This document shows, piece after piece, positions 1 to 64,000 of a stretch of 64,000 bases of DNA (the stretch's first letter is position 1; each line of letters starts with the position of its first letter). Source of the DNA: Paludibacteraceae bacterium (lineage in GTDB: Bacteria > Bacteroidota > Bacteroidia > Bacteroidales > Paludibacteraceae); the NCBI GenBank assembly GCA_017962085.1, contig JAGCWA010000014.1, positions 62,001 to 126,000 of the forward strand. Reading direction: 5' to 3'. Position numbers and translations under genes: made by a program. The notes beneath the pieces were generated by a model that was given only the letters and a program-made list of their open reading frames with translations, ran no database searches and was not told the DNA's origin.

Positions 1-938
1 GTTATGAACTAGAATCTGCGCCAGAACTGCCGGCCACACATTTAGCTTACGATTGTTACAGTTACATGTTTGAAGCTTGCTCTACTTTGACAAAAGCGCC
101 CAAATTACCTGCCATGGAGCTGGCACCCTCCTGTTACGAGAGCATGTTCGCAAGTTGTGCCAATTTAAAAGAGGCACCTGAACTGCCCGCCACGACATTG
201 GCGTCTGATTGCTACATACTAATGTTTGCCGAATGTGACAGCTTGAAGCAAGCACCAGCGCTACCTGCCACAGAATTAGCCTTTCAATGCTATTGGGGAA
301 TGTTTTCTCACTGTACAGGTCTAACACAAGCGCCCCGATTGCCTGCCAGGAAAATGGAGTATGGTTGCTACGGAAACATGTTCTATTCTTGCACCAGTCT
401 GACCCAAGCGCCGGAACTGCCCGCCACCCAAATGGCACAATATTGCTACGAACAAATGTTCATGTGTTGCAGTAGCTTGACAAAGGCGCCAGACTTACCT
501 GCCTCAAATCCATACGACGCTTGCTATACAGACATGTTCCGTTTATGTCCCAACCTATCCTCTATCTTGGTGAACTTTTCGGGATGGGATAATACAGCAA
601 CGATTTCATGGGTGTTAGATGTCGCTCCAACCGGCACATTCTACTGTCCAAGCGCATTGCCAGAAGAATATGGAATCAGCAGAATTCCAGAAGGTTGGGA
701 CGTGGTACATATAGATGTGGGAGTTGACGGAATCGACGCCGACGCGCCATGGTCGATTCACACTTCAGATCTTACTATCTTTGTCACCGGAGCCCAAACG
801 GACGTGGAGGTGTATAACCTCACAGGCTCACTTATAGTGAAGGAGAAAGCCAACAAAGAAGAAACGAAACTGACCATGAGTCATAAAGGTGTCTATATCG
901 TTAAGATCGGCAACAAGAGTCAAAAGGTAGAATTATAA
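1..938 (+). CDS. BspA-like leucine-rich-repeat surface protein (5' end missing)
   Basis: The reading frame is open from base 3 and continues off the left edge, so the N-terminus is missing. The visible part has six consecutive 26-residue (78-base) repeats of the pattern MFxxCxxLxxAPxLPAxxxxxxCYxx, each with two cysteines. This is the BspA/LRR_5 style of repeat found in Bacteroidales surface proteins. A roughly 60-residue non-repeat segment follows. The end of the protein reads GVYIVKIGNKSQKVEL, which resembles the last strands of a Por/T9SS type A sorting domain, so export to the cell surface is inferred. BspA family members are known for adhesion to host or matrix proteins, but the ligand here cannot be told. 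The next gene starts 10 bases downstream, so co-transcription is likely. Confidence 0.8.
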   Translation, partial: YELESAPELPATHLAYDCYSYMFEACSTLTKAPKLPAMELAPSCYESMFASCANLKEAPELPATTLASDCYILMFAECDSLKQAPALPATELAFQCYWGMFSHCTGLTQAPRLPARKMEYGCYGNMFYSCTSLTQAPELPATQMAQYCYEQMFMCCSSLTKAPDLPASNPYDACYTDMFRLCPNLSSILVNFSGWDNTATISWVLDVAPTGTFYCPSALPEEYGISRIPEGWDVVHIDVGVDGIDADAPWSIHTSDLTIFVTGAQTDVEVYNLTGSLIVKEKANKEETKLTMSHKGVYIVKIGNKSQKVEL

Positions 939-948
939 ATATAAAAAG

Positions 949-1560
949 ATGGAGAAACACACCCACAAAAGACGAAACATCTGGTTGGCAATCATCTGCG
1001 TTGCCATCCTCGGCATAGGAATTATTTCCGTGCACGCCATTGACAAGGAGGGCACGGACAAGACCGTGACGACGGTTCGTCCCGCCAAGTGGGCGGAACC
1101 AATAGCCCTGGCTGGCGTACCGAACCTGCACAAGGTCTCGGACGGACTCTACCGCAGCGCCCAGCCTACGAGCGAGGGAATGGCCAACCTCGCGGCGATG
1201 GGGATAAAGACGGTCATCAACCTACGTGACAGGCATTCCGACTTGGATGAGATAGGCGACCTACCACTGCAAGCGAAGCGCATCGATATATTCACCGCCC
1301 ACATGAAAGACGAGTACGTCAAGGAGTTCCTCTCGATCGTGGACGACCCGAACAACGCTCCCGTCTTGGTGCATTGCCAGCATGGAGCGGACCGGACAGG
1401 GACCATGTGCGCCATGTACCGCATCCTACGCCAAGGTTGGACACCGGACGAAGCGATAGAGGAAATGAAGAACGGAGGATATAACTACCACTCTGTCTGG
1501 TCGAACATTCCCCGATTCATCCGCAAATCCGCCGCACGTCTTAGTGACCAGAAGAAATAG
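949..1560 (+). CDS. membrane-anchored dual-specificity/tyrosine phosphatase-like protein
   Basis: This 203-residue protein has a short basic N-terminus and one hydrophobic segment at about residues 11-28, followed by a DSP-type phosphatase domain. The signature loop is HCQHGADRTG, with His142, catalytic Cys143 and Arg149 matching HCx5R. An upstream NLRD motif (about residues 91-94) is also typical of cyanobacterial/DSP-like PTPases. The predicted reaction is cysteine-dependent dephosphorylation of phosphotyrosine, phosphoserine/threonine or another phosphoester. The hydrophobic segment could be an uncleaved anchor or a signal peptide, which would place the domain outside the cytoplasm. The gene starts 10 bases after the repeat protein and 33 bases before another secreted protein, so the three probably form one unit. 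Confidence 0.8.
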   Translation: MEKHTHKRRNIWLAIICVAILGIGIISVHAIDKEGTDKTVTTVRPAKWAEPIALAGVPNLHKVSDGLYRSAQPTSEGMANLAAMGIKTVINLRDRHSDLDEIGDLPLQAKRIDIFTAHMKDEYVKEFLSIVDDPNNAPVLVHCQHGADRTGTMCAMYRILRQGWTPDEAIEEMKNGGYNYHSVWSNIPRFIRKSAARLSDQKK

Positions 1561-1593
1561 AATCTTATAGAAACATTTTATATACCCAACGTT

Positions 1594-2457
1594 ATGAATC
1601 GGACATCAGTCTTCAAATTATTTCTCATCGGATTACTGAGCCTTACGACGAACGTCATGGCACAGGCCCAAACAAAGGCGGACTCCATAGCGAAATTCGA
1701 AGTATCCATTCCGGACGCTCATAACATAGCGGTGATCAATCCGTCTAGAATCGGGTTCATGTCATTGCAGAAATCCAAGAGCTCGAACAAGCGATACATA
1801 CAAGTGGAAAATGGCAGAATAGATTCGATAGGGAAAAAACGCACAGGCTCATACATGGGCAATGATGTTTTTGAGATACAAAGTCTATTCCTCGCCCCTG
1901 TCGCAGGTGCGGACACCATCAAAATAATGGTACAGGATGCGCAAAACAATGTCTACCAAGCATATAGTTTCCCGAGGAATCCCAGCATTGTCACATTCAC
2001 AGGTGTCGACAAGGAGGGGAAGCCACAGTCCGTATCCATCATACATGAATGGAGGAAAATCGACAAACATGAATTATCACGCATATATGTTGAGGCACAC
2101 ATCTATATCAGAGACTTCACAAAAAGAGTCGTTCGATCAGGAGCGCCACTCGACTTTAATCGGCCCATCCGTGTCAATGCGACTCTCAACGGAGAAAAGG
2201 TCGACATCAAGTATTTCCAATTAAGGCTTTTTGAATACAATCCCAACTTTCCATGTTGCGCCGGATTCGGGCCCCTATTGGAAGGAGAATCACTATCGCA
2301 ATTCAAGATGGAAATGGAGCGAATGTGGGCGAAACAAACGAGAAGATATTTAGTCATTGTAGACCACATAGACAGCAAAGAGGGGAAAAGAGTATTCGAG
2401 TATCCATTTTTTGAAATCGAATACGAGGACCTTTTCCCACCCACACAAGCCAAATAA
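1594..2457 (+). CDS. secreted protein of unknown function
   Basis: I do not recognise a family for this 287-residue protein. It begins with a clear signal peptide, a hydrophobic stretch ending in NVMAQAQ at about residue 26, so it is probably periplasmic or outer-membrane. The mature part is mixed and beta-rich, with no repeats and no membrane segment. A central CCAGFGP motif carries adjacent cysteines. It is the last gene of the unit that starts with the BspA-like protein, 33 bases after the phosphatase gene. A long perfect hairpin lies just after its stop codon. The ATG at 1594 gives the complete signal peptide. Confidence 0.55.
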   Translation: MNRTSVFKLFLIGLLSLTTNVMAQAQTKADSIAKFEVSIPDAHNIAVINPSRIGFMSLQKSKSSNKRYIQVENGRIDSIGKKRTGSYMGNDVFEIQSLFLAPVAGADTIKIMVQDAQNNVYQAYSFPRNPSIVTFTGVDKEGKPQSVSIIHEWRKIDKHELSRIYVEAHIYIRDFTKRVVRSGAPLDFNRPIRVNATLNGEKVDIKYFQLRLFEYNPNFPCCAGFGPLLEGESLSQFKMEMERMWAKQTRRYLVIVDHIDSKEGKRVFEYPFFEIEYEDLFPPTQAK

Positions 2458-2466
2458 GCGAAGGAG

Positions 2467-2496
2467 ATAGGATGATTGAACAATCAATCATCCTAT
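2467..2496 (+). terminator. 13-bp perfect hairpin after the first operon
   Basis: ATAGGATGATTGA and its exact complement flank a 4-base loop (ACAA), starting 9 bases after the stop codon at 2457. There is no T-run directly after it, so it may be a processing or stabilising 3' end instead of a strong intrinsic terminator. The T-rich hairpin at 2536-2553 follows. Confidence 0.5.
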
Positions 2497-2528
2497 GAGT
2501 AGTTCAAAAGACCCTGGCGGTCTGTGAC

Positions 2529-2553
2529 AAAAAAAGGCGTTTGGTTAAACGCC
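2529..2553 (-). terminator. intrinsic terminator overlapping the stop codon of the DUF4491 gene
   Basis: GGCGTTT and AAACGCC pair around a 4-base loop (2536-2553). On the minus strand this is followed by seven T. The stem contains the stop codon of the minus-strand gene (2545-2547), so coding and termination signals overlap. On the plus strand a T-rich tail also follows, so the hairpin may act in both directions. Confidence 0.75.
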
Positions 2554-2859
2554 CTTGTCTTTTTTCTCTCTTTTCGGGAACCATCCCCTCTCCACCCTCT
2601 TCCGTTGGTCGAACACCTCCTTGATGCTCCAGAAGCAGGAGAAGGCGACCACACCCAAGAGCGAGGAGAGTATCTGATCTTCCGCCATCACGGAAAAGAC
2701 GACGCAAACAATACCCGCCAAGAGGAACGCCCACCAGCACTTCACGCCGAAGTAGTACTCCCCTTTGATCACCAAAGGGTGGAAAAGTCCGATAATCAAG
2801 AAAGTAAGGAGGCCCACCAATAGGCCCATGCAATTATTTTCAGCAAGGAAATCCAACAT
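2545..2859 (-). CDS. DUF4491 family small membrane protein
   Basis: This 104-residue protein has three hydrophobic segments at about residues 10-30, 40-58 and 62-82, and a strongly basic C-terminus. The GLFHPLVIKGEYYFG region and the overall pattern match DUF4491, a small Bacteroidetes membrane family of unknown role. Its ATG is 7 bases from the obg stop codon, so it is the last gene of the rsmA-corA-obg operon. No catalytic residues are evident. The family assignment rests on recognition, not on a profile search. Confidence 0.7.
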   Translation of the reverse strand: MLDFLAENNCMGLLVGLLTFLIIGLFHPLVIKGEYYFGVKCWWAFLLAGIVCVVFSVMAEDQILSSLLGVVAFSCFWSIKEVFDQRKRVERGWFPKREKKDKGV

Positions 2860-2866
2860 ACATCAC

Positions 2867-3973
2867 CTATTTTTCGTCATCCCACTCGATTTCAATATCA
2901 TCCCCCATCTCCTCGTCCTCCTCATCCTCATAGTCATCCACCTCCATCGGACGGTGCGTCATGGTCATGTGACGATCCACATCCTTGCTAAGCTCCTCCC
3001 AAAGCAGATCCTTCAGTTCCATCAGGCCCATGCCCGTGATGGAGGAGAAGAACACGCACGGGACATCCGTAGGCAACAGTTTGCGCATATCGTTCATCAT
3101 ATCCTCATCGATCATATCGCACTTAGAGATGCCCAGCACACGCTGTTTCTTCAGCAATTCAGGGTTATACTGCTCCAATTCGTTCAGCAAGATCTCGTAC
3201 TCCTTCATGATATCCTCCGAATCGCAAGGGATCAGGAAAAGGAGGATAGCGTTCCGCTCGATATGGCGGAGGAAACGCAACCCAATGCCACGACCCTCCG
3301 AAGCTCCTTCGATGATACCAGGGATATCCGCCATGGCGAAGGACTTCTGGTCGCGGTAGGCGACGATACCCAAGTTAGGCTCCAGCGTCGTGAACGGGTA
3401 ATTAGCGATCTTAGGTTTAGCGGCCGTCACAGCGGAAAGCAGCGTGGACTTACCAGCGTTCGGGAAACCCACGAGACCGACATCCGCCAGCACCTTCAGC
3501 TCAAGGATCACATTCTTCTCGATGGCAGGTTCGCCCGGCTGGGCGAAACGAGGCGTCTGGTTCGTGGCCGATTTGAAGTGCCAGTTGCCCAAGCCACCAC
3601 GGCCACCCTTCAATAGGATCACCTCCTGTCCGTCCGAAGTGACATCGCAGAGGAACTCACCCGTGTCGGCGTCGTAGACCACCGTACCGCAAGGCACCTC
3701 GATGATCCTGTCCTTGCCATCCGCACCGAAGCTACGGCTCTGGCTACCATTCTCGCCATTGCCCGCCATGATATGCTTTTCGAACTTCAGGTGGATCAAC
3801 GTCCAATAATCCTTGTTTCCACGGAGGATGATATGGCCACCACGACCGCCGTCACCACCGTCAGGTCCACCCTTAGGGATATACTTCTCACGGCGCAGAT
3901 GAGCGGAGCCTGCCCCACCCTTGCCCGACCGGCAATAGATCTTCACGTAATCGACAAAGTTCGTTTCAGCCAT
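2867..3973 (-). CDS. obg: Obg family GTPase
   Basis: This essential GTPase binds the 50S ribosomal subunit and acts in late ribosome assembly and stress signalling. Residues 1-158 form the glycine-rich Obg fold, with [12 protein letters not shown] at 35-46. The G domain follows with P-loop GFPNAGKS at 169-176, the G3 motif DIPGIIEGA and SKCD as the base-recognition motif. The C-terminus is a short, very acidic tail rich in Asp and Glu, in place of the folded C-terminal domain found in some Obg proteins. At 368 residues the length is normal for Bacteroidetes. It lies between corA (24-base gap) and the DUF4491 gene. Confidence 0.95.
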
Positions 3974-3997
3974 AATGACACAGAGGATATTAAACGT

Positions 3998-4966
3998 TTA
4001 CAACCAATTCTTTTTCTTAAACCAAACGACGACGCCAATGCTTACCAGCACCATGGAGATCAGTGCGGCAGGATAGCCGTAGAACCAATGCAACTCAGGC
4101 ATGAATTCGAAGTTCATACCATAGATGCTCGCGATCAACGTCGGCGGCGTGAATATCACGGACACCAAGGTGAATATCTTGATGATCTTATTCTGTTCGA
4201 TGTTAACCAAACCGAGGAACGTATCCTGGAGATAATCCAGACGATCGAAACCGAATTTGATGTGTTCGACCAATGAATTGATATCCTTGATCACCATGTT
4301 CAAGCGAGGTTTCAAGTCCTCCGGCACCAAGTCACTACGCAGGATACTAGAGACGACGCGATGCTTATCCACCACATTCTCACGCAAGTGCATGACACGC
4401 TCCTGCATATTCTTGATTTCCAAGAGGACATCCTCATTGACATCCTCAGCCACCGTCAAGGTCTGGCTTAACTGGGTGATCGCCGAAGTAGCGTCCTCGA
4501 TCATGTCGGCGTCATATTCGACACGAGTCTCCAGCAGGGCGACGAAGATATGGAAGCCCGTCGGGTAGCTCTTCGGGTTAGCGAAAAGCTTCTTCACCGT
4601 ATCGTTGAATGATTTCAGATAATCATTTTCACGGACAGAGATCAGGAGACCGTTCTTGAGGATGAAGGAGACCGTCTCCTTCTCATACGAATCCAACAAG
4701 AAGCTTGCGTTGGCCACCAGGGTATCGTCCGTCTCGATGAATCGGGACGACATCTCAATCTCTTCCATCTCCTCCTCTTCCTGGATATAGATCTTCAGGA
4801 ACTGCTCCAACTGAGACTCCGTATCCGGGGCGACATGGTTCAAATCGATCCACACAAAATTATTCAGAGGGACCTCCTTCAAGATTGCGATGTCCCTTGC
4901 GATCTTCAACCGTCCGTTATCAAAATAGAACAGTCTGACTTGCTGTATACCTTTACTCTCCTCCAT
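3998..4966 (-). CDS. corA: CorA-type magnesium/cobalt transporter
   Basis: This 322-residue inner-membrane channel for divalent cations has a long cytoplasmic alpha/beta domain. Two C-terminal membrane helices follow. The diagnostic YGMN motif sits at residues 282-285 at the end of the first helix, and an acidic/aromatic periplasmic loop follows (FEFMPELHW). The C-terminus is basic (KKKNW), as is usual for the family. The start codon overlaps the 3' end of rsmA by 14 bases, indicating translational coupling. Mg2+ is the usual substrate; Co2+ or Ni2+ transport cannot be excluded. Confidence 0.92.
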   Translation of the reverse strand: MEESKGIQQVRLFYFDNGRLKIARDIAILKEVPLNNFVWIDLNHVAPDTESQLEQFLKIYIQEEEEMEEIEMSSRFIETDDTLVANASFLLDSYEKETVSFILKNGLLISVRENDYLKSFNDTVKKLFANPKSYPTGFHIFVALLETRVEYDADMIEDATSAITQLSQTLTVAEDVNEDVLLEIKNMQERVMHLRENVVDKHRVVSSILRSDLVPEDLKPRLNMVIKDINSLVEHIKFGFDRLDYLQDTFLGLVNIEQNKIIKIFTLVSVIFTPPTLIASIYGMNFEFMPELHWFYGYPAALISMVLVSIGVVVWFKKKNWL

Positions 4967-5780
4967 CTCCCTTTTGTTTTTTTAGGTCCACCGGATCCTC
5001 CGGCAATGATTTTTCGACAAGATTCGTCAAATCGACGAACTCCTGCACAGACAACTGCTCCGGTCGTTTCGTGAAGACGACATCGGAGAACACCGGGTTA
5101 TCCTTGCCCAAGAGCGGTTGAAGAGAGTTGCGCAACATCTTCCTGCGCTGGTTGAAGGCGGTCTTGACGACGCGGACGAACAAAGACTCGTCGCACCCCA
5201 AGTTACGCACGCCGTTTCTCCTCATGCGGATAACCGCGGACTTGACCTTCGGGGGAGGGTCGAACACGTGTTCATGCACCGTGAAGAGATATTCTATATC
5301 ATAAAACGCCTGAAGCAACACGCTCAGGATTCCATAGGCCTTGCAGCCTTGTTTGGAAGCCATACGTTCCGCCACCTCCTTCTGTATCATGCCCGAGCAG
5401 ACAGGGATACGGTCGCGGTATTCCAACACCTTGAAGAAGATTTGGCTGGATATATTGTACGGATAATTACCAATCACATAGAAATCGCCGGTCGGATAGA
5501 CCTTGTTCAGATCGAGTTTCAGGAAATCCTCCGCCAAGATTCTGCCATTCAATGCGGGGAATTTAACGTTCAGGTAGTCTACGGATTCCTTGTCCAGTTC
5601 CACCACTTTGAGATCAATCTGCTCATTTTGAAGCAAATATTGGGTTAGCACACCCATACCAGGTCCCACTTCCAAAACCTGTGTAGGTGAGCTCACACCT
5701 AAACTATCAGCAATTGCCCGAGCAATGTTTTGATCCTTCAAAAAGTGTTGCCCGAGAGACTTCTTGGGCGTAACTGTCAT
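4953..5780 (-). CDS. rsmA: 16S rRNA (adenine1518-N6/adenine1519-N6)-dimethyltransferase
   Basis: RsmA (KsgA) uses S-adenosylmethionine to dimethylate two adjacent adenosines in the 3' hairpin of 16S rRNA during 30S maturation. The sequence shows KKSLGQHFL at residues 6-14, the SAM-binding loop EVGPGMG at 37-43 and the catalytic NYPYN motif at 105-109. The length of 275 residues is typical. It is the first gene of a four-gene minus-strand operon and overlaps corA. The divergent gene at 5889 shares the upstream region, where a minus-strand TATTTTCG element (5815-5822) could serve as its -7 box. Confidence 0.95.
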   Translation of the reverse strand: MTVTPKKSLGQHFLKDQNIARAIADSLGVSSPTQVLEVGPGMGVLTQYLLQNEQIDLKVVELDKESVDYLNVKFPALNGRILAEDFLKLDLNKVYPTGDFYVIGNYPYNISSQIFFKVLEYRDRIPVCSGMIQKEVAERMASKQGCKAYGILSVLLQAFYDIEYLFTVHEHVFDPPPKVKSAVIRMRRNGVRNLGCDESLFVRVVKTAFNQRRKMLRNSLQPLLGKDNPVFSDVVFTKRPEQLSVQEFVDLTNLVEKSLPEDPVDLKKQKGDGGE

Positions 5781-5863
5781 AATCCATCTTATTTTTCGTT
5801 AAAATTTGGTAGCGCGAAAATACAATTTTTCATTAGGAATCACAATAGAAAAATAAATATTAG

Positions 5864-5871
5864 TAATTTTG
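5864..5871 (+). promoter_or_regulatory. Bacteroidetes -7 element for the flippase-like gene
   Basis: TAATTTTG matches the -7 consensus TAnnTTTG and ends 17 bases before the ATG at 5889, so the leader would be very short. No convincing TTTG is seen at the -33 position. Confidence 0.6.
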
Positions 5872-5888
5872 CGTAAACGATTGCAGCG

Positions 5889-6878
5889 ATGAAGAAAGAG
5901 AACATAAAAACCGCACTTAAAGTTATATTCTCCCTAGGCTTGGGAATCCTTATTTTTTGGTACGTCTACAAGGATTGGGACATCGACACATTGATGGACA
6001 ACCTCCGCGGCGTCAGGATCATCTGGATCATCATTCCTCTCTTCATCGCCCTACTGAGCCACTTCCTACGCGCCGTGAGATGGAAAATGCTGATCGATCC
6101 GCTCGGGAAAAAGGTGAATATCTGGAACATATACGGAGCCGTCATGGCGGGCTACTGCATCAACTACGCTGTGCCGAGGGCTGGCGAGATCGCAAGATGT
6201 GGCTTGGTGAAGAAATACGAAGGCGTTCCCTTCACCAAACTGCTCGGCACGCTCATCGTGGACAGAAGCGTGGACATCATCGTGGAGGGCTTCGTCATCC
6301 TCCTCACCATCGCCCTGCAATACTCCGAAATCATGCAATTGGCGGAGCAATACCACCTCATCGAAGGGGCTATCGGACTCTTATCCAACCCTATCACTTG
6401 GATCATCATCGTTTCACTCATCGCCTTACCGTTCCTATTCAGGAAGGCGATCAAGAACACGAAAATATACGCGAAGATCAAAGAACTGCTCTCGAATGTG
6501 GTCAACGGACTGAAATCCGTCCTGAAGCTGGAGCACAAGGGACTCTTCATCCTCTACTCCATCCTCATCTTCGTCGGCTACTACTTCATGTTCTACCTCT
6601 GTTTCTTCGCATTCGACTACACAGAGAACCTGAGCATGCTCTGCGGACTATCCGCTTTCGTCATGGGTAGCCTCGGCATCATCGCCCCGGTACAGGGAGG
6701 TCTGGGCGCATGGCACGTCCTGGTAATCGGGACCCTCGTCATCTATGGTGTATTCGAAGACCAAGCCTGCTCTTTCGCTCTCTTGGTTCACGGTTCTCAA
6801 ACCCTTATGCTGATCTCTGTGGGCATACTTGCCATGTTACTCATGTTCTACTTCAATAAGAAAAAAACGAACGCATGA
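5889..6878 (+). CDS. lysylphosphatidylglycerol-synthase TM-region / flippase-like membrane protein
   Basis: This 329-residue integral membrane protein has about eight hydrophobic segments and no soluble catalytic domain. The motifs HFLRAVRWK near the second helix and YAVPRAGEIAR in the following loop are typical of the UPF0104/LPG_synthase_TM family. Members include stand-alone proteins proposed to move lipids or lipid-linked precursors across the membrane. There is no aminoacyl-transferase domain, so actual lysyl-PG synthesis is not supported. The stop codon overlaps the start of the TPR gene (ATGA), so the two products are translationally coupled and may work together. Confidence 0.82.
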   Translation: MKKENIKTALKVIFSLGLGILIFWYVYKDWDIDTLMDNLRGVRIIWIIIPLFIALLSHFLRAVRWKMLIDPLGKKVNIWNIYGAVMAGYCINYAVPRAGEIARCGLVKKYEGVPFTKLLGTLIVDRSVDIIVEGFVILLTIALQYSEIMQLAEQYHLIEGAIGLLSNPITWIIIVSLIALPFLFRKAIKNTKIYAKIKELLSNVVNGLKSVLKLEHKGLFILYSILIFVGYYFMFYLCFFAFDYTENLSMLCGLSAFVMGSLGIIAPVQGGLGAWHVLVIGTLVIYGVFEDQACSFALLVHGSQTLMLISVGILAMLLMFYFNKKKTNA

Positions 6879-9067
6879 CCAACAAGGAAATAGAGACACT
6901 TTACAGAGAACTCTGCTCCCACGTGACGGAGAAGAGGCTCAAGCCTGCGCTTGACATCCTGCACACCCTGCTGGAAATCAGGCAGTCGGGCGAGATGACG
7001 GACGAATGCCGCCGTCTGGAGACGACCTACCAGTACATGCTTCAATACGCCCTTTCGGGCACCAAGGACAAGGAACAGAAGAAGATATACGACCAATTGC
7101 GGACAGACATCCTGGAGTTGGCGGACCGCCTGCGGGAGGGCATATTCACCCAAAACGCGAGCAACTTCCTCTATAGCAAGAAAAAGGATTTGGGAAGGCC
7201 TAGCCTACCCGACGCCGACGAGATGAGGGAGCGTCTCTCCGCCGAGAACATGAAACTACTGTCCCAATCATTGGGAAGCAACCGGGAAGCCCTCCGACAA
7301 AGGGAAGCGTACGCCAACCGCATATTCGACCTCATCTGGTTGAACGACAAGATGACGGAAGGGGAATCCCTCGTAGTCAGCGACCTTTGCACCGACGAAG
7401 ATGTCTATTGGGGAGAGCAATGCCTCCTCATCTCCGCAGTGACCATCAGTCTGCTACGCATCTTCGACGAGCGTAAGTTCCTGATCCTCATAGACGCCTA
7501 TGAACTGAACCCGTCCGAACAGGTCAGGCAAAGAGCCATCATCGGCTTCGTGATCTGCGCTTACCTATACAACAGCAGGCTCCCACTCTACCCTAACCTC
7601 CACAACCGCACACTCATCTGGACGAAAGGAGAAGGCGTGAGCGACAATATCCTGGAGATTTTCCTGCAAATCATCCGTAGCAAAGAGACGGAGAAAATCA
7701 CCCAAAAGATAAAGGAGGTCATCCTCCCCGAAATGGAGAAGATCACCCCGCTCATCAAACAGAAACTGAAGCTGGACGAGCTGATGGACTCCGGGAAACC
7801 TTCGGCGGACGCCAACCCGGATTGGCAGGAAATGATGGACAAGAAGGGCATCACCGATAAGATACAGGAACTCTCCGAGATGCAGATGGAAGGCTCCGAC
7901 GTATTTTTAGGCACCTTCAAGGAGATGAAATCATTCAGCTTCTTCGATGAAACCGCCAATTGGCTCAGACCCTTCGACACCAACTCGAACATACCGGACT
8001 TCTTCGTCGGCGGCATGGCGGAATCGCTCTTCCACAGCGCATTGAGCAGTCCGATCTTCTGCGACTCGGATAAATACTCCATGGTGATCGGGCTCAACCA
8101 CCTGCCCGACGACCAGAAGAAGGCGATGAGCCAATCCTTCAAAGAGGAGGCGGAGCAACTGCAAGACCTCAGGGAAAGCCAAGCCTTGCCTAACGGGGAC
8201 ACCACCCCCGGGACCATCGGGAAGCAATACCTGCACAACCTCTACCGTTTCCTGAAATTGGGACGGCACAAGGAGGATTTCATCGACATATTCAAGCTAA
8301 AGCTACTCCTGCACAAGTCTTTTTACCTCCAGGAGTTATCCGGCAAGGAGAATATACTGCGCGCCATGGGCGAACTCTATTTCAAGAAAGAATTCTACGA
8401 GGAGGCGAAAAGCATCTTCGTCCTGCTGCTCGACAGCCAACCCAACAACGCTGAACTGCTGCAGAAGTGCGGGTACTGTCTCCAGAAAGAGGGCAACTAC
8501 GAAGAGGCGTTGCCCTACTACGAAAAAGCCGACACCATCAAGACAGGCAACGTATGGACCATCAAGAGAATTGCCGCCTGCCACCGCAACATGCGCCACA
8601 CGGAGCAAGCGTTGCGCTACTTCAGGGAAGCGGAGCGTCTCAACCCGGACGATCTGAACACCCAACTGAACATCGGGCACTGCCTGCTCGAAATGGAGAA
8701 ATACGAGGAGGCGCTCAACGCTTTCTTCAAGGTGGAATACCTCTCCAGCAACAACGAGAAGGTGTGGAGACCCATCGCATGGTGCGCTTTCGCCATCGGC
8801 AAATTGGAGCAGGCGGAGAAATATGCGACAAAGACGCCAGAGGGAAAACGTGACCAACACGATTGGATGAACCTCGGACACATAGAGCTCTGCTTAGGGA
8901 AAATCAATGAGGCTGTCCGTTGCTACTCAGAGAGCATCAAAAAGTTAGGAGGCGACAGCAAACGATTCGCCGAAATGCTGGAGGAAGACAAAGAGTTGCT
9001 GCTGAAGAACCATGCGGATGAAAACCTGTTGCCGCTGGTCATCGACCAAGCCTACTTTCAATCATAA
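6875..9067 (+). CDS. TPR-repeat protein coupled to the flippase-like gene
   Basis: This 730-residue protein has no signal peptide, so it is probably cytoplasmic. The N-terminal 450 residues are helical, rich in Lys and Glu, and match no family I know. The C-terminal third (about residues 490-690) holds consecutive tetratricopeptide repeats with hallmarks such as EEALPYYEKADTI and EQALRYFREAERLNPDD. TPR arrays are protein-binding scaffolds, so a role as partner of the upstream membrane protein is plausible but inferred only from the 4-base ATGA overlap. A possible weak terminator (AAAAAAGC/GCTTTTTT) follows the stop codon. Confidence 0.8.
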   Translation: MTNKEIETLYRELCSHVTEKRLKPALDILHTLLEIRQSGEMTDECRRLETTYQYMLQYALSGTKDKEQKKIYDQLRTDILELADRLREGIFTQNASNFLYSKKKDLGRPSLPDADEMRERLSAENMKLLSQSLGSNREALRQREAYANRIFDLIWLNDKMTEGESLVVSDLCTDEDVYWGEQCLLISAVTISLLRIFDERKFLILIDAYELNPSEQVRQRAIIGFVICAYLYNSRLPLYPNLHNRTLIWTKGEGVSDNILEIFLQIIRSKETEKITQKIKEVILPEMEKITPLIKQKLKLDELMDSGKPSADANPDWQEMMDKKGITDKIQELSEMQMEGSDVFLGTFKEMKSFSFFDETANWLRPFDTNSNIPDFFVGGMAESLFHSALSSPIFCDSDKYSMVIGLNHLPDDQKKAMSQSFKEEAEQLQDLRESQALPNGDTTPGTIGKQYLHNLYRFLKLGRHKEDFIDIFKLKLLLHKSFYLQELSGKENILRAMGELYFKKEFYEEAKSIFVLLLDSQPNNAELLQKCGYCLQKEGNYEEALPYYEKADTIKTGNVWTIKRIAACHRNMRHTEQALRYFREAERLNPDDLNTQLNIGHCLLEMEKYEEALNAFFKVEYLSSNNEKVWRPIAWCAFAIGKLEQAEKYATKTPEGKRDQHDWMNLGHIELCLGKINEAVRCYSESIKKLGGDSKRFAEMLEEDKELLLKNHADENLLPLVIDQAYFQS

Positions 9068-9093
9068 AAAAGCATAAATTTGACGCTTTTTTT
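9066..9093 (+). terminator. weak intrinsic terminator after the TPR gene
   Basis: An 8-bp A/T-rich stem (AAAAAAGC with GCTTTTTT) has an 11-base loop and ends in a T-run. It starts at the TPR stop codon and precedes the promoter-like element at 9117. Confidence 0.45.
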
Positions 9094-9116
9094 CATGCAA
9101 ATTATTGTGAATATGT

Positions 9117-9124
9117 TATATTTG
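9117..9124 (+). promoter_or_regulatory. -7 element for the first two-gene secreted cassette
   Basis: TATATTTG matches TAnnTTTG and lies 31 bases before the ATG at 9156. The expected -33 TTTG is not clear. Confidence 0.55.
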
Positions 9125-9155
9125 CAATAATAAATCATTCCAAATTCACGCATAT

Positions 9156-9629
9156 ATGACAAAGAAAGCACTAACCTTATTACTCCTGTCATGCGGTGCA
9201 TTATACGCGAACGCAGAAGTGAAATACATGACGGTGGAGCAGAAAACCGGAGAGAAATATGGCTTCTTGCTCGAAGACAATCCTATAATAACTTATAGCG
9301 ATGGCAACCTTGTGGTAAACGGCAATGCGGAGACAAGCTACGCCATCAGCAGTGTGAAAGACTACCATTTTACCGAAAAAGACGAAACTGCCACAGGTTT
9401 GGAGCGTATCGACGCGAACGAATTACGCATCCTGAACATAGACAAACGGACAATCCGCGTGGAAAACGCACCTGCGTCCGCCCCGATTCAGATTGTAGGC
9501 GCAAACGGTATTGTCTGGATGACCTCCACAACCGATAAGACAGGCACAGCCACCATCCAACTACCCCTACAGAAAGGAGTCTACGTTCTTTCCGTGGGCA
9601 AACAATCGCTTAAACTAATACGCAAATAA
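9156..9629 (+). CDS. small secreted protein with T9SS-like tail, cassette 1
   Basis: This 157-residue protein has a signal peptide ending near YANA (about residue 20). It has a beta-rich body and the C-terminal tail GVYVLSVGKQSLKLIRK, similar to the end of Por/T9SS type A sorting domains. It is clearly homologous to the protein at 53462-53950. Both contain a LEDxPxxxYxxxxLxVxG segment followed by SYxxSxVxxYxF, and both end in GVYxxxVxxQSxKLIxK. In both loci a much larger secreted repeat protein follows within a few bases (17 here). No function is known to me. A role in export, anchoring or capping of the large partner is inference. Confidence 0.6.
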   Translation: MTKKALTLLLLSCGALYANAEVKYMTVEQKTGEKYGFLLEDNPIITYSDGNLVVNGNAETSYAISSVKDYHFTEKDETATGLERIDANELRILNIDKRTIRVENAPASAPIQIVGANGIVWMTSTTDKTGTATIQLPLQKGVYVLSVGKQSLKLIRK

Positions 9630-9646
9630 CCTTCAGAAGATATCAT

Positions 9647-12600
9647 ATGAAAAAAATTTTACTATCATTAATAGCTATAGCATCGCTCCTTTTCTCGATA
9701 GAGGCGGAGACCTACATGAGAGTACGGACAGATGATGGCAAAGTGGAAAAATACGATGTTGAAACCGTAAGAGCGGTAGAATACCAGGATGAAGTCACTC
9801 CATATCCCACCGACACGACAAATATAGAGGCGCAAGGTGTTTCCGTATCTGGAATAGTGGGGAAACACACATACGTTGACCTCGGGTTACCAAGTGGTGT
9901 GATGTGGGCGACCTACAATGTGGAAGCCACAGATCCCAGCGGGAAAGGAAATTGTTATGCGTGGGGAGAAACCGAGAAGAAAAATTCGTACACTTGGCAA
10001 ACGTATAAATGGTGCACCATGGTTTCAAGTGGGAAATTCATAGATCAAATCACAAAATACAACACCAACAGATCATACGGAGCAAACGTTGACAACATAT
10101 CCGTGTTAGAGTATAAAGACGATGTCGCCGCCGCGAAATGGGGGAAATACTGGCGTATGCCGACAGTTGAGGAGCAAATAGAATTGATACAAGCATGTGA
10201 CTGGGAATGGGTAGCCGACTTCAACAATAGCGGCATAGGAGGAAGTTTAGGCACGAGCAAAAAAAACGGCAACACTATTTTCCTCCCAACCACCGATTTG
10301 AAAGGAGTGTCCGGGTCCTCGACATGTGGCTATTATTGGTCATCTTCTCTTTTCCATGACAACACACAAAAAGCATATTACATGCAAATAAATGGGACAT
10401 TGGATACCATCTACACATCCAATCGACTTACAGGAATGGCTGTTCGTCCAGTCATCAAAACAACGAATGGCATCATCACCACTTTCATGCGAGTAAACAC
10501 CACCGACGGCAATACGAAGAAGTACAACATCGACAACGTGGTGGACGTATATTACAAAGAGATGTACACTGTCAACTTCTATAACTACGACAGTACACTT
10601 ATCGAAAGCCATAGGGTTATAAAAGGAGACTCTGTCCAAACGCCAAGCAACCCCTCGAAACAGTTTGCGATCTTCACTGGCTGGGACGACTCCACCTTTG
10701 TCAATGTACAAAAGGATCTTGACATATATGCACAATACTTTGATCTCACCGTTTACACTGTTAATTTCTACGGCAGAGACAGCACACTCATCACGAGCAG
10801 GCGCATCGTTGAAGGAGACGATGCGAATGAACCCGAACCACCGTTCGTCGTCGACCACATGTTCACCGGTTGGAGCGCATCGTTCACCAACGTGACGAGC
10901 GACTTGAACATATACGCCCAATACAAAATATTACCGTTGGTCACCGACTCCATCAATGGTTATGGCTATGTGGATTTAGGATTGGAAAGCGGATTAGTGT
11001 GGGCGACATGCAATGTTGGAGCGGCTAAACCCAATGATTATGGTGTTTACTTCGCTTGGGGAGAAACGACAACAAAGAGTTCTTACAACTGGAAGAATTA
11101 CAAATGGTGCAAGGGTGCAGATTCAACAATGACCAAATATTGTATGGACAGCGTTTTCGGAGATGTGGATAGCTGCAGGGTATTGTATCCGGAAGACGAC
11201 ATGGTCTACGTCAATTGGAAAGGTCCGTGGAGAATGCCAAGTCCGGAAGAATACACGGAGTTGATCGAGGGTTGTGATTGGAAATGGACCACAAACTTCA
11301 ACGGGACACACATAGCTGGTAGCATCGGCACATCAAAGAAAAACGGCAATATCATCTTCTTCCCCGCCGCAGGCTATAAGACAGAAAAAGAATATGAGAA
11401 GAAAGAAAATGGCCGCTATTGGTACAACTCACTCTCTAACAAATACTCCAACAATGCCGGGTTCTTCTCTGTGGGATCCACGGAAACCAAGCGCATGTCC
11501 CACAGACGTTTCGTAGGCACTACCGTTCGAGGTGTCATTGACATCAAGAACGAATGCACAGTGAACTTCTTCTCGGCCGACAGCACAATCATCGCCAGCA
11601 AACGAGTTATAAAAGGAACATATGTTTCAACGCCTGATGCGCCTGAGCGGGTTGGGTTCAAACACATCGGATGGAGCGACTCATCATTCACTAATCCGCA
11701 AACTGACATTAACACCTATGCAGTATACACATACGACCAAGGTGTAACCGTCAACGGAGAGGTGGGGAAATACACTTACGTCGATTTGGGCTTGGCAAGC
11801 GGTTTGAAATGGGCCACCTACAATGTGGGAGCCATCCTGCCCAATGAATCAGGCGATTATTTCGCATGGGGAGAGACAGAGGGAAAGAGTGATTATAGCC
11901 TTTCGACCTACAAATGGTGTACGGTAGATGACGAGGGGAAATTACTCAGAATCACCAAATATTGTTCGGACAGTTTATATGGAGAAAAAGACGACAAAGA
12001 AACATTAGATCCAGAAGACGATGCCGCTTATGTCAATTGGGGAAATGCTTGGAGAACGCCGACACATGATGAATTCATTGAATTAGTACGTAATTGCAAA
12101 TGGACTCGGTCAGACGATTTCAATGGAAGCGGAGTGGCAGGATATATCGGAACATCACGCATAAACAATAATACCATCTTTTTCCCGGCGAGTGGGTATT
12201 ACGAAACAGACTCTATTTCAGGAAGCGGGGAATGCTATTACTGGCAATCCTCTCTTCGCGAGGATTATGAGATAGAGGATAAATTCTATGCGTATTGTTC
12301 AATTGATTTAAACACTTCAGGGGAGAGACGTAATTTTGGACTGAACATTCGCGCGATAACAACAATATATCGGGATGTAAAATTCCATGACTATGACAGC
12401 ACTTTGATAGAGAGCAAAACAGTAGTGGATGGCACAGGAACGAGTGCGCCACAGGACCCTAATCGGGAAGGTTATATTTTTATTGGATGGAGCGACTCTT
12501 CTTTCACCAATGTGAGAAGTGATATGGACATCTATGCGCAATACTGCAAAGGTTATACCATAAATTTCCACACGGCTGACAGCGTACTTATCGAAAGCCA

Positions 12601-14161
12601 ATTCGTAAAAGAGGGCAGTGACGTATCAACCGTGGGAGCTCCTTTCGTAAAAGACTTCAGATTCACTGGTTGGGAAGGCGACAGCACGCTTTCTAACGTG
12701 CAAAGAGACATGGACTTGTATGCCCATTATGTGCCACTCATAACGACAAGCGGCACTGTCGGAGAATATGAATATGTGGATCTCGGGTTGCCTAGCGGCC
12801 TGAAATGGGCTTCGTACAATGTGGACGCTACCGAACCTTCAGGGCAAGGAGGTTTTTATGCGTGGGCAGAGACATACACAAAGAGCAAATACAATTGGGG
12901 CACCTACAAATATGACGCGAGTGGAGGATATATGAGCATATCCAAATACAATAGAAACGATGGGAAAACAACGCTGGAATCAACGGATGACGCAGCCAAT
13001 GTCAAATGGGGAGGCGATTGGCGTATGCCGACCCATGAAGAACAAACGGAGCTATTAGAAGGTTGCGATTGGGAATGGACAAACAACTTTAATGGCACTG
13101 GCGTCAGAGGAAGAATAGGCATTTCCAAAGCCAATGGAAACGTGATATTTCTCCCAAACTGCGGTTATTATGACTCATACTCGCAATCGTCATTCGCTCT
13201 TTACTGGTCTTCCTCTATAGACGGAGTGAAATCTTCCACTGACGAAAAATATGCATATTACATAAGATTGAATGATGAAATAATAACGGCAAGATATACT
13301 GAAGTACGTTGCTGTGGCGGACAAATTCGAGCTGTCACGGGCAATTCATGCAAAGTCAACTTCTATTCGGCGAATAACGAATTACTTAGCAGTCAATTGG
13401 TGAAGAAAGGGGCAAGTGCCACAGCGCCAAAAGCTCCTCAGCTAACCGCCTATGTCTTTACGGGTTGGAGCGATTCCTCGTTCACCAATGTTCAGAGCAA
13501 TTTGGATGTCTACGCCCAATATGAAGTGCCTTCAAGCGGCAAGATCGCAGGTTATCACTACATAGACCTGGGATTGCCAAGCGGGCTGAAATGGGCGTCC
13601 TACAACGTGGGTGCCACAAACCACACAGAGAGTGGCTATTATGTCGCCTGGGGAGAAACGACCGCGAAGGATGAGTACGACTGGGGAACCTACAAGCATG
13701 GCACAATGTCTGCCATCACCAAATACAGCACAACGGATTTTAATGACAATATAAAAGACGACAAGACTGTTTTGGAGACCGAAGATGATGCGGCAACAGC
13801 GAACTGGGGCTCCTCATGGCGTATGCCAACATCGGAAGAGATGGAAGAGCTGATAGCTGGCTGCGATTGGGTGTGGGTAACAAATATCTATAGCCCGGAA
13901 GGATACAAATCGGGAATACTTGGAACTTCCAAGACCAATGGCAACGTCATCTTCCTGCTTGACGCAGAAAGCCGATACAGTGAGATTGAGACCTATTCTG
14001 GTGGACATTATTGGACATCCTCCCTTGACACTAATTCCCCATGCACAGATGCTAAATGCTTGCTATTTGGAGATTGGTTGTATGACAGTGACGATTATAG
14101 CCCTGTCATTAAGGAGCAAGGCCGCGATTATGGATGTTCCATAAGGGCGGTTTCTGAATAG
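9647..14161 (+). CDS. giant secreted mosaic protein with five FISUMP-like modules and six InlB/Listeria-Bacteroides repeats
   Basis: This 1504-residue protein has a signal peptide of about 20 residues. A short segment containing TYMRVRTDDG and YDVETVRAVEY recurs near residue 283 as TFMRVNTTDG. Five modules of about 190 residues begin near residues 74, 438, 708, 1040 and 1302 with YVDLGLxSGxxWA. Each contains AWGET, EDDAA or a close variant, and a WRMPT-like motif, so they resemble Fibrobacter major-paralogue (FISUMP) domains. Between them are six about 60-residue InlB-type repeats (xTVNFYxxDSTLI ... FTGWxDSSFTNV ... DIYAQY) near 306, 369, 636, 908, 968 and 1234. The order is F-II-F-I-F-II-F-I-F. 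No sorting tail or catalytic motif is visible. Surface binding or adhesion is inferred from the repeat families. Confidence 0.72.
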   Translation: MKKILLSLIAIASLLFSIEAETYMRVRTDDGKVEKYDVETVRAVEYQDEVTPYPTDTTNIEAQGVSVSGIVGKHTYVDLGLPSGVMWATYNVEATDPSGKGNCYAWGETEKKNSYTWQTYKWCTMVSSGKFIDQITKYNTNRSYGANVDNISVLEYKDDVAAAKWGKYWRMPTVEEQIELIQACDWEWVADFNNSGIGGSLGTSKKNGNTIFLPTTDLKGVSGSSTCGYYWSSSLFHDNTQKAYYMQINGTLDTIYTSNRLTGMAVRPVIKTTNGIITTFMRVNTTDGNTKKYNIDNVVDVYYKEMYTVNFYNYDSTLIESHRVIKGDSVQTPSNPSKQFAIFTGWDDSTFVNVQKDLDIYAQYFDLTVYTVNFYGRDSTLITSRRIVEGDDANEPEPPFVVDHMFTGWSASFTNVTSDLNIYAQYKILPLVTDSINGYGYVDLGLESGLVWATCNVGAAKPNDYGVYFAWGETTTKSSYNWKNYKWCKGADSTMTKYCMDSVFGDVDSCRVLYPEDDMVYVNWKGPWRMPSPEEYTELIEGCDWKWTTNFNGTHIAGSIGTSKKNGNIIFFPAAGYKTEKEYEKKENGRYWYNSLSNKYSNNAGFFSVGSTETKRMSHRRFVGTTVRGVIDIKNECTVNFFSADSTIIASKRVIKGTYVSTPDAPERVGFKHIGWSDSSFTNPQTDINTYAVYTYDQGVTVNGEVGKYTYVDLGLASGLKWATYNVGAILPNESGDYFAWGETEGKSDYSLSTYKWCTVDDEGKLLRITKYCSDSLYGEKDDKETLDPEDDAAYVNWGNAWRTPTHDEFIELVRNCKWTRSDDFNGSGVAGYIGTSRINNNTIFFPASGYYETDSISGSGECYYWQSSLREDYEIEDKFYAYCSIDLNTSGERRNFGLNIRAITTIYRDVKFHDYDSTLIESKTVVDGTGTSAPQDPNREGYIFIGWSDSSFTNVRSDMDIYAQYCKGYTINFHTADSVLIESQFVKEGSDVSTVGAPFVKDFRFTGWEGDSTLSNVQRDMDLYAHYVPLITTSGTVGEYEYVDLGLPSGLKWASYNVDATEPSGQGGFYAWAETYTKSKYNWGTYKYDASGGYMSISKYNRNDGKTTLESTDDAANVKWGGDWRMPTHEEQTELLEGCDWEWTNNFNGTGVRGRIGISKANGNVIFLPNCGYYDSYSQSSFALYWSSSIDGVKSSTDEKYAYYIRLNDEIITARYTEVRCCGGQIRAVTGNSCKVNFYSANNELLSSQLVKKGASATAPKAPQLTAYVFTGWSDSSFTNVQSNLDVYAQYEVPSSGKIAGYHYIDLGLPSGLKWASYNVGATNHTESGYYVAWGETTAKDEYDWGTYKHGTMSAITKYSTTDFNDNIKDDKTVLETEDDAATANWGSSWRMPTSEEMEELIAGCDWVWVTNIYSPEGYKSGILGTSKTNGNVIFLLDAESRYSEIETYSGGHYWTSSLDTNSPCTDAKCLLFGDWLYDSDDYSPVIKEQGRDYGCSIRAVSE

Positions 14162-14183
14162 AATTATAACATATTTGATTTTT

Positions 14184-14211
14184 AAGGCTGGCATATCCAT
14201 GTGCCAGCCTT
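14184..14211. terminator. bidirectional terminator between convergent genes
   Basis: AAGGCTGGCA and TGCCAGCCTT form a 10-bp perfect stem 22 bases after the stop at 14161, followed by TATTTAT. The minus-strand side continues into AAAAATCAAA-type sequence. It separates the mosaic protein gene from the M16 peptidase gene that ends at 14301. Confidence 0.75.
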
Positions 14212-14300
14212 ATTTATGCGCTTAATTATCCACAAAAGGATTTATTCTCTTGACCAAAAAGCAAACACAAGCGGTTAAATTAGTCAACAGCCAACAACTC

Positions 14301-15545
14301 TTAATTCTTAGCTCCTGATTTCCAATAGATCAGCGTCGAACCATTCTCCGGCACGAACACCTCCCTCGCATAACGACGCACATCCTCAGGAGTGACCTTC
14401 CTGTAATTCGCCACATCCTCATACAGCAGGTTCGCATCGCCCAACAACTCGTAATAGGCAAGGTTATTCGCACGCTTCAGCAAGGTCATATTATCCATCA
14501 GATAGGAAGACTCATACTTGTTCTTCAGCTTCTCCAGCTCCTGCTCAGGGACCAATTCATCCCGCAACAGGCGCAACTCCTCGTCAAAGGCCTGCTCCGC
14601 CTGCTCGAACGTAGTGTTTTCGGCCATTAAGCCCGCCATGTAGAATAGGCCCGTCTCGATATCGCCTGATATATATGCGCTCAACTCAGTGAAAAGGGGA
14701 TTTTCCTTCACATACTTACGGTAAAGACGAGAGGAGTTACCATTGGACAGAACGTCGGAAATCAGGTCGGTCGTGTAATAGTCCGCTTCCCGCCTACCAC
14801 AGACATGGTAGACCTTGTAGAGCATATTGGCGGGCACATTGCGCTCCACCTCCAAACGCCTAGGCTCGGTCTGTTTGGGCTCCGGCGGAATCATACGCAC
14901 CCGCACATCCCTGCGGGGAATATCGCCGTACCACTTCTCCACCAAGCGCTTCGTCTCCTCGAAAGAGATATTGCCGACGACGGATAATATAGCGTTATTC
15001 GGGGCATAATGCGAGAAAAAGAACGAGCGGACCTCATCCAGCGTAGCGTTCTCGATGTGCGACAACTCCTTACCAATCGTCGGCCAAGCGTACGGATGTT
15101 GCTTGAAGGCCATGCCCCGCACCAAGTGGGACAAATCACCGTAAGGCTGATTGAGGTTACGTTGCTTGAACTCCTCGCAGACCACATTCCGCTGGACATC
15201 CAAGCTCTTTTGGCTGAAATCGAGGCTCAGCATGCGGTCAGACTCCAACCAGAAACCCACCTCCGCATTGCAGTCGGGCAACATCAGGTAATAATTCGTG
15301 AAGTCGTTGCAGGTCCAGGCATTGTTCTCTCCGCAAGCCCGCTGAACAGGGTCGTCATACGAAGGGATATGCACGGATCCACCAAACATCAGATGCTCGA
15401 AGAGATGGGCGAAACCCGTATGGTCAGGATGTTCATCCTTAGACCCGACATCATACAACGTATTGATAACCACCATCGGAGAAGTAGTGTCCATCAGGTG
15501 CACCACCCTCAACCCATTATCCAGCACAAACTTATTAATCGACAT
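14301..15545 (-). CDS. M16 family zinc metallopeptidase
   Basis: This 414-residue insulinase/pitrilysin-type protease has the inverted zinc motif HxxEH as HLFEH at residues 47-51. The third ligand is probably Glu124 or Glu125 (EEF), at the expected spacing of about 74 residues. It contains both halves of the M16 fold in one chain, as in processing-peptidase-like members. No signal peptide is present, which leaves the location uncertain. It follows the NfeD-like gene by 9 bases and is the last gene of the operon glgB-nfeD-M16. The likely role is degradation of short or misfolded peptides; the natural substrate is unknown. Confidence 0.88.
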   Translation of the reverse strand: MSINKFVLDNGLRVVHLMDTTSPMVVINTLYDVGSKDEHPDHTGFAHLFEHLMFGGSVHIPSYDDPVQRACGENNAWTCNDFTNYYLMLPDCNAEVGFWLESDRMLSLDFSQKSLDVQRNVVCEEFKQRNLNQPYGDLSHLVRGMAFKQHPYAWPTIGKELSHIENATLDEVRSFFFSHYAPNNAILSVVGNISFEETKRLVEKWYGDIPRRDVRVRMIPPEPKQTEPRRLEVERNVPANMLYKVYHVCGRREADYYTTDLISDVLSNGNSSRLYRKYVKENPLFTELSAYISGDIETGLFYMAGLMAENTTFEQAEQAFDEELRLLRDELVPEQELEKLKNKYESSYLMDNMTLLKRANNLAYYELLGDANLLYEDVANYRKVTPEDVRRYAREVFVPENGSTLIYWKSGAKN

Positions 15546-15554
15546 GATACCCTT

Positions 15555-16940
15555 CTATTTCTTATAGACATACAACTGTCCCATCTCATACTTGCGGACC
15601 ACAACCTCCTCGTTTTTTTCGATGAAACCGTTCTCCGCCACCGCATCGAAGATTTCTCCGTCCACGCTCACCTTACCCGCAGGACGCAAATCCGTGTGGC
15701 ACACGCCCACCTTGCCCGCCAATGAGTTCAGCGAGACGTCATTGCTCACATAGCCATCCTCCTTATCCTGCGACTTAGTCAACGCAAGGTTCTTGAATAT
15801 GCCATCCGTACCGATTTTCGAAGTGAGGTATGCGACCAAGGCAAACGAGCCAAGCATCGAGGCCAGCACCGTGGCCACCGCCATCGTACAAGCACCGGCG
15901 GTCACCCCTCCGAAATCGAACACATTATTCGGCAAAAGACTTAACGTGAGACCTGCGACGATGAAGACTATACCCAAGATACCAGCCACACCGAACCCCG
16001 GAATCACAAAGATCTCCAATAGTAGCAGTACGATACCCACTAGGAAGAGAAGTCCCTCCCAGACGTCCAACAAGCCATCCACATAGAGCGGCGCAAAATA
16101 GAGCAAGGCAGCCACGATGGAGGCCAAGAGGGCGAAACCGATACCTGGAGTCTGCATCTCGAAATAGATACCACCAATGATGATCATGATCAAAATGCCC
16201 TGAAATACAGGGTTCATCAGGAAGCCAAGTAGCCTGTCGAAGGCTGTCGCTTTGTAGGAGGTCAGCTCATAATCATCCACATGGAATGCCTCATCGATGA
16301 TTTGAGGAATCGAATTATATATACCCTCGCAATAACCATTCTGGAGAGCCTCCCTGGCAGTGAATGTCAGGATACGGGTGGAATCCACGATACCCGGCAC
16401 TATCACCCGCTCGTCCACCATCGCCTCCGCGATACTAGGGTCACGCATCCATACCTCAACGGTATCACCATCCACCACCTTCTTTATCTTTCCGTGGCTC
16501 TCCGCCGTGGAACGTATCGTAGAACGCATATACGACTGGTACTTGTCCGGCATTTTCTCCCCACTCTCGTTCACCACCGTCGCCGCACCGATATTACCAC
16601 CAGCCCTCATATAGATACTATCACATGCGATGGAAATCAATGCGCCTGCGGAAGCCGCATTATTATCGATGAATACGTAGACAGGGATTTCACAGTTCAA
16701 TATCAACGTGCGCATGGAATCCGCATAATCCACCAATCCACCGTAAGTATTCAGATGGAGGAAGATACCATCCACATGAAGCGAACGGGCCTCCGCCACA
16801 CCATTCTTCAAACAGATCCAGCTCGTACTTCCGATTTCGTCAAAAATCTTGATTTCATGGTACTTTTTCGCACCAAAGGAACTGAAACTGGAGAGCAACA
16901 GCCCCAGAAGCATCAGAAAGAATCCTAAATATTTTCTCAT
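15555..16940 (-). CDS. NfeD-family membrane serine protease (ClpP-class, long form)
   Basis: This 461-residue protein has a signal peptide at its start. A ClpP/crotonase-fold protease domain covers about residues 25-240, with the motif NAASAGALIS containing the likely catalytic serine, preceded by HLNTYGG. About four membrane helices follow at 245-375. A C-terminal OB-fold (NfeD) domain reads GKVGVCHTDLRPAGKVSVDG. This is the NfeD1b layout. Members cleave membrane-associated proteins such as stomatin-like partners, but no stomatin gene is adjacent here. It lies 17 bases after glgB and 9 bases before the M16 peptidase gene, which suggests a shared envelope quality-control role. Confidence 0.85.
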   Translation of the reverse strand: MRKYLGFFLMLLGLLLSSFSSFGAKKYHEIKIFDEIGSTSWICLKNGVAEARSLHVDGIFLHLNTYGGLVDYADSMRTLILNCEIPVYVFIDNNAASAGALISIACDSIYMRAGGNIGAATVVNESGEKMPDKYQSYMRSTIRSTAESHGKIKKVVDGDTVEVWMRDPSIAEAMVDERVIVPGIVDSTRILTFTAREALQNGYCEGIYNSIPQIIDEAFHVDDYELTSYKATAFDRLLGFLMNPVFQGILIMIIIGGIYFEMQTPGIGFALLASIVAALLYFAPLYVDGLLDVWEGLLFLVGIVLLLLEIFVIPGFGVAGILGIVFIVAGLTLSLLPNNVFDFGGVTAGACTMAVATVLASMLGSFALVAYLTSKIGTDGIFKNLALTKSQDKEDGYVSNDVSLNSLAGKVGVCHTDLRPAGKVSVDGEIFDAVAENGFIEKNEEVVVRKYEMGQLYVYKK

Positions 16941-16957
16941 ATCCTAATCGATAAAAA

Positions 16958-18982
16958 CTATTCAACATCATCCGCCCCCTTCAGCCTCAACACGCAGGCC
17001 GAGCGGGCAGGCAAATAGAGCAACAGCCACTCCTTGCCATCCGGGCGGGGAGCATCACCTTGCAACGTGAAATGGTTTTGGGAATCATCGACAAGCCCGA
17101 AGCCTCCAAACTCCTTGTCATCCGTATTGAGCACCATCTCGTACTCCCCCGCCTCCGTAAGGATACCATAGTCCGAGAAAGACTTGTACGGGTGGAAATT
17201 GAACACGAAGACCAGATCCTTGCGCCGGAAAGCCAACACTTGGTCGTCGGACTTATCCCACAGTTCAATCAGCTTAGACTCCTCAAACTTACGGGAGTCG
17301 CGCACCAACTTGATCATCTTCTTGTCAAAATCACCCAAGTACTTGTATTTGAGGTCGGTATCATCCACCAGGTGCCACTGCCTACGCGCATACTTGTAGG
17401 ACCAGCCATTCCCCTCGCGAGGGAAATCGATCCATTCAGGATGGCCGAACTCATTGCCCATGAAGTTCAAGTATCCTCCATTGATAGTGGCCAGCGTGAT
17501 CAAACGTATCATCTTATGCAAGGCGATGGCGCGGTCCACCATGTACGACGAATCGAACAGGCGGGACATGTGCCAATACATATCAGCGTCCGCCAATCTG
17601 AAAATCAATGTCTTATCACCCACCAACGCCTGATCGTGGCTCTCAGCGTAACTGATCACCTTCTCGTCGCCACGTCGGTTCGTCAAGGTCCAGAGGATAT
17701 GCCCCGGCTTCCAGTCCTCGTCCCTGCACTCCTTGATGATCTTGATCCAGAAATCAGGGATACCCATGGCGAGGCGGTAATTAAAGCCCATACCGCCGTC
17801 ACTGATCTTAGCGGCCAAACCAGGCATACCGCTCACATCCTCCGCTATGGTGATGGCCCGAGGATTCACCTCATGGATCAGCTGGTTCGCCAAGGTGAGG
17901 TAGCAGATAGCGTCACCATCCTGATTAGGACTATAGTAATCCGAATAATCCGAGAAGGAGGTACCCAATCCATGATCGAGGTACATCATGGAGGTGACCC
18001 CGTCGAAGCGGAACCCGTCGAAATGGAACTCGTCCAGCCAATATTTACAGTTCGATAGCAAGAAGTGGACCACCTCGTTCTTCGCATAATTGAAGCAGTA
18101 GGAGTCCCACTGGCGATGCTCGCCGCGCGCCCCCTCGTGGAAATACTGGTAGCGGGTGCCATCCAAGCATCCCAATCCCTCGTTCTCGTTCCTCACCGCA
18201 TGTGAATGAACCAGGTCCATGATGACAGAGAGGCCCATCTCATGGGCGGTATCGATCAACTCCTTCAGCTCGTCGGGCGTACCGAAGCGGGAAGAGGGAG
18301 CGAAGAAACTGGAGACATGGTAGCCAAACGACCCATAGTAAGGGTGTTCCTGTATGGCCATGATCTGCACGCAGTTATAACCGTCCGCCACGATGCGGGG
18401 CAATACATTATCCTTGAATTCACGATAGGTGGAGACCCTCTCCGCCTCGCCCGCCATACCCACATGCGACTCGTAAATCAGCAGCGGGGAAACTGACGGC
18501 TTGAACCGTTTGATCTTAAACTTATAGGGTTTCTCGGGCGACCAAACCTGAGCGCTGAAGACCTTCGTATCATCATCCTGCACCACTCGATTGGCCCATG
18601 CGGGGATACGCTCGCCGCAACCCCCTTCCCAATAGACCTTCATCTTGTAGAGGTCGCCATGCTTCATCGCATTCTCCGGCAACTCCAACTGCCACACCCC
18701 ATTCTTCAAGGGTTGCAGACGATATGCCTCCGTCTCTTTCCAACCATTAAAATCTCCGATAAGATAGATGGTGGTGGCATTAGGCGCCCACTCGCGGAAG
18801 AGCCATTTCTTCGCCTCATGATGCAAACCGAAATAGAGGTAGCCGGAAGCGAAATCAGACAAGGACTGGGACGGCCCGCACAATTCCGAGAGCCGTTTCA
18901 TATAATATTTATACCTACCGACAATAGCGTTCTGGTAAGGTTTCAACCATAAATCGTTCTTAATCAGCCTTAGCATTTCCAT
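16958..18982 (-). CDS. glgB: 1,4-alpha-glucan branching enzyme
   Basis: This 674-residue GH13 enzyme makes alpha-1,6 branches in glycogen. It has an N-terminal CBM48 module (about residues 45-150) with REWAPNATTIYLIGDFNGW and a central (beta/alpha)8 barrel. Catalytic motifs are FRFDGVTSM (nucleophile Asp, about residue 323), IAEDVSG (acid/base Glu, about 377) and ESHDQALVGD (transition-state Asp, about 447). The C-terminal beta domain follows. The sequence resembles the eukaryote-like GH13_8 group more than E. coli GlgB. It starts the operon with nfeD and the M16 peptidase. A -7 element lies at 19017-19024. No other glycogen genes are in the window. Confidence 0.93.
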   Translation of the reverse strand: MEMLRLIKNDLWLKPYQNAIVGRYKYYMKRLSELCGPSQSLSDFASGYLYFGLHHEAKKWLFREWAPNATTIYLIGDFNGWKETEAYRLQPLKNGVWQLELPENAMKHGDLYKMKVYWEGGCGERIPAWANRVVQDDDTKVFSAQVWSPEKPYKFKIKRFKPSVSPLLIYESHVGMAGEAERVSTYREFKDNVLPRIVADGYNCVQIMAIQEHPYYGSFGYHVSSFFAPSSRFGTPDELKELIDTAHEMGLSVIMDLVHSHAVRNENEGLGCLDGTRYQYFHEGARGEHRQWDSYCFNYAKNEVVHFLLSNCKYWLDEFHFDGFRFDGVTSMMYLDHGLGTSFSDYSDYYSPNQDGDAICYLTLANQLIHEVNPRAITIAEDVSGMPGLAAKISDGGMGFNYRLAMGIPDFWIKIIKECRDEDWKPGHILWTLTNRRGDEKVISYAESHDQALVGDKTLIFRLADADMYWHMSRLFDSSYMVDRAIALHKMIRLITLATINGGYLNFMGNEFGHPEWIDFPREGNGWSYKYARRQWHLVDDTDLKYKYLGDFDKKMIKLVRDSRKFEESKLIELWDKSDDQVLAFRRKDLVFVFNFHPYKSFSDYGILTEAGEYEMVLNTDDKEFGGFGLVDDSQNHFTLQGDAPRPDGKEWLLLYLPARSACVLRLKGADDVE

Positions 18983-19016
18983 AATAAAAGATTATACGTT
19001 GTCAGTGTAAAAGTAA

Positions 19017-19024
19017 CAAATTTA
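19017..19024 (-). promoter_or_regulatory. -7 element for glgB
   Basis: On the minus strand this reads TAAATTTG (consensus TAnnTTTG), 34 bases upstream of the glgB ATG. The -33 box is not obvious. Confidence 0.5.
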
Positions 19025-19142
19025 TCGGAACACACGAAACGATTAGGAATCATTTTCTAACAAAAAAAAATCAAAGAATCACATGAGGGCACGCTCCTTC
19101 CTCCCCACAGGACTAAAAAACACGGTGGAATCGGCAAATAAA

Positions 19143-21710
19143 TCAGAAATTGAAGTGTACACCAAAGCGCACCCCCCTCGTATCCACATCCGCATGCTCC
19201 CTATACGTCAGTCGCCACACATAATCGATTCTGAAGACCTTGAAGATATTCTCCACACCCGCACTAATCTCCATGTACGGACGGTCATCCATCCTGTACG
19301 TACCCGTAGGGAAAGCGAACAAACCGGCAGGATTGTCAGCCAAGCTAGGGTCATTCCGTCTATCCAATCCGCCCCACAATCCCCTGAACGCGAAGACCTC
19401 ACGCAACTGCAGCTTGCGGATCAAAGGGATTCGGTTCAGCACAAGGCCGTTCATGTAATACGTCAGGTACCAAGAGACCGACTGGTCGTTGATGAACTCG
19501 ACAGGGTCCATTAAGTTGAATTCCTCATTATCAATAAAATACGAAGAAGACGCTATCGGAATATCCAACAACGTATAAGGCACCTTATTCCAGACCTTCA
19601 CCCCCTTCAGGAGCAAGTCCACATAACCGAAATAGGAGAACCACATACGTTTCTCAAACCCAAGCTCCGTCTTGTTGCAGGTATAGTCGGAACCGACATA
19701 GCCATCCAGGGCGACGGAATGGGAGAGCGTCAATATCGGCACCTCCTTGTTCAACGTGAAGCGGTGCAGCCTAGACTGATAGAATTTTTCTTTCGGAGCG
19801 AAACGGAGGGAAAGTTTCAGCGCACCCATGGAATAGTTGTCGCAGTCGGACAAAACACCCCTTTCATCGTATTTTTGGAAGTTAGTCAGGAAGGTGGAAT
19901 AGGACGTCTTGTAGTTGAAATGCGCCCTCATGGAAAAACCTGAATGATACTCATGAAGATACGAGATTCCGGCCACTCTGGCATAGATGGCGTCACGATC
20001 ATCCGAACGGCTGAACAAGGAACTGATCGCATTACCGCCCACCGTGCTATAGTTCTCGTCACCCACTTTGTCCACATCATATTTGCAGTAAACGGTCAAG
20101 GAATGGACAGGGAACTCCACGTGATATTTTTCCTTGTCATTGAACGAATACTCGATGGACCCCATTCCCTTCGGACGTTTATCCTTAAAGCCATATGCGG
20201 CATAAGCGGAGAGGAAGAAATGCTTGTCGAACTCAGTGGTCGTCTCCCCACCGAAACGGAGGCGGAAACCCTCCAAATCATTCGCTGAAATCATGGAAAA
20301 GACAGGTCCGATGTCAAATTGGCTACCCTCCTTCTTCGTCGGTATGAAATTATTGGTGCAGATCTTCACGAATCCCTCCGTAAACCGATAGATAGGCACC
20401 TGACGAAGCTCGCGCATCAAAAGACGCGTGCGCGCCTCCTGCTCGGAGAGCGGTTCGTAACGGAGAGAGTCCCACTCCACGGACGACACCTTGCGGGCGG
20501 ACGACTCATCCACCACAGGGTCAGGGAAATCGAAAAGCACCGTATTCACCGGCTTTTCAAACGAATAGTTCCGATAGGCGTTCAATCGCTCGCCATAGAC
20601 CCGAGGAGCCGCAGGCACGAAGAACGCGGCACTGACAAAATCCTTCGTGAGCATACGAGTGCCATCTTGGGCATAATCGAAATCCTGGTCGAAGCTCATG
20701 CTTTCGACAAAGTTCAGGTTAATATTCTTCGGCAGATTAAAATGCGCCCTTTTCACCGCATAAGAGGAGTCCAACGACACATAAAGGCTACCGGTAAAGC
20801 CATACGCCTCGGTCGTGTGAGGCGTGAAGGCGATGTTCACGCAACGTACCCCATTGATTTCCAACGTATCCAAGGCGAAAAACTTATAGAATGCGGGAGC
20901 GACATTAGACAATGGGCTCACGAAATGGGTAGCGAACATGACAATATCGTTTTCGAAGATATCCACGCCCCGAATAAACTCATCGAACATATTCTGCACC
21001 CCCTCCTGAGGAAGCAATTCATCGATTCCATCGAACTTTTTCGCATGGACAACCGTACGCATACGTTCAGGGGAAGATTGCCAATAGAGCGTCGACGCCA
21101 CCTCCCGAAGCCCGAGAGGAAGGATGGAACGTCCCTTCTGCGTGGTATCGATATGGTCATACAAAAAGCCGAAACGTTTGTTCAACAGGCCGAACTTGCC
21201 CGCCTCGAAGCCATTCCAGGCATACGTGATCTTCTGATACTTATCACATTGGTAATATTCATGGTTCGTGATCGCCGTCCGATCCTTGTTCTCTATCACC
21301 TTACGGATCATGTCCAAAGCCGGATTATTCTTCTTGGAGTAACGTTGCCTCCTGCGCTTCGAGACGACCACCTCATCAAGGTAGTACTCCTCCAGATTCA
21401 GATCCACCTTCAACGTCTTCCGCTTTCCGTCCGCATTGACATAGACTTTTTTATCCTTAAAACCCACCATGGAGAAGACCAAATAGCCTGATTTATCGGT
21501 GGATAGGGAAAAAGTACCATTCTTGTCGCATGCGGTTCCCACATCCGTATTCTCGAAATAGACCGCCGCATACGGAAGTGTCTCCTTGGTAATGGAATCG
21601 CGCACGACACCCCCCACCTCCGTCTTCTCCGCGAAGGCCTCCACCCATGCAAACATGCACAAGAGAAGCGCAATGGCTGAATTTCTAAGGATAGCTAGGA
21701 AAGTTTTCAT
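19143..21710 (-). CDS. DUF5686 family outer-membrane protein with carboxypeptidase-regulatory-like domain
   Basis: The protein has about 855 residues and a signal peptide. An N-terminal CarboxypepD_reg-like beta-sandwich covers about residues 30-115 (VGGVVRDSITKETLPYAAVYF) and leads into LDEVVVSKRRRQR, similar to the region before a TonB plug. The long remainder matches DUF5686, a Bacteroidetes family predicted to be an outer-membrane barrel, and it ends in aromatic VRFGVHFNF as expected for the last strand. I chose the ATG at 21710. The longer frame to 21719 would use TTG overlapping the rnz stop. The ATG lies 5 bases after that stop, so the genes are co-transcribed. Substrate unknown. Confidence 0.82.
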   Translation of the reverse strand: MKTFLAILRNSAIALLLCMFAWVEAFAEKTEVGGVVRDSITKETLPYAAVYFENTDVGTACDKNGTFSLSTDKSGYLVFSMVGFKDKKVYVNADGKRKTLKVDLNLEEYYLDEVVVSKRRRQRYSKKNNPALDMIRKVIENKDRTAITNHEYYQCDKYQKITYAWNGFEAGKFGLLNKRFGFLYDHIDTTQKGRSILPLGLREVASTLYWQSSPERMRTVVHAKKFDGIDELLPQEGVQNMFDEFIRGVDIFENDIVMFATHFVSPLSNVAPAFYKFFALDTLEINGVRCVNIAFTPHTTEAYGFTGSLYVSLDSSYAVKRAHFNLPKNINLNFVESMSFDQDFDYAQDGTRMLTKDFVSAAFFVPAAPRVYGERLNAYRNYSFEKPVNTVLFDFPDPVVDESSARKVSSVEWDSLRYEPLSEQEARTRLLMRELRQVPIYRFTEGFVKICTNNFIPTKKEGSQFDIGPVFSMISANDLEGFRLRFGGETTTEFDKHFFLSAYAAYGFKDKRPKGMGSIEYSFNDKEKYHVEFPVHSLTVYCKYDVDKVGDENYSTVGGNAISSLFSRSDDRDAIYARVAGISYLHEYHSGFSMRAHFNYKTSYSTFLTNFQKYDERGVLSDCDNYSMGALKLSLRFAPKEKFYQSRLHRFTLNKEVPILTLSHSVALDGYVGSDYTCNKTELGFEKRMWFSYFGYVDLLLKGVKVWNKVPYTLLDIPIASSSYFIDNEEFNLMDPVEFINDQSVSWYLTYYMNGLVLNRIPLIRKLQLREVFAFRGLWGGLDRRNDPSLADNPAGLFAFPTGTYRMDDRPYMEISAGVENIFKVFRIDYVWRLTYREHADVDTRGVRFGVHFNF

Positions 21711-21715
21711 AACAA

Positions 21716-22642
21716 TCAAAAAATAAACGTTTTACCATCTGCGGCGAAATCCGTCGCCTCGAATACGCCTTTCGCCTCTTCCAGCAGAGGGAGAGGGTCG
21801 TCATATCTTGCGGAATAATGCCCGATGACCAACCGTTTCACATTCGCCATCTTAGCGATGGTAGCCGCCTGAAGTGCGGTGGAATGCATCGTTTTCTTCG
21901 CGGCGGGCAAGTCCTGATGCAAGAAGGTGGCTTCGTGGAAAAGGCAATCCACCCCCTCGATATGCGACAAGAACTTCTCCGTGTAAGCCGTGTCGGAGCA
22001 GTAAGCGTAACTCTTCGAAGGCGTAGGATCGCTCGTCAACTGACGGTTGGGAATCAGTTCACCCTCCTCCGTCAGGAAGTCCGCCCCCCGCTTGATCAAG
22101 GGAATCTGGGCGATCGGTATATGGAAATATTTCACCATTTCACCGTCAATATGCCGCTCCTTCTCATGCTCCTTGAAGAGAAAGCCGGAGGAACGGACCG
22201 AATGTTTCAGGGGGAATGTCTTGACAGACAATGATCTATCATCGTAAATCACCTCCGATTCTGTCGGTGAAAAGGGCACAAAATGAACATTGAACGACAA
22301 ACCTTTGCAGAAGTAAGCGATCAACGGACGCACCAATTGTTCCAATTCGGGATGTGAATGGACATAGACGTCAGAGGTACGTCCCTGCGTGTCCAACGTA
22401 GAGATGAGCCCCACCAGCCCGAAACAGTGGTCCCCATGAAGGTGGGAGATGAAGATATGGTTCAATCGGGAGACGCGCACCCCATAGCGGCGCACCTGAT
22501 GCTGGGTACCCTCCCCGCAATCGATCATAAAGACCTTCTCCCTCAGGGAAAGCACCTGGGAAGGATGGGAGAATTTCTTCGTCGGCACCGCCGAACCAGC
22601 CCCTAATATCTGTAACTGAACGTTTTCCAACGCATTAAACAA
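21716..22642 (-). CDS. rnz: ribonuclease Z (tRNA 3'-endonuclease)
   Basis: RNase Z trims the 3' trailer of tRNA precursors lacking an encoded CCA, which fits the tRNA-Arg gene in this window. The metallo-beta-lactamase core shows ILGAGSAVPT, FMIDCGEGTQ and the zinc motif HLHGDH at residues 67-72. A later YCSDTAY and the GHYSARY motif near the end are typical of the short bacterial form. The length of about 308 residues is normal. No in-frame ATG exists near the expected start. Initiation must use TTG, either at 22642 or at 22630, which would give the family-like beginning MENVQLQILG. Confidence 0.9.
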   Translation of the reverse strand: MFNALENVQLQILGAGSAVPTKKFSHPSQVLSLREKVFMIDCGEGTQHQVRRYGVRVSRLNHIFISHLHGDHCFGLVGLISTLDTQGRTSDVYVHSHPELEQLVRPLIAYFCKGLSFNVHFVPFSPTESEVIYDDRSLSVKTFPLKHSVRSSGFLFKEHEKERHIDGEMVKYFHIPIAQIPLIKRGADFLTEEGELIPNRQLTSDPTPSKSYAYCSDTAYTEKFLSHIEGVDCLFHEATFLHQDLPAAKKTMHSTALQAATIAKMANVKRLVIGHYSARYDDPLPLLEEAKGVFEATDFAADGKTFIF

Positions 22643-22892
22643 TTAAAAACGGTTCATAGCAAGGCCATGAGCCCACCAAACACAACATCCGCAAAATCAA
22701 GTGATTGCGGTCACACAGAAATAGGAGAATCACCCCTATTCATGCACAAAAATAGCCATAAAAACAGAGAGATGAAACCATTTCACACTTTTTAGCACTT
22801 CCGCACACGGCTCTTCCTTTTAGAACCACAATTCCACACAGAAAGAAGAATTCACAAAGTTTGACGCGAAATGAACACATCAATAATTGCCA

Positions 22893-22938
22893 ATAGTAAA
22901 CCATAAATTATAAATAGCAAATTGTAAATTGTAAATCG
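22893..22938 (+). repeat. A/T-rich intergenic repeat tract containing GTAAATCGT
   Basis: Short units of the form AAATTGTAAAT recur here. The tract shares GTAAATCGT with the tracts at 51504-51538 and 58291-58324. All three lie between genes. Function unknown. Confidence 0.45.
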
Positions 22939-23016
22939 TCAAACAGGAAATGTAACCGCCTTCCACGAAGCGCAAAATAAAGGCGCAAGCCCTTTCCTAT
23001 TTCGGATTATTCATGC

Positions 23017-23024
23017 TAACTTTG
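23017..23024 (+). promoter_or_regulatory. -7 element for the CotH-kinase gene
   Basis: TAACTTTG matches TAnnTTTG and would give a leader of about 85 bases before the ATG at 23120. Confidence 0.55.
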
Positions 23025-23119
23025 CCGAAAATTTGAAACGATTCACGGATAATTTAACTTGTAGATCCATTCAAAAGAGATATATTCGCGGATGTTTCCT
23101 GACAAATTAAGTAACAGAC

Positions 23120-26100
23120 ATGTATAAAAGATTCTTTTTATCGGCAGTTATCACCACGTTGTGTGTGTCGCTGTCTTGCGCGAAGGTCTCCATCAGCGAG
23201 CTTTCGACGTGCAACTATTCGTCCTTCATGAACATGGACAACTTCAACTTCTCCAACTACATCGAGTTCACCACTGACGAAGACTCCGTCAACATGAACG
23301 GATACCTGATCATCCACTACGGCAAGCAGGCGGTCAAGGGGAACCTTATCGAGCGTTGGAGATGGAGAGTGAACAAAGATTGGGTGATCACGCCCAACGC
23401 CGTCCTTTGGCTGGACGACACGAAAAAAGACGACCATGCGGACTACAAACTGGACGCCGACGGAGGAGCCATCGTGCTCTATGAGGGAAGCACGGTCATC
23501 GACTCCCTGTACTACGGCAAGATGGAGACCAACCTATCGTACGGAAAGACCGCCACGGGAAGCGGATATATGTCGCCCACCCCAGGCAGTCCGAACACGA
23601 AAGCCTATGCCGACATCAACACTTGCAGGTGCTCCGCGCCTACATTCAGCCACAAGGGAGGCATCATGGCAGAACCGTTCCAACTAGTCATAGAGGGCGA
23701 CGGAACCATCTACTACACCACCAACGGATCCGACCCGACGCCAGAGAACGGCACACCCTACACGGAGCCCATCTACATAGACGGCAACACCAACGTAAGG
23801 GCCAAAGCATTCATAGACAGCTTGATACCTAGCCGGACCACCACCGCCACCTACCTCGTGAACGACGAAGCGCACGACAGCTTAGGATTCACCATCCCCG
23901 TCGTCTCCATCACAGTGGACTCCAGCTACTTCTACAGTGATTCCCTCGGCATCTGCGTCGTCGGAAAGAACGGAGCACGAGGAGAAAAAAGCTGCACGAG
24001 GACCAAAGCCAACTACAACCAAGAGTGGAAACGCCCCGTCAACTTCGAGTATATCGTAGACGGAGAGACCGTCGTCTGCCAGGAGTTGGAAGCCAAGGTG
24101 GAAGGCGGATGCTCCAGAACAGAGAAGATCAAGTCTCTCTCCCTCAAGGCAAGCAACAAAACAGGGAAGGACTCCATCGACTATCACTTCTTCCCTTCCA
24201 AACCCGACATCATCCATAGTAACCTCCACCTCAGGAACGGTGGAACCGCCTACTCCAAGGTGAGAATCAGGGACGGACTCATGCAAACACTGGCCATCGG
24301 CATGAACATTGATTACCAAGCCTTCCAACCCGTGGCCTATTATATCAACGGTGTCTACCAAGGATTGATGGACCTGAACGAGCGGACCAACTCCGACTAC
24401 ATTGAGGCCAACTACGGCATCGACGAAGAGGACATCGACCTCATCACGCTCTCCGACCAATTAGGCATAAACGCCAGCAAAGGAGACAAGGATGCCTACA
24501 ATGACCTGACCACAACGCTGCGAACCACCAACCCTAAGGACTCCGTCCTCCTCTACGAAAGAGCCTGCGGGCGCATGGACATGGACGAATACGTCGACTA
24601 CCAAGTCTTCCAACAATTCATCGTCAACACGGACTGGCCAGGCAACAACACGAAGATTTGGAGGAAAAAAGACGACGGTAAATTCCGCTGGATACTCTTC
24701 GACACTGACTTCGGGTTCGGACTCCCTGGATACGAATACCTCGGAGGGTCCTCCAAGAACATGATCACCTGGTGCTCAGGCACAGGTGCCACCCAATGGG
24801 CCAACAGCGCGGCATGGATGACCCTGATATTCGAGCATCTATACATGAACAGATTCTTCAAGAAGAAATTCATGACAAGGTACCTCATCCACCTCTCCAC
24901 CACATTCGCCCCACAACGGATCGAAGCCGTCTTCGACAGCATCTCGACCCTCGTGGACAAGGAGTACCAAATATCCTTCAAGGGAACGACAGGAGAAAAG
25001 GCGACCTCCTCCATGCGGACATTCGCTTTGAGCCGCCATAAATTCATATACGGACAACTGCAGAAATATGTCGGCGGAGGAGACACCGTCAGCCTACAAC
25101 TGGCATCCGCGATGAAAGAGGCGAAGCTCTACTTCAACGGAGAACTCATCACCAGCTACAACGGCAAATACTTCTCCAACTACGAACTGGAGCTCAACGC
25201 CATACCGCCACAAGGCTACGAGCTGGACAAATGGGTCATCACGTGCGACACGATCGGAGATGTCGCTTCCGACACACTGGAGCCTAGGAACAAACTTCCA
25301 GGATACTTGGTGACCAAACTCCGCTCCGGCGGAAAGATCACGGCCACCTTCCGTCCAATCAGCGCACCGAAGCCAGAGAGCAAGCCGACACTCGTCATCA
25401 ACGAGATATGCACCTCCAGCAACGCTCTCTCCAAAAATCCGGACCCAATCGGGAAATATGCGGACTGGGTGGAGATATACAACTACGGAGAGGAGAGCTA
25501 TGACTTGGCCAACTATACCCTCTCCATCGTAGGAACAGACTCAAAAACACTCAAACAATCCACAATCCCTGTAGGCTACGAACAGACCATCATACGCCCG
25601 AAGGAACACAAAGTGCTCTGGGCGAACGGAGATAGCGCCATAGGGCCTTCCAGCCTCAATTTCGCCATCAACAAGGACAGTCTATACACCATCTGTCTAT
25701 CCCGCAACGACACCGACTACATCGACTGCGTGGAGCTTGTCTCTTTGCAGACCAACGAATCCTACGCAAGGGAGGTAGACAGCTCGTCGAATTGGGTCAT
25801 CTACGGCATCGACCCGCTGGAGCTCAACCCTACGCCAGGCAAGAAGAACGGTGAGAAGGACACGACCGGTGTGGACAACACCCTCGCCGACCTCATGTCA
25901 CTCTCCCTCTACCCTAACCCGGCCAGCCAACAAATCCACATCCAAGCCTCCGAGCCGATGGAACAAGTCATATTCTATGACATAACAGGCAACCGGCTCC
26001 TGTGCCTTCGTCCGAAAGAGCGACAAGTATCACAGGAAATCTCCTCCTGGGCAAAGGGTTTGTACCTCATTGAAATCATCACGGACAAGAAATCGGGCAT

Positions 26101-26122
26101 ACTCAAATTCCTGAAAAAATAA
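23120..26122 (+). CDS. secreted CotH-kinase / lamin-tail multidomain protein with T9SS tail
   Basis: This 1000-residue protein has a signal peptide of about 21 residues. A first lamin-tail-like beta domain covers about residues 25-165 (ELSTCNYSSFMN, IEFTTDED). A chitobiase/hexosaminidase C-terminal-type module follows at about 175-245 (GTIYYTTNGSDPTPENG). The CotH protein-kinase-like domain covers about 255-640 and contains KVRIRDGLMQ and the FDTDFGFG metal/catalytic motif. A second lamin-tail domain lies at about 755-880 (LVINEICTSSNALS, DWVEIYNYG). The last 80 residues form a T9SS type A sorting domain (LYPNPASQQI ... GLYLIEIITD). Spore CotH phosphorylates coat proteins. Secreted relatives in Bacteroidetes have no established substrate. 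Monocistronic. Confidence 0.85.
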   Translation: MYKRFFLSAVITTLCVSLSCAKVSISELSTCNYSSFMNMDNFNFSNYIEFTTDEDSVNMNGYLIIHYGKQAVKGNLIERWRWRVNKDWVITPNAVLWLDDTKKDDHADYKLDADGGAIVLYEGSTVIDSLYYGKMETNLSYGKTATGSGYMSPTPGSPNTKAYADINTCRCSAPTFSHKGGIMAEPFQLVIEGDGTIYYTTNGSDPTPENGTPYTEPIYIDGNTNVRAKAFIDSLIPSRTTTATYLVNDEAHDSLGFTIPVVSITVDSSYFYSDSLGICVVGKNGARGEKSCTRTKANYNQEWKRPVNFEYIVDGETVVCQELEAKVEGGCSRTEKIKSLSLKASNKTGKDSIDYHFFPSKPDIIHSNLHLRNGGTAYSKVRIRDGLMQTLAIGMNIDYQAFQPVAYYINGVYQGLMDLNERTNSDYIEANYGIDEEDIDLITLSDQLGINASKGDKDAYNDLTTTLRTTNPKDSVLLYERACGRMDMDEYVDYQVFQQFIVNTDWPGNNTKIWRKKDDGKFRWILFDTDFGFGLPGYEYLGGSSKNMITWCSGTGATQWANSAAWMTLIFEHLYMNRFFKKKFMTRYLIHLSTTFAPQRIEAVFDSISTLVDKEYQISFKGTTGEKATSSMRTFALSRHKFIYGQLQKYVGGGDTVSLQLASAMKEAKLYFNGELITSYNGKYFSNYELELNAIPPQGYELDKWVITCDTIGDVASDTLEPRNKLPGYLVTKLRSGGKITATFRPISAPKPESKPTLVINEICTSSNALSKNPDPIGKYADWVEIYNYGEESYDLANYTLSIVGTDSKTLKQSTIPVGYEQTIIRPKEHKVLWANGDSAIGPSSLNFAINKDSLYTICLSRNDTDYIDCVELVSLQTNESYAREVDSSSNWVIYGIDPLELNPTPGKKNGEKDTTGVDNTLADLMSLSLYPNPASQQIHIQASEPMEQVIFYDITGNRLLCLRPKERQVSQEISSWAKGLYLIEIITDKKSGILKFLKK

Positions 26123-26164
26123 ACATTTATACTCTCACTTCGGGAATTCGGAAAAGCTCTTCGT

Positions 26165-26200
26165 GAGGCGCGGAAACTTTTTCTGCGCCTCTTTTATATA
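26165..26200 (+). terminator. intrinsic terminator after the CotH gene
   Basis: GAGGCGCGGAAA pairs with TTTCTGCGCCTC (12 bp with one G-U) around a 3-base loop, followed by TTTTATATA. Confidence 0.85.
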
Positions 26201-26216
26201 TTTAGCGAAAAACCAC

Positions 26217-26247
26217 TTGTTTCGTTCAAAAAAATGACGTAATTTCG
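26217..26247 (+). promoter_or_regulatory. promoter of the aminotransferase gene
   Basis: TTGT at 26217-26220 is followed after 19 bases by TAATTTCG at 26240-26247, close to the TTTG-N19-TAnnTTTG consensus. The same TAATTTCG form occurs upstream of the oxidoreductase operon. Confidence 0.55.
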
Positions 26248-26337
26248 CACCTAATTTAGGTGTGCAAGATTTACAAACCTAACAAACTGAAATTAAACAG
26301 TATACATAAGAAGATTAATTATAAAATAGACGAAAAA

Positions 26338-27534
26338 ATGGATCAAGTATCAGCCCGTTTAGCGGCCTTATCACCATCAGAGACGCTTGCCATGTCGCAA
26401 AAGAGCCAAGAATTGCGCGCACAAGGCATAGATGTAATCAACTTAAGTGTAGGAGAACCAGATTTCAACACACCCAAGCACATCAAAGCGGCTGCGCAGA
26501 AGGCCATCGACGACAATTTCTCATTCTACTCCCCAGTGCCAGGCTACATGCCTCTTAGAAAAGCTATCGCGGAGAAGCTGAAGAAAGAGAACGGATTGGA
26601 CTTTGACCCAAGCCAAATCGTCTGCTCAAACGGTGCGAAGCAAGCGGTTTGCAACGCTATCCTCAGCCTCGTCGGACCAGGTGACGAGGTGATCGTACCT
26701 GCCCCTTACTGGGTAAGCTACGTAGAGATGGTGAAGTTGGCCGAGGGTACCAACGTGATCGTGAAGGCTGGTTTGGAGCAAAACTTCAAGATCACTCCAG
26801 CACAATTGGAAGAGGCTATCACGCCTAAGACGAAATTGTTGATCCTCTGCTCTCCTTCCAACCCTACCGGAAGCGTTTATTCCAAAGAGGAGTTGAAGGG
26901 ATTGGCTGAGGTGATCGGCAAACACCCTAATATGTTCGTCCTCGCCGACGAGATCTACGAGCACATCAACTACGTGGGCAAGCACGAGAGCATCGCCCAA
27001 TTCCCTGAGGTGAAGGACCACGTGATCATCATAAACGGTGTATCCAAAGGATATGCGATGACAGGTTGGAGATTGGGCTGGATGGCCGCTCCGAAATGGA
27101 TCGCCAGCGCTTGCAACAAACTCCAAGGACAATATACATCCGGACCTTGCTCCATCGCACAGAAAGCGGCCGAGGCTGCTTACACGGGCGACCAAAGCAG
27201 TGTGGAGACCATGCGTCAGGCTTTCGAGCGCAGACGTGACCTCGTCGTTAAGATGGCGGGCGAAATCTCCGGCTTCAAGGTGAACATACCGGACGGCGCC
27301 TTCTACATCTTCCCTGAGTGCGACTCTTACTTCGGCAAGAAGACGCCTAAGGGTGACGTGATCAAAACTGCGGCTGACCTCGCCATGTACCTCTTGGTGG
27401 ACGGCCACGTGGCTTGCGTGGGCGGTGGCGCCTTCGGTGCTCCGAACTGCATACGTATGTCCTACGCCACTTCGGAGGAGAACCTCACCGAGGCGTTCAA
27501 ACGTATCAAAAAGGCATTGGACGTCCTGAAATAA
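26338..27534 (+). CDS. class I PLP-dependent aminotransferase (aspartate aminotransferase-like)
   Basis: This 398-residue cytoplasmic enzyme moves amino groups between an amino acid, probably aspartate or an aromatic acid, and 2-oxoglutarate. It has fold-type I motifs: VGEPDFNTPKHI near the N-terminus, CSPSNPTGSVY for cofactor contacts, DEIYEH with the PLP-binding Asp, VSKGYAMTGWRLGW with Schiff-base Lys237, and CIRMSYATSEE with the C-terminal substrate-binding Arg. The frame extends upstream to 26260, but the ATG at 26338 gives the normal family start MDQVSARL. The strong terminator after it suggests a single-gene unit. Codon use is like that of highly expressed genes. Exact substrate is not determined. 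Confidence 0.9.
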   Translation: MDQVSARLAALSPSETLAMSQKSQELRAQGIDVINLSVGEPDFNTPKHIKAAAQKAIDDNFSFYSPVPGYMPLRKAIAEKLKKENGLDFDPSQIVCSNGAKQAVCNAILSLVGPGDEVIVPAPYWVSYVEMVKLAEGTNVIVKAGLEQNFKITPAQLEEAITPKTKLLILCSPSNPTGSVYSKEELKGLAEVIGKHPNMFVLADEIYEHINYVGKHESIAQFPEVKDHVIIINGVSKGYAMTGWRLGWMAAPKWIASACNKLQGQYTSGPCSIAQKAAEAAYTGDQSSVETMRQAFERRRDLVVKMAGEISGFKVNIPDGAFYIFPECDSYFGKKTPKGDVIKTAADLAMYLLVDGHVACVGGGAFGAPNCIRMSYATSEENLTEAFKRIKKALDVLK

Positions 27535-27557
27535 AAGGATGTTCCGACTATAGAGCA

Positions 27558-27590
27558 AGAGGGTATATCATAACGGTATACCCTCTTTTT
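27558..27590 (+). terminator. intrinsic terminator after the aminotransferase gene
   Basis: AGAGGGTATA and TATACCCTCT form a 10-bp stem with a 9-base loop, followed by a T-run. Confidence 0.85.
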
Positions 27591-27625
27591 CATCACAACA
27601 TATTCCAAATAAAATCCAAAGAACT

Positions 27626-28705
27626 ATGATGAAGCACATGAAACAAATACTCCTCTCTTTCCTACTTCTGCTGAGTATGACATGCGCCGCAAACATGCCA
27701 GCTCCCCATATGTTTACGATAAGTCCGGAAGTAATCATAGTTCCCGACGACAATGAGGAATATATAATCGGTTACTACGATTTGAATCAGGTGGTCTCAG
27801 ACTTCTCATTCAGCCAACCGACTGATTACAAGACAAAAGACACGACATTCTCGGTTCTAGACAGCACTGGTAAAATCTCTAGCCCGAGTTGCTGCTACAT
27901 GGACGGGGACATCCTGGTCATTGACCTAAGCAAAGCCGTGGGGAAGGATTCCTCCACCATTCCAGACTGTAGCTGGTACTGGGGACAATATGGCTGGCAC
28001 AAAACAGAGAGGGAGGCTGAGGAAGAGAATCTTGGCGAAATCACCATAGCACATGAGGACGGAGAGCCTCAAGATGAGGATTTTCAGAAACAGGGGAAGA
28101 ATTTAAGGTCAAAAATCATAGAGCAATTCAAGGCGTGCGACACCTCCCTGCTAATTCGGGCAAAAGGGGAAAGCCGCGTCAAATACAAAGGGAAAAACAC
28201 CTGTGCGAATGTTATCATCTACAAACCAAGCACAGATTGGTACTACATCAGTCCCACCATACTGAATGACTACAAACAGGAATCAGTCCCCCATTTCCCT
28301 AATTCCCTACAATGGATCACTATCCTTCTATCGATGATAATAACCGTCATCGTCGAAGTGGGTGTCGGATGGTTGTTCTTTTACCGCTCAAAAAAGGATT
28401 TGGCGATTATCGCCGCAACCAATGCCATCACCAACATACTGATGAACATCACCCTATGCTCCACCATCTTCGCCAACACCTCCTACGCTAAGGGTTTGGG
28501 CTTCGCCGCCCTGCTGATCGTCGTAGAACCCATCATATGGATTGTAGAGAGCATCGTCTACTCCTGCGCATTAGAGAAGAAAGCCAAACACTACATTCTG
28601 AAGGCATGGGGCTTCGCCCTTGCGGCCAATGTGGCATCCCTGCTCATAGGCCTGCTGTTCGGCCAATGCGTCAGAGAGCTCGCGCTCCTCATAATGCATC
28701 CATAG
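27626..28705 (+). CDS. signal-peptide-bearing membrane protein of unknown function
   Basis: This 359-residue protein has a signal peptide ending near CAANMPAPH (about residue 22). A hydrophilic, probably periplasmic region of about 200 residues follows, and then four to five membrane helices between about 230 and 355. Charged loops contain RSKKDLAII and EKKAKHYILKAW. The soluble part contains SPSCCYMDG and DCSWYWGQYGW, rich in Cys and Trp. I do not recognise a family. It lies between a terminator and the MBL hydrolase gene (72-base gap), so it may be transcribed alone or with the hydrolase. The second ATG (27629) is an equally possible start. Confidence 0.55.
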   Translation: MMKHMKQILLSFLLLLSMTCAANMPAPHMFTISPEVIIVPDDNEEYIIGYYDLNQVVSDFSFSQPTDYKTKDTTFSVLDSTGKISSPSCCYMDGDILVIDLSKAVGKDSSTIPDCSWYWGQYGWHKTEREAEEENLGEITIAHEDGEPQDEDFQKQGKNLRSKIIEQFKACDTSLLIRAKGESRVKYKGKNTCANVIIYKPSTDWYYISPTILNDYKQESVPHFPNSLQWITILLSMIITVIVEVGVGWLFFYRSKKDLAIIAATNAITNILMNITLCSTIFANTSYAKGLGFAALLIVVEPIIWIVESIVYSCALEKKAKHYILKAWGFALAANVASLLIGLLFGQCVRELALLIMHP

Positions 28706-28777
28706 CCCCACAGCAAACGATTCTTCCGTCCATTTTCTCGCGGAAAAACATTAAATTCGCATAGAAAACGAAAAGGC

Positions 28778-29581
28778 ATGAAACTGAAGATATTGACAGA
28801 GAATACGGTCTTCCAAGCGAAGATGAAGTCCGAACTGGGTTTTTCCCTCCTCATCGAGACTGACGAGAGGCAAAACATCCTGTTCGACACGGGACAAACC
28901 GACCTCTACGCCTACAACGCGGAGATCGCGGGCGTGGACATCTCCGCCATCCAAGCGCTCGTCATCAGCCACGGACATTATGACCACACGGGCGGACTGG
29001 CCCACTTCCTTGCCCACAACAACCATGCGCCGGTCTATGCGAAAGAGGGCTTCGACGTGGTACGCTACGGCACAGGCAACCGATGCATCGGACTGCCCAG
29101 TCCCAACACCATAGACACTTCACGCATCAGGAGGGTCACAGACATCACAGAAATTCTGCCCGGCATCTTCATCATGCCGGAGGTGAAGCTCTTCGACCCG
29201 CACGAAACACACTTCACCAACATGGAGATCCAGAAGGGGGAAGATCGCGCAGAAGACCAATTCGAGGACGAGCAATACATCTGCATACGGCACGAAGGGA
29301 AAATCACCATCGTGAGCGGTTGCGCGCACCGTGGCATCGTCAACACGATACGGAGCGCCAAGGAACACTTCAGTGAGCCCATCCGCCTCGTGATCGGAGG
29401 GTTCCACACACTACACGAATCGCCCAACAAAATCAGCCACATCGCAAAGTTGATGAACCAACTGGAGATAGAGGAGATCGTCGCCTGCCACTGCACCGGC
29501 ATCGAGCAATATGCGCAACTCAAGCAAGAGTACAAAGGGAAGATCTCCTATGGGCACGTGGGGATGAACTTCTTCGTCTGA
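28778..29581 (+). CDS. MBL-fold metallo-hydrolase
   Basis: This 267-residue metallo-beta-lactamase-fold protein has the binuclear metal motif SHGHYDHTGG. Downstream ligands are likely in SGCAHRGIVN and in GGFHTLHES and CHCTGIEQ near the C-terminus. The arrangement resembles the archaeal/bacterial group that includes beta-ribofuranosylaminobenzene 5'-phosphate synthase-like hydrolases, but those names are weak guides to substrate. No signal peptide is present, so it is probably cytoplasmic. The substrate is unknown. Confidence 0.82.
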   Translation: MKLKILTENTVFQAKMKSELGFSLLIETDERQNILFDTGQTDLYAYNAEIAGVDISAIQALVISHGHYDHTGGLAHFLAHNNHAPVYAKEGFDVVRYGTGNRCIGLPSPNTIDTSRIRRVTDITEILPGIFIMPEVKLFDPHETHFTNMEIQKGEDRAEDQFEDEQYICIRHEGKITIVSGCAHRGIVNTIRSAKEHFSEPIRLVIGGFHTLHESPNKISHIAKLMNQLEIEEIVACHCTGIEQYAQLKQEYKGKISYGHVGMNFFV

Positions 29582-29650
29582 AAAAAACAGAGACCGATTA
29601 CTAAAATCACTTAGAAAACGTAGGATTGTCTAACAAAAAATATATATATC

Positions 29651-30403
29651 ATGAGATTCAAATTAATATTCATGCTATTATTGTACAGCCCAAGTTTAAT
29701 GGCTCAAAACGTAAAAATCATAAACAAAACAGGTACAACATTAAAAGAGTGCTCATGGGTTACAGAGCGTGACACGGGCAGGCACAATGCCGGCTATAAA
29801 GGAAGCATATGGATTAAAAACCAATATAATTCACCCGCCCTGGAATTCAACACAAAAAAATTCGACGGCAAGATAAAATTCGCCAATTCGGGGAAACACA
29901 CCCTAACTTTCACAGGCGATAATGATTCCATATATTATCGTTGGAACGTGGAAATAAATCGCAACACAAAAAAACTCATTGTAGATGAATCTTATATGAG
30001 AATCCACAAAAGCGCATTAGAACCTAGATTATGTACGGATGAAGATGGTAGAACCGACTTGCATTTTAAATTCATCAACAAGACCTCCTATAAGATATAC
30101 GCTTGCTTCCCATGGTTATCAGATGAGCCAAAAGAGCGTAACGATATATTTTTCTACAACCCCGACAAAAGATTGGATCCAGGAGAAGAAAGAGACGAAA
30201 TCGTAGTGTCGGAGCGTACGTACAACAGTTATTTAAAAGGGGTAGACCTTCAATTCCGTTACGTTGGAACAGACGAAAATGGCAACATGGTCTCATTTTA
30301 CCAAGACAATGTCACATCTGCGGCAGACGATGACGTTGTGATTACTCCCGAAAATATTAAACCGCTGAAGATGAACCAAAATCCTTCCTTTGGCAAAAAA
30401 TAA
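29651..30403 (+). CDS. secreted protein of unknown function
   Basis: This 250-residue protein has a short signal peptide ending in SLMAQN (about residue 19), so it is predicted to be exported. The mature chain appears to hold two related beta-rich halves. Each starts with an INKTxxxxKxCxW-like segment (IINKTGTTLKECSW near residue 24, FINKTSYKIYACF near 140), which suggests an internal duplication. No membrane segment or catalytic motif is seen, and I do not recognise the family. It is followed by a strong bidirectional terminator shared with the convergent VIT/VWA gene. Confidence 0.5.
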   Translation: MRFKLIFMLLLYSPSLMAQNVKIINKTGTTLKECSWVTERDTGRHNAGYKGSIWIKNQYNSPALEFNTKKFDGKIKFANSGKHTLTFTGDNDSIYYRWNVEINRNTKKLIVDESYMRIHKSALEPRLCTDEDGRTDLHFKFINKTSYKIYACFPWLSDEPKERNDIFFYNPDKRLDPGEERDEIVVSERTYNSYLKGVDLQFRYVGTDENGNMVSFYQDNVTSAADDDVVITPENIKPLKMNQNPSFGKK

Positions 30404-30462
30404 GGAATGTGTTGATGTCAGGTCTATTATTAGGCCTCAAATTCTAAAATAATATGCTAATC

Positions 30463-30500
30463 AAAAAAACGTTTGCCAGAATTCTGACAAACGTTTTTTT
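30463..30500. terminator. strong bidirectional terminator
   Basis: AAAAAAACGTTTG and CAAACGTTTTTTT form a 13-bp stem, and the spacer between the arms contains the palindrome CAGAATTCTG. It ends both the + gene at 30403 and the - gene at 30536. Confidence 0.88.
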
Positions 30501-30535
30501 ATGGAATCTTTTTTCCAAAAGGAATAGATGACTCG

Positions 30536-33500
30536 TCAGAATTTTATCGTCCCCACCTTATAGACATCTTTAGCATTGCCCAACTGGAGCGTCAGGACCT
30601 GCTTCTCCTGATTCGGTCGTCCGAAGTTCGTATAAATGGTAGCCTGGACCACCACCGGCTGCAATCGTTTTTGGCTGTTCGTTCCGTAATAATTCGCCTG
30701 AATCAGATACTCTCCCTTAATGGCCTTCTTCAAACAGAACTCTTCCGGTCCATATCCCCTCCTTATATCATCAGAAATCCTACCACCGATAGCAGTCTGC
30801 CTATGCGCATAATAACACTTTTCCCCATTCGGATCGGTCACCCAAAGATCTATGTCACAATCATCGGTGTTCCATGTGAGGATAATCCTGATATCTACAG
30901 GGCAATTACCCAACAAGCGCTTGTCGTAGGCTGACGTGTCGATTTTGTCTGGATTCAACTCGATAAGGGCGTTCAATTCGTTGATGGCTATTTGCTGAAT
31001 GTTCTTGAAACGGCTATCCCACTTGGAGAAGCCCACCTTATAGAGCAAGTCGGCCGCTTTCTGCAATTGTCCCAATTCAATGTAGACCAACGCCAGATCA
31101 CGGTAGGACTGAGGTTCCTCGCCTCTCATCTTAACCACACGTTCATAGACGGAAGCCGCCAACTCATACGATTTGAACTCCACCAACTTATTGGCGCAGG
31201 AACGGGCCACCTCCGCATCCTCCAGCTTCAGCTCCGCCAAGTTGGACAAGATACGGATCGCCGCATCAGTCTGCTTCTCCCGATGGGAATACTCCGCCAC
31301 ATCCAGATAGAACGATGGAGATTGGGCATATTTGGGTTTCATTTTCAGATATGCATCATAAATCTGCTCTGACCTGACAGACTTCAGCTCGGAAAGATAC
31401 GGAACATCAGGATTCCAATACTGGACCTGAACAGATGCATCCCCACCACCATCTACGGATGAGGCAGAAGAGCCGTCTCCATTCCTCTGTTGCGAAGTTC
31501 TCCGCGATGATGATTCAGCAGAGCTAACCATGACTCCACTAACACGACCCGCCAAAGCTCTTTCCACACTTGCCTGAGGCGCCTCACGAAGATCTTCGGC
31601 GTGCACCTGCGAAGTAGAACCCGTCACGTCACGTCTACTTTCACGTCTATGGCCATAATCCGTAGTAACAACAACCTCCGCGAGTTCACCCGGATCTTCA
31701 TCAACTTGCATTTCATCTGCCAAGATGACCGGTTCTTCCGACTGTCCGGTGAGAGACCCTACACCCCTGATTCGTACAGTCGATCTCACCTCCGTTGCGG
31801 TGTCGTTCGAAGGTTTCGCCTTCTGGTCATTTTCAGCATTCCACCATCGCAGGAAGTCATTTCTTGCGGAAAGAATGTTAAATCTATAGAAAGTATCGGC
31901 CTGGGCAGACTTCGGTCGATTGGCCGTCATCCTAAGATATTGATCCATCAATTCTTCAGGAGGTGTTATCTCATAACGCACATAATCATTTACAGTCTCT
32001 AAGACAATAAGCGAGGTGTTACGGGTGACGATGCCATATTGTTTCGACAATTCTATGATCTCCCGCTTATTCTTTTCCGAATCGAAATCCAGCTCCGCCA
32101 ATTTTCTCTGTGCCCACATTCGTTTCACATTGTTGGCGCGGACTGGATCAATGGCCGAGACATGACAAGTCACACTGTCCGTCACACGATTGCCAAAACC
32201 GTAGTAGAGGGTGATATCAGCCTCCTTCGATTTCATGATTCCAGAGATGGAGAATGACTCGATGACACGGGTCGGCATGGAAGGATAGACCTCCGAGATC
32301 TTATCCGCATCATACTTCGCCTTAATGAACTGGAACTCCTGGTGGGTCAATAAATTCACAGCCTCCGCATTGTTCAAGGAACAGAGGTTGATGTAGGTAC
32401 CACCATTCTTCAAGGCAATAAATCTCAAGTAATTATGGTCTGCCTTAGGGTTCGAATTAACGGTTATCACCGAGCCCTTCGCCTTCGAGAGGGTGTCCTT
32501 CCCTATATTGCCCATTCCATCCGAGAAGAAGAGGATTTCGTCCGTCCCAAATTTCGAGAGGTCAACACTACCCAATTGGGTCGCTCCGTCGAATATAGGG
32601 GTGTCGGTGCGGATGATCTTCCTGACATCCTTCACCTTACACGTCGTATCGAGATGTTGCCTATAGCTGAAAGTCACCAAGCGCACATTCGATATGCCTT
32701 GAGATTGGGCATAACTCTCCAAGAAATCAAAGTCCCTGTCCAGATTCCTATCCTGCGATGATGAAGAGACGTCGTAAACCACCGTCACCCCACTCGGTTT
32801 CGCCTTCTCCAGAACATTTTTAGGCTTTACCGGTGAATAGATGTAGAAATAGGTGTCGAGGCCCGCATTCTCCGTGTAGATCTTCGGGAAATCCGACTGA
32901 GACAACTCCAGTAAGAGGCCCTTCTTCAAGGTGATGTTTTTACGAACTATCTGTGATGTAAATCCTTGATCCTTAGGACTGAAATAGATATCGTCGATGG
33001 GGCCTTTGGAGACAATTGGTTCGTTTTGTTCATTCCTAACATCGATTTTAAGAGCGAAGGTTTCAATCTTCGAATCCGTTTGCATCGGCAGACGATAATA
33101 CCTTTTACCGTTAGAAGTGGTCAGTTCTTGCTCGCAAGCCACCACCACATGGCGGGTTCCTTTTGAAGAGAAAGGATATATGCGGGTCCGGAAATTATTG
33201 CCCGCCGTCATCTCCATCAGACCAGGGTCAACTCCCTCACGCACTTTTTTTTCGAAGGTCACTCTACCCTTCTCCTTCTCGACGACAACCCCTTCCCGAA
33301 GTTTACCGTTGATGTCGAGCGCATAACGGGAGACCGTCTGCCCCTCCGCCAAAGGGAAATTGAACTCACCCTCCAACGTGCGTGTTGTAGGGTTATAGAA
33401 TGTCATGTCGAACGTGGTAGTGGCTACATTCCCGACCACATCCACACTAACCATTAACTCCCTGAGTTCAATGTCCTTACCCCCTTCAGAGGATGATTTA

Positions 33501-33592
33501 ATCGTAGGAAGACCCAGTTGGGCAAAAACACTTGTCGAGACGAACGACAGAAACGACAAGATTAAAATGAGACGCTTTCCCTTCATACGCAT
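30536..33592 (-). CDS. VIT/VWA/TPR protein with plug-like insert and C-terminal YfaP (DUF2135) domain
   Basis: This 1018-residue protein has a signal peptide ending near SVFAQ. A VIT domain covers about residues 35-160 (ELMVSVDVVGNVATTTFDM). A VWA domain lies at about 265-440, with the MIDAS DxSxS in VVYDVSSSS. Residues about 600-690 resemble pieces of a SusC TonB plug in swapped order: VRIRGVGSLTG precedes ELAEVVVT, RRDVTGS and ALAGRVSGVMV. TPR-like helices follow at about 740-860. The C-terminus (about 893-1018) is a DUF2135/YfaP beta-sandwich (ILTWNTDDCDIDLWVTDPNG). VIT/VWA proteins bind partners through a metal site; an envelope location is inferred. Monocistronic. Confidence 0.85.
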   Translation of the reverse strand: MRMKGKRLILILSFLSFVSTSVFAQLGLPTIKSSSEGGKDIELRELMVSVDVVGNVATTTFDMTFYNPTTRTLEGEFNFPLAEGQTVSRYALDINGKLREGVVVEKEKGRVTFEKKVREGVDPGLMEMTAGNNFRTRIYPFSSKGTRHVVVACEQELTTSNGKRYYRLPMQTDSKIETFALKIDVRNEQNEPIVSKGPIDDIYFSPKDQGFTSQIVRKNITLKKGLLLELSQSDFPKIYTENAGLDTYFYIYSPVKPKNVLEKAKPSGVTVVYDVSSSSQDRNLDRDFDFLESYAQSQGISNVRLVTFSYRQHLDTTCKVKDVRKIIRTDTPIFDGATQLGSVDLSKFGTDEILFFSDGMGNIGKDTLSKAKGSVITVNSNPKADHNYLRFIALKNGGTYINLCSLNNAEAVNLLTHQEFQFIKAKYDADKISEVYPSMPTRVIESFSISGIMKSKEADITLYYGFGNRVTDSVTCHVSAIDPVRANNVKRMWAQRKLAELDFDSEKNKREIIELSKQYGIVTRNTSLIVLETVNDYVRYEITPPEELMDQYLRMTANRPKSAQADTFYRFNILSARNDFLRWWNAENDQKAKPSNDTATEVRSTVRIRGVGSLTGQSEEPVILADEMQVDEDPGELAEVVVTTDYGHRRESRRDVTGSTSQVHAEDLREAPQASVERALAGRVSGVMVSSAESSSRRTSQQRNGDGSSASSVDGGGDASVQVQYWNPDVPYLSELKSVRSEQIYDAYLKMKPKYAQSPSFYLDVAEYSHREKQTDAAIRILSNLAELKLEDAEVARSCANKLVEFKSYELAASVYERVVKMRGEEPQSYRDLALVYIELGQLQKAADLLYKVGFSKWDSRFKNIQQIAINELNALIELNPDKIDTSAYDKRLLGNCPVDIRIILTWNTDDCDIDLWVTDPNGEKCYYAHRQTAIGGRISDDIRRGYGPEEFCLKKAIKGEYLIQANYYGTNSQKRLQPVVVQATIYTNFGRPNQEKQVLTLQLGNAKDVYKVGTIKF

Positions 33593-33794
33593 AAAGAATA
33601 AATGTTTTTAAAATCAGAAGGCGCATTGATTCCTAAAGCGAGCCATCGACGCCCTCCATGAAATATCAAATTCGTCGGAAATAATGAATTTAATTCATCT
33701 AAAATAGGAATAGTCTTTCAAATCCGCAAACTAAAATTAGTTAAAGTTGATAAGAAAAGATTGCAAGAAGCAATTACAACCACGCTTTCAGTCC
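33593..33794. other. intergenic region, no gene
   Basis: These 202 bases between tamB and the VIT/VWA gene are A/T-rich. I find no exact TAnnTTTG element on the minus strand, no stable hairpin and no ORF of note. Confidence 0.4.
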
Positions 33795-36700
33795 TTAATT
33801 CCTCGCCTCTTCCTCGTCCGTCACGCCCTCCTCTTTGGCAGGCGTGGCCTTCTCATCCTTCTTATTCTTCTCCTCGCCCTTCTGTCCCTCTTTCTTCTCC
33901 TCCTCGTCATCCTTCTTGAAGACACCCTTGACACTGCTCCAATAAGACTTCATCAAGCCAGAGAACGTGTCGAAATCCTCATGGTATACGAGGCCTACGC
34001 CCTGCGTGTTGGCGGCCTGTTTGAAGTAGCTGTTGTTCGAGCGGTTGAACGCCTTCGTCCTGAAACGGCCAGACTTGGTCAGCTTATATTCGATGTCGAA
34101 GTCCACGATACTGTTCGAGATATTGGCGGCCTCATCCGCCTCGTCCCTGTACCCGAAATTACCGTTCAGCAAGAGCCTATCGTTGAACAATTGGGTGGAG
34201 AGCGCCACGTCGAACTCGCTGGAAGCGCTCGTACCGTCGGTTGCCGTGGTGGTCGGCTTGTAGTTCAGACCGATGTTGATGTCGCGGCTCATCTTCGAGA
34301 TCCAGCTGGAGAGTTGCGAGGAGAGCGTGGAAAATCCGACAGAGGAGAGCTCCGTCGTGGTGACGCTGGAGAGCGTGGATTTGTCCATCGTGTAGAAATG
34401 GCCCAAGGCGAGGAGGGAAGCCACGTTTCGGTTGACCGCCTCCTCCGTGTTGATCACGCTCTTCAATTTGCTGCGCACATCCTCGTCCGAGTTAGGCAGG
34501 TCGATGTTGAACTTGATGATAGGGCGGTTGATCGTTCCGCTCAAGTCCAGCAGACAGTGTACCGGAGTAGGTGTGGAACGTAGGCTAGGGTCATCGATGA
34601 TGTCCGTCAGGGAAGCGTTCAATCCATACTGCGCGCGGATGTCGATGAACGCATTGTACGGGTTACCCGTCCAACTCACCGTACTACCGCTGGTGATGTC
34701 GAATTTCCTTGAGATCACGCTTTGGATCGTGAAAAGGTAATCACCCTTCTCTATTTCGTAACTACCATACATTTTGAAATCACTCTCTCCGGAATTGTAG
34801 GTCAGATGCAAATTACCCGATCCGAACGCACGGATCAAGTCGCCCTGCTGCGCGTCCATGATCAACTGCACTTGCGCCTCCGGGGTAGCCACCACCCTAG
34901 CGTCCACAGCGATCACCGTAGGGGAAGCGTCCGTGTTCTCCCGGATCTTCCGCAAACGTTCACGACGGGCGCGTCTCTTCTCCGTCATGGTTTTGTTCTC
35001 GTCCGTCTCCACGAAAGAGATGAAGTTACACTCCTTGGTGGAGGAGGTACCCTCCACAGGGATGGTCAGCAAAGTATTCTTCTGGGTCACAAGGTCCAGA
35101 TTGATATTCACCCTTCCCGAATTACCGGATATGTTCGCCCCACCCTTCACATAGGCCTTGCCGAAGAAGGTCTCGTTATCCTCTTCCTGCGTGTTCAAGG
35201 CGAGGAACTTGTCGCACTTTAGGTCGAACGCATACTTGAAATTACGGAACCCGTCATGCAACAACAGACCAGAGAGCACCGCGTAATTGCCCTCCACATC
35301 GTAGACGGCCGTCTGGTTCAGACGAATCGTGGTCGGCGTCAGATAGACGGTGTCCGACAAGACATAGGAGGTGTTCAAATAATCAATGTCGAAGGCCATG
35401 TCACGCACATAAGGAGTACCAGACAAACCGATATGTCCGAACTTTCCATACGCCTTCACGATACCGCTGACAGTACCCGTGTTGTTCGGCATCACATTGC
35501 GCAGATAATGGCGGAGGAACTTCAAATCCACATTCTTCAGGTTACCCTCGATATAGAGGGAATCGTTGCCCAAGTAGACACCGCCGAACAGGTCGGAGCG
35601 GTATAACTGATCATCATACAGAGACAACAGTTTGGATTTGAACCCGATGCACTTCTGTTTTTCTATCCAAGAGGATTTCACGGAGAGGTCACCAATCGTG
35701 TACCCGTTGATGGTGGCGTCATACACGTAGAGGTCACCATTGAAATGCGGCGCATCCATGGCGCTGAAAAGGAACACATCTCCGTCGGACACACCATCGA
35801 AAGTAATATCCTTATTATCAATGATATCACTGATATAATCCAGCTTCATGTCACTGAAATGGACATTGATACTATCCCCATAGGAGGAGGAGTTCACACC
35901 GTTGATGCTCAAGAACTGAGAGCCATGGTTGAAATAGAAGCTATCCACCTCCAAGCGTTTCTTGTCCAGGCTCACCCTACTTTTATGGATCAGCCACTCC
36001 ACATCATTGAGGATGACCGACGACGGATTAATGTTGAAATCAGCGATCAAGCCCTCCCCCTTCGTGTAGTCCTTGAAATGCGCGCCGACCAGCAAGGAAC
36101 CACTATAGGTCACATCCCCCGTATTACTGAAGGAGTATTTGAAGTCGAGGGAATCATTAGCCGTTAGGGTGTTGATCGAGAAGAAATACGGATTGCGGCG
36201 TCCGCTGGCAGACTGGCAGGTGGTACGCATCATCGCCTTCAGCTTATCCCCCGGGTTTTCCGCCAAAAGCAACATGTCGGTCAATATCTTATTACCATAC
36301 TGCAGCTGGTCAGACTCCACCCTGACGCGGAATTTGTTCGTGGAATCATTCAGGAACCCACTCACCCTCGTCTCCTCCAAAATGGAGAGAGGCAGTTCAT
36401 AGGCGTCATTGATAGGCTCCGTGTTGTCGACGACAAAATCGAACGTGAAATCATTGACACGCTTCTTCTCAGGGGTGAGACGCTCCTCCTTCACGAGGGA
36501 AGGCAGATAGCGGTGCGCCAAGTTATGGAAACACTTCCCTATCGTGGAGAACTGGTATTGACCGACCACACTACCATTGATGTAGTCGGAATAGATGGTC
36601 AACTTACGCTTACCGTTCCTCACCGTAGCCGCAACACTCAAGTTATTGATATCCAACTCTTTATTTCCATTAATAAAGACGACATTATCCAGGGAGAAAG

Positions 36701-38393
36701 AACCCTCGATGTTATCGATGGAGTTACCCACGACATTGGTCTCCACGTCAAACGACACGCTGGCATTGTCATACTTCTTGATAAGGTTGGTCGCGCTCAG
36801 ATTCAACTTGTCCACATGGGAGGAGAAATGGTAGATAGGCATGTCATGCTTCTTGAAATCAGCCTTACCGGAGAAGTTCACCTCCGCATTCTTATCGCTC
36901 ATGATGAGTTCCCCGTCGAAACCATCTCCGTCGAAACGTCCATTCAGTCGGATATTCTCATAACAATAGTTCTTATATGTGATGGAATCCACCTTACCCT
37001 CCGCATCCAGCACGAAGTTGCGGTCCGACAACTTATGCAAGCCAATGCTCAGGCTCATCGACACATCCCCGATCTCCGCGGAAGGACCGAAGATATCCGC
37101 CAAATGGTAATCCTTTGCACTGATCTCGCCCACCGCCTTGTAACTGTTCAACTGGAAATCAGGAGATTGGAACGTCGCGGAAACATTCATATCACCCGCC
37201 ACGGATGAAACCACGCCCTTCGCCAACAGATCCTGCAGAGACCCCTTCAAGATGCCCTGATATGAGACCGTACCCAACGAGTCCAGCGAACGAGTGAGCT
37301 TGACCTCCCTGTCGATGGCTACATAAAGGATGTCGGACAACTCCATCGGAGAAGAGGAAAGGCGGTTGATATTCGCGTCAATGTAGAAATTCTTAGGATC
37401 CGGATAGATATTCCGCAACCATGCGTTGCCGATGAACTTGGTGTCCGAGCCATATGATACATTCATATTATTCACCTGGATGTTGCTCGGCGACCCCATA
37501 ATCGCGCCACTGATCCTGACGTCGTCGAAAAGGATATCCAACGGTGGGTGCAAAGAGGAGAAATCGGCAGGATGCAAGACCGACGGAGCGATGTTGATCA
37601 CGCCGCGGAGCCGATTCATCGGATCGTCAAACGCCTTGAAATGGTCATGGTTCACCAAGACCTGGTCCAAACGCAGATGACTCCGGGGCGTCGCCAGCAC
37701 AAAATCCTTCACATAGATTCGATCGCGGTTAATGTCAAGAACCGCGGAAATCGTATCCACGACCAAGCCGGACTGCTCCTGCATGGAAATATTGTCCACA
37801 TAGAGATGGACAGAGTCACCGGCAAAGGAGCTGACGTAGATACGTCCGTTTATATCACTCACAATCAAATCATTAGGATTCAACTTACCGACCACATCCT
37901 TCTTGTAGGGGTTCCGATAGGAGACGTCACATTGGGAAAAAGCGATCGACTCGATGTTCATGGACCATTGCCAGGAAAGCGAATCATCCTCCTCCTTCGG
38001 TTTGAAAGCATCCACGAAAAACTGGAAATTAGGCACTTGTAAAGAGTCCATGGAAAGGTTGGCCCGCATGCCTGAAAACTGTATCGTACGGAACGAGATG
38101 GTGGAGGAGAAAAGCTTCATCAACTCGATCGTCACCTTAGCCCTATCCCAGGCAAGCATCGTATCGCCCTGCAAATCACGCACGTAGACATTCTGCAAAA
38201 CAAAGCTGTTCGGGAAAGACCAATCGATATGGTCCATGCCTATCTCGCTGCCGACCTGCTTCGACAGGCTCTCCGTCAGGGAGGAGACCACCCGACGCTG
38301 GATCCTATCATTCTGCAGGGCCGCATACGCCAAGAGGAGCAACAAAGAAATCACCCCCAAAATGGACAGCAATATGTACGTCAGCTTTTTCAT
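33795..38393 (-). CDS. tamB: TamB-like translocation and assembly module / AsmA-type protein
   Basis: The protein has about 1532 residues. Its N-terminal membrane helix (MKKLTYILLSILGVISLLLL) is followed by more than 1000 residues of beta-rich repeats that form the periplasmic groove typical of AsmA/TamB proteins. The C-terminal TamB (DUF490) domain is seen around GSYEIEKGDYLFTIQS, YGLNASLTDI and LGLVYHEDF. A low-complexity Lys/Glu tail of about 45 residues ends the protein. TamB-type proteins bridge the envelope and are linked to phospholipid transport and OMP assembly. The frame reaches back to 38483, but the ATG at 38393 gives the proper inner-membrane anchor. A partner tamA is not adjacent. 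Confidence 0.88.
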   Translation of the reverse strand: MKKLTYILLSILGVISLLLLLAYAALQNDRIQRRVVSSLTESLSKQVGSEIGMDHIDWSFPNSFVLQNVYVRDLQGDTMLAWDRAKVTIELMKLFSSTISFRTIQFSGMRANLSMDSLQVPNFQFFVDAFKPKEEDDSLSWQWSMNIESIAFSQCDVSYRNPYKKDVVGKLNPNDLIVSDINGRIYVSSFAGDSVHLYVDNISMQEQSGLVVDTISAVLDINRDRIYVKDFVLATPRSHLRLDQVLVNHDHFKAFDDPMNRLRGVINIAPSVLHPADFSSLHPPLDILFDDVRISGAIMGSPSNIQVNNMNVSYGSDTKFIGNAWLRNIYPDPKNFYIDANINRLSSSPMELSDILYVAIDREVKLTRSLDSLGTVSYQGILKGSLQDLLAKGVVSSVAGDMNVSATFQSPDFQLNSYKAVGEISAKDYHLADIFGPSAEIGDVSMSLSIGLHKLSDRNFVLDAEGKVDSITYKNYCYENIRLNGRFDGDGFDGELIMSDKNAEVNFSGKADFKKHDMPIYHFSSHVDKLNLSATNLIKKYDNASVSFDVETNVVGNSIDNIEGSFSLDNVVFINGNKELDINNLSVAATVRNGKRKLTIYSDYINGSVVGQYQFSTIGKCFHNLAHRYLPSLVKEERLTPEKKRVNDFTFDFVVDNTEPINDAYELPLSILEETRVSGFLNDSTNKFRVRVESDQLQYGNKILTDMLLLAENPGDKLKAMMRTTCQSASGRRNPYFFSINTLTANDSLDFKYSFSNTGDVTYSGSLLVGAHFKDYTKGEGLIADFNINPSSVILNDVEWLIHKSRVSLDKKRLEVDSFYFNHGSQFLSINGVNSSSYGDSINVHFSDMKLDYISDIIDNKDITFDGVSDGDVFLFSAMDAPHFNGDLYVYDATINGYTIGDLSVKSSWIEKQKCIGFKSKLLSLYDDQLYRSDLFGGVYLGNDSLYIEGNLKNVDLKFLRHYLRNVMPNNTGTVSGIVKAYGKFGHIGLSGTPYVRDMAFDIDYLNTSYVLSDTVYLTPTTIRLNQTAVYDVEGNYAVLSGLLLHDGFRNFKYAFDLKCDKFLALNTQEEDNETFFGKAYVKGGANISGNSGRVNINLDLVTQKNTLLTIPVEGTSSTKECNFISFVETDENKTMTEKRRARRERLRKIRENTDASPTVIAVDARVVATPEAQVQLIMDAQQGDLIRAFGSGNLHLTYNSGESDFKMYGSYEIEKGDYLFTIQSVISRKFDITSGSTVSWTGNPYNAFIDIRAQYGLNASLTDIIDDPSLRSTPTPVHCLLDLSGTINRPIIKFNIDLPNSDEDVRSKLKSVINTEEAVNRNVASLLALGHFYTMDKSTLSSVTTTELSSVGFSTLSSQLSSWISKMSRDINIGLNYKPTTTATDGTSASSEFDVALSTQLFNDRLLLNGNFGYRDEADEAANISNSIVDFDIEYKLTKSGRFRTKAFNRSNNSYFKQAANTQGVGLVYHEDFDTFSGLMKSYWSSVKGVFKKDDEEEKKEGQKGEEKNKKDEKATPAKEEGVTDEEEARN

Positions 38394-38408
38394 GCCAATA
38401 TAATCATG

Positions 38409-38416
38409 CAAAGATA
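38409..38416 (-). promoter_or_regulatory. -7 element for tamB
   Basis: The minus strand reads TATCTTTG, which matches TAnnTTTG, 15 bases upstream of the ATG at 38393. This supports the shorter start because the longer frame would place the element inside the coding region. Confidence 0.5.
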
Positions 38417-38540
38417 GCACATATACACGATTTATAACGAAAAACAGGCCCCCTATAGCGTTAAAATAACTATAAAAAAACAATATTTTCGTTAATACGG
38501 TGCAAAAAAGGGAGGAAGGGAGAGATGGAAGGGGTTAATA

Positions 38541-38572
38541 TTTGTAGGTTTCCACTTTTTCCGCTACTTTTG
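38541..38572 (+). promoter_or_regulatory. consensus Bacteroidetes promoter of the glycosyltransferase gene
   Basis: TTTG at 38541-38544, a 20-base spacer and TACTTTTG at 38565-38572 match TTTG-N20-TAnnTTTG exactly. The leader is about 65 bases. Confidence 0.75.
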
Positions 38573-38645
38573 CATTACATCCCAAACGTAGGAGCCACAA
38601 GGGCAACAAGGCTCCGAAAGATGAACCGAAACAGTAGATTTCATT

Positions 38646-39479
38646 ATGATAAGCATCATTACCGCTATTTTCAACCAATTGCCAATGAATCGTATGTTTT
38701 ACGACTCCATTGTCAAAAACACGGACTCCGAGTTCGAACTCATTATCGTCGACAACTGCTCGACGGACGGAAGCACAGAATTTTTCAAGTCATTGGGGAA
38801 CAACGTGCATGTGATTGAAAATGACGGCAACTACACCTACTCATACTGCCAGAATGTGGGCATCAAGGCGGCGAAGGGTGACGTATACGCGTTCTTGAAC
38901 AACGACATCATCCTCTCCCCTCATTGGGACAGCCGATTGTTGCAGATACTTGGCAAGGACAACTACCATATCCTATCGCTCGCCAGCAACGACCGCATGG
39001 CGACGAAGGAGGAGACCACGCAATTATCCCGCCACTGGAAGCATGTCAAATACCCGATAAAATTCCTTATGGGGCAAAGGCAACTATCCTTGAAGACAAT
39101 GATAAAGCTATGCTATGGCCGCAACTGGGAGAAGTTCTGCGAAGAGGTATGGACCCGGCATGGACTCAACCTGAGGATAGGCTTCTCCGGCTCCGCGATC
39201 ATCATGGACAAGCAAGGGCTGGAAATGGTCGGAGGACAATGGGACCCCACGGTGCAAGGCCCCGATTTCGACATGTACCTCCAGACCGTGAAACTCAGCA
39301 AAGAGGGCAAAGACATCAAGCCGTTATCCATCGTCGGAGGAATCTTCCACCATCACTTCCGCCGCCTAACCTTCTACACGAAGTTCCCTCCATTCAAAGA
39401 CAAGGACAACATCATCGCGTTGGAGCAGAAATGGCCGGAAGAGGAACGGAAAGAGTATTTAGGCCTGATGAACGACTGA
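38646..39479 (+). CDS. family 2 glycosyltransferase
   Basis: This 277-residue GT-A fold transferase has the nucleotide-sugar entry MISIITAIFNQ, the ELIIVDNCSTDGS segment with the sugar-nucleotide-binding Asp, and the NNDIIL motif, an NND variant of the DxD metal site. No membrane helix is present, so it works at the cytoplasmic face. Such enzymes add sugars to surface polysaccharides or glycoproteins. The donor and acceptor cannot be predicted. It is a stand-alone gene with its own promoter and is not in a capsule cluster. Confidence 0.88.
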   Translation: MISIITAIFNQLPMNRMFYDSIVKNTDSEFELIIVDNCSTDGSTEFFKSLGNNVHVIENDGNYTYSYCQNVGIKAAKGDVYAFLNNDIILSPHWDSRLLQILGKDNYHILSLASNDRMATKEETTQLSRHWKHVKYPIKFLMGQRQLSLKTMIKLCYGRNWEKFCEEVWTRHGLNLRIGFSGSAIIMDKQGLEMVGGQWDPTVQGPDFDMYLQTVKLSKEGKDIKPLSIVGGIFHHHFRRLTFYTKFPPFKDKDNIIALEQKWPEEERKEYLGLMND

Positions 39480-39660
39480 CGCATCTTATCCATACCGAGA
39501 GCCTGCCTCCACAAGGATCGGCTCATGCGTCAACACGTGGAAGACGAGGAGATTGCGCCTTCACCATGTTTGCCGAAGCGTTTTCCATCTTCCCAAGTTC
39601 AGGCAAAACGAGAGGAGAATCACCCCATAAAATAAATTTCCTTTTTTGAGAAAAAAAGAG

Positions 39661-39668
39661 TAATTTCG
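39661..39668 (+). promoter_or_regulatory. -7-like element for the 2-oxoacid:ferredoxin oxidoreductase operon
   Basis: TAATTTCG lies 37 bases before the ATG at 39706. It is the same variant as that used upstream of the aminotransferase gene. A weak TTTC lies 20 bases upstream. Confidence 0.5.
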
Positions 39669-39705
39669 CGACTATTAAAAAACGACATAATAAACAGTAA
39701 GAAAA

Positions 39706-39933
39706 ATGGCTAAAATCAAAGGAGCTGTTGTAGTTAACAAAGACAGATGCAAGGGATGCCAATTGTGCGTTGTCGCTTGCCCTGCCAACGTGTTGGCGAT
39801 GTCCAAACAAGTTAACGCGAAAGGTTACAACTACGCCATCATGGCTAATGAGGACGCATGCGTAGGCTGCGCAAGTTGTGGAATCGTATGTCCGGATGGA
39901 TGTATTTCAGTGTACAAAACAAAAATAGATTAA
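39706..39933 (+). CDS. 2-oxoacid:ferredoxin oxidoreductase, delta (ferredoxin) subunit
   Basis: This 75-residue protein has two CxxCxxCxxxCP motifs, CKGCQLCVVACP and CVGCASCGIVCP, each binding a [4Fe-4S] cluster. It carries electrons from the catalytic subunits to ferredoxin. It is the first gene of a four-gene operon with the alpha (8-base gap), beta and gamma subunits. This subunit order is known for VOR/KOR-type enzymes in Bacteroides. Confidence 0.9.
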   Translation: MAKIKGAVVVNKDRCKGCQLCVVACPANVLAMSKQVNAKGYNYAIMANEDACVGCASCGIVCPDGCISVYKTKID

Positions 39934-39940
39934 TATAGAG

Positions 39941-41020
39941 ATGAGTGAAGAAGTAAGATTAATGAAAGGTAACGAGGCGATCGCACACGCCGCGATCCGC
40001 TGCGGATGCGATGGTTACTTCGGTTACCCCATCACTCCTCAATCCGAGGTTATGGAGACCCTCATGGAGGTGGAGCCTTGGAAAGAGACAGGTATGGTAG
40101 TGCTACAAGCAGAAAGTGAAGTCTCTTCCATCAACATGGTGTATGGTGGAGCCGCCACAGGTAAAAAAGTCATGACATCCTCTTCCAGCCCGGGTGTTTC
40201 CCTGATGCAGGAGGGTATCTCTTACTTGGCGGGCGCCGAGTTGCCTGCCTTGATCGTCAACGTGATGCGTGGCGGACCGGGTTTGGGTACGATCCAGCCT
40301 AGCCAATCCGACTACTTCCAGACCACCAAGGGCGGTGGACATGGAGACTATCGTCTGATCGCTTTGGCCCCTGCTTCCGTACAGGAGATGGCGGACTTCG
40401 TGGGATTGGCCTTCGATTTGGCCTTCAAATACAGAAACCCTGCGATCATCTTGGCGGACGGTGTCATCGGACAGATGATGGAGAAGGTGGTTTTGCCTGA
40501 CTACAAGCCAAGAAGAACCGACGAAGAGGTTGAGAAACAATGTCCTTGGGCGGCTACCGGAAGGAAGATGTCCCGCAAGAACAACATCATCACTTCCCTA
40601 GAGTTGAAACCAGAGGTGATGGAGCAGAACAACCTCCGCTTCCAAGCTAAATACAAGACGATCGAGGAGAACGAGGTACGCTACGAGGAGATCCTCTGCG
40701 ACGACGCGGAGTACTTGTTGGTGGCTTTCGGATGCTCCGCCCGCATCTGCCAAAAGGCATGCGAGATGGCGCGCGCTGAGGGAATCAAGCTGGGACTCCT
40801 CCGCCCGATCACCCTGTGGCCTTTCCCTACCAAGGTCATCGCACAATACGCCAACAAGGTGAAAGCCATGTTGTCCGTAGAGTTGAACGCCGGCCAAATG
40901 GTCGAGGATGTTCGCTTGGCTGTCAACGGTAAGGTTCCTGTTGAGCATTATGGACGCTTGGGCGGTATCGTCTTCACCCCAGACGAGATCGTGAACGCAG
41001 TGAAGACTAAATTGATGTAA
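39941..41020 (+). CDS. vorB: 2-oxoacid:ferredoxin oxidoreductase, alpha subunit (VorB/KorA-like)
   Basis: This 359-residue subunit carries the pyrimidine-binding and transketolase C-terminal-like domains of the thiamine-diphosphate enzyme. Motifs include FGYPITPQSEVME near the N-terminus, where substrate binds, and RGGPGLGTIQPSQSDYF. The complex oxidatively decarboxylates a 2-oxoacid to an acyl-CoA and reduces ferredoxin under anaerobic conditions. Branched-chain 2-oxoacids (VOR) or 2-oxoglutarate (KOR) are both possible, and the sequence alone does not decide. The preference for VorB reflects its resemblance to Bacteroides proteins annotated that way. Confidence 0.85.
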   Translation: MSEEVRLMKGNEAIAHAAIRCGCDGYFGYPITPQSEVMETLMEVEPWKETGMVVLQAESEVSSINMVYGGAATGKKVMTSSSSPGVSLMQEGISYLAGAELPALIVNVMRGGPGLGTIQPSQSDYFQTTKGGGHGDYRLIALAPASVQEMADFVGLAFDLAFKYRNPAIILADGVIGQMMEKVVLPDYKPRRTDEEVEKQCPWAATGRKMSRKNNIITSLELKPEVMEQNNLRFQAKYKTIEENEVRYEEILCDDAEYLLVAFGCSARICQKACEMARAEGIKLGLLRPITLWPFPTKVIAQYANKVKAMLSVELNAGQMVEDVRLAVNGKVPVEHYGRLGGIVFTPDEIVNAVKTKLM

Positions 41021-41041
41021 TTCACTTAATCGAAAAAGAAA

Positions 41042-41818
41042 ATGGCTTTAGAAGATATCATAAAACCCGAGAATCTGGTTTACAAGAAACCGGATATCAT
41101 GAACGACAACCCAATGCACTACTGTCCGGGTTGTAGCCACGGTGTCGTTCACAAGCTGATCGCCGAGGTTATCGAGGAGATGGGCTTAGTAGAGGACACG
41201 ATCGGTGTCACCCCTGTGGGATGCGCGGTTTTCGCCTACAACTACATCGACATCGACTGGGAAGAGGCTGCGCACGGCCGCGCACCTGCCTTGGCAACGG
41301 CCATCAAGCGCCTTCGCCCGAACAAATTGGTCTTCACCTACCAGGGTGACGGTGACCTTGCCGCCATCGGTACGGCTGAGACCATCCACGCCTGCAACCG
41401 TGGCGAGAGCATCGCTATCATCTTCATCAACAACGGTATCTATGGTATGACGGGTGGTCAGATGGCCCCTACGACCATCGAAGGCATGAAGACCGCCACC
41501 TGCCCTTACGGACGTGACGTGAAATTGAATGGTTATCCGCTGAAGATCACCAACCAACTGAAAGACTTGGAAGGTACCCGCTACGTGACCCGCCAAAGCG
41601 TGCAAACCGCTGCGGCTGTCCGCAAGACCAAGAAGGCCATCAGAAAGGCTTTCGAGAACTGCATGGACGGTAAGGGCGGCGCTAACGTCGTGGAGGTGGT
41701 TTCCACTTGCTCTTCGGGCTGGAAACTCACCCCTGAGAAGGCTAACAAGTGGATGGAGGAGAACATGTTCCCTCAATACCCACTCGGTGACTTAATTGAC
41801 AAAGACGCTAACCAATAA
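41042..41818 (+). CDS. 2-oxoacid:ferredoxin oxidoreductase, beta (TPP-binding) subunit
   Basis: This 258-residue subunit binds thiamine diphosphate and Mg2+. MHYCPGCSHG near the start is the beta-subunit signature. The TPP motif GDGDLAAIGTAETIHACNRG ends with NNGIYGMTGGQ, consistent with the GDG...N pattern. The gene is 21 bases after the alpha subunit and 11 bases before the gamma subunit. It performs the decarboxylation step together with alpha. Confidence 0.9.
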   Translation: MALEDIIKPENLVYKKPDIMNDNPMHYCPGCSHGVVHKLIAEVIEEMGLVEDTIGVTPVGCAVFAYNYIDIDWEEAAHGRAPALATAIKRLRPNKLVFTYQGDGDLAAIGTAETIHACNRGESIAIIFINNGIYGMTGGQMAPTTIEGMKTATCPYGRDVKLNGYPLKITNQLKDLEGTRYVTRQSVQTAAAVRKTKKAIRKAFENCMDGKGGANVVEVVSTCSSGWKLTPEKANKWMEENMFPQYPLGDLIDKDANQ

Positions 41819-41829
41819 AATCAGAAGAA

Positions 41830-42366
41830 ATGAAAGAGGAAATTATCATAGCTGGATTCGGAGGACAAGGCGTTCTCTCCATGGGTAAGATTCTTGCCTA
41901 CTCTGGTTTGATGCAGGGCAAAGAGGTGACTTGGATGCCTGCCTACGGTCCGGAACAACGCGGTGGTACCGCTAACGTGACCGTCATCCTGAGCGATGAG
42001 AAGATTAGCTCTCCTATCCTAAACTCCTACGATACGGCCATCATCCTGAACCAACAGTCATTGGATAAGTTCGAGAAGACCGTTAAACCGGGCGGAACAT
42101 TGATCTATGACCCTTACGGTATCACGACGGAACCTACGAGAAAGGATATCAACATCCACAAGATCAATGCGATGGACGCCTGCATCGAAATGAATGCGGC
42201 TAAGTCCTTCAACATGATCCTCCTCGGTGGATTCTTGAAAATCAGACCTATCGTTGAACTCGAAAACGTTCTCAAGGGTCTGAAGAAGACACTCCCTGAA
42301 CGTCACCACCACCTCATTCCGATGAACGAGGCAGCCTTGAAGAAGGGCATGGAGATCATTAAGTAA
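41830..42366 (+). CDS. 2-oxoacid:ferredoxin oxidoreductase, gamma subunit
   Basis: This 178-residue subunit has the gamma-domain signature GFGGQGVLSMGKILAYSGL near the N-terminus and YGPEQRGGTANV, which together form the CoA-proximal fold seen in POR/KOR gamma chains. It ends the four-gene operon, and a strong terminator begins 17 bases later. Codon use across the operon is like that of highly expressed genes, as expected for central anaerobic metabolism. Confidence 0.9.
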   Translation: MKEEIIIAGFGGQGVLSMGKILAYSGLMQGKEVTWMPAYGPEQRGGTANVTVILSDEKISSPILNSYDTAIILNQQSLDKFEKTVKPGGTLIYDPYGITTEPTRKDINIHKINAMDACIEMNAAKSFNMILLGGFLKIRPIVELENVLKGLKKTLPERHHHLIPMNEAALKKGMEIIK

Positions 42367-42383
42367 ATTATTTTTTTTTTCAT

Positions 42384-42416
42384 AAGGGGATGTCGTCGGA
42401 AGAAGACATCCCCTTT
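42384..42416 (+). terminator. terminator of the oxidoreductase operon
   Basis: AAGGGGATGTC and GACATCCCCTT form an 11-bp perfect stem with a 10-base loop, followed by TCTCTTTCCC. Confidence 0.8.
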
Positions 42417-42451
42417 CTCTTTCCCCGAAACAACGAAGCCATACATCATCC

Positions 42452-43294
42452 ATGATCGCAACGCCCCCGATAATCAACGGAGAACACCTGAATTTCAAAC
42501 AGACTTGGGAAGTCATCCGTATGGTCCCTTATTATCAATCGAAAAAGACATGGATCATCAAAACCGCCTATACATACGGACTCATCTTGGCCATCACAGG
42601 AATCATCTGCATGGCCATGCTGATTGCCATAAAACTCACCGACCCTAACTGGGAATCTTCTTGGCCTGTCACCATCCTCGGTGGCTTTTTTTGCCCGGCA
42701 ATGTGGCTTTACCCTTTCGCCCTGATCGCCACCTATTTCCAATCATTCATATATGCAAAAAAACTGATGAGAATACATGAGGACTTCATGCGAAGATGGT
42801 TCAAGGACAACAAAATAGTGGTGCCGACTACCCCTCTCAACTGCATAGTCAAAATAGACAATGGCTGGGATCTTGAAGTGGCTGTCACAACGGACAAATA
42901 TATGCGCAACCAGGAAAAGCCATCGGAATTCAAGTCCCGCAAGTTTATCGTGGTGGCTTTATATATTGAGTCACCAACCGATCCTTCCCTGATAGAGTCG
43001 GAATGGGAGGCCTTCTGCCAAGGGAAAGCCAGCTGCCGGAATCTTTTCTTCAAAAAGGATTTGGCATACATCATTTTTCCAGCCAACAAACCCGAAGAGG
43101 AGAATCTTCCGGAATCCCTCCAACAAATGGAATACCTGATACAACGTTTCCAACTGACGCCCCACACAATCCTCCGCATCAGGACTGCGGAAGAGGATTC
43201 CCATGAGGAAAAAGATTCCTCAGACCCCTATGACGATGCGACGGAAAGGGAACCATCCGAAGAACAGCCAAATAGCAATCTTGCAAATGAATAA
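42452..43294 (+). CDS. two-helix membrane protein of unknown function
   Basis: This 280-residue protein has two membrane helices at about residues 31-52 and 68-92. A cytoplasmic or periplasmic domain of about 170 residues follows, and then an acidic low-complexity C-terminus rich in Glu, Asp and Ser (from about residue 245). There is no signal peptide. I do not recognise the family, although the layout of two helices followed by a mixed alpha/beta domain resembles YcxB-like proteins; that similarity is weak. It starts 36 bases after the operon terminator, so it may be expressed separately or by read-through. Confidence 0.5.
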   Translation: MIATPPIINGEHLNFKQTWEVIRMVPYYQSKKTWIIKTAYTYGLILAITGIICMAMLIAIKLTDPNWESSWPVTILGGFFCPAMWLYPFALIATYFQSFIYAKKLMRIHEDFMRRWFKDNKIVVPTTPLNCIVKIDNGWDLEVAVTTDKYMRNQEKPSEFKSRKFIVVALYIESPTDPSLIESEWEAFCQGKASCRNLFFKKDLAYIIFPANKPEEENLPESLQQMEYLIQRFQLTPHTILRIRTAEEDSHEEKDSSDPYDDATEREPSEEQPNSNLANE

Positions 43295-43458
43295 AAAATC
43301 AACAATTTAGCACAAACCAACAAACTACGACCACCTTAGCGTCCACCTCAAAAAACTCCTTTCAAAACGGATCCTCAATCCGCAAATCAATCGTTTTTAC
43401 CAATGGATAATATAGAATAAAATCGTAAATAACGATAGATTATTTATGGTTAACACAC

Positions 43459-43466
43459 TAAATTTG
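43459..43466 (+). promoter_or_regulatory. -7 element upstream of the small secreted protein gene
   Basis: TAAATTTG matches TAnnTTTG, with a leader of about 80 bases to the ATG at 43551. The rest of 43295-43550 is A/T-rich without other visible features. Confidence 0.4.
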
Positions 43467-43550
43467 TCATATCAAACAAAAGGGAAGACAAGCGGTCGGA
43501 CTTACATTGGTTGTGAATTTATATATACTATTAACTAAAATTTGTGGATT

Positions 43551-43826
43551 ATGAGAAAAGTAGTTTTAACAATAATTCTGTCAGTGGCATACCTAAGTTC
43601 GTATGCTTTCGACATAAAGTGTATGAGTGTGGACTTCGAGAAGAAGGAGTTGAAACACAATGGTAGCACCTACGAATTGGTGGAGGTGAAGAACAGGCAG
43701 AGAAGCTCCTGGCGAGAAGTGACTTACCTCTGCATCGACAGCAAACTACACGCTGTGGCCTTCCGTCTCTTCGTCACCGACGGCGGGGATTTCATGAGGC
43801 TGCAGAAGTATACGTCAAAAAAGTAA
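43551..43826 (+). CDS. small secreted protein of unknown function
   Basis: This 91-residue protein has a signal peptide ending near SSYAFD (about residue 20). The mature part of about 70 residues is basic and probably beta-rich (CMSVDFEKKELKHNGSTYELVEV). I chose the ATG at 43551; the frame can be extended by three codons only through a TTG. No family is recognised. It stands alone, followed by an A/T-rich tandem repeat tract and then a convergent gene. Confidence 0.5.
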   Translation: MRKVVLTIILSVAYLSSYAFDIKCMSVDFEKKELKHNGSTYELVEVKNRQRSSWREVTYLCIDSKLHAVAFRLFVTDGGDFMRLQKYTSKK

Positions 43827-43880
43827 TTGATTGAATAATTGAATAACTAAATAATTGAGTGATTGAGTGATTAATTGATC
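43824..43880 (+). repeat. A/T-rich degenerate tandem repeat (TGATTGA/TAATTGA units)
   Basis: About eight imperfect 8-10 base units such as ATTGAATA and TGATTGAG follow one another directly after the stop codon of the small secreted protein. It is the tail region between two convergent genes. Likely a slipped-strand repeat, with no evidence of function. Confidence 0.5.
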
Positions 43881-43976
43881 GTTTTGCGTTTTTATTCTTT
43901 TCCATTTTTCAATGCCAGGATCGTTTCCCATAAAACATCCTGGCATTTTTCACGGCCATTCGAAATCATCCGCCCA

Positions 43977-44573
43977 TCACACGCGTTCCCACTGTTTGGT
44001 CTCAAAATTGTACCGTTTGATCACACGTGCCGGGTTGCCTGCGACCACAGAGAAGGGCGGAACATCCTTCGTCACGACGGAATTCGCCGCCACCACGCAA
44101 TGCTCTCCGATGGTCACACCCGACAAGACATGGCATCCGAACGCCAGCCAACTGCCTTTCCCGATCACAACAGGTCCCTTGTGTACAATGGGTTGCTTGC
44201 AGATAGGAAGGGTAACATCCTCATAACCATGCGAATGGTCTGTGATATGGACAAACGCGGCGAGGAGCACATCATCCTCTATGGTGACGGAATAGGCGGA
44301 GGCTATCCTGTTGTAGGCGCCAAAATTCACATTGTTTCCCACCACGATCTTGGAAGGATAATCCGTTCCCATGTGACTGTGAAGGGGACAAAAAGCGGTG
44401 CGCTGATTCACCACACAATGGTCGCCGAAATAGATGTGTTGCGGATGGAGGAAGAGGACATCCTTCCCCACATTCAGTTTCCTAGGATTGTTTCCTAACT
44501 TCTTTGTTATCGAACGGTTACGTATCTTAGATTGCCAAAATGACAGGCTGAACAATCGCTTAACTTTCGCCAT
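43977..44573 (-). CDS. hexapeptide-repeat (left-handed beta-helix) O-acetyltransferase
   Basis: This 198-residue acyltransferase has hexapeptide repeats from about residue 45 to 175 and the C-terminal signature VVAGNPARVIKRY, typical of CoA-dependent O-acetyltransferases such as the WcaF/maltose acetyltransferase group. The probable catalytic His lies in DHSHGYE, and substrates bind between subunits of a trimer. It is likely to acetylate a sugar of a surface polysaccharide. The gene follows the DUF2461 gene by 30 bases and may be co-transcribed with it. Confidence 0.83.
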   Translation of the reverse strand: MAKVKRLFSLSFWQSKIRNRSITKKLGNNPRKLNVGKDVLFLHPQHIYFGDHCVVNQRTAFCPLHSHMGTDYPSKIVVGNNVNFGAYNRIASAYSVTIEDDVLLAAFVHITDHSHGYEDVTLPICKQPIVHKGPVVIGKGSWLAFGCHVLSGVTIGEHCVVAANSVVTKDVPPFSVVAGNPARVIKRYNFETKQWERV

Positions 44574-44603
44574 ATTGTCACGTTTTTCAAAAATCCTCTG
44601 GTC

Positions 44604-45299
44604 TTAATCCTCCTCACTCACATAATCGATCACCTGATTCAGGTATTCCACGAAGGGTTTGTTGCGGCGGAAGAGCGTCAGCACATGCTGGAGGAGCTCC
44701 TCTTGGTCCGACACCTCCTCCTCGGACATGAATTTAGACAAGCAATAGACCTTCAGCCTAGCATAATCAGGGTATTTGCACTCGGAGAACTCCTTCGGCA
44801 GTTTCTTCAACGAGCCCTCGCTATCGAGTGTGAAACCATCTTTCGCGCCTGTCCGCACAAAGGAGGCGAACTTCTCAGGCTCGTCCATCAGGTCTTCCCG
44901 CACGATCTCCACCACCCTCTTGTCGTAACAGTAATGTCCGATCGCCACCATATTGGCATCCGGATAGCCATCCCCACCCACGGAGAGGTGGAAATAGTAA
45001 CCCGCCCTACCCGACTTCTTGCCACCGGGGGCGATGAAGACCCCGAAATGCGTTTTGTAAGGCGATTTATCCGCCGAGAAGCGGATGTCCCGGTTAATGC
45101 GGTAGGTGCAGTCCTTCAGTTCTAGACCCGCCACGCTCTCGTCGAACCGGCCCGTCTCCTCTATCAGCCGTCGGGCGAATTGGCTAAAGGAATCCTTCGC
45201 CTCCTCGTACTCCTTCCGATGGGCATGGAACCACTCCGTATTGTTATTCTCCCGCAACGTGCGCAGGAATGCGATCACTTTCTTCATATCAACGTTCAT
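44604..45299 (-). CDS. DUF2461 family protein
   Basis: This 231-residue cytoplasmic protein of the DUF2461/TIGR02453 family has diagnostic motifs LRENNNTEWFHAHRKEYE, INRDIRFSADKSPYKTHFG and GGKKSGRAGYYFHLS. The biochemical function of the family is not known. Two in-frame ATG codons (45299 and 45287) are equally plausible starts. The minus-strand element TAATTTCG at 45315-45322 would give a very short leader from the first. It is followed after 30 bases by the acetyltransferase gene. Confidence 0.88.
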   Translation of the reverse strand: MNVDMKKVIAFLRTLRENNNTEWFHAHRKEYEEAKDSFSQFARRLIEETGRFDESVAGLELKDCTYRINRDIRFSADKSPYKTHFGVFIAPGGKKSGRAGYYFHLSVGGDGYPDANMVAIGHYCYDKRVVEIVREDLMDEPEKFASFVRTGAKDGFTLDSEGSLKKLPKEFSECKYPDYARLKVYCLSKFMSEEEVSDQEELLQHVLTLFRRNKPFVEYLNQVIDYVSEED

Positions 45300-45314
45300 T
45301 TATCGTTACGGTCA

Positions 45315-45322
45315 CGAAATTA
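45315..45322 (-). promoter_or_regulatory. -7-like element for the DUF2461 gene
   Basis: The minus strand reads TAATTTCG, the same variant found upstream of the aminotransferase and oxidoreductase genes, 15 bases before the ATG at 45299. Confidence 0.4.
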
Positions 45323-45388
45323 CAAAAAAGAAAGACAAAAAAACGAATTAAACTTTTACGGAATATGAAATCTTTGCATATTTGCATC

Positions 45389-45426
45389 GGGTTACGCATT
45401 TCGGTTAATCCCGAAATGCCTTACCC
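45389..45426 (+). other. 38-base hairpin in a gene-free region
   Basis: A 16-base stem with two mismatches (T-T and C-C) and a 6-base loop: the inner nine pairs are GCATTTCGG with CCGAAATGC and the outer arms are GGGTTA and TTACCC. It opens a more GC-rich patch (to about 45510) within the 408-base gap between the DUF2461 and DUF4832 genes. No T-run follows, so it is not a simple terminator. It could be a small RNA, a leader structure or a dispersed repeat. The rest of the gap holds no convincing gene. Confidence 0.5.
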
Positions 45427-45707
45427 ACCAGGGGGCTTAACCCACAGAGGGGACTTCGCTTTTAGGCGTTGCCTGCCGTGCCCCAAGTGTTGTCATCTGA
45501 AATGGTGGCAAGGCGCAATCGTCAAAGGGCTTTCTATTACAGGAAGTCTTTTGTCTTTTTTCGTATATTCCTAAATCAAAGTTTTTTCGCAAGCATAATA
45601 TGACCACTAAAATCAAACGTGGAATGCAAATTTTCCGTACATTAGGGAATCGATAACAACCATGCGTCGAGGGTTGACATCCTCCGCAGGACTAACATAC
45701 GACGATC

Positions 45708-47429
45708 ATGATAAAAACCATCACCTTCGCAGGCCTTCTTTTCTTAGGCTTAACACTCCACGGGGCTCCCGTTCCGCAAGACCTGGACTATACCGACGCT
45801 TTGGAGAAAGTGGAGAACCCCGGCATCGGATTCTACCGCACCCAAGGCCTACACCTGAAGGCGGAAGGAAATCAACCAGCAAGCACATGGGGCAACATCT
45901 CCCACCTCAGAATGGACATCTCGGAATTCTCCGACAAAGCGGTGCTGAGCGTCAACGAGGAGACGGGCGACACCACCTTCGGGGTCTCCCGACCACTCAC
46001 CCAAGATGCCTTGGAGGCATTCGAGGCGACGCTGGACGCCGTGCGCCAACGGGGAAAGACAGCCATCGTGCGCTTCGCCTACGACCCTTGGTTCAACGGC
46101 TCGACCAAATGCGACCCGGAGCAGTCCGTCATCCTCGGTCACCTGAAGCAATTGGGAGAAGTGTACGCCCGCAACACGGACGTCATCACCTTCGTGGAGC
46201 TGGGCATGTACGGCAGTTGGGGCGAGATGCACTCCAGCAACGTGGGCAGCAACGAGAACATCGCGGAGGCGCTGCAGACTCTGCTCCGATGCACGCCTCC
46301 GGAGATCAAGATCGGTGTGCGCCGTCCCGACATCGTGGCGGTTTGGCTGGGTGTCAACAAGGGAGGCAACTACTCGGGCTTCGACATCCACTCGGAAGCG
46401 TTCCTGAAAGCCCTTGCGGCGAAAGGGGACACCCTCCTGCGCGTCGGCATGTACAACGACGGTTACCTAGGCTCCTACAGTGACTTGGGCACTATCGGCA
46501 TGGGGGAAAGCGGACATCAGATGACCCGCGAGATGATGGTGCAATGGCTCGAGACCTACTCGATGCACACCCCCTACGGAGGTGAGCTCGTCGCCAACTA
46601 CAACGGTGACGAACCGATCAACACCCCAGCCTACCTCTCCCAAGAGGGATTCCGCACCCACACCTCCTACCTCAACTACGAATGGCACCAACCCACCATC
46701 CTCGGATGGAAGGAGATCACCTTCGAAGGCGACGACCCCGAATACAACGGGAAGAATGGTTACACCTACGTGGAGAACCACCTGGGCTACCGTTTCATCC
46801 TTCGGAGCGCCACGATCGACACCGACCCGACAGGAGAGAATGGCATCGACGTGACGCTGGGCATAGAGAACGTAGGGTTCGGCAACCTCACCCGCAAAGC
46901 GATCGTCTCGTTCCTCTTCAAGGGAGAGACGGAGAGCCACGAAGTGCTTCCGAAAAACCCTATCGACCCCATGGCGTGGCTTTCAAGGGAGACAACAACC
47001 CTAAGCATGCGCCTAGAGATTCCGCAAGAGATGGAGGAAGGCACGTACGAACTATTCATCCGAATCTCAGAATATGGTGACCACAAGAGCGACAAAAATT
47101 ACCACTGCATACAATTCGGCAATCCATCCGCACAATACAATGCGACCCTCGGAGCAAACAAAATCGGGCGGTTCGTCTACAAAAAAGCAGGAGAGAACGG
47201 GCTGGACGACATCGCCCAAGGCGAAGAAGGCACCCGCCTACTCGACGGAGCGCTGCACCTACAGAAGGGCGAGAAGGCGACATTGTACAACCTAAAGGGA
47301 GAGAAGTTGGGAGAATGGAGAGCCGGTTCGGAGCGGAGCATAAGCCTCATCCCCTACCAAGGACAAACCATCATCGCGGACATCCGCGGAGGCAAGGAGG
47401 CAAAGAGTCTGAAAATAATAGTGGAATAA
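45708..47429 (+). CDS. secreted DUF4874/DUF4832 protein with degenerate sorting tail
   Basis: This 573-residue protein has a signal peptide of about 19 residues. The N-terminal half (about 25-180) matches DUF4874 with ENPGIGFYRTQGLHL and LRMDISEFSDKA. The central part (about 200-450) matches DUF4832 with ELGMYGSWGEMH and IGVRRPDIVAVWLGV. The fold suggests a TIM-barrel glycoside-hydrolase-like protein with conserved Glu in FVELGMYGSWGE, so a role on a polysaccharide is possible but unproven. The last 70 residues form a beta-sandwich tail resembling a T9SS type A domain. It is a single gene, bounded downstream by a strong hairpin. Confidence 0.8.
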   Translation: MIKTITFAGLLFLGLTLHGAPVPQDLDYTDALEKVENPGIGFYRTQGLHLKAEGNQPASTWGNISHLRMDISEFSDKAVLSVNEETGDTTFGVSRPLTQDALEAFEATLDAVRQRGKTAIVRFAYDPWFNGSTKCDPEQSVILGHLKQLGEVYARNTDVITFVELGMYGSWGEMHSSNVGSNENIAEALQTLLRCTPPEIKIGVRRPDIVAVWLGVNKGGNYSGFDIHSEAFLKALAAKGDTLLRVGMYNDGYLGSYSDLGTIGMGESGHQMTREMMVQWLETYSMHTPYGGELVANYNGDEPINTPAYLSQEGFRTHTSYLNYEWHQPTILGWKEITFEGDDPEYNGKNGYTYVENHLGYRFILRSATIDTDPTGENGIDVTLGIENVGFGNLTRKAIVSFLFKGETESHEVLPKNPIDPMAWLSRETTTLSMRLEIPQEMEEGTYELFIRISEYGDHKSDKNYHCIQFGNPSAQYNATLGANKIGRFVYKKAGENGLDDIAQGEEGTRLLDGALHLQKGEKATLYNLKGEKLGEWRAGSERSISLIPYQGQTIIADIRGGKEAKSLKIIVE

Positions 47430-47444
47430 CGGCCATACAACGCA

Positions 47445-47474
47445 CAAAAAAAGGAGGGGCGAACACCCCTCCTT
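47445..47474. terminator. terminator between convergent genes
   Basis: AAGGAGGGG and CCCCTCCTT form a 9-bp stem (47451-47474). On the minus strand it is followed by a T-run (A-run at 47445-47450 on the plus strand), so it terminates the barrel-protein gene strongly and the DUF4832 gene less so. Confidence 0.8.
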
Positions 47475-47505
47475 AATCATTTACAATAGTCTGTTTCGGA
47501 TTCAA

Positions 47506-48111
47506 TTATCTGAAATTGAAAGTCACACCAATAGCGGCGGTAGGAAGGTTTCCGTAGCCCGGAGAACCCCAGTCGAACTGGAACTCCGTCTTCACGCCAA
47601 ACACATCCGTGAAGTACCATTTAGCACCCGTGAACATACCACCGGCATACTTAACATGGTCCCAATTATCCTTCTGCTCGTCAGACCACCATTTACCCGC
47701 AGGTGTAAAGACATTCACACCGCTGGTCAGACCAGCGTACGTATCCAAATGCTTCACAAACTCGAAGTGGAAAGCGGCACGGAACAAGCCCGTGTTCTGC
47801 AAATAGCCGAAATGCTTCTCGTCCCACTTACGATAATGGCAGAACGCATAGTAGAAGCCCAAGTCGATGGCGCCATTCTGTCCGAAATGCTTGCTTTTGA
47901 TGAAACCATCCGCAACGCCCCAACTACCATCCAAGATGATGGAAGGCATATTTGCCCTATCATTATGGGTGGAGCGAACACCAGGGACACCGATACCCAG
48001 TCCCAAAGTGAACTTACCCTTGTTGGCGAACTCGATGTGGTCCACCTTCTCCGCGAAGGAGAATGGACTCAATACTGATAGAATCGTCAGTAACAAAAAA
48101 ATCCTTTTCAT
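47506..48111 (-). CDS. predicted outer-membrane beta-barrel protein, paralogue A
   Basis: This 201-residue protein has a signal peptide ending in FSFAEK (about residue 21). The body alternates hydrophobic and polar residues as in a small beta-barrel and ends in the strand AAIGVTFNFR with terminal aromatics. It shares with the genes at 48173 and 54323 the patterns GxxxxLxxGVGVP, DGFIxxxxFGxNGAIDLG, FHFEFVxxLDxYAG and FGVKxEF. The frame extends to 48147, but the ATG at 48111 gives the signal peptide. It follows paralogue B by 61 bases and was probably produced by tandem duplication. Function unknown. Confidence 0.68.
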   Translation of the reverse strand: MKRIFLLLTILSVLSPFSFAEKVDHIEFANKGKFTLGLGIGVPGVRSTHNDRANMPSIILDGSWGVADGFIKSKHFGQNGAIDLGFYYAFCHYRKWDEKHFGYLQNTGLFRAAFHFEFVKHLDTYAGLTSGVNVFTPAGKWWSDEQKDNWDHVKYAGGMFTGAKWYFTDVFGVKTEFQFDWGSPGYGNLPTAAIGVTFNFR

Positions 48112-48172
48112 AATAACAATCGTTTTTTCAAAACATATTATCCTCACACAGAGGGAACATTATCTCTTCTAA

Positions 48173-48775
48173 TTAGAAATTGAACGTCACACCAACAGCG
48201 AAAGGAGGCATGTTATTATGCTCCTCACCCTTACCGATCCAATCGCTCGAGAATTCAGCCTTCACACCGAAGCTATCGGTGAAGTGCCATTTTGCGCCCA
48301 AGTAGTTACCAAAGATACCATCGCTGTTGCCATCGCTTTCACTCTGTCCGTTGGCATATTCGTTTCTCCAATGGCAGATAGCCACACCGCCCTGGAAACC
48401 AGCATAGACATCCAAATGCTGAACGAACTCGAAGTGGAAACCACAACGTACGGCGAGAGGCAACTCCCAATAAGTATGGTCATATTCAAGACCCAAAGTT
48501 GTATAAGAGTCTCCCCAATGACAATATCCGATATATGCGCCCAAATCGATGGCACCATTGTCGCCAAACGTCTTCGTGTGGATGAAACCATCCGCCAAGC
48601 CCCACATACCATCTACAGAAAGAGAAGGCATGTTCGCATGGCTATGAGGAGGAACACCAATCATAATACCGAGGGAGAAATCACCAGCATTGGCATACTC
48701 AATCTTGCTCACATTCGATGCGCTGACTCCCATGAAAGGAAGCACAGCCAACAGTAAAAACAATACTTTTTTCAT
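48173..48775 (-). CDS. predicted outer-membrane beta-barrel protein, paralogue B
   Basis: This 200-residue protein has a signal peptide (about 19 residues) and the same pattern as its downstream neighbour: FSLGIMIGVPP, LADGFIHTKTFGDNGAIDLG, FHFEFVQHLDVYAG, GAKWHFTDSFGVKAEF and a C-terminal FAVGVTFNF strand. The tandem arrangement and spacing (61 bases) indicate a recent duplication. A minus-strand -7 element, TACATTTG, lies at 48803-48810. No ligand or channel function can be inferred. Confidence 0.68.
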   Translation of the reverse strand: MKKVLFLLLAVLPFMGVSASNVSKIEYANAGDFSLGIMIGVPPHSHANMPSLSVDGMWGLADGFIHTKTFGDNGAIDLGAYIGYCHWGDSYTTLGLEYDHTYWELPLAVRCGFHFEFVQHLDVYAGFQGGVAICHWRNEYANGQSESDGNSDGIFGNYLGAKWHFTDSFGVKAEFSSDWIGKGEEHNNMPPFAVGVTFNF

Positions 48776-48802
48776 ACTATAATGATTATAAAATTAATGG
48801 CG

Positions 48803-48810
48803 CAAATGTA
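48803..48810 (-). promoter_or_regulatory. -7 element for the tandem barrel-protein genes
   Basis: The minus strand reads TACATTTG (TAnnTTTG), 27 bases upstream of the ATG at 48775. Confidence 0.5.
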
Positions 48811-48833
48811 CATCATTTTTTTGATTTCTTTTT

Positions 48834-50756
48834 TCATGATTCTATATTTTTTGTTAAACGTTCCACCTCTTCAATCCATATTTTGCTGGAGGCATCGCTT
48901 GGCATTCTCCAATCACCACGTGGTGAGAGGTTGACACTACCAACCTTCGGACCATCCGGCATACAGCTTCTCTTAAACTGTTGCGCGAAGAAACGCCAAT
49001 AGAACGTGCGCATCCACTTCAATATCGTCGCATTATCATATTTACCTTCAAACGCCTTGCGAGCCATAAAGAAAATCTTTGTAGGCGACAAACCGAAACG
49101 AAGGGTGTAGTAGATGAAGAAATCGTGGAGCTCGTAAGGTCCCACCAAATCCTCTGTCTTTTGTGCGATCTCTCCTTTGTCGTCGGCTGGAAGTAGTTCC
49201 GGACTGACGGGTGTATCGCAGACATCCAGCAAGGTCTCCTTTGCGGCCTCATCCATCTCATAAAGAGCCGCATATTTCACCAAGTATCTCACCAAGGTCT
49301 TCGGAATCGATGTGTTGACAGCATACATACTCATGTGGTCGCCGTTGTAGGTTGCCCAACCCAACACCAATTCAGACAAGTCGCCTGTTCCAACCACCAA
49401 TCCACCAATCTTGTTGGCATAGTCCATCAAGATCTGAGTTCTCTCGCGTGCCTGTGTGTTCTCATAGGTGACATCCAAAACGGAAAGGTCATGATCAAGA
49501 TCTTTCAAGTGCTGCAAGCATGCCGGTTTGATGTCCACCTCCTTGATCGAGATACCCAGACTCTTCATCATATTGAGTGAGTTGTGATAGGTACGACCGG
49601 TGGTACCGAAACCAGGCATTGTGATACCAACAATGTTTTTGCGAGGGAGACCTAGTTTGTCGAATGTCTTCACCATCACAAGCAACGCAAGTGTAGAGTC
49701 GAGACCTCCACTAATGCCCACAACCGCTTTCTGGATGCCGGTGTGATACAAGCGCGTCGCCAATCCACCCACTTGGATGGAGAAGATCTCGTTGCAACGA
49801 GTCTTCATCTCGTCCTCTGGCGGAACGAATGGATGAGGCGCGAATGTGCGGGTCACATCCGATGGATTGGCATATATCTCGGCTGAATCAAGGTGCGTGA
49901 TTTCAATCTCGTTCTTCTTGTTAGGGTTCTGATTACCGATGATGAAAGCGGAGTTGCGCAGACGATCCGCCTGCAATCGCTGCACGTCAATATCAGCGAT
50001 GGTGAGCTGTTCTTTGAAAGAGAAACGTTCCGACGTGGCCAACAGACTACCGTTTTCAGCGAGGATGGCAGTGCCGGAAAAGACGAGGTCGGTACTACTC
50101 TCTCCGAAGCCAGAACCCGTATAGATGTAGGCACACACATTCGTGGCAGACTTCTGCTTCACCAATTGACGGCGGTAAGCCTCCTTGCCAATCAGTTCAT
50201 CACTGGCAGAGAGGTTGAAGATGATCTCCGCACCCGCCAGACAGAGCTCGTCACTTGGAGATGCCGGCATCCATAAGTCTTCGCAGATCTCAATACCGAA
50301 TTTTAGTCCATCGGCCTCAAAGACCTGCCTCTTCTCACCAAATCCAGGTGTGAACCAACGTTTCTCGTAAAATTCATTGTTGCTTGGCAAATATTGTTTA
50401 TCCACCTCTGTATGAAAGAACCGTTCACCTGTACCAGCCACGAAAGCCGCATTGTACAATTTACCATCACGATAGTAGGGCGCCCCCACAATGGCATAGA
50501 GACCATGCCGACCAGCCGCCTCATTTATTCTAAGGAGCTGTCTTTGCGTCTCTTCAATCAAAGTACGTTGGTAAAAAAGATCGGAACAGGTATAACCCGT
50601 AAGACAAAGTTCCGGGAAACATACAATTTTAACATTCTCTTGCGCCGCCTTTTCTATCAGCGATATGATTCTGTCGGCATTCACCTTGGGATTGGCAATC
50701 TCCACCACTGGGATAGCACTGGCAATGCGGACGAATCCTACTTCTTTATTTTCCAT
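48834..50756 (-). CDS. nadE: glutamine-dependent NAD+ synthetase
   Basis: This 640-residue cytosolic enzyme makes NAD+ from deamido-NAD+, ATP and glutamine. The N-terminal carbon-nitrogen hydrolase (glutaminase) domain has the triad Glu49 (FPELCLTG), Lys120 (DKQYLP) and Cys158 (EICEDLW). The C-terminal NAD synthetase domain contains the ATP P-loop SGGLDSTLAL and later ligand motifs such as GTGDLSEL. The two-domain glutamine-dependent form is complete and of normal length. It is a single gene; the neighbours on both sides are unrelated. Confidence 0.95.
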   Translation of the reverse strand: MENKEVGFVRIASAIPVVEIANPKVNADRIISLIEKAAQENVKIVCFPELCLTGYTCSDLFYQRTLIEETQRQLLRINEAAGRHGLYAIVGAPYYRDGKLYNAAFVAGTGERFFHTEVDKQYLPSNNEFYEKRWFTPGFGEKRQVFEADGLKFGIEICEDLWMPASPSDELCLAGAEIIFNLSASDELIGKEAYRRQLVKQKSATNVCAYIYTGSGFGESSTDLVFSGTAILAENGSLLATSERFSFKEQLTIADIDVQRLQADRLRNSAFIIGNQNPNKKNEIEITHLDSAEIYANPSDVTRTFAPHPFVPPEDEMKTRCNEIFSIQVGGLATRLYHTGIQKAVVGISGGLDSTLALLVMVKTFDKLGLPRKNIVGITMPGFGTTGRTYHNSLNMMKSLGISIKEVDIKPACLQHLKDLDHDLSVLDVTYENTQARERTQILMDYANKIGGLVVGTGDLSELVLGWATYNGDHMSMYAVNTSIPKTLVRYLVKYAALYEMDEAAKETLLDVCDTPVSPELLPADDKGEIAQKTEDLVGPYELHDFFIYYTLRFGLSPTKIFFMARKAFEGKYDNATILKWMRTFYWRFFAQQFKRSCMPDGPKVGSVNLSPRGDWRMPSDASSKIWIEEVERLTKNIES

Positions 50757-51093
50757 ATTGTATTAATTAAACTATTCATTTTTAAAGGGAAAGGAAGAAA
50801 CAAATCTCTCACCAATAATCAAGGCAATTTACAAAGAATCGGCAATATAGCATCACAAAAACAACTTAATTTTCATCAGATGTAAAATGCTAGTTTTTGA
50901 AGATATCACAATCACGAAATGCAAAATGCGGAAATCCATTTAGGTGGGCTCTATCAATTCATTTCGTGGGAATTTTGATTTGGGTACAATCACATTTTGA
51001 AGAGGCGCAATGCATTACGTCTTTACGGTGACCGACTAACATACATAAGCAGGTATAGTCCCTCCGAAAAATAGCCAATCGTGTCACATCACC
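50757..51093. other. intergenic region upstream of nadE and the sigma-54 unit
   Basis: These 337 bases carry no convincing gene. A 74-residue minus-strand frame at 50959-51183 overlaps the sigma-54 promoter and looks spurious. An exact minus-strand TAnnTTTG for nadE was not found. Confidence 0.4.
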
Positions 51094-51120
51094 CGGACAG
51101 AATGGCACAAAAGCGGACAG
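51094..51120 (+). promoter_or_regulatory. candidate enhancer (UAS) repeats for a sigma-54 activator
   Basis: CGGACAG occurs at 51094-51100 and again at 51114-51120, 20 bases apart (two helical turns) and on the same face of the DNA, shortly upstream of a -24/-12 promoter. Sigma-54 activators commonly bind such sites, and many NtrC-family sites contain GACA. The activator is not known. Confidence 0.5.
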
Positions 51121-51137
51121 AAAGTTCATTTCAATGT

Positions 51138-51154
51138 TTGGCACGGTTTTTGTA
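51138..51154 (+). promoter_or_regulatory. sigma-54 (-24/-12) promoter
   Basis: TTGGCACGGTTTTTGTA has the -24 GG at 51140-51141 and the -12 region G at 51152 with exactly the required spacing. It matches the consensus TTGGCACG-N4-TTGC except for T in place of the final C. Transcription is predicted to start near 51165 and run rightward into the small ORF at 51287. RpoN-dependent initiation would require an activator ATPase. Confidence 0.72.
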
Positions 51155-51164
51155 TGAATATAGA

Positions 51165-51182
51165 TGACGATAAAGATCGTCA
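51165..51182 (+). promoter_or_regulatory. 5' hairpin at the predicted transcript start
   Basis: TGACGAT and ATCGTCA form a 7-bp stem with a 4-base loop (AAAG), placed exactly at the predicted +1 of the sigma-54 transcript. It could protect the 5' end or regulate translation of the ORF 105 bases further on. Confidence 0.45.
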
Positions 51183-51286
51183 ACTATGATCGAAAATCAT
51201 TTCGAAGAGCTACCCAGCTATGTTTTTCATAACCGAGCAACTCCGTTTAAATAAAACAAATTGTTTAACTTTAAATTGGTAGTATT

Positions 51287-51397
51287 ATGAAAGGTAATGA
51301 GAAAAAGCCTAAAAAGGTTGAGAAAAAAGCAAAACACATTGCTGCTTATTTGGCAGCTGAGGAGTCAGCGTCTCATATAGATGCTAAAAAGAAATGA
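51287..51397 (+). CDS. 36-residue lysine-rich small protein under sigma-54 control
   Basis: An ATG at 51287 opens a 36-codon frame ending in TGA at 51397. Eleven of the 36 residues are Lys, clustered in the first 16 (EKKPKKVEKKAK) and the last three. The middle (about residues 17-31) could form a short amphipathic helix. It lies about 122 bases downstream of the sigma-54 start and 5 bases before a strong terminator, so it fits exactly into a small transcription unit. A basic peptide of this kind might bind nucleic acid, the ribosome or the membrane, but nothing proves this. The transcript could also act as a regulatory RNA. Confidence 0.55.
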   Translation: MKGNEKKPKKVEKKAKHIAAYLAAEESASHIDAKKK

Positions 51398-51401
51398 ATC
51401 G

Positions 51402-51440
51402 AAGGGGGTTGCCAAACAAGGCGATCCCCTTTCCTTTTCT
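51402..51440 (+). terminator. intrinsic terminator of the sigma-54 unit
   Basis: A 12-bp stem (AAGGGGGTTGCC with GGCGATCCCCTT, two G-U pairs) and a 6-base loop, followed by TCCTTTTCT. Confidence 0.82.
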
Positions 51441-51503
51441 AGGAACATCCCCCAACAATTTCATATGGATGAGGCAAAAGACGATTAACCATTTCCGCCT
51501 CTG

Positions 51504-51538
51504 AAATAGTAAATCGTAAATAGTTAAATAGTAAATAA
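51504..51538 (+). repeat. A/T-rich intergenic repeat containing AAATAGTAAATCGTAAAT
   Basis: The 18-base string AAATAGTAAATCGTAAAT here recurs exactly, in inverted orientation, at 58306-58323 upstream of ahcY. A looser form occurs at 22893-22938. Each copy is intergenic. Confidence 0.5.
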
Positions 51539-51569
51539 TGCCACGAGGGCACTGCATCCCCCGTGGCAT
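51538..51569 (-). terminator. terminator after the Cys-rich repeat protein gene
   Basis: ATGCCACG pairs with CGTGGCAT (8 bp), extended by three more pairs (GGG/CCC) after one mismatch. On the minus strand the A/T-rich tract at 51504-51537 follows, starting with TTATTTACTATTT. It ends the minus-strand cassette that stops at 51596. Confidence 0.65.
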
Positions 51570-51595
51570 CACCAAATTTATGAAAACATATTAAC

Positions 51596-53458
51596 CTATT
51601 TCGTCACAACGCCCGTCAAATCCTTGGAGAAGTCCACATCGAACTCCACGCCATCCACAACGAGATGGTATGGTTTCGCCTCAAGATTCACCACCTCTGA
51701 TTTGACATCATATATGCACAAGCATCTGCATCTATCTCCGCCCTCCACCGTGCGGATCGTGATGGTATCCCCTTGGGCCACCACCTCAGTACCCTTCGTC
51801 GTGCAACAATTAATCTCGAGGTCGTGAGAAATGACAGTCAACACGCCAGTCTCAGGAGAGAAGACATAAGAGACAAGTGTATCCGCGGATTCAATATGCG
51901 TTAGGACAGGTTCCCTAGAACGAAGGCTATCCATCAGTGAGTCTCCCCTCTCTCTCTTGCAAGGGCTCAAGGAAAGGAGACGACCCCTTATACCCGTAGG
52001 AATAATCCCCGACACGATAGAGTCTTTAGACAAGTCAACATCAAAAGAGATATCACCATACGTCGAGCCCCGCACTGTAATATGATAGACACGAGGCTTC
52101 AGATCCTCCAAGCCAGTGGTAACATCATAAGTACACATGCACTTGCATGGCATACCGACCGGAACAGGGGTAATAACTATATTGTCACCATTTACGTCAG
52201 TCACAGACTGCGCCTCGATGCAACAGCTCAAAGGCACATCATACGCCACAACGACGCCCTCGCCCCGACGGAGGTCGAAACTGTAGGAAACCAACGTGTC
52301 TGTAGTTCTCTCGAGCTCCTCGACCAAACCTTTTTCCGAAGGAGAGCCCTTGCATGAACTACCCTCCAAGAAACGGCCCTTCGGATCTCCATACAGAATC
52401 ACGCCACTAAAGTCTCCTTCGTTTCCGATATGCAAATCGAATGAGCTGCCCTCCACTCGGAAGTGGTATATTTTTTCACTATCCGCAGCACCTTTCCTCA
52501 ATCCATTCACATAAGAAGTGACATCATAATAGCACATGCAATCACAGTCCAGTCCGCCCTTTTCATACACGAACACGACAATCGTATCCTTCATTTGAAT
52601 CACCGGAGAGACGAGATCCGAACAACAGTTCGTATATATGTTATGGGAAGTGATATAAAGTTGGTCGTTTTCGTAATCATAATGATAAGAGATCAAGGTG
52701 TCGCCGTCTTTCCATCTCCATCCGAACGCATCAACATCATCACCATACTCTTCTACCATATAATGGTTCTTACAAGGACTAGTTTTCACATAACCGCCAT
52801 TTGGGAATCTAGAGATAACACCATCTGTACTAGAGTTTAAATCGATATAAAACTCCCCTACGTCTTGCAGGCTGATGAGATAAGGCTCTTGATGAACCCC
52901 CGTTAAGACAACATTCACATTGTAGCCATAACAGAAACAATCACACGCCAACATGACACTCGCCGCAGAATCCTCGAAAATAGGGAATTGAGCAAGTTTC
53001 ATGTCGATTTGGCCATTGGTTCTTGTGACCGAATAATTCAAATCCGCAAACCACTCCGACTCGCAACACATTCCTTCTAAGGAATAGAAGGTTAAGGACA
53101 ACTCTCCTTTCTCAGGGGAATACTGATAGGTGACTAACGTATCGCTCACGTACGAGGAAGCGCTGGAATCAGCCGTACAGTTTCTCACCGCGGAGACCTT
53201 CTTCACGTCCAAATCCTCATGTCCGGAAAAATAGACTTGACTCAAATCATACACGGAAAATTTCTTGGTGAAATTTTGGAACCTACCCTTCGTTTGGATC
53301 TCCACCTGGCGAGTGGAATCGATATGGACAACAGTATCATACACCGATAACTCGTAAATATATGTTTTATTGTCGCTTTTTATATAAATTTTATTGGCTA
53401 CTGAAGCGAAGACGAAAGATGTCAACGCTATCAGACTCATAAGTATATACTTTTTCAT
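51596..53458 (-). CDS. large secreted Cys-rich repeat protein, cassette 2
   Basis: This 620-residue protein has a signal peptide of about 20 residues and an N-terminal segment (KIYIKSDNKTYIYELSVYD) that resembles the N-terminus of the mosaic protein at 9647. The rest is four tandem modules of about 130-150 residues. Each carries a DTLVxYxxx segment, an adjacent CC (CCE, CCS, CCI, CCT), then a CxCxC motif (CDCFC, CDCMC, CKCMC, CRCLC) and a C-terminal YxxxVxG strand. That is five conserved cysteines per repeat, suited to disulfides or metal binding outside the cell. I recognise no named family. The small tailed protein gene lies 3 bases upstream. Confidence 0.62.
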   Translation of the reverse strand: MKKYILMSLIALTSFVFASVANKIYIKSDNKTYIYELSVYDTVVHIDSTRQVEIQTKGRFQNFTKKFSVYDLSQVYFSGHEDLDVKKVSAVRNCTADSSASSYVSDTLVTYQYSPEKGELSLTFYSLEGMCCESEWFADLNYSVTRTNGQIDMKLAQFPIFEDSAASVMLACDCFCYGYNVNVVLTGVHQEPYLISLQDVGEFYIDLNSSTDGVISRFPNGGYVKTSPCKNHYMVEEYGDDVDAFGWRWKDGDTLISYHYDYENDQLYITSHNIYTNCCSDLVSPVIQMKDTIVVFVYEKGGLDCDCMCYYDVTSYVNGLRKGAADSEKIYHFRVEGSSFDLHIGNEGDFSGVILYGDPKGRFLEGSSCKGSPSEKGLVEELERTTDTLVSYSFDLRRGEGVVVAYDVPLSCCIEAQSVTDVNGDNIVITPVPVGMPCKCMCTYDVTTGLEDLKPRVYHITVRGSTYGDISFDVDLSKDSIVSGIIPTGIRGRLLSLSPCKRERGDSLMDSLRSREPVLTHIESADTLVSYVFSPETGVLTVISHDLEINCCTTKGTEVVAQGDTITIRTVEGGDRCRCLCIYDVKSEVVNLEAKPYHLVVDGVEFDVDFSKDLTGVVTK

Positions 53459-53461
53459 ACA

Positions 53462-53950
53462 CTATTTCTTTATAAGTTTGATTGACTGGTCGTTAACTTT
53501 CACAATATAGACACCCTTGATATCAGGTAAGGACAATTGGACTACTCCGTTCTCCGATGAGTTTGTTTGCTTGATCAACTCTCCTAAAACAGTGAACAAT
53601 CCCACTTGCGCCGACTCGGACAAACCCTCGATCAAAACATTTTTGTTGTCCAAATAGGTGACACGCACTTCGTTCGCCTGAACCTCTGGCACACCCTCAT
53701 TACCGCATGGCATAGGAATTCTCGCGAAATAATACTTGCTGACATCCGAGAATGAATAGGATAACGAAACAGATCCCTTCACAAACAGGCTATCATTCCT
53801 ATACTGTAATTCCGGAGAATCCTCCAAAACATAAGAATACGTTGTGTGATTCTTTAATTCAATCATCACAGCATTTGGGTCATCCGCATTAGCGAATGCA
53901 GCCCCATACGCCCCCATTAAGGCCCCAATTAGTAAACATTTCTTTCTCAT
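53462..53950 (-). CDS. small secreted protein with T9SS-like tail, cassette 2
   Basis: This 162-residue protein has a signal peptide ending near AFANAD (about residue 19). It is homologous to the protein at 9156: LEDSPELQY, SLSYSFSDVSKYYF and the tail GVYIVKVNDQSIKLIKK match in order. The frame extends upstream to 54043, but the ATG at 53950 gives the signal peptide and agrees with the promoter at 54122-54152. Only 3 bases separate it from the Cys-rich repeat gene. Function unknown; pairing with a giant repeat protein is shared with the first cassette. Confidence 0.6.
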   Translation of the reverse strand: MRKKCLLIGALMGAYGAAFANADDPNAVMIELKNHTTYSYVLEDSPELQYRNDSLFVKGSVSLSYSFSDVSKYYFARIPMPCGNEGVPEVQANEVRVTYLDNKNVLIEGLSESAQVGLFTVLGELIKQTNSSENGVVQLSLPDIKGVYIVKVNDQSIKLIKK

Positions 53951-54322
53951 TGCTAAAAAAATTACGTTAATAAATACACTATATATATAAATAATCAGAA
54001 ATTCACGGCAATAATCGTCAGCTTCTCCACACAAACACAACACTTAAAAATTGCTGATATTAACCCCCATCTTGAAAGAGGATATTGTACCCTATTATTG
54101 TTTTAAACTTCTTTTGATGTTCAAATATACATAAAATTTTATACTTTCCAAAAATTATCCACATATATTACGATTATATATGGAATATTTAGTATAAATC
54201 AACATCACAAAGAGGATGACGGCAACAATATACGCTGCAAGAATCAACCCACCAATCGGAAAATTAATCAAATCCACGCCACTACCTTCCCTATCGAAAC
54301 AGATTCACGGCCAGACAGAGGA
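53951..54322. other. intergenic region with the cassette-2 promoter
   Basis: These 372 bases, between the start of the small tailed protein gene and the stop of barrel paralogue C, are A/T-rich. Apart from the promoter at 54122-54152 I see no gene, RNA or strong hairpin. Confidence 0.45.
54122..54152 (-). promoter_or_regulatory. consensus promoter of the second secreted cassette
   Basis: On the minus strand TTTG (54149-54152) is followed after 19 bases by TATATTTG (54122-54129), matching TTTG-N19-TAnnTTTG. The predicted leader to the ATG at 53950 is about 165 bases. Confidence 0.7.
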
Positions 54323-55009
54323 TTACTTATTACCCAATTTGAATGAAGCAAGGACAGAAATGATAGGGAGGGCGGAACCCCCATAATGAGAACGTCCGTA
54401 AGCCTCCAGACAAGCTTTATCATCCGTACGGAGGAAATCATACGCCGCCTCAACTCCCAAAGCGAAATTATTGGTGAAGAACCATCTGGAACCCACATAG
54501 ACACCCACGACCGGGGAGAAGGTATTGGACTCCACCTCATTCCACAACTCAAAATGAGACTGCTCGGAATATACTGTGGACTCCATGAAACTCTCCGCAC
54601 AAATATTCAAACCGCCACACACACCCGCATATGCGTCGAAATACTTCATAAACTGGAAATGGAAGGCGCTACGAAGCGTCGCTGAGCATTGGAACACCTT
54701 CACACGTTGCGTCGTATTGTACAAGCCGAACTCATCCTTATAATGGCAAGCGGCAAAATGGATACCCATATCAACCGCGCCATTCCTTCCAAACAAATCG
54801 CTCCGCACGAATCCACTCGCCATACCCGCTGAAGCAGTGAAAGAAAAACACGGGATATCCGCAGCCGCCCCCGAAGTGAACGGAGGAACACCCACCCCTA
54901 GACTCAATGAGGTCTGACCCTTCGTGGCGATCTCAATCTCATCAATAGACGAAGCGGAAAGAGTCCCAACCGCCATAACGGCTAACATTATGCACAGAAA
55001 ACGCTTCAT
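54323..55009 (-). CDS. predicted outer-membrane beta-barrel protein, paralogue C
   Basis: This 228-residue protein has a signal peptide of about 19 residues and the pattern of the tandem pair at 47506-48775: LSLGVGVPP, ASGFVRSDLFGRNGAVDMG, FHFQFMKYFDAYAG and FFTNNFALGVEAAYD. It is longer and more divergent, and its last strand (VLASFKLGNK) lacks the terminal aromatic. A minus-strand -7 element, TATCTTTG, lies at 55032-55039. Function unknown. Confidence 0.65.
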   Translation of the reverse strand: MKRFLCIMLAVMAVGTLSASSIDEIEIATKGQTSLSLGVGVPPFTSGAAADIPCFSFTASAGMASGFVRSDLFGRNGAVDMGIHFAACHYKDEFGLYNTTQRVKVFQCSATLRSAFHFQFMKYFDAYAGVCGGLNICAESFMESTVYSEQSHFELWNEVESNTFSPVVGVYVGSRWFFTNNFALGVEAAYDFLRTDDKACLEAYGRSHYGGSALPIISVLASFKLGNK

Positions 55010-55031
55010 ATCACTAAATATAAATCAAAAA

Positions 55032-55039
55032 CAAAGATA
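55032..55039 (-). promoter_or_regulatory. -7 element for barrel paralogue C
   Basis: The minus strand reads TATCTTTG (TAnnTTTG), 22 bases upstream of the ATG at 55009. Confidence 0.5.
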
Positions 55040-55093
55040 TAAATATATAGCACAACTGCAAAAGAGAGAGGATGATTTTACACGGACAAAAGG

Positions 55094-55930
55094 CTATCCG
55101 CCCACAAAAAACCCACAATCGGCACACAAAGGCTCCACGACCTCCCTTCTCCGGAAACCCTCCAAAAGATTCCGAGCCCGTTCCGACGCAATGATTTCAG
55201 GGAAGGGTTGGCTAAAAACATTTCCCAACGGGATGGAGCCATTCGCGTCAAGGCAACAAGGCACAACCGTCCCGTCGACCAAAATGGCCACATGATCCCT
55301 CATCGCATAACATATCCTATTTTGAATCTGCAAACGTTTCTCTCCCGGCCAGGTAAACCTTGCCGCATTCTGGAGGAAGACGTGGTCGGATAGTTTCTTG
55401 TTCCTGGAGGCAAAGGCATCCGACATATCCACCTGCCAAAAATCCGCCATGCAGGAAAGGCACAACTGATTAAAGCGGGAGATGGATCCACCCACCCGAT
55501 TCCATAGGCGAAGAGAAAAATAACTATCCGAAGACTTATCCTTCGCAAAAGCGAAAATCTCCTCCAAATACCGCTGCCACTGGGATTCCGGAATATTCTC
55601 CTCCGCATCATGCAAAGAAACATTAAACTGCCGGATAGAAGAGTTCAGCAACAACTCCCGACGGTGTTGGATCAAAGAACCGTTCGTGGTGAGGTTAACA
55701 TGGAAGCCTTGATCATGCGCTTCACGAAGCAGGAGGGCGAGCTGAGGATGGAGCAATGGTTCTCCCAAAACATGCAGGTAGATATAATCCGTATAGGGTT
55801 TAATAGAAAAAAGTATCGCCGAAAAATCTTCCGGCGATACAAATTTCTTATCCCTATCCGATGCGCAGCAAAAACTGCAATTGAAATTACATCGGTTGGT
55901 TATTTCAACATAAACTTTTTTGAAACGCAT
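55094..55930 (-). CDS. radical SAM / SPASM-domain protein
   Basis: This 278-residue enzyme has the [4Fe-4S]-SAM motif CxxxCxxC as CNFNCSFC at about residues 13-20, followed by LHVLGEPLLHP, in which GEP is the SAM-binding strand. The C-terminal part has CYAMRDHVAILVDGTVVPCC and LCADCGFF, a SPASM-like arrangement that would bind an auxiliary cluster. SPASM enzymes often modify peptides or mature enzymes, but no precursor peptide gene is visible. I chose the ATG at 55930; the frame reaches to 55990 but that overlaps the upstream gene. It starts 5 bases after the stop of the OMP gene, so the two are co-transcribed. Confidence 0.8.
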   Translation of the reverse strand: MRFKKVYVEITNRCNFNCSFCCASDRDKKFVSPEDFSAILFSIKPYTDYIYLHVLGEPLLHPQLALLLREAHDQGFHVNLTTNGSLIQHRRELLLNSSIRQFNVSLHDAEENIPESQWQRYLEEIFAFAKDKSSDSYFSLRLWNRVGGSISRFNQLCLSCMADFWQVDMSDAFASRNKKLSDHVFLQNAARFTWPGEKRLQIQNRICYAMRDHVAILVDGTVVPCCLDANGSIPLGNVFSQPFPEIIASERARNLLEGFRRREVVEPLCADCGFFVGG

Positions 55931-55935
55931 TCCGA

Positions 55936-56676
55936 TTATGGATTGTACTCCAAGATACCAGTGTTGTAAGCGCGCTTGATACCCTTCCAATACTGGAACT
56001 TATAACCCACGGAGAAGTTCAAACCAGTGGACTTGGAAGTAGACAGGCCTTGGGAGAAGCCCAAGTTCAGATACAAACCGCTCGCCACGTTCTGGAATTC
56101 GTAAGCGACCCTCACGGTAGGACCCCAGTCAAACTCGTCGAGGATACCGCCGACACCGAAAGTATTGCGCTCCGTCTTGTCGCTCTTTCCGCAAACACCG
56201 CCAGCGAAGAAGACACCCAAACCTGGAGACAACTGGCCTGGACCTACGTTCATGATATTGTAATACAAGACAACTGGGATTTTGATGTATCCGGCAGTAT
56301 ACTTTTCGGTAACCGTATCACCGACCACTTCGCCCAAATAATTTCCCTCTTCATCATAACTAGGCAAAACGAGAGGCGCAGTGACCGTAGAACCCTCCAA
56401 TTGGAAAAGGACCTCCGGCTGAATCGACCAATGTTTTTCAATGATGATATCCATCAACGCACCTGCATGGAAACCAGGTCTGACGCTCGCATCGTTTATA
56501 TTAGCCGTCGCAGCGATCATGTCAGGAGATACGCCATAACTTGGCATCAAATCACCGTTCCACTTCGTCATATTAAAACCGCCTTCCAAACCGAAACGGA
56601 CTTTAACATCCTTCTCCGCAAAAATATTCGACGTGAACAGAAGCAACGTCGCAAGCGCAAAAACAATCTTTTTCAT
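55936..56676 (-). CDS. PorT-like outer-membrane beta-barrel protein
   Basis: This 246-residue protein has a signal peptide of about 20 residues (ending SNIFAEK). The rest fits the OMP_b-brl_2/PorT family: EGGFNMTKWNG near the first strand, WSIQPEVLFQLEG, YIKIPVVLYYN and GLGVFFAGGV. Proteins of this type are common Bacteroidetes outer-membrane barrels. A true PorT role in T9SS is not supported by context. A minus-strand promoter lies at 56730-56759. The gene is followed by the radical SAM gene with a 5-base gap, an unusual pairing. Confidence 0.78.
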   Translation of the reverse strand: MKKIVFALATLLLFTSNIFAEKDVKVRFGLEGGFNMTKWNGDLMPSYGVSPDMIAATANINDASVRPGFHAGALMDIIIEKHWSIQPEVLFQLEGSTVTAPLVLPSYDEEGNYLGEVVGDTVTEKYTAGYIKIPVVLYYNIMNVGPGQLSPGLGVFFAGGVCGKSDKTERNTFGVGGILDEFDWGPTVRVAYEFQNVASGLYLNLGFSQGLSTSKSTGLNFSVGYKFQYWKGIKRAYNTGILEYNP

Positions 56677-56729
56677 GGACTATAACACAAATTACTTTTT
56701 TACTACACCAGAAAATCTTCTGAATGCGA

Positions 56730-56759
56730 CAAAGTTATTTAAAATTCGTTAATATCAAA
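56730..56759 (-). promoter_or_regulatory. promoter of the OMP-radical SAM operon
   Basis: On the minus strand TTTG (56756-56759) and TAACTTTG (56730-56737) are separated by 18 bases, close to the TTTG-N19-TAnnTTTG consensus. The leader is about 50 bases. Confidence 0.6.
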
Positions 56760-56829
56760 TAAAAACGATGACGTTTTTTTTCTAAATAGTGAAAAAAACA
56801 CCCTAATATTGCCCCAAATTAAAGAATCC

Positions 56830-56855
56830 GCCCTTCCGAACCAATTCGGAAGGGC
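56830..56855 (-). terminator. terminator after ahcY
   Basis: GCCCTTCCGAA and TTCGGAAGGGC form an 11-bp perfect stem with a 4-base loop (CCAA), 16 bases after the ahcY stop. The minus-strand tail is only moderately T-rich. Confidence 0.72.
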
Positions 56856-56870
56856 AGGAAAACACACTCA

Positions 56871-58289
56871 TCAATATCTATACAGGTCGGATTTGTACGG
56901 TCCATCGACAGAGACGCCGATATATGCGGCCTGCGCTGGCGTCAACTTCGTCAACTTGGCTCCGATCTTAGCGAGGTGCAGTCTGGCGACCTCCTCGTCC
57001 AACGCCTTCGGCAAGCAATAAACGCCCACCTCATATTTCTTCGTGAACAGCTCAATTTGCGCCAACGTCTGGTTGGTGAACGAATTACTCATCACGAACG
57101 AAGGATGGCCCGTGGCGCAGCCCAAATTAACGAGACGGCCCTCCGCCAATAGTATAATCGAATGTCCATCTGGGAAGAAGAACTGATCCACCTGAGGTTT
57201 GATGTTCCTACGTTGGATGCCAGGATACTTCTTCAATTTCTCCACCTGTATCTCGCTGTCGAAATGGCCAATGTTGCAGACGATGGCCGAGTTTTTCATC
57301 TTCTCCATGTGCTCCACCGTGATGATGTCCACGTTACCCGTCGTGGTGACATAGATATCTCCGATCGGGAGCGCATCCTCGACGGTAACCACCTCATAGC
57401 CCTCCATCGCGGCCTGCAAAGCGCAGATAGGGTCTATCTCGGTAATCAACACGCGCGCACCGTAGTAACGCATGGAATGGGCGCAACCTTTTCCGACATC
57501 GCCATATCCACAAACGACAACCACCTTGCCGGCCACCATAATATCCGTAGCGCGTTTGATACCATCCGCCAAAGACTCGCGGCAACCATACAAGTTGTCG
57601 AACTTAGACTTCGTGACGGAGTCGTTCACGTTGAACGCAGGGATGCGGAGCTTTCCCTCCTTCTCCATCTGATAGAGGCGATGCACACCCGTCGTTGTCT
57701 CCTCGGAGACACCCTTTATCGTAGGAAGCATTCTATTAAAGAACTTATCATCCACCTTACGGATAGCCTTCAATGCATTGAGCAATTCGACTTCATCCTC
57801 ACTCTCCGCCTTACGGTCCAACACAGAAGGATCATCCTCCCCGTTCGCACCCAAATGGATCATCAAAGTAGCGTCGCCACCATCATCCACAATCATATTC
57901 GGTCCCTTCCCGTCGCCGAAGTTCAGGGCCTGCAACGTACACCACCAATAATCCGCGAGAGTCTCGCCCTTCCAAGCGAAGACTGGCACACCAGCCGCCG
58001 CGATGGCCGCCGCGGCATGATCTTGCGTGGAGAATATATTACAACTAGCCCAACGGACCTGCGCTCCCAACTCGACCAACGTCTCGATCAAGACCGCCGT
58101 CTGGATGGTCATGTGCAAAGAACCCGAGATACGGGCACCTTTCAGCGGTTTCTGCTTACCATATTTTTCACGAAGAGCCATCAAACCAGGCATTTCAATC
58201 TCCGCCAATTCGATCTCCTTACGACCGAAATCAGCCAAATTAATGTCCGCCACCTTATACGGGAGGGACGAAAATAAAGAATCGCTCAT
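56871..58289 (-). CDS. ahcY: S-adenosylhomocysteine hydrolase
   Basis: This enzyme hydrolyses S-adenosylhomocysteine, the product of methyltransferases such as RsmA, to adenosine and homocysteine and so maintains methylation capacity. The 472-residue protein has the SAHH signatures: [20 protein letters not shown] near the N-terminus, [20 protein letters not shown] (substrate contacts), the NAD-binding loop [17 protein letters not shown] and the C-terminal SDLYRY that reaches into the neighbouring subunit. It is a single gene with a -7 element at 58389-58396 and its own terminator. Confidence 0.96.
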
Positions 58290-58290
58290 A

Positions 58291-58324
58291 TTTACTATTT
58301 TACAATTTACGATTTACTATTTAT
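58291..58324 (-). repeat. A/T-rich intergenic repeat upstream of ahcY
   Basis: Contains the inverted copy (58306-58323) of the 18-base string found at 51504-51521. It lies in the predicted 5' leader of ahcY. Confidence 0.5.
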
Positions 58325-58388
58325 CACACACTAACAACAAAACGATCTGGCGGAAGCTTATATACCAGCCCAAATTGTTAACACGATA

Positions 58389-58396
58389 CAAATATA
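58389..58396 (-). promoter_or_regulatory. -7 element for ahcY
   Basis: The minus strand reads TATATTTG (TAnnTTTG). A leader of about 90 bases including the A/T repeat follows. Confidence 0.55.
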
Positions 58397-58491
58397 GGCG
58401 ATTTATGAAAGCCATGGAACATCCGTCAGTGTTTTTCGCACATTTAGAAAGACATTCTTTCCATTTTTTAACATTAGCACACACCGCAACC

Positions 58492-58521
58492 GTTGCGAAT
58501 AGAAAAAAAACATTAACTTTG
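58492..58521 (+). promoter_or_regulatory. promoter of the thioredoxin-rfb operon
   Basis: GTTG at 58492-58495 and TAACTTTG at 58514-58521 are separated by 18 bases, close to the Bacteroidetes consensus. The ATG at 58575 follows about 53 bases later. Confidence 0.6.
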
Positions 58522-58574
58522 CAAAATAAAGAGATAGTCAACCACGATAAAAAACAAGAAAAATTATATTCGAA

Positions 58575-59066
58575 ATGGGAACAAAAAATTTTTTAAGGAC
58601 ATCGATTTTGTGTCTTCTTTTGGGATTGTCTTCATGCTTGTACGCTGGTGATGGGAACAACAGCAGCAAGGGTAAGGAGAAGCAAAAGACAGAGCAGAAG
58701 TCGTTGGTGAAGCACTTGAACCGCGAAGAATTCAAGAAATTGGTCGTTAACGTGGACGCCGAAGGTTGGAATTATTTGGGAGACAAACCTTGTGTTCTTG
58801 ACTTCTATGCCAACTGGTGTGGTCCGTGCAGGATGATTTCTCCTTTCCTTGACGATTTGTCGAAGGAGTACAAAGACCAAATATACATCTACAAGATCAA
58901 CATCGACGAGGAGAAAGAATTAGCGAGGTATTTCGGTGCAAGCAGCATTCCGTTGCTCATCTTCATTCCAAAAGAGGGACAACCACAGGCAAGCAGAGGA
59001 GCGCTTCCTAAAGACGAGATCAAGAATGCCATCAACACCGTGCTTTTGGCGAACAAGAAAAAATAA
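58575..59066 (+). CDS. thioredoxin-fold lipoprotein
   Basis: This 163-residue protein has a signal sequence that ends in the lipobox LSSC (Cys21), so it is probably a lipoprotein in the periplasm. A charged linker of about 25 residues follows, and then a thioredoxin domain with the active site WCGPC at residues 81-85 and the cis-proline in SSIPLLIF. It should reduce or exchange disulfides of envelope proteins. Secreted Cys-rich proteins such as the one at 51596 would be plausible clients, though that link is inference. It is 7 bases upstream of rfbA, so it is co-transcribed with the dTDP-rhamnose genes. Confidence 0.85.
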   Translation: MGTKNFLRTSILCLLLGLSSCLYAGDGNNSSKGKEKQKTEQKSLVKHLNREEFKKLVVNVDAEGWNYLGDKPCVLDFYANWCGPCRMISPFLDDLSKEYKDQIYIYKINIDEEKELARYFGASSIPLLIFIPKEGQPQASRGALPKDEIKNAINTVLLANKKK

Positions 59067-59073
59067 AAGATTA

Positions 59074-59939
<866 letters not shown>

Positions 59940-59943
<4 letters not shown>

Positions 59944-60488
59944 TTTTTACAGAACAGGAAATCAAAGGAGTATGGGTCATCGAACCCAAAGTCTTTGCTG
60001 ACAGCAGAGGATACTTCATGGAAGCTTTCAAACAAAAAGAGTTTGAGGAGCACATCGGGAAAATCGACTTTGTCCAAGACAATGAATCCAAGTCCTCCTA
60101 TGGTGTACTCAGAGGTCTCCACTACCAAAAAGGGGAATTCTCTCAAGCGAAATTGGTACGTGTCATCAAAGGCGAAGTCATCGACGTGGCTGTGGACATC
60201 AGGAAAAGCTCACCGACATTCGGCAAGCATGTCGCGGTTTTACTCAGCGAAGAGAACAAAAAACAACTCTTCATCCCAAGAGGTTTCGCCCACGGTTTTC
60301 TGGTGAAAAGCCAAGAAGCCATATTCACATACAAAGTGGACAACGTATATGCCCCACAAGCTGACGCCGGCATCATGTTCAATGATCCTGCCATCGGCAT
60401 CAAATGGGACATCCCCGCTGAGCAAATGCTTCTCTCGGAGAAGGACAAGAAACATCCTCTCCTCCAAGACGCTGAAGTATTCGATTAA
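59940..60488 (+). CDS. rfbC: dTDP-4-dehydrorhamnose 3,5-epimerase
   Basis: RfbC epimerises C3 and C5 of dTDP-4-keto-6-deoxyglucose. This 182-residue cupin-fold protein has GVLRGLHYQ with the catalytic His, AVDIRKSSPTFG with the conserved Asp and FIPRGFAHGFLV with a second His. It is complete. The start overlaps the rfbA stop, and rfbD begins 76 bases after its own stop. Confidence 0.95.
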
Positions 60489-60564
60489 GAGGGTTTTCGA
60501 GTGACATTTAATCTCTATAACTAAAATGGTGGGGAGGTCCCCATCTCAAGAAGGAACATCGAAA

Positions 60565-61416
60565 ATGAATATATTGGTCACTGGCGCCAACGGACAACTA
60601 GGCAACTCCGTGCGCAAAATCGCTGACAATTACAAACAGCACCATTTCCTTTACACCGATATGCCGGAGGTTGACATCACCGACCTCCATCTGTTGGAGG
60701 ATTTGGTGAAAAAAGAAAATATCGGAGCCATTATCAATTGCGCCGCATTCACCGCAGTGGACAAAGCGGAAAGCTGCGAGGAATTAGCCGCAAGGATTAA
60801 CGTGGACGGTCCGAAGAACCTCGCCCTCGCGGCGAAAAGCGTAGGCGCGAAACTCGTCCACATCTCCACGGACTATGTATTCGACGGGAAGTCCTGCCTT
60901 CCTTTGAAGGAGACGGACCCTACCCAACCCATCGGTGTCTACGGCAAGACCAAACGCCAAGGGGAAATCGAGGTGGAAAAGACAGGATGCGACGCCATCG
61001 TCATCCGTACAGCCTGGCTGTACAGCGAGTACGGCAACAACTTCGTCAAGACAATGCTCCGCTTAGGGAAAGAGAGGGAGTCGCTCAACGTCGTGTACGA
61101 TCAGGTGGGAACGCCTACCTATGCGACCGACTTGGCCTATGCCATCATGGTACTCCTGGAGAAAGGGTTCAATGGATTCAACACCTACCACTTCTCCAAC
61201 GAAGGCGTAATCAGCTGGTTTGATTTCACGAAGGCGATTTTCGAGATCGCGGGACTAAAGACAAAGGTGAACGCCATCGAGAGTTTCGAATACCCTACCG
61301 CAGCGGAAAGACCCGCCTATAGCGTGCTGAACAAGCGGAAGATCAAGGAGGCAGGCGTAAGCGTTCCCTACTGGAAGGATTCCCTGGTACAGTGCATAAA
61401 ACTGCTAGAGAATTAA
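60565..61416 (+). CDS. rfbD: dTDP-4-dehydrorhamnose reductase
   Basis: RfbD uses NAD(P)H to reduce dTDP-4-keto-L-rhamnose to dTDP-L-rhamnose. This 283-residue extended SDR has the cofactor loop VTGANGQLG, the STDYVFDG motif with catalytic Thr, GVYGKTKRQGE (YxxxK) and RTAWLYSEYGNNFV. The frame reaches back to 60526, but the ATG at 60565 gives the normal start MNILVTGANG. The pathway's rfbB (4,6-dehydratase) is missing from this cluster and from the window, so it must lie elsewhere. Confidence 0.95.
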   Translation: MNILVTGANGQLGNSVRKIADNYKQHHFLYTDMPEVDITDLHLLEDLVKKENIGAIINCAAFTAVDKAESCEELAARINVDGPKNLALAAKSVGAKLVHISTDYVFDGKSCLPLKETDPTQPIGVYGKTKRQGEIEVEKTGCDAIVIRTAWLYSEYGNNFVKTMLRLGKERESLNVVYDQVGTPTYATDLAYAIMVLLEKGFNGFNTYHFSNEGVISWFDFTKAIFEIAGLKTKVNAIESFEYPTAAERPAYSVLNKRKIKEAGVSVPYWKDSLVQCIKLLEN

Positions 61417-61490
61417 GAAACGGCAGTTCGACGAAGTCAATTATGAGTTAAGAATTAAGAATTATAATTCTTTGCTTGAGAGATAAGACA

Positions 61491-61529
61491 AGGGAGGCTG
61501 GATACCGTTGGGCATCCAGCCTCCCTTTT
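61491..61529. terminator. terminator between rfbD and the NlpC/P60 gene
   Basis: AGGGAGGCTGGAT and ATCCAGCCTCCCT form a 13-bp stem with a 10-base loop followed by TTT. It separates two convergent genes. Confidence 0.85.
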
Positions 61530-61551
61530 AGGTCTATCGCCACATGGACAA

Positions 61552-62316
61552 TCAATACTGCACCTGTGCGGCGGATACGAACGTTTTCTTGTAGTAGTTG
61601 CTTCCCATATCGGCGATTGTCACACCCTTCGAAGAACTAACAATTACGAACTTATTATCCTTCAGATAAATACCCGCATAATTAGGTTTCTCATCCGTCT
61701 TTCCGTCAGGGCGGAAGAAGACAAGGTCGCCCGCCTTCGCATCAGAAAGCGGGATGGTTTTGCATTTGTCATAGATTTCGCACGTACGACGAGGCAGTTT
61801 TTTGTCATACACTGTTTGGTAAACACTGCATATGAAGCCGGAGCAGTCCGCCCCGCTCTTATCATTCCCCGCCGAGAGGTAAGGAGTACCCAACCATGTA
61901 ACCACCTCAGCGAACAATTCACGGTCATCACTCGAAGTCACCGTGAAACCAAACTTCTCGGAGAAGCTGGACAAGTCCGCATCAGAGACATCCGAAGAGA
62001 CAGCGTTTCCGGCAGGAGCATCGTTCGAAGCAACTGGCTGAGGTTCATCAGTGACAATATCAACTACTTCCTCCTGCTGAACAGGTTCGTCCACCACAAA
62101 GCTAGGGGCTTCCTCTGGCGGTTCAGGACTCGGCGTCTCTTCTGCGACTTGTGGTTCTTGAACTTCCGTCAGATTTGTATCAGCATTTTTTTGCTCCTCC
62201 GACGAATTGATAGACTCGATAGCTGCCTTGGATGCCTCCGCCGCCTTATTCTTACTGTCCGAACAAGCCGTCAACAACATGCATCCTCCAAAAAATAATA
62301 CAATAATACTCCTCAT
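61552..62316 (-). CDS. lipoprotein with a degenerate NlpC/P60 domain
   Basis: This 254-residue protein has a lipoprotein signal with the lipobox LTAC (Cys18). A low-complexity linker rich in Glu, Pro, Val and Ala covers about residues 30-110. A C-terminal NlpC/P60 domain covers about 132-254. Cys158 in GADCSGFICSVY aligns with the catalytic cysteine, but the positions of both histidines of the usual triad are Tyr213 (NYAGIY) and Ile225 (FVIVSS). A normal NlpC/P60 peptidase cuts peptidoglycan peptides; this one may be inactive and serve as a binding protein. The frame extends to 62466, but the ATG at 62316 gives the lipoprotein signal. Confidence 0.82.
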   Translation of the reverse strand: MRSIIVLFFGGCMLLTACSDSKNKAAEASKAAIESINSSEEQKNADTNLTEVQEPQVAEETPSPEPPEEAPSFVVDEPVQQEEVVDIVTDEPQPVASNDAPAGNAVSSDVSDADLSSFSEKFGFTVTSSDDRELFAEVVTWLGTPYLSAGNDKSGADCSGFICSVYQTVYDKKLPRRTCEIYDKCKTIPLSDAKAGDLVFFRPDGKTDEKPNYAGIYLKDNKFVIVSSSKGVTIADMGSNYYKKTFVSAAQVQY

Positions 62317-62525
62317 ATCTTCCCGGTTTTCTAAATGATTCAATCCAAACAAACACATATCGAACCACACTAAAGCGATTTCGACATTAACAAATATATA
62401 AAAAATAGGAGAAAAAAACAAGCGTTTAGCCCAAACATTTCGGTCGGACTCACCAAAAACAAGCACATATCAAAGGAGAAGAAAAGAAAAAACTGGAACC
62501 CAAAAGGATGGATTCCAGCAGCCTG

Positions 62526-62599
62526 TGACCCCGGCGGGATTCTAACCCACGATCTTCAGAACCGGAATCTGACGTTCTATACAGCTGAACTACGGGGCC
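62526..62599 (-). tRNA. tRNA-Arg (anticodon CCG)
   Basis: The 74-base cloverleaf on the minus strand folds as 7-bp acceptor (GGCCCCG/CGGGGTC), D arm GTTC/GAAC, anticodon stem TCAGA/TCTGA around the loop TTCCGGT (anticodon CCG) and T stem GTGGG/CCCGC. The discriminator base is A. CCA is not encoded, so it must be added after transcription. The T loop is TTAGAAT with A in place of C56, and the D loop has G18-T19 in place of G18-G19. Confidence 0.92.
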
Positions 62600-62764
62600 A
62601 TTCCGTTTCGCAGTGCAAATTTACATCTTTTTCGCTAAAAAACAATCATTCGTCCACCTCTTTAATCGAAAAATAACTTTTTGACATTCAACGGAACGAT
62701 TCGCTATCATTTTCACATCCATATCATCTATTTTGCATATTTTTTGTACGAATTTGATTCTATA

Positions 62765-62796
62765 TTTGTCGATTTTTGTAAACTTTACTATATTTG
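62765..62796 (+). promoter_or_regulatory. consensus promoter of asnA
   Basis: TTTG at 62765-62768, a 20-base spacer and TATATTTG at 62789-62796 match the Bacteroidetes consensus exactly. The ATG at 62818 follows 21 bases later. Confidence 0.78.
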
Positions 62797-62817
62797 CAAT
62801 AAAATAGAATACAGATC

Positions 62818-63855
62818 ATGAGTTATCTAAGAATTCCGAAGGTTTACAAACCTCTGATAGATGCCAGGGAGACAGAACTCGGCATCAAGAAAATAAAGGA
62901 CTTCTTCCAAGGAAGTCTATCCGCAGAATTAAGGTTGAGGAGGGTCACCGCCCCTCTTTTCGTGTTAAAAGGCCAAGGCATCAACGATGACCTCAACGGA
63001 GTGGAACGGGCCGTGTCATTCCCTATCAAGGATTTAGGCGACCAGAAGGCGGAAGTGGTCCACTCATTGGCGAAGTGGAAAAGAATGATGTTGGGCGAAT
63101 ACCACATCGAGCCAGGCTACGGACTATACACCGACATGAACGCGATCCGTTCGGACGAGGAGCTCGGCAACCTGCACTCGCTCTACGTGGATCAATGGGA
63201 CTGGGAAAGAACCATGACAGCGGAGGAGAGAAACATAGACTTCCTGAAAAGCATCGTGAACCGTATCTATTCCGTAATGGTACGCACAGAATACGTGGTG
63301 TACGAAATGTACCCAAGCATCAAGCCGATGTTGCCTGAAAAGATTTTCTTCATCCATGCGGAGAAACTTCGCCAAATGTACCCTACCCTAACCCCGAAAG
63401 AGCGTGAAAACGAAATCGTAAAGAAATACGGCGCAGTATTCGTGATGGGCGTCGGCGGTCCATTGGGTGACGGAGAGCGCCACGACGGAAGAGCTCCGGA
63501 CTACGACGACTGGACCACACCGGGAGAGGATGGACTTCCAGGCTTGAACGGAGACATCCTGGTTTGGAACAGCGTATTAGAGCAATCAATGGAGTTGTCT
63601 TCCATGGGTATCCGCGTCAACAAAGAGGCTTTGCTTAAGCAGTTGGAAATGACGGGACAGGAGCAAAGGAAGGAACTCTACTTCCACAAGAGATTGCTGG
63701 AAGGTTCGTTGCCACTCTCCATCGGAGGAGGTATCGGACAATCAAGGCTCTGCATGTTCTTCCTCAGAAAAGCCCATGTCGGAGAGATCCAGGCAAGCAT
63801 CTGGCCGGAGGATATGCGCCAAGAGTGCGCTAAGCACAACATCCATCTCATCTAA
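62818..63855 (+). CDS. asnA: aspartate-ammonia ligase (asparagine synthetase A)
   Basis: AsnA makes asparagine from aspartate, ammonia and ATP. This 345-residue cytosolic enzyme is of the class II aminoacyl-tRNA-synthetase fold, and its motifs AVSFPIKDLGD, HSLAKWKRMML, YGLYTDMNAIR and YVDQWDWER match AsnA closely. GGGIGQSRLCMFFL near the C-terminus is the ATP-binding motif 3-like region. It has its own consensus promoter. The length is slightly above that of the E. coli enzyme. Confidence 0.95.
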   Translation: MSYLRIPKVYKPLIDARETELGIKKIKDFFQGSLSAELRLRRVTAPLFVLKGQGINDDLNGVERAVSFPIKDLGDQKAEVVHSLAKWKRMMLGEYHIEPGYGLYTDMNAIRSDEELGNLHSLYVDQWDWERTMTAEERNIDFLKSIVNRIYSVMVRTEYVVYEMYPSIKPMLPEKIFFIHAEKLRQMYPTLTPKERENEIVKKYGAVFVMGVGGPLGDGERHDGRAPDYDDWTTPGEDGLPGLNGDILVWNSVLEQSMELSSMGIRVNKEALLKQLEMTGQEQRKELYFHKRLLEGSLPLSIGGGIGQSRLCMFFLRKAHVGEIQASIWPEDMRQECAKHNIHLI

Positions 63856-63905
63856 CAGATGAGGTGAAGACTGACGAATTTATAAACAGATAATAACGCA
63901 CAGAA

Positions 63906-64000
63906 ATGAGGATAGCCAGAATAGTGTTCGCCACCTTCTTGGTGACGATGATCCATCTTAACGCTCATGCGTCGGTCACTTATAGCGACCTCCAAAAGTT
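63906..64000 (+). CDS. start of a secreted protein (3' end outside the window)
   Basis: An ATG at 63906 opens a frame that runs off the right edge after 31 codons. It encodes a signal peptide (MRIARIVFATFLVTMIH, cleavage likely after NAHA), so the product is exported. The gap to asnA is 50 bases, so it may be co-transcribed. Nothing can be said of the mature protein. Confidence 0.5.
   Translation, partial: MRIARIVFATFLVTMIHLNAHASVTYSDLQK

What the first reader, a model, noticed from the sequence alone, without database searches (positions are those of the whole stretch)
51094..51440. Self-contained sigma-54 transcription unit encoding a 36-residue lysine-rich peptide
Within 350 bases the sequence shows, in order: two CGGACAG boxes 20 bases apart, a near-perfect -24/-12 promoter (TTGGCACGGTTTTTGTA with exact GG-to-G spacing), a 7-bp hairpin at the predicted +1, a 122-base leader, a 36-codon ORF with 11 Lys and a strong intrinsic terminator 5 bases after its stop. 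Every part sits where a functional unit would need it, between unrelated genes. Sigma-54 promoters with upstream activator sites usually drive conditional stress or envelope responses. Here the only product is a tiny basic peptide or a regulatory RNA. It is too small for most gene callers and could be undescribed.
Basis: partly seen in the sequence, partly recalled or inferred. Interest (0 to 1): 0.85.

Follow-up and report, generated by a model that had tools for sequence, protein, structure and literature searches.

The report
Stress-linked small protein with RNA leader
This is a real gene for a tiny lysine-rich protein in Bacteroidales bacteria, several of them from ruminant stomachs; it appears to be switched on the way these bacteria switch on heat-shock genes, its messenger RNA carries a conserved folded element, and neither the protein nor the RNA matched the family libraries searched.

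Summary
A Lys-rich protein of 36-43 residues was found in 14 of 16 genomes held of the window's genus and in five Bacteroidales families (tool labels). Of 19 CDS pairs compared, 17 have synonymous changes, all with pN/pS at or below 0.37. Most lineages keep a sigma-54-like element. In 9 of 11 representative loci it lies 12-13 nt before a conserved hairpin; the window's own clade is an exception (53 nt). A model of leaders alone, blind to the protein, found five new loci in three new families, all five followed by the protein. In this genome dnaK and hsp20 share promoter type and TGTC/GACA boxes; lon shares the promoter but has only two boxes. In a sister genus the gene directly follows hsp20, which has a sigma-54-like promoter. 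Pfam, NCBIfam, PHROGs, Rfam and PDB sequences gave no convincing match. Best reading: a small protein of the sigma-54 heat-shock group with an RNA leader. That the leader gates translation is a hypothesis with mixed support and does not apply in the same form to the window's clade. The protein's activity is unknown.

The parts
51094..51120 (+). Two CGGACAG boxes with GGCAC between them; candidate activator sites
   Evidence: TGTC/GACA boxes over shuffles in 11 upstream regions (29 against 10.7, 0 of 2000) and in 7 of this gene alone (16 against 6.3, 1 of 2000); motif chosen after inspection
51138..51154 (+). Sigma-54-like -24/-12 promoter TTGGCACGGTTTTTGTA
   Evidence: Identical in six clade-A genomes; kept in most other lineages
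51165..51182 (+). 7-bp hairpin at the predicted +1, present only in the window's clade
   Evidence: Compensatory pair change in three of seven relatives
51207..51243 (+). Conserved leader hairpin GAG-CUACC-CAGCUAUG...CAUAACCG-AGCAA-CUC (P1 GAG:CUC, P2 CAGCUAUG:CAUAACCG)
   Evidence: 23 aligned leaders, 13 columns identical in all; covariation score 0.095 against 0.042, 0 of 500 shuffles
51261..51286 (+). TTGTTTAAC...-type stretch before the start codon, resembling many hsp20 5' UTRs; no GGAG Shine-Dalgarno here
51287..51397 (+). ORF of 36 codons, MKGNEKKPKKVEKKAKHIAAYLAAEESASHIDAKKK
51401..51438 (+). Intrinsic terminator

Best explanation
The unit is a single-gene transcript of the sigma-54 heat-shock (proteostasis) group of Bacteroidales. 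RpoN polymerase, with an activator bound at the GGACA/TGTC boxes, makes a short mRNA that carries a conserved hairpin in its leader and encodes a 36-43-residue, highly basic protein, probably disordered at its N-terminal half with a C-terminal helix. Shown here by comparison: the gene family, purifying selection on the protein, the kept promoter and its spacing to the hairpin in most lineages, compensatory changes in the hairpin, and the position directly after hsp20 in one genus. Inferred: RpoN and activator dependence, heat induction, and control of translation by the hairpin, whose 3' strand CUC could pair either with the hairpin's own GAG or with the Shine-Dalgarno GGAG in members that have one. 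Guess with least support: the protein binds RNA or ribosomes during protein-folding stress.
For: Gene family: 14 of 16 genus genomes, genera g20, g4, g2 and families f19, f55, f93, f106. Protein: pN/pS 0-0.37 in the 17 of 19 pairs with synonymous changes. Promoter: 9 of 11 representative loci score 7-10 of 11 at a gap of 12-13 nt, shuffle mean about 3.3. Leader; blind recovery of the ORF by model R1. Heat-shock link: dnaK, hsp20 and lon promoters in the same genome, g20 hsp20 with TTGGCACGCTATTTGA in 5 of 5 loci read, box enrichment. RpoN domain in 37 of 38 genomes. PMC12316311 (passages) reports sigma-54 promoters enriched before chaperone and protease genes in Bacteroidota.
Against: No expression data. 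The promoter pattern alone is not in excess in the genome. Boxes are few in some lineages: g4 one, f93 none. L126 and L127 have no sigma-54-like site (best 6 of 11), f55 has it 17-21 nt away and the window's clade 53 nt away. G018 (g4) carries the gene but no RpoN domain was found. Folding energies do not favour P1: probability 0.00-0.02 in all 23 leaders. One P2 pair is non-standard in 10 of 19 distinct rows, and further pair types are no more than in shuffles, 177 of 500. SD pairing exceeds spacer shuffles in only some lineages, and the window's clade, g20 and f106 have no GGAG.
Confidence: 0.62

Rival explanations
1. The RNA is the main product: a sigma-54-driven small regulatory RNA whose hairpin is the active part, with the ORF as a secondary or dual function.
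For: Hairpin columns are more conserved across families than the protein; few synonymous changes in clade A (pS 0-0.14 in four pairs) against 0.16-0.25 in nadE.
Against: Low pN/pS throughout; every one of the 8 model-R1 hits with E below 0.01 is followed by the ORF at the model's start codon; the hairpin also sits next to the ORF inside the hsp20 transcript of g20.
Confidence: 0.15
2. A sigma-54 small gene of another stress (envelope, nitrogen, metal), not heat shock.
For: No expression data; lon in this genome has only two boxes, one intergenic-unrelated hit (L064) has five; f93 has none.
Against: Position after hsp20 in g20 and shared promoter and box type with dnaK and hsp20.
Confidence: 0.2
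3. The leader is a plain RNA thermometer: the start site is hidden in a helix that melts on heating.
For: GGAG is predicted paired with the leader's CUC in most members that have it; strong against shuffles in g1 clade B, g4 and L061.
Against: Conserved internal-loop bases are not needed for melting; the window's clade, g20 and f106 have no GGAG, and f55 L088, G013 and G008 do not exceed shuffles.
Confidence: 0.12
4. Chance assembly of motifs with no gene.
For: Promoter pattern no commoner than its reversed control.
Against: Conservation against unconserved flanks, protein-like evolution, blind recovery of the ORF.
Confidence: 0.01

Closest known systems
Sigma-54 heat-shock genes of Bacteroidota (groES, grpE, dnaK, hsp20/ibpA, lon; PMC12316311, passages)
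   Same: Promoter type and, for dnaK and hsp20 of this genome, TGTC/GACA boxes
   Different: Encodes a tiny protein with no Pfam or NCBIfam match and has its own conserved leader hairpin
RNA thermometers and riboswitch-type leaders (recalled)
   Same: A leader that can pair with the Shine-Dalgarno of a stress gene in some lineages; conserved internal-loop bases
   Different: No Rfam match at the gathering score; seen with one gene family only; no ligand or melting shown
Small basic stress proteins such as E. coli Sra/RpsV and the KGG-motif proteins (recalled)
   Same: Short, lysine-rich, stress-linked
   Different: No sequence relationship found or tested directly; no match in Pfam, NCBIfam or PDB sequences

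Membership tests
Sigma-54-dependent promoter | GG-N10-GC element at -24/-12 | tested here: met
   GG-N10-GT in the window, 10 of 11 positions; kept in most lineages
Sigma-54-dependent promoter | RpoN present in the genome | tested here: met
   Own genome and 37 of 38 tested in all
Sigma-54-dependent promoter | Transcript lost in an rpoN mutant | not testable with these tools
   Needs RNA-seq
Bacteroidales sigma-54 heat-shock regulon | Shares promoter and activator boxes with chaperone genes | tested here: inconclusive
   Boxes shared with dnaK and hsp20, lon has two; hsp20 neighbour in g20; motif chosen after inspection
Bacteroidales sigma-54 heat-shock regulon | Induced by heat | not testable with these tools
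   No expression data
Translated small protein family | Selection on the amino-acid sequence | tested here: met
   pN/pS 0-0.37 in 17 of 19 pairs; two pairs had no synonymous change
Known protein family (Pfam, NCBIfam, PHROGs, PDB) | Profile match | tested here: not met
   17 members: Pfam none at E 0.1; NCBIfam two members at best E 0.065; PHROGs one at 0.095; PDB sequences none at E 1
Known structured RNA family (Rfam) | Match at gathering score | tested here: not met
   Window: only a tRNA at 62526-62599; 12 member loci: none; sub-threshold hits only
Structured cis-regulatory leader | Covarying helix next to one gene family | tested here: met
   4 pairs changed on both sides (3 of 500 shuffles as many), score 0 of 500; alignment fitted to the structure
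RNA thermometer | Start site held in a helix that melts on heating | tested here: inconclusive
   CUC:GGAG pairing beats spacer shuffles in some lineages; no GGAG in the window's clade; melting not testable

The most novel reading that the evidence does not exclude
The leader hairpin is a new class of regulatory RNA, riboswitch-like or protein-binding (possibly bound by the basic protein itself), which adds translational control to a sigma-54 heat-shock gene for an undescribed small stress protein spread over many Bacteroidales.
Probability: 0.3. Interest if true: 0.8.

Novelty: new variant of a known kind. Interest (0 to 1): 0.62.

Why it matters
Part of the heat-shock response of Bacteroidota appears to run on sigma-54 promoters (PMC12316311, passages), and its small members are hard to see with gene callers. 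This gives a short, concrete and testable gene: a conserved small protein and a conserved RNA leader under one promoter, with relatives that sequence models can find. If the leader is a switch, it would tie protein-folding stress to translation in a phylum where, as far as I recall, few such elements are known.

Tried and rejected
RNAalifold on MAFFT alignments of nine leaders gave no structure. The hairpin was seen by hand, then tested with counts. On those nine sequences support was modest (score 11 of 500 shuffles, pairs changed on both sides 213 of 500); it rose when the five loci found by the model were added.

Peptide searches returned many chance matches. In one search, 145 of 358 family genomes passed E 0.5; the confident ones (E at most 1.1e-15) are 17 genomes, 11 of g1 and 6 of g20 (G356 cut at a contig end), plus two of g4 at about 6e-4 and G013 at 0.004, later confirmed; of the listed rest most lie inside longer frames. 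In one search there were 4 matches in 393 genomes, one of them (G602) inside a 284-codon frame. The class search found only the window's genome in 395, so the profile used there was too narrow: the leader model later found f55, f93 and f106.

Weak leader-model hits: 27 loci were read (6, 21). By eye 14 are hsp20 5' UTRs; 10 of these 14 were scanned with Pfam as pieces of 61-80 residues and 8 matched HSP20. By eye they share the TTGTTTAAC...GGAG part and not the hairpin; they are not counted as members.

A missing RpoN domain in G018 looked like a natural experiment, but G345 and G347, which also carry the gene in g4, have it, so I dropped this.

The AlphaFold model (mean pLDDT 70.7, pTM 0.23, one helix 20-34) was too weak for a fold search, which was not run.

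No copy in G006 and G012, nor in G346 (g4) and G357-G359 (g20) with the leader model.

Papers: searches (86 found 0 papers; 66 failed). Passages only were seen of PMC12316311, PMC12596196 (no RpoN in it) and PMC8040213 (its candidate structured RNAs are in supplements that I could not search and might include this one). Absence from print is not shown.

Full report
WHAT IS THERE. Its named relatives are metagenome assemblies titled Paludibacteraceae (5 of 11 loci) or Bacteroidales (6 of 11), several from rumen or omasum. Taken alone the promoter match proves little: its pattern occurs 22 times in the genome against 24 for the reversed control.

CONSERVATION IN THE GENUS. An identical peptide is found in 7 of the 16 genomes held of the genus, the window's included and one copy cut at a contig end, and a diverged one in 4 more. 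Three more carry a third form, MGAAGNKKPKG(A/S)KTGKHAPAY..., found with the leader model. That makes 14 of 16; G006 and G012 gave none. In six clade-A genomes, compared without gaps, the -24/-12 is identical, the leader 98% and the CDS 99% on average, the 5' flank 33% and the 3' flank 71%. All CDS changes in the four clade-A pairs computed are synonymous and few (pS 0-0.14), against pS 0.16-0.25 in nadE of five genomes; for the three pairs seen in both genes it is 0.05, 0.10 and 0.14 against 0.16, 0.21 and 0.22. The RNA may therefore also be constrained, but 111 bases is a small sample.

BEYOND THE GENUS. The protein occurs in genera g20, g4 and g2 of the same family and in families f19, f55, f93 and f106. 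The last three were found by model R1, built from nine leaders that end at the start codon and so blind to the protein. Of 393 order genomes, 14 matched at E 0.5 and 8 at E below 0.01; all 8 are followed by the ORF, and 5 of the 8 were not in the model. Model R2 on 295 genomes gave 63 with E up to 1, but only five with E at most 1.2e-9, all already known; the rest start at 0.022. On 37 chosen genomes R2 gave five new members at E up to 3e-4 and one weak hit without the ORF. Family and genus numbers are the tool's labels. That G016 is Paludibacter is my inference from its single 3.7-Mb contig.

THE PROTEIN. Length 36-43, Lys 9-12. M1, K7, K9, H17 and Y21 (window numbering) are invariant in 17 rows, one of them clipped by two residues. 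pN/pS is 0-0.37 in the 17 of 19 pairs with synonymous changes. There was no convincing match in Pfam, NCBIfam, PHROGs or PDB sequences (best E 0.065). AlphaFold suggests a helix at 20-34 with modest confidence.

THE PROMOTER. Leaving out the window's clade (site 53 nt before the hairpin) and g20 (gene inside an operon), 11 loci were tested. Nine have a sigma-54-like site 12-13 nt before the hairpin, scoring 7-10 of 11 against a shuffle mean of about 3.3. The exceptions are L126 (best 6 of 11 anywhere, 4 at this gap) and L088 of f55, whose site scores 10 of 11 but lies 18 nt away. With the usual start 12 nt after the -12 base (recalled), transcription in these nine would begin at the foot of the hairpin. 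The RpoN domain was found in 37 of 38 genomes; the one without it, G018, carries the gene.

THE HEAT-SHOCK LINK. Among the 22 pattern hits in the genome, three lie before dnaK, hsp20 and lon. Four of the 22 have at least three TGTC/GACA boxes within 130 nt: dnaK 5, hsp20 4, this unit 3, and L064, not before a heat-shock gene, 5; lon has 2. Over 11 upstream regions there are 29 boxes against 10.7 in shuffles (0 of 2000 as many); over the seven of this gene 16 against 6.3 (1 of 2000), with g4 at one and f93 at none. The motif was picked after seeing these regions, so the numbers overstate it. In sister genus g20 the gene follows hsp20 directly, and 5 of 5 loci have TTGGCACGCTATTTGA before hsp20. 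PMC12316311 (passages) independently reports sigma-54 promoters enriched before chaperone and protease genes in Bacteroidota.

THE LEADER. Across 23 aligned leaders 13 hairpin columns are identical. P1 is GAG:CUC, GAA:UUC in g20. P2 is CAGCUAU:AUAACYG with a constant C.A mismatch; its second pair is A-U, G-C (f55) or the non-standard A.C (10 of 19 distinct rows). In all 92.5% of cells pair; 4 pairs are changed on both sides (3 of 500 shuffles as many); the covariation score is 0.095 against 0.042 (0 of 500); further pair types are not above shuffles (177 of 500). Sliding the partners by 1-3 columns gives 21-40% paired. The alignment was fitted to this structure, which favours it. Energy folding does not support P1 (probability 0.00-0.02 in all 23); in most members with GGAG it pairs CUC with GGAG instead. 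Against spacer shuffles this is strong in g1 clade B, g4 and L061 (0-1 of 200), weaker in L060, L123, L090 and L089 (12-26), weak in L092 (41) and absent in L088, L125 and L126 (121-167); L001 of the window's clade, g20 and f106 have no GGAG. A switch between hairpin and hidden start site is a hypothesis. Because the hairpin lies far from the promoter in g20 and shows pair changes, I read it as an RNA rather than a DNA site.

VERDICT. A real small-protein gene, absent from the libraries searched, with its own conserved RNA leader, most probably in the sigma-54 heat-shock group. My estimates: translated gene 0.95, sigma-54 promoter 0.9, functional RNA leader 0.85, heat-shock regulon 0.7, leader gates translation 0.4 (lowered from 0.45 after rechecking), protein binds RNA or ribosomes 0.3.

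Noticed in passing
L093, L094, L097-L099, L101, L103, L105, L106, L108, L110, L117-L119: Many hsp20 5' UTRs in the order share a TTGTTTAAC...GGAG stretch with this gene's leader: by eye 14 of 27 weak leader-model hits are hsp20, 8 of 10 scanned confirmed by Pfam.
   Followed up: partly
L066, L067, L081, L084 (own genome): Sigma-54-like sites reading TTGGCA...TTTGTACTA with no TGTC/GACA boxes within 130 nt, three of them before large ORFs; perhaps a second promoter group.
   Followed up: no
L022-L025, L124-L127: In g1 clade B the gene lies directly after a DUF6873 gene (Pfam on L022 only); the same gene appears to precede it in L124-L127 by eye.
   Followed up: partly
window 51596-53458 (-): A 620-aa protein with repeated Cys-rich segments and no Pfam match at E 0.01, beside a protein (53462-54043) with a sub-cut-off match to a Por-type C-terminal sorting domain.
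   Followed up: no
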